A stretch of 7,400 nt of DNA, from the NCBI GenBank assembly GCA_003022655.1, contig PXSX01000173.1, forward strand, positions 1-7,400. The letters run 5' to 3'. Positions 1-7,400 of the stretch are shown here, one piece after another. Both the position numbers and the translations under genes were made by a program. This DNA is from Bacteroidetes bacterium QH_1_64_81. Its GTDB lineage: Bacteria > Bacteroidota > Rhodothermia > Rhodothermales > Salinibacteraceae. Under the pieces are notes generated by a model. That model was given only the letters and a program-made list of their open reading frames with translations. It was not told where the DNA came from and did no database searches. Within the stretch, counting starts at the first letter, position 1. Each line of letters begins with the position of its first letter.

Positions 1-71
1 TCAGAACAGAATGGGCGTTGAGGCGGACGCGATTCTTCTCCCTCTCGCCTTTCTCTCGTTCGCCCCCACGC

Positions 72-1652
72 TCACTCCCACTCGATCGTGGCCGGGGGTT
101 TTGAGCTCACGTCGTACACAGTGCGGTTGATGCCGGGGACCTCATTGACGATTCGGTTGGAGACGTGCCCGAGGAAGTCGTGCGGAAGGTGCGCCCAGTC
201 GGCCGTCATGCCGTCCACACTGGTCACCGCGCGGAGGGCGCAGACGTTTTCGTAGGTCCGCTCGTCCCCCATCACGCCCACGCTCTGCACCGGGAGCAGG
301 ACGGCAAAGGCCTGCCATACCTCGTCGTAGAGGTCGTTGGCCCGGAGCTCGTCGATGAAGATAGCGTCGGCCTCACGGAGGAGGGCCAATCGCTCGCGCG
401 TCACTGGGCCCAGGATGCGGATGGCGAGTCCGGGCCCGGGGAAGGGGTGCCGCTCCACGATGGGCTCCGGCACGTCGAGCAGGCGGCCGATCTCGCGCAC
501 CTCGTCTTTGAAGAGCTCCCGGAAGGGCTCGATGAGCTCGAAGTCAAGTTCCTCGGGCAGCCCGCCCACATTGTGGTGGGTCTTGATGGTGGCCGAGGGC
601 CCCTTGAACGAGACGCTCTCGATGAGGTCGGGGTAGAGCGTGCCCTGCGCCAGGAACGTGGGGCGGTGCCCCAGGTCGGCGGCAATCGCCTCGGTCTGCT
701 CCTCAAAGACCTCGATGAACGTGTTGCCCACGATGGTGCGCTTTTCCTCGGGATCGACCACCCCATCGAGCCGCTCCAGGAAGCGGTCCGTAGCGTCGGT
801 GGTGCGCAGGTCCATCTCGAAGTGGCCACGGAAGGTGTCCTGCACCTGGTCCCACTCGCCCTTCCGTAGCAGGCCGTTATTGACGAAGATGCAGTGCAGC
901 TGGTCGCTGAGGGCACGCTGCAGGAGGGCCGCTGCGACCGACGAGTCGACGCCGCCGGACAGGCCGAGGATGACGTGTCGGTCGCCCACCCGCTCGCGAA
1001 TCTCGCGCACCTGCTCCTCGACGAACGAGGCAGGCGTCCAGTCGCCCCTGCAGCCGCAGATTTTGTACGCAAAGTTTTCCAGAATTTGCCGGCCAGAATC
1101 TGTGTGCACGACCTCCGGGTGAAACTGCACGCCGTAGTACGGCTCCTCTGTGTCCCGCACGGCGGCCACTGGGGCGTTGTCGGTCCGGGCGATGGCCTCG
1201 TAGCCGTCGGGCAGGGCCGTGAGGTGGTCGCTGTGGCTCATCCAGACGGTCGAGCCGCTGGGCACCTCCTCGAAGAGCTGCGACTTCTCCTCCCCATTCG
1301 GCGGCACCTGAATCTGCGCCCGCCCAAACTCGCGCCGCTCGGCCCGCTCCACCTCGCCCCCCAGCTGATGGGCCATCGCCTGGAGCCCGTAGCAAATGCC
1401 CAGGACAGGCACCGGGGAGCCATCGGGGCGTTCGAGGTCGAAAAGCGCAGGGTCGAGCTGGGGCCCTTCCTCGTCGTAGACCGAGCAGGGCCCGCCGGAC
1501 AGAATGACGCCGCGGGGCTCCAGCGCGTCAATCTCTGCCGTGTCCACCGTACACGGATGGATCTCCGAATACACGCCCGTCTCGCGCACCCGGCGGGCAA
1601 TGAGCTGGGTGTACTGGGAGCCGAAGTCCAGAATGACGATGTTTTCGTGCAT
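72..1652 (-). CDS. guaA: GMP synthase (glutamine-hydrolysing)
   Basis: This cytosolic enzyme converts XMP to GMP using ATP and glutamine, the last step of de novo GMP synthesis. The 526-residue length is normal for the single-chain form. An N-terminal class I glutamine amidotransferase domain spans roughly residues 4-195, with the nucleophile Cys87 in GICYG and the His178/Glu180 pair in FHPE. The ATP-pyrophosphatase domain follows, with the P-loop SGGVDSS at 232-238. The C-terminal dimerisation domain ends in the family-typical PPATIEWE. No frameshift or missing catalytic residue is visible. The ATG at 1652 places the usual N-terminal [12 protein letters not shown] correctly. No Shine-Dalgarno sequence precedes it; instead a repeat-rich hairpin candidate ends 8 bases before the start. 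It is the last gene of the minus-strand group, 133 bases after gcvH, so it may be co-transcribed with it or have its own promoter. No purine riboswitch was recognised in the leader. Confidence 0.98.
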
Positions 1653-1660
1653 CGGGGATA

Positions 1661-1743
1661 TTGCGTATTTCGTATTGCGTGGGAAGTCAGCGGGTGTGCC
1701 CTACGCAATATGCATTACGCACTGCGCAGTACGCCCTACGCTA
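1661..1743. repeat. Degenerate heptad repeats in inverted orientation, guaA leader
   Basis: Six consecutive 7-base units run from 1702 to 1743: TACGCAA, TATGCAT, TACGCAC, TGCGCAG, TACGCCC, TACGCTA. Three units in the opposite orientation lie at 1661-1681: TTGCGTA, TTTCGTA, TTGCGTG. The left block and the first three right-hand units (1702-1722) form an imperfect inverted repeat matching at 16 of 21 positions around a 20-base spacer. In the minus-strand transcript the stem would end 8 bases before the guaA AUG. The block fills much of the gcvH-guaA gap. It could be a drifting intergenic short repeat, an RNA hairpin affecting guaA translation or mRNA ends, or a protein-binding array. The repeat structure is read directly from the sequence; any function is inference. 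Confidence 0.75.
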
Positions 1744-1785
1744 CAGCGTTCGACCACGACGCGTCACCTCTCTCCTTTCGCCCCC

Positions 1786-2160
1786 TCACGTTATCTCCGC
1801 GTAGGCGTCCGCCTCCATCAGGTCGTCAATCTCGTCGGGATCCGCAATCTCGATCTCGATCATCCATCCCTCCCCGTACGGATCGTCGTTGACCGTCTCC
1901 GGCGCCAACTCGAGCTCATCGTTGAAGGCCGTAATGGTGCCGCTTACGGGCATGTATAGCTCCGAGACTGTCTTGACCGCCTCGATGGTGCCAAAGATTT
2001 CGTCCTGGCCGAGCTCGGTCCCCTCGGGCTCAATCTCGACGAACACAATGTCGCCCAGCTCGCTTTGCGCAAAATCGGTGATGCCCACGGTAGCCGTGCC
2101 GTTTTCAACACGCAGCCACTCGTGGTCGTCTGTGTAGTAGAGATTGTCCGGCGTGTCCAT
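1786..2160 (-). CDS. gcvH: Glycine cleavage system H protein
   Basis: GcvH is the small lipoylated shuttle of the glycine cleavage complex. It carries the aminomethyl group from the P protein (PLP-dependent decarboxylase) to the T protein, and its dihydrolipoyl arm is reoxidised by the L protein. The 124-residue length is typical. The N-terminal YTDDHEWLRVE is a family signature, and the lipoylation site is Lys63 in the motif GTIEAVKTVSELYMP. The region GWMIEIEI near residues 97-104 is the usual C-terminal strand. The protein is strongly acidic, as expected for a salt-in halophile. It stands apart from gcvP and gcvT, which are not in this window; scattered gcv genes are common in Bacteroidota. 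The ATG at 2160 fits the family N-terminus. The start has no Shine-Dalgarno sequence, and a promoter-like pair lies 39-69 bases upstream. Confidence 0.97.
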   Translation of the reverse strand: MDTPDNLYYTDDHEWLRVENGTATVGITDFAQSELGDIVFVEIEPEGTELGQDEIFGTIEAVKTVSELYMPVSGTITAFNDELELAPETVNDDPYGEGWMIEIEIADPDEIDDLMEADAYAEIT

Positions 2161-2198
2161 TCGTCGTGAGGTTGAATCGTTGGGAGTTCGTGCTCGGG

Positions 2199-2229
2199 TG
2201 AAGATACGGGACGCGACGGCGAATCAAAA
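2199..2229 (-). promoter_or_regulatory. Candidate Bacteroidota-type promoter for gcvH
   Basis: On the minus strand, TTTTG (2229-2225) is followed after 18 bases by TATCTTCA (2206-2199). This resembles the Bacteroidota -33 TTG and -7 TAnnTTTG pattern, with two mismatches at the end of the -7 box. It lies in the 153-base gap between the broken coaD and gcvH and is correctly oriented for gcvH. It was recognised by eye only, so chance similarity is possible. If real, gcvH and guaA would not depend on read-through from the genes upstream. Confidence 0.35.
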
Positions 2230-2313
2230 GGGCGTGGTCATCGACGTATGTTACCCGTCAGGACGAGCGTCTGGGGCTACCGTCGCTCTCCCACGCCCCC
2301 TTCTCCAACGGGA

Positions 2314-2702
2314 CTACGACCGGGCGGGAACGCCCTTTTCCTCCAGGGCCGCTACGACGGGCGGCGGTACGAACTTCGACACGTCCCCGTCCCACCGGTG
2401 TGCATCCCGGACCATCGACGAGCTGATGAGGGCGTACTCCTCGGAGGTCATAAAGAATACCGTTTCGAACTCCGGAGCCAGCTTCCGGTTTGCAAACGCC
2501 ATCGCACTCCGTCCAGATCCTGGGTGCACTGACGCACGAGGTCCGTGCGCTCCTCGGTCGAGAAGAGGGTTTCTTTCTCCAGGTTCACCCCCACAGTCAC
2601 CTCCACGCGGTCGAAGAGGCGAAGGGCCCGCTCCAGGACGTCCCGGTGTCCGAACGTGAAGGGGTCGAACGTGCCGGGGTACAGGGCAAAGTTCTTATCC
2701 AT
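2314..2702 (-). pseudogene. coaD: Phosphopantetheine adenylyltransferase, internally deleted and frameshifted
   Basis: CoaD transfers AMP from ATP to 4'-phosphopantetheine, the penultimate step of coenzyme A synthesis. The first 66 codons are clearly CoaD: LYPGTFDPFTFGH with the (T/H)xGH nucleotidyltransferase motif (His19), then Lys43 and LFSTEERTDLVRQ. After DGV at about 2505 this frame continues as non-homologous residues to a TGA at 2448. The CoaD C-terminus resumes at 2502 in another frame (MAFANRKLAPEFETVFFMTS, then ISSS) and ends at 2314. Compared with E. coli CoaD (159 residues), about 36 residues between these parts are absent from the DNA, not merely out of frame. They include the conserved RGLR motif and the following (D/E)FxYE segment that shape the substrate site. 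Two leftover bases at the junction cause the shift. Adding 36 to the two parts (66 + 62) gives 164 residues, a normal length. The encoded product should be inactive. An assembly or base-calling error cannot be excluded, since the gene is normally essential. Confidence 0.85.
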
Positions 2703-2709
2703 GAGAATG

Positions 2710-2748
2710 GGGCAGTCAGGACCGGGGGACGCATCGGGCAGTCAGGAC
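2710..2748. repeat. 13-base direct repeat between rsmD and coaD
   Basis: GGGCAGTCAGGAC occurs at 2710-2722 and again, exactly, at 2736-2748, a spacing of 26 bases. The second copy covers the rsmD stop codon (2742-2744), and the first sits 7 bases upstream of the coaD start. It probably reflects a small local duplication around the rsmD terminus. Confidence 0.7.
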
Positions 2749-3362
2749 TCTTCCGTCGTCGAAATGCCCTCGCCTGCAGTGTCCTCGGTCACGGTCTCGT
2801 CGCTGACCCCGTCCTCCTCCGGCGGCAGCGGGGGCCGAAACAGACTCACGATGGTGCGCCCGTAGGACCGGCTCGTCATCAGATGCGGGTGCTCGTCGAA
2901 CCAGTCGTGAGAGCTGTGTTCGAGCGTGAAGACGCCGTCGGTCTGGAGGTGTGGGAGGGCCAGGTCGGGCATGTCCTGCATGGCCTCCAGCTCGTAGGGA
3001 GGGTCCGCCGTGATGAGATCGAGCTCCGGCCCGCCGTAAGATCGCAGGTACTCCACGGCGTCACCCTGAATAAAGATGCACTTGTCCTCGACGCCGAGCT
3101 TCTCGGCGTTCTCCCGCGCGTAGTCGAGCACCTCGCGCTTCTGCTCTACAAACGTCACGAGGGCTGCTCCCCGGCTGATGGCTTCGAGTCCGAGGGCGCC
3201 GGTTCCAGCAAAGAGGTCGAGTACCTCGGCCCCTTCGAGGTAGATGCGGGCGTCGATGAGTCCAAACAGCGCCTCTCGGGTGCGGGCCGTCGACGGACGG
3301 GTTTGGTGGCCCGACGGGGTTTTGAGGCCGTGGCCCCCGAACCGGCCGGCGATAAGTTTCAT
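2742..3362 (-). CDS. rsmD: 16S rRNA (guanine966-N2)-methyltransferase RsmD
   Basis: RsmD uses S-adenosylmethionine to methylate N2 of G966 of 16S rRNA (E. coli numbering) in the assembling small subunit. The 206-residue product shows the family order: MKLIAGRFGG at the N-terminus, the RPSTARTREALFGLI segment at 22-36, the SAM-binding motif LDLFAGTGALG at 48-58, an acidic ribose-binding Glu73 in FVEQ, and the catalytic DPPY at 120-123. A tail from about residue 180 is dominated by Glu, Asp, Thr and Ser, extends past the usual C-terminus, and is probably a haloadaptive disordered extension. The ATG at 3362 matches the conserved start of the family. It lies 153 bases downstream of the PilM-like gene and 39 bases upstream of coaD. 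The rsmD-coaD neighbourhood is widely conserved in bacteria, which supports both assignments. Confidence 0.96.
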   Translation of the reverse strand: MKLIAGRFGGHGLKTPSGHQTRPSTARTREALFGLIDARIYLEGAEVLDLFAGTGALGLEAISRGAALVTFVEQKREVLDYARENAEKLGVEDKCIFIQGDAVEYLRSYGGPELDLITADPPYELEAMQDMPDLALPHLQTDGVFTLEHSSHDWFDEHPHLMTSRSYGRTIVSLFRPPLPPEEDGVSDETVTEDTAGEGISTTEES

Positions 3363-3515
3363 GGAAGACGGGAATCGAATCGTGAGAATATTCTGAGAGC
3401 CCCCTCGCAGACGCCCGGCGTATGGTAAACGGCGCTCGACGGAGAGATCCGCAGACCGTCTCGGCCTCCTACACTGCCGGAATACTTCTCTGCTCAGGAC
3501 CCAGCTTGGGCGAGC

Positions 3516-4454
3516 TCAGGCAGACTGGATCCCCAGTGCTCCTCCGATACAGGGCGCGTATGCGCCAGGGGCCTCGTCTCGCGGGCGCTCCGACGCCCAA
3601 CGGAGGAGCCCAAACGGATCGAGCGAAACAGGCGAACAGTCAAAGACGGTCTCAAACGGCCCGGTAGTGGCCGAATCGGCGCCGGGGCCGTAGACGAAGA
3701 GTCCGCGAACCTCATTCACCGGAACCCCAATTCGGTTGAGAAGCCCAACCGCGTAGTAGGCCTGGTTCTTGGGACGTCGCGCTTCTCGCACGGCGTGCGC
3801 GTGGAACCACGTCCCCTCGTGGGTGAGGGCATACTCGGTGTACGTTGGATAGTGCCCGATTGCCAACCCATAGCCCTCCTCATTCTCAGCGGGGAGGAGC
3901 TCCTCGGTGTCGGCGCGTCCCATCAGCGAGGCAACGGCCTCCGTGCTCACCATCTGGACGAGATCCTGCACGGGAAGGGCGGGCCGAAGGGTGTCCAGGA
4001 GATCCTCAACAGCCTGCGGCACGGCCAACACGTGGACCCACTCGACGGTCTCCCCTCTCGTCTCGACGGTACGGACCGACCGGGACGTGGTGTGAAGGGC
4101 ATTGGGGGACCGGGTGTTCGTCACCAGTGCCGCCTGATACGCGACGCGCTGTCCGCGCTCCTGTTCGGAAAGCCCGGTCGGGATCGGCACAAAGAAACTA
4201 TAGACCTCCAGCGGATGGATGATCAGGGCAGTGGCCAAGGCCTCAGTGCCCTCAAGGGCGTCTTGGGCGAAGGCGCCGACCCGGTCGAGAGCGTCCGGGG
4301 CTCCGTCCGCGTCCCAGAGGACTCCACTTCCGTTCAGGTCGACGGTCTTGGAGTCGAGACGCCGGAGCTGTAGGGCCGAGTCCTCCCGTCCGATTTCGGC
4401 GCACCGAATCGTCGGTCCTTGAATGTGGATCGCAGCCGAAATCGACTGTGTCAT
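3516..4454 (-). CDS. PilM/GspL-like actin-fold protein (possibly DUF3822-type)
   Basis: This 312-residue protein has no recognised enzymatic motif, but its segments follow the order seen in the PilM/GspL branch of the actin-like (ASKHA) fold. These are a strand with SFFVPIP at 86-92 (compare 'r.i.lP' in PilM), HVLAVPQAVEDLLDTL at 141-156, a Glu-Ala-containing helix around 172-180, YGLAIG followed by a Thr-rich turn and strand at 195-210, and GLFVYGPGAD at 251-260. SLDPFGLL follows at 277-284, and AYAPCIGGALGI lies at the C-terminus. The stretch AYYAVGLLNRIGVPVNEV (232-249) also resembles Bacteroidota DUF3822 proteins, which as I recall are often encoded next to rsmD; that context fits here. 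The phosphate-binding loop is not canonical, so ATP binding is doubtful. There is no signal peptide or membrane segment, so it should be cytosolic. The ATG at 4454 lies 67 bases after the pseudopilin-like gene. The assignment is by pattern only; a role as membrane-complex scaffold is inference. Confidence 0.5.
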   Translation of the reverse strand: MTQSISAAIHIQGPTIRCAEIGREDSALQLRRLDSKTVDLNGSGVLWDADGAPDALDRVGAFAQDALEGTEALATALIIHPLEVYSFFVPIPTGLSEQERGQRVAYQAALVTNTRSPNALHTTSRSVRTVETRGETVEWVHVLAVPQAVEDLLDTLRPALPVQDLVQMVSTEAVASLMGRADTEELLPAENEEGYGLAIGHYPTYTEYALTHEGTWFHAHAVREARRPKNQAYYAVGLLNRIGVPVNEVRGLFVYGPGADSATTGPFETVFDCSPVSLDPFGLLRWASERPRDEAPGAYAPCIGGALGIQSA

Positions 4455-4495
4455 AATGATTGTCCGTTACGTCCGATTCTCTTTTGGACGGGGAC

Positions 4496-4509
4496 TGCTT
4501 CGGGAAGCA
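4496..4509. other. Short perfect hairpin between the two upstream genes
   Basis: TGCTT (4496-4500) and AAGCA (4505-4509) form a 5-base-pair stem around the tetraloop-sized CGGG. It lies 12 bases after the stop of the pseudopilin-like gene in the minus-strand transcript. No T-tract follows in that direction, so it is not a normal intrinsic terminator. It might stabilise or process the mRNA between the two genes, or be chance. Confidence 0.3.
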
Positions 4510-4521
4510 ACTCCACCGCGC

Positions 4522-4983
4522 TTACTCCCAGCTGGCAGCATCCGCCTGCGTCGGGTCCCCCGACAGAGTTCCGATTTTGTCGTCGGTATCCGGATCCTCA
4601 AGGAGGTACGTCTCAACCCGGCCCGTATCGTTGACGGTGTACTGGAACCGGTTTCCTGTACGTGGGGAATACAGCAGAGAGTCGAGATTGATCGGGCCTT
4701 CGAACACGCTGTCCTGTCGGGTAGAAAGAATGGAGTCGTTGCGCACGTGCTGCAGAAGCAGGTTCAGCGAATCCGGGTACGACGCACTATCCCGCTCGTA
4801 GTCGACTAGGGCCGTCCGAATGTTTGTCATCCGAGCCCGTGTCTCTTCAGTAATGCGCTGCTGGCGCTCGATGCGGTCGTAGGGCTCAGTAATCGACTGA
4901 TACAGGAAGTATGCGAGGACGACAATTGCGATGCCCAGGACGATTTGAACGCCCGTCTGTATCGTTCCACTGCTCGTTGCCAT
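4522..4983 (-). CDS. Small membrane-anchored protein with pseudopilin-like soluble domain
   Basis: With the ATG at 4983 this is a 153-residue protein. A single hydrophobic segment spans about residues 11-28 (VQIVLGIAIVVLAYFLY). A charged helix with coiled-coil character follows at about 33-55, then IRTALVDYERDSASYPDSLNLLL at 55-77, which resembles the 'ir.AL..Y..d.g.YP.sL..L' pattern of type II secretion and type IV pilus pseudopilins. RTGNRFQYTV at 108-117 and the Asp-rich C-terminus ending in SWE recall the end of GspG-like major pseudopilins. The canonical prepilin peptidase site (Gly-Phe-Thr-Leu-Ile-Glu) is missing, so it is probably not processed or assembled as a pilin; it should sit in the inner membrane with its C-terminal domain in the periplasm. 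An upstream in-frame ATG at 5244 would add 87 residues without visible domain character across the likely promoter, so I prefer 4983. The family is not recognised; the pseudopilin similarity is by eye. Confidence 0.6.
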   Translation of the reverse strand: MATSSGTIQTGVQIVLGIAIVVLAYFLYQSITEPYDRIERQQRITEETRARMTNIRTALVDYERDSASYPDSLNLLLQHVRNDSILSTRQDSVFEGPINLDSLLYSPRTGNRFQYTVNDTGRVETYLLEDPDTDDKIGTLSGDPTQADAASWE

Positions 4984-5033
4984 GAGAGCCGTTCGTGTTG
5001 ACGAGAAAATGACCGGAAAAGTGACAAGTGCCC

Positions 5034-5064
5034 CGAAAATAGGAGGCTCCTTTGCGAAATGCAA
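5034..5064 (-). promoter_or_regulatory. Candidate Bacteroidota-type promoter for the minus-strand gene group
   Basis: On the minus strand, TTG (5064-5062) is followed after 20 bases by TATTTTCG (5041-5034), matching the Bacteroidota -7 consensus TAnnTTTG at all but one fixed position. It sits about 50 bases before the ATG at 4983, which supports that start over the far upstream one. It could drive the pseudopilin-like, PilM-like and rsmD genes. The match was made by eye. Confidence 0.45.
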
Positions 5065-5198
5065 TTCTCCTCTTTCCCTGCCATCGCACCGTGGCGCCGG
5101 CTGCATGATTCTGCCGTCATTCAGGGCGGAGTGTTGGGGCAGCCCGTTCCCTCCTGTTCTCCTCCGCGTTTTCGGCCCAGTCCGACCCTCAGGGGCGG

Positions 5199-5229
5199 CG
5201 GAGCCGGGGACGGCTCCGGCAGGGTTTTT
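5199..5229 (+). terminator. Terminator-like hairpin upstream of pdxJ
   Basis: CGGAGCC (5199-5205) pairs with GGCTCCG (5212-5218) around a 6-base loop. After GCAGGG come five T residues (5225-5229), giving the shape of a weak intrinsic terminator on the plus strand. No plus-strand gene lies upstream in this window, so it would end a short untranslated transcript or act as an attenuator in a long pdxJ leader. The gap between stem and T-tract makes it imperfect. Confidence 0.35.
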
Positions 5230-5308
5230 ACATGCGAATGCCATGTTCTCTCCTCAGCCGAAAACAAAGTAGGTCCACCCGTGTTGGATTCGACCGTTTT
5301 GCGTTCCC

Positions 5309-5322
5309 ACCGGCCAACCGGT
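5309..5322. repeat. Inverted repeat before the pdxJ start
   Basis: ACCGG (5309-5313) and CCGGT (5318-5322) flank CCAA, ending 11 bases before the GTG start of pdxJ. It could be a small operator or an mRNA hairpin near the start, but a 5-base-pair GC-rich palindrome is not rare at this composition. Confidence 0.3.
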
Positions 5323-5333
5323 TCACCCACCCT

Positions 5334-6065
5334 GTGATTAATCTTCTCATCAACGTCGATCACGTTGGCACCCTCCGCAACGCCCGCGAGGAGACGTTCC
5401 CCGACCCCGTCCACGCCGCTGCCCGCTGCGAGCAGGCGGGCGCCGACGGCATTGTCTTTCACCTGCGGGAGGACCGCCGCCACATCACCGAGCGCGACGT
5501 GCGGCTCCTGTCCGAGACCGTGCAGGGCAAGCTCGACTTTGAGCTCTCGACGGAGGCCGAGGTCGTCTCCATCTGCTGCGACGTGACGCCGGATCTGGCG
5601 ACGCTGGTGCCGGAGCGGCGGGAGGAGGTCACTACGGAGGGCGGGCTCGACGTGGCGGCGAATCGTCAGCGCCTCAACACCGTGACGGACCGGCTCTACG
5701 GCGCCGGGGTGGACCAGGTGAGCTTCTTCGTCGACCCGGTCCCGGCGCACATTGAAGCCGCTGCCGAGCTCGGGGCCAACTGCGTCGAGCTTCACACCGG
5801 CGACTTTGCCGAGGCCCCGACGGAGGCGGCCCGCCGCGAGGAGGCCGAGCGACTCGCCACCGGGGCCGAGGCCGCCCACGAGGCCGGGCTCCGCGTGCAC
5901 GCCGGACACGGGCTTGATTATCGCAATTTTCCGCTCTTCCGCGACGTGGTCCCGCACGTCGCTGAGGTCTCCATCGGATTCGCAGTGATGGCTCGCGCCA
6001 TCCTGGTGGGGATGGATCGGGCCGTCCGCGACATGCGTGCAACTGTGAAGGGTTTGCAGTCGTAG
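5334..6065 (+). CDS. pdxJ: Pyridoxine 5'-phosphate synthase
   Basis: PdxJ condenses 1-deoxy-D-xylulose 5-phosphate with 3-amino-2-oxopropyl phosphate to form pyridoxine 5'-phosphate, the ring-closing step of the DXP-dependent vitamin B6 route. It is a cytosolic TIM-barrel enzyme. The hallmark segments are INVDHVGTLRNARE at 6-19, FHLREDRRHI at 42-51 (catalytic His43, equivalent to E. coli His45), the catalytic Glu70 in DFELST, LVPERREEVTTEGGLD at 91-106, ELHTG at 152-156 and HAGHGL at 189-194. The GTG at 5334 gives 243 residues, the same length as E. coli PdxJ, and starts exactly at the conserved INLLINVDH. The in-frame ATG at 5232 would add 34 residues rich in Arg, Ser and Pro with no family match, unlike the acidic body of the protein, so it is rejected. 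era follows 45 bases later on the same strand and may be co-transcribed. Confidence 0.96.
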   Translation: MINLLINVDHVGTLRNAREETFPDPVHAAARCEQAGADGIVFHLREDRRHITERDVRLLSETVQGKLDFELSTEAEVVSICCDVTPDLATLVPERREEVTTEGGLDVAANRQRLNTVTDRLYGAGVDQVSFFVDPVPAHIEAAAELGANCVELHTGDFAEAPTEAARREEAERLATGAEAAHEAGLRVHAGHGLDYRNFPLFRDVVPHVAEVSIGFAVMARAILVGMDRAVRDMRATVKGLQS

Positions 6066-6110
6066 AGGGGCATTGGCCATGCGTTCTTTTCTTCCCATCT
6101 TTTCGTCTCC

Positions 6111-7025
6111 ATGGAGAACTCCGATCCTTTCTTCGAGGACATCTCCGACGACCACACCAGTGGTTACGTGGCTATCGTGGGCAAGCCCAACGTGGGCAAA
6201 AGCACGTTGATGAACGCGCTGCTCGGGGAGAAGCTGTCGATTGTCACCAGAAAGCCGCAGACCACTCGTCATCGCATCCTCGGGATCCACTCGGGCCCCG
6301 ACCACCAGGTCATCTTCCTCGACACCCCGGGCATCATCGAGCCCCGGTACGCGCTGCACGAGTCCATGATGGGACAGGTGCAGGGCGCCATCCGGGACGC
6401 CGATCTGCTGCTCTTCCTCCACGAGGCGACGCAGGAGGAGCCGGACACGCAGAGCCTCGAGAAGATCGGCGATACTCCGGCGTTCCTGGTGCTCACGAAG
6501 ATGGACCTGATTCCGCGGGAGGAGGTGCTTCCGCTCGTCGAGTCCTACGAAGAGCTCCGGGCCTTCGACGAGGTGGTGCCCACCTCGGCGAAGGACGGCC
6601 GCAACATCCAGAAGCTCCTGCACCTTGTCCTCGATACGCTTCCGGAGGGCCCACCCTTCTATCCAAAAGAGATGATCAGCGAGCATCCGGAGCGCTTCTT
6701 CGTGGCAGAGATGATCCGGGAAAAGGTGTATCAGCACTACCACCAGGAAATTCCCTACTCCGTGCAGGTCAACATCGTCGCCTACGAGGAGCGGGGTGAG
6801 GGGGAAAAAGACTACATCGACGCGGAGATCGTCGTCATGGAGGAGTCGCACAAGGGCATCCTCATCGGCGAAGGCGGCAAGGCCCTCAAGAAAGTGGGCA
6901 TGACGGCCCGGGAGGACATTGAGGCGTTTGTCGACAGCCCCGTCTACCTGAACCTGCACGTAAAGGTGCAGGAGAACTGGCGCGACCGGAAAAACATCCT
7001 CCGCTCCTACGGCTATCGGTCGTAG
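6111..7025 (+). CDS. era: GTPase Era, ribosome assembly factor
   Basis: Era is an essential GTPase that binds the 3' end of 16S rRNA and helps 30S subunit maturation, peripheral to the inner membrane. The 304-residue length is normal. The GTPase domain shows G1 GKPNVGKS at 24-31, the switch I segment KPQTTRHR at 48-55, G3 DTPG at 71-74, G4 TKMD at 129-132 and G5 SAK at 159-161. The C-terminal KH domain has the IGEGGKALKKVG loop at 252-263, preceded by the family-typical PERFFVAEMIREK and ending VKVQENWRDRKNILRSYGY. G4 has Thr in place of the usual Asn of NKxD, a substitution seen in some GTPases. The ATG at 6111 adds a short acidic leader of about 17 residues before the first strand. It follows pdxJ closely and converges with the partial gene downstream. 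Confidence 0.97.
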   Translation: MENSDPFFEDISDDHTSGYVAIVGKPNVGKSTLMNALLGEKLSIVTRKPQTTRHRILGIHSGPDHQVIFLDTPGIIEPRYALHESMMGQVQGAIRDADLLLFLHEATQEEPDTQSLEKIGDTPAFLVLTKMDLIPREEVLPLVESYEELRAFDEVVPTSAKDGRNIQKLLHLVLDTLPEGPPFYPKEMISEHPERFFVAEMIREKVYQHYHQEIPYSVQVNIVAYEERGEGEKDYIDAEIVVMEESHKGILIGEGGKALKKVGMTAREDIEAFVDSPVYLNLHVKVQENWRDRKNILRSYGYRS

Positions 7026-7028
7026 CCG
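7010..7028 (+). other. Hairpin at the era stop codon
   Basis: CGGCTA (7010-7015) and TAGCCG (7023-7028) form a 6-base-pair stem with a 7-base loop that includes the era TAG stop. It lies between convergent genes, where a terminator is expected, but there is no T-tract on either side. Any terminator role is inference. Confidence 0.3.
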
Positions 7029-7034
7029 CCCGTC

Positions 7035-7400
7035 TCAGCCAAGCTGGATGGTCAATCCCTTTTCGACGGCCCGAACGTGCGCCGACGGGACGGCGGTGTG
7101 GGGAAGTGAGTGCTGTTGCAATTCTCGACGCCGTCGATAGTCTTTGCGTAGGTTCGTGAAGGCGTCCGCACGCGCCTCCGGAGAATCGTTGGGGGTCGCC
7201 CGGAGCGCCGCATCGTCGGCCCGGAGGTCATAGGCCTGTCGGGCAAGGTGGTTGAGCCACTCCGTCATCGACAACCGTGGATCGGGGGGCGCACACTGCA
7301 GCTCGTCCTTCGGCGTCGGTCGGAGGGCCGCCGTCCCGCCCCAGGTGGGCTCCACGCCCAGCTGCTCACACAGCGCGTCGTAGAGCATTTTCGTGCCCCG
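7035..7400 (-). CDS. Partial uncharacterised protein (C-terminal part)
   Basis: The frame is open from the window edge to a TGA at 7035-7037, covering at least 121 codons. An ATG at 7388 gives 117 residues, but the frame continues upstream through the last 12 bases, so the true start may lie outside the window. The sequence is mixed in charge, with helical character around 40-90 (SMTEWLNHLARQAYDLRADD) and a cluster of basic residues in KDYRRRREL. I see no membrane segment or catalytic motif and do not recognise a family. It converges on era with a 9-base gap, which leaves little room for separate terminators. The absence of stop codons at this GC content is weak evidence for coding, but the tight convergent placement supports a real gene. 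Confidence 0.55.
   Translation of the reverse strand, partial: RGTKMLYDALCEQLGVEPTWGGTAALRPTPKDELQCAPPDPRLSMTEWLNHLARQAYDLRADDAALRATPNDSPEARADAFTNLRKDYRRRRELQQHSLPHTAVPSAHVRAVEKGLTIQLG

Follow-up and report, generated by a model that had tools for sequence, protein, structure and literature searches.

At positions 2314-2702 of the window, by which we mean the whole 7,400-nucleotide stretch of DNA analysed here, the minus strand carries coaD, the gene coding for pantetheine-phosphate adenylyltransferase (PPAT), in a broken form. This raises the question of whether the organism has genuinely lost this gene or whether the lesion entered the sequence on its way to the database. On balance, the evidence indicates that the window organism has an intact coaD, or had one until very recently, and the broken gene is most likely either a faulty reconstruction of an intact one or a very recent deletion, not new biology.

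The coaD lesion and its predicted effect

Profile searches assigned two open reading frames (ORFs) of this strand to the bacterial CoaD family TIGR01510: the N-terminal ORF (2448-2702) matches positions 2-66 of the profile (E 1.6e-20, 73.7 bits) and the C-terminal ORF (2314-2529) matches positions 98-154 (E 6.7e-15, 55.4 bits). Scored separately, neither reaches the whole-protein cut-off of 103.3 bits; the coincidence of two such matches on one strand in two frames is far beyond chance. The closest relative found is a locus of Bacteroidetes bacterium QS_3_64_15 (L001), whose RsmD is 99% identical to that of the window, and comparison with it resolves the gene into the following parts.

2505..2702, minus strand: coaD codons 1-66, the N-terminal half with TFGH (TIGR01510 positions 2-66)
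2503..2504, minus strand: deletion junction, lacking 106 bases that L001 and nine further relatives have (DNA comparison)
2314..2502, minus strand: coaD residues 103-164 and the stop codon, the C-terminal half with ISSS, in a frame differing from that of the N-terminal half (TIGR01510 positions 98-154)
2448..2504, minus strand: out-of-frame tail of 18 codons and a stop codon, overlapping the C-terminal half and closing the N-terminal ORF after 84 residues

The coaD DNA runs colinear with that of L001 and is interrupted once, by a gap of exactly 106 bases that follows position 2503 of the window. Codons 1-66 and one base of codon 67 are retained, and the next base is the third of codon 102; as 106 bases amount to 35 codons and one base, the gene is frameshifted. 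The N-terminal frame reads on into 18 unrelated residues before a stop ends it at residue 84, and an open frame of 71 residues is left to the C-terminal half. The nucleotide-binding motif TFGH (TxGH, residues 16-19) and the ISSS region of the C-terminal half are kept, and RGLR is gone with residues 67-102. An earlier note on this DNA had described codons 1-66 as joined to the C-terminal part in another frame near 2502-2507, with about 106 bases or 36 residues including RGLR missing and with TFGH and ISSS intact; the comparison bears out this description, fixing the join at 2503/2504 and the loss relative to L001 at its exact length, and both motifs are present in the window translations.

In a complete relative from the public protein records (P0009), RGLR occupies residues 89-92, inside the lost segment. 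This protein matches 34 distinct solved PPAT sequences (E up to 0.001), and its residues 5-156 align with residues 4-155 of the E. coli enzyme (1b6t); based on this equal-length alignment, its RGLR arginines are probably the counterparts of E. coli Arg88 and Arg91. According to the available parts of two published studies, alanine at Arg88 or Arg91, among other positions, significantly reduced or abolished the activity of H. pylori PPAT (PMC12784347), and PPAT inactivation prevents bacterial viability (PMC3764209). With residues 67-102 and RGLR lost, the window product should therefore be inactive; judged from its sequence, coaD as written should be a null allele with a predicted inactive product, which agrees with the earlier claim that it could not be a normal PPAT. 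That the two halves still act, as a frameshifted or split CoaD dispensing with the RGLR region, is scarcely credible: both do stay open frames, but residues 67-102 are absent from the DNA itself, not merely out of frame, and with them have gone the probable counterparts of Arg88 and Arg91, where alanine significantly reduced or abolished H. pylori PPAT activity (PMC12784347).

Intact coaD in relatives and in public protein records

DNA identity between the window and L001 is 87-96%, depending on the aligned piece, and other matching loci carry the names Salinibacter and Salinivenus; the window organism is probably a halophilic relative of these genera. Ten of the 11 matching loci reach coaD (the eleventh, which ends within rsmD, is left out of the count), and in all ten the gene is open, contains RGLR, keeps the 106 bases and separates the start motif from MAFANRK by the same distance. 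On a broader scale, TIGR01510 finds a match in 59 of 60 genomes (G001 and its relatives), over the cut-off in 57, with no internal stop in coaD among the matches listed. Within the genus, the coaD-rsmD stretch is matched at the DNA level in 12 of 13 genomes, each of which has one open coaD covering profile positions 2-154. As the closest relatives checked that carry coaD have it whole, an assembly error or a very recent mutation is the most likely source of the lesion.

The thirteenth genus genome (G011) has no DNA match to coaD or rsmD, only weak matches to the window Era (E 3.7e-5 or worse) and one to RsmD (8.7e-4), and its weak TIGR01510 match, below the cut-off, overlaps its other PF01467 gene. 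Lacking both of these genes and any good match to era, it is read here as incomplete; as a candidate natural precedent for coaD loss it was rejected, being probably an incomplete and rearranged genome. At one of its loci (L052, 6339-10112) the genes that come after guaA and gcvH are not coaD and rsmD; not every genus member therefore has the order guaA-gcvH-coaD-rsmD. Four further genomes among the 60 depart from the common pattern: G026 has a partial TIGR01510 match just under the cut-off (profile positions 2-91); in G046 coaD is split between two contigs; G049 lacks a coaD match and has a weak RsmD match beside a good Era match; and G027, alone in this respect, has two full-length coaD matches (C148:4280-4738 and C73:3722-4180), perhaps from a mixed genome bin.

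The public protein records tell a comparable story. Queried with the intact L001 CoaD, they gave 1332 matches among 1470 candidates, and the 120 of these that were listed measure 150-178 residues. The complete relative P0009 (164 aa; JGI, cluster of 40 sequences) is identical to the window CoaD at 63 of its first 66 residues and at every one of its last 62, and has the missing part as well. Another JGI record, P0129 (97 aa), equals the same 62 C-terminal residues exactly, preceded by 35 residues of the missing part; it is intact through RGLR and starts at CoaD residue 68, one codon past the left breakpoint of the window (codon 67), a start that may come from the branching of an assembly graph or may be coincidental. 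Its match to solved PPATs identifies it as a piece of CoaD and nothing further. A third JGI record, P0130 (58 aa), is a C-terminal CoaD piece from another lineage; its first residue is precisely the Met of MAFANR, and it represents either a contig edge or another broken coaD. Against a database of 5.8 billion proteins, the 84-residue N-terminal ORF had eight hits (the best 79% identical), its own product not among them, and the C-terminal ORF had four; none of these 12 sequences contains the window tail or the junction, and the junction searched as an exact 31-base pattern had no match in viral contigs.

The search for signs of decay, repeats or chimerism

Assigned by family search, the eight other genes of the window are as follows.

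72-1652, minus strand: guaA
1786-2160, minus strand: gcvH
2742-3362, minus strand: rsmD (109.7 bits, below the NCBIfam cut-off of 117.5 and above the Pfam cut-off)
3516-4454, minus strand: gene without a family above cut-off
about 4522-4983, minus strand: gene without a family above cut-off
within 5232-6065, plus strand: pdxJ
6111-7025, plus strand: era
7035-7400, minus strand: end of a pdxB-like gene (Pfam DUF3410 over cut-off)

None of these genes has a frame-breaking gap relative to L001, and a single in-frame gap of 15 bases was found among them. Between genes, L001 has about 170 extra bases, inverted-repeat-rich by eye, at window position 6078 (between pdxJ and era), and about 177 extra bases at intergenic position 3506, on the downstream side of the gene spanning 3516-4454.

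Measured against L001, the N-terminal half of coaD has a dN of 0.020 and a dS of 0.136 (dN/dS 0.15; 9 changes) and the C-terminal half a dN of 0.014 and a dS of 0.118 (dN/dS 0.12; 7 changes), compared with dN/dS values of 0.04-0.26 in the eight neighbouring genes. The halves are as conserved as their neighbours, which excludes a long decay and, with only 9 and 7 changes, little else. Identity to L001 shows no step across the join, and thus no chimera of two strains is visible.

Repeats are the usual route of spontaneous deletion, and repeat collapse is a usual cause of assembly loss. At the join no base is shared with L001 and none can be shifted across it; a comparison of the two 50-base edges, made with L001 letters so that 1-2 shared bases are possible in the window's own pre-loss sequence, gave a direct repeat of at most 5 bases, which lies away from the breakpoints. 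As there is no repeat at the join in L001, neither repeat collapse nor the usual repeat-mediated deletion is indicated, and the latter was rejected as a candidate. Of the alignment with relatives that the earlier note had proposed, the part concerning exact breakpoints succeeded, and the direct repeat sought beside them was not found.

Error, minority deletion or fixed loss

Were the loss real and fixed, there would have to be a substitute for an enzyme that is essential to coenzyme A synthesis. We regard it as unlikely that the loss is fixed in this strain and that a different gene provides PPAT, whether a second coaD, an archaeal-type PPAT or one of unknown type. Among the 60 genomes, the two full-length coaD matches of G027 and the lack of any in G049 speak for it. 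Against it stand the one coaD copy in each of the 12 coaD-bearing genus members and the archaeal-type PPAT model NF001985, which exceeded its cut-off in none of the 13 genus genomes (its control passed in 3 of 14 genomes) and gave there a single weak hit overlapping the coaD of G005. Likewise, PF01467 occurs at one to three places per genus genome, 33 in all, fitting CoaD, NadD-like and weak RibF-like genes, the assignment of those other than CoaD being probable from their length. Taken as a search for a second PPAT in relatives, TIGR01510, NF001985 and PF01467 recognised nothing in the genus beyond one CoaD per genome, so that the second PPAT raised by the earlier note finds no support in these 13 genomes, a set outside which the window's own genome lies. 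It is very improbable that CoaD is genuinely and stably gone from a free-living halophile related to Salinibacter, which would then obtain dephospho-CoA from an unrelated, unrecognised enzyme. In the few papers that a literature search on coaD pseudogenes and CoA biosynthesis found, the available portions contained no announcement of coaD loss in a free-living bacterium.

There remains the choice, left standing by the earlier note, between a recent event and an artefact, and it is supported by the normal constraint on both halves, the single open copy in all 12 gene-bearing genus members, and the public proteins that equal the C-terminal half exactly and keep the missing part. A possible if doubtful form of the former is that the deletion is real and very recent, was carried by a minority of cells in nature (or by a single amplified cell or clone) and was caught by the contig; such cells would be without CoA synthesis and dead or dying. 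The clean join, the lack of any other broken frame and the constraint on the halves are consistent with this, and the start of P0129 beside the left breakpoint fits a branching of intact and deleted forms, and a chance contig edge equally; however, neither the protein searches nor the viral contigs yielded a second record of the junction, and null alleles of essential genes are expected to be rare.

We consider a production or assembly error the probable cause of the lesion, at roughly 0.6: the 106 bases would have been dropped from one contig during local assembly, cloning or amplification, and the window would be showing an otherwise ordinary single-copy coaD in non-functional form. For an error speak the intact coaD in ten of ten loci and in 12 genus genomes, together with the records that retain the missing part beside an identical C-terminal half, the lack of the junction in all 12 protein hits, the normal constraint on both halves and the unbroken frames of the eight neighbouring genes; against it, the rest of the window is good base by base, and the join has neither a collapsible repeat nor a sign of chimerism. 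It is prior expectation that favours an error over a rare deletion. No new mechanism is called for by the coaD lesion, and its lesson is that, when an essential gene is broken on one contig and near-identical intact copies exist elsewhere, the reads should be checked first.

The available part of PMC11017572 documents that errors in assembly give rise to apparent pseudogenes in bacteria, and the window shares with such cases a broken conserved gene, near-identical intact copies elsewhere and no sign of decay; those cases involve frameshifts or internal stops, whereas the window has a 106-base loss. Compared with bacterial CoaD (TIGR01510; PDB 1vlh and 1b6t), the window copy differs in lacking residues 67-102, including RGLR, and in its broken frame, but both of its halves match the family, TFGH and ISSS are present, and the gene lies between gcvH and rsmD, as in L001.
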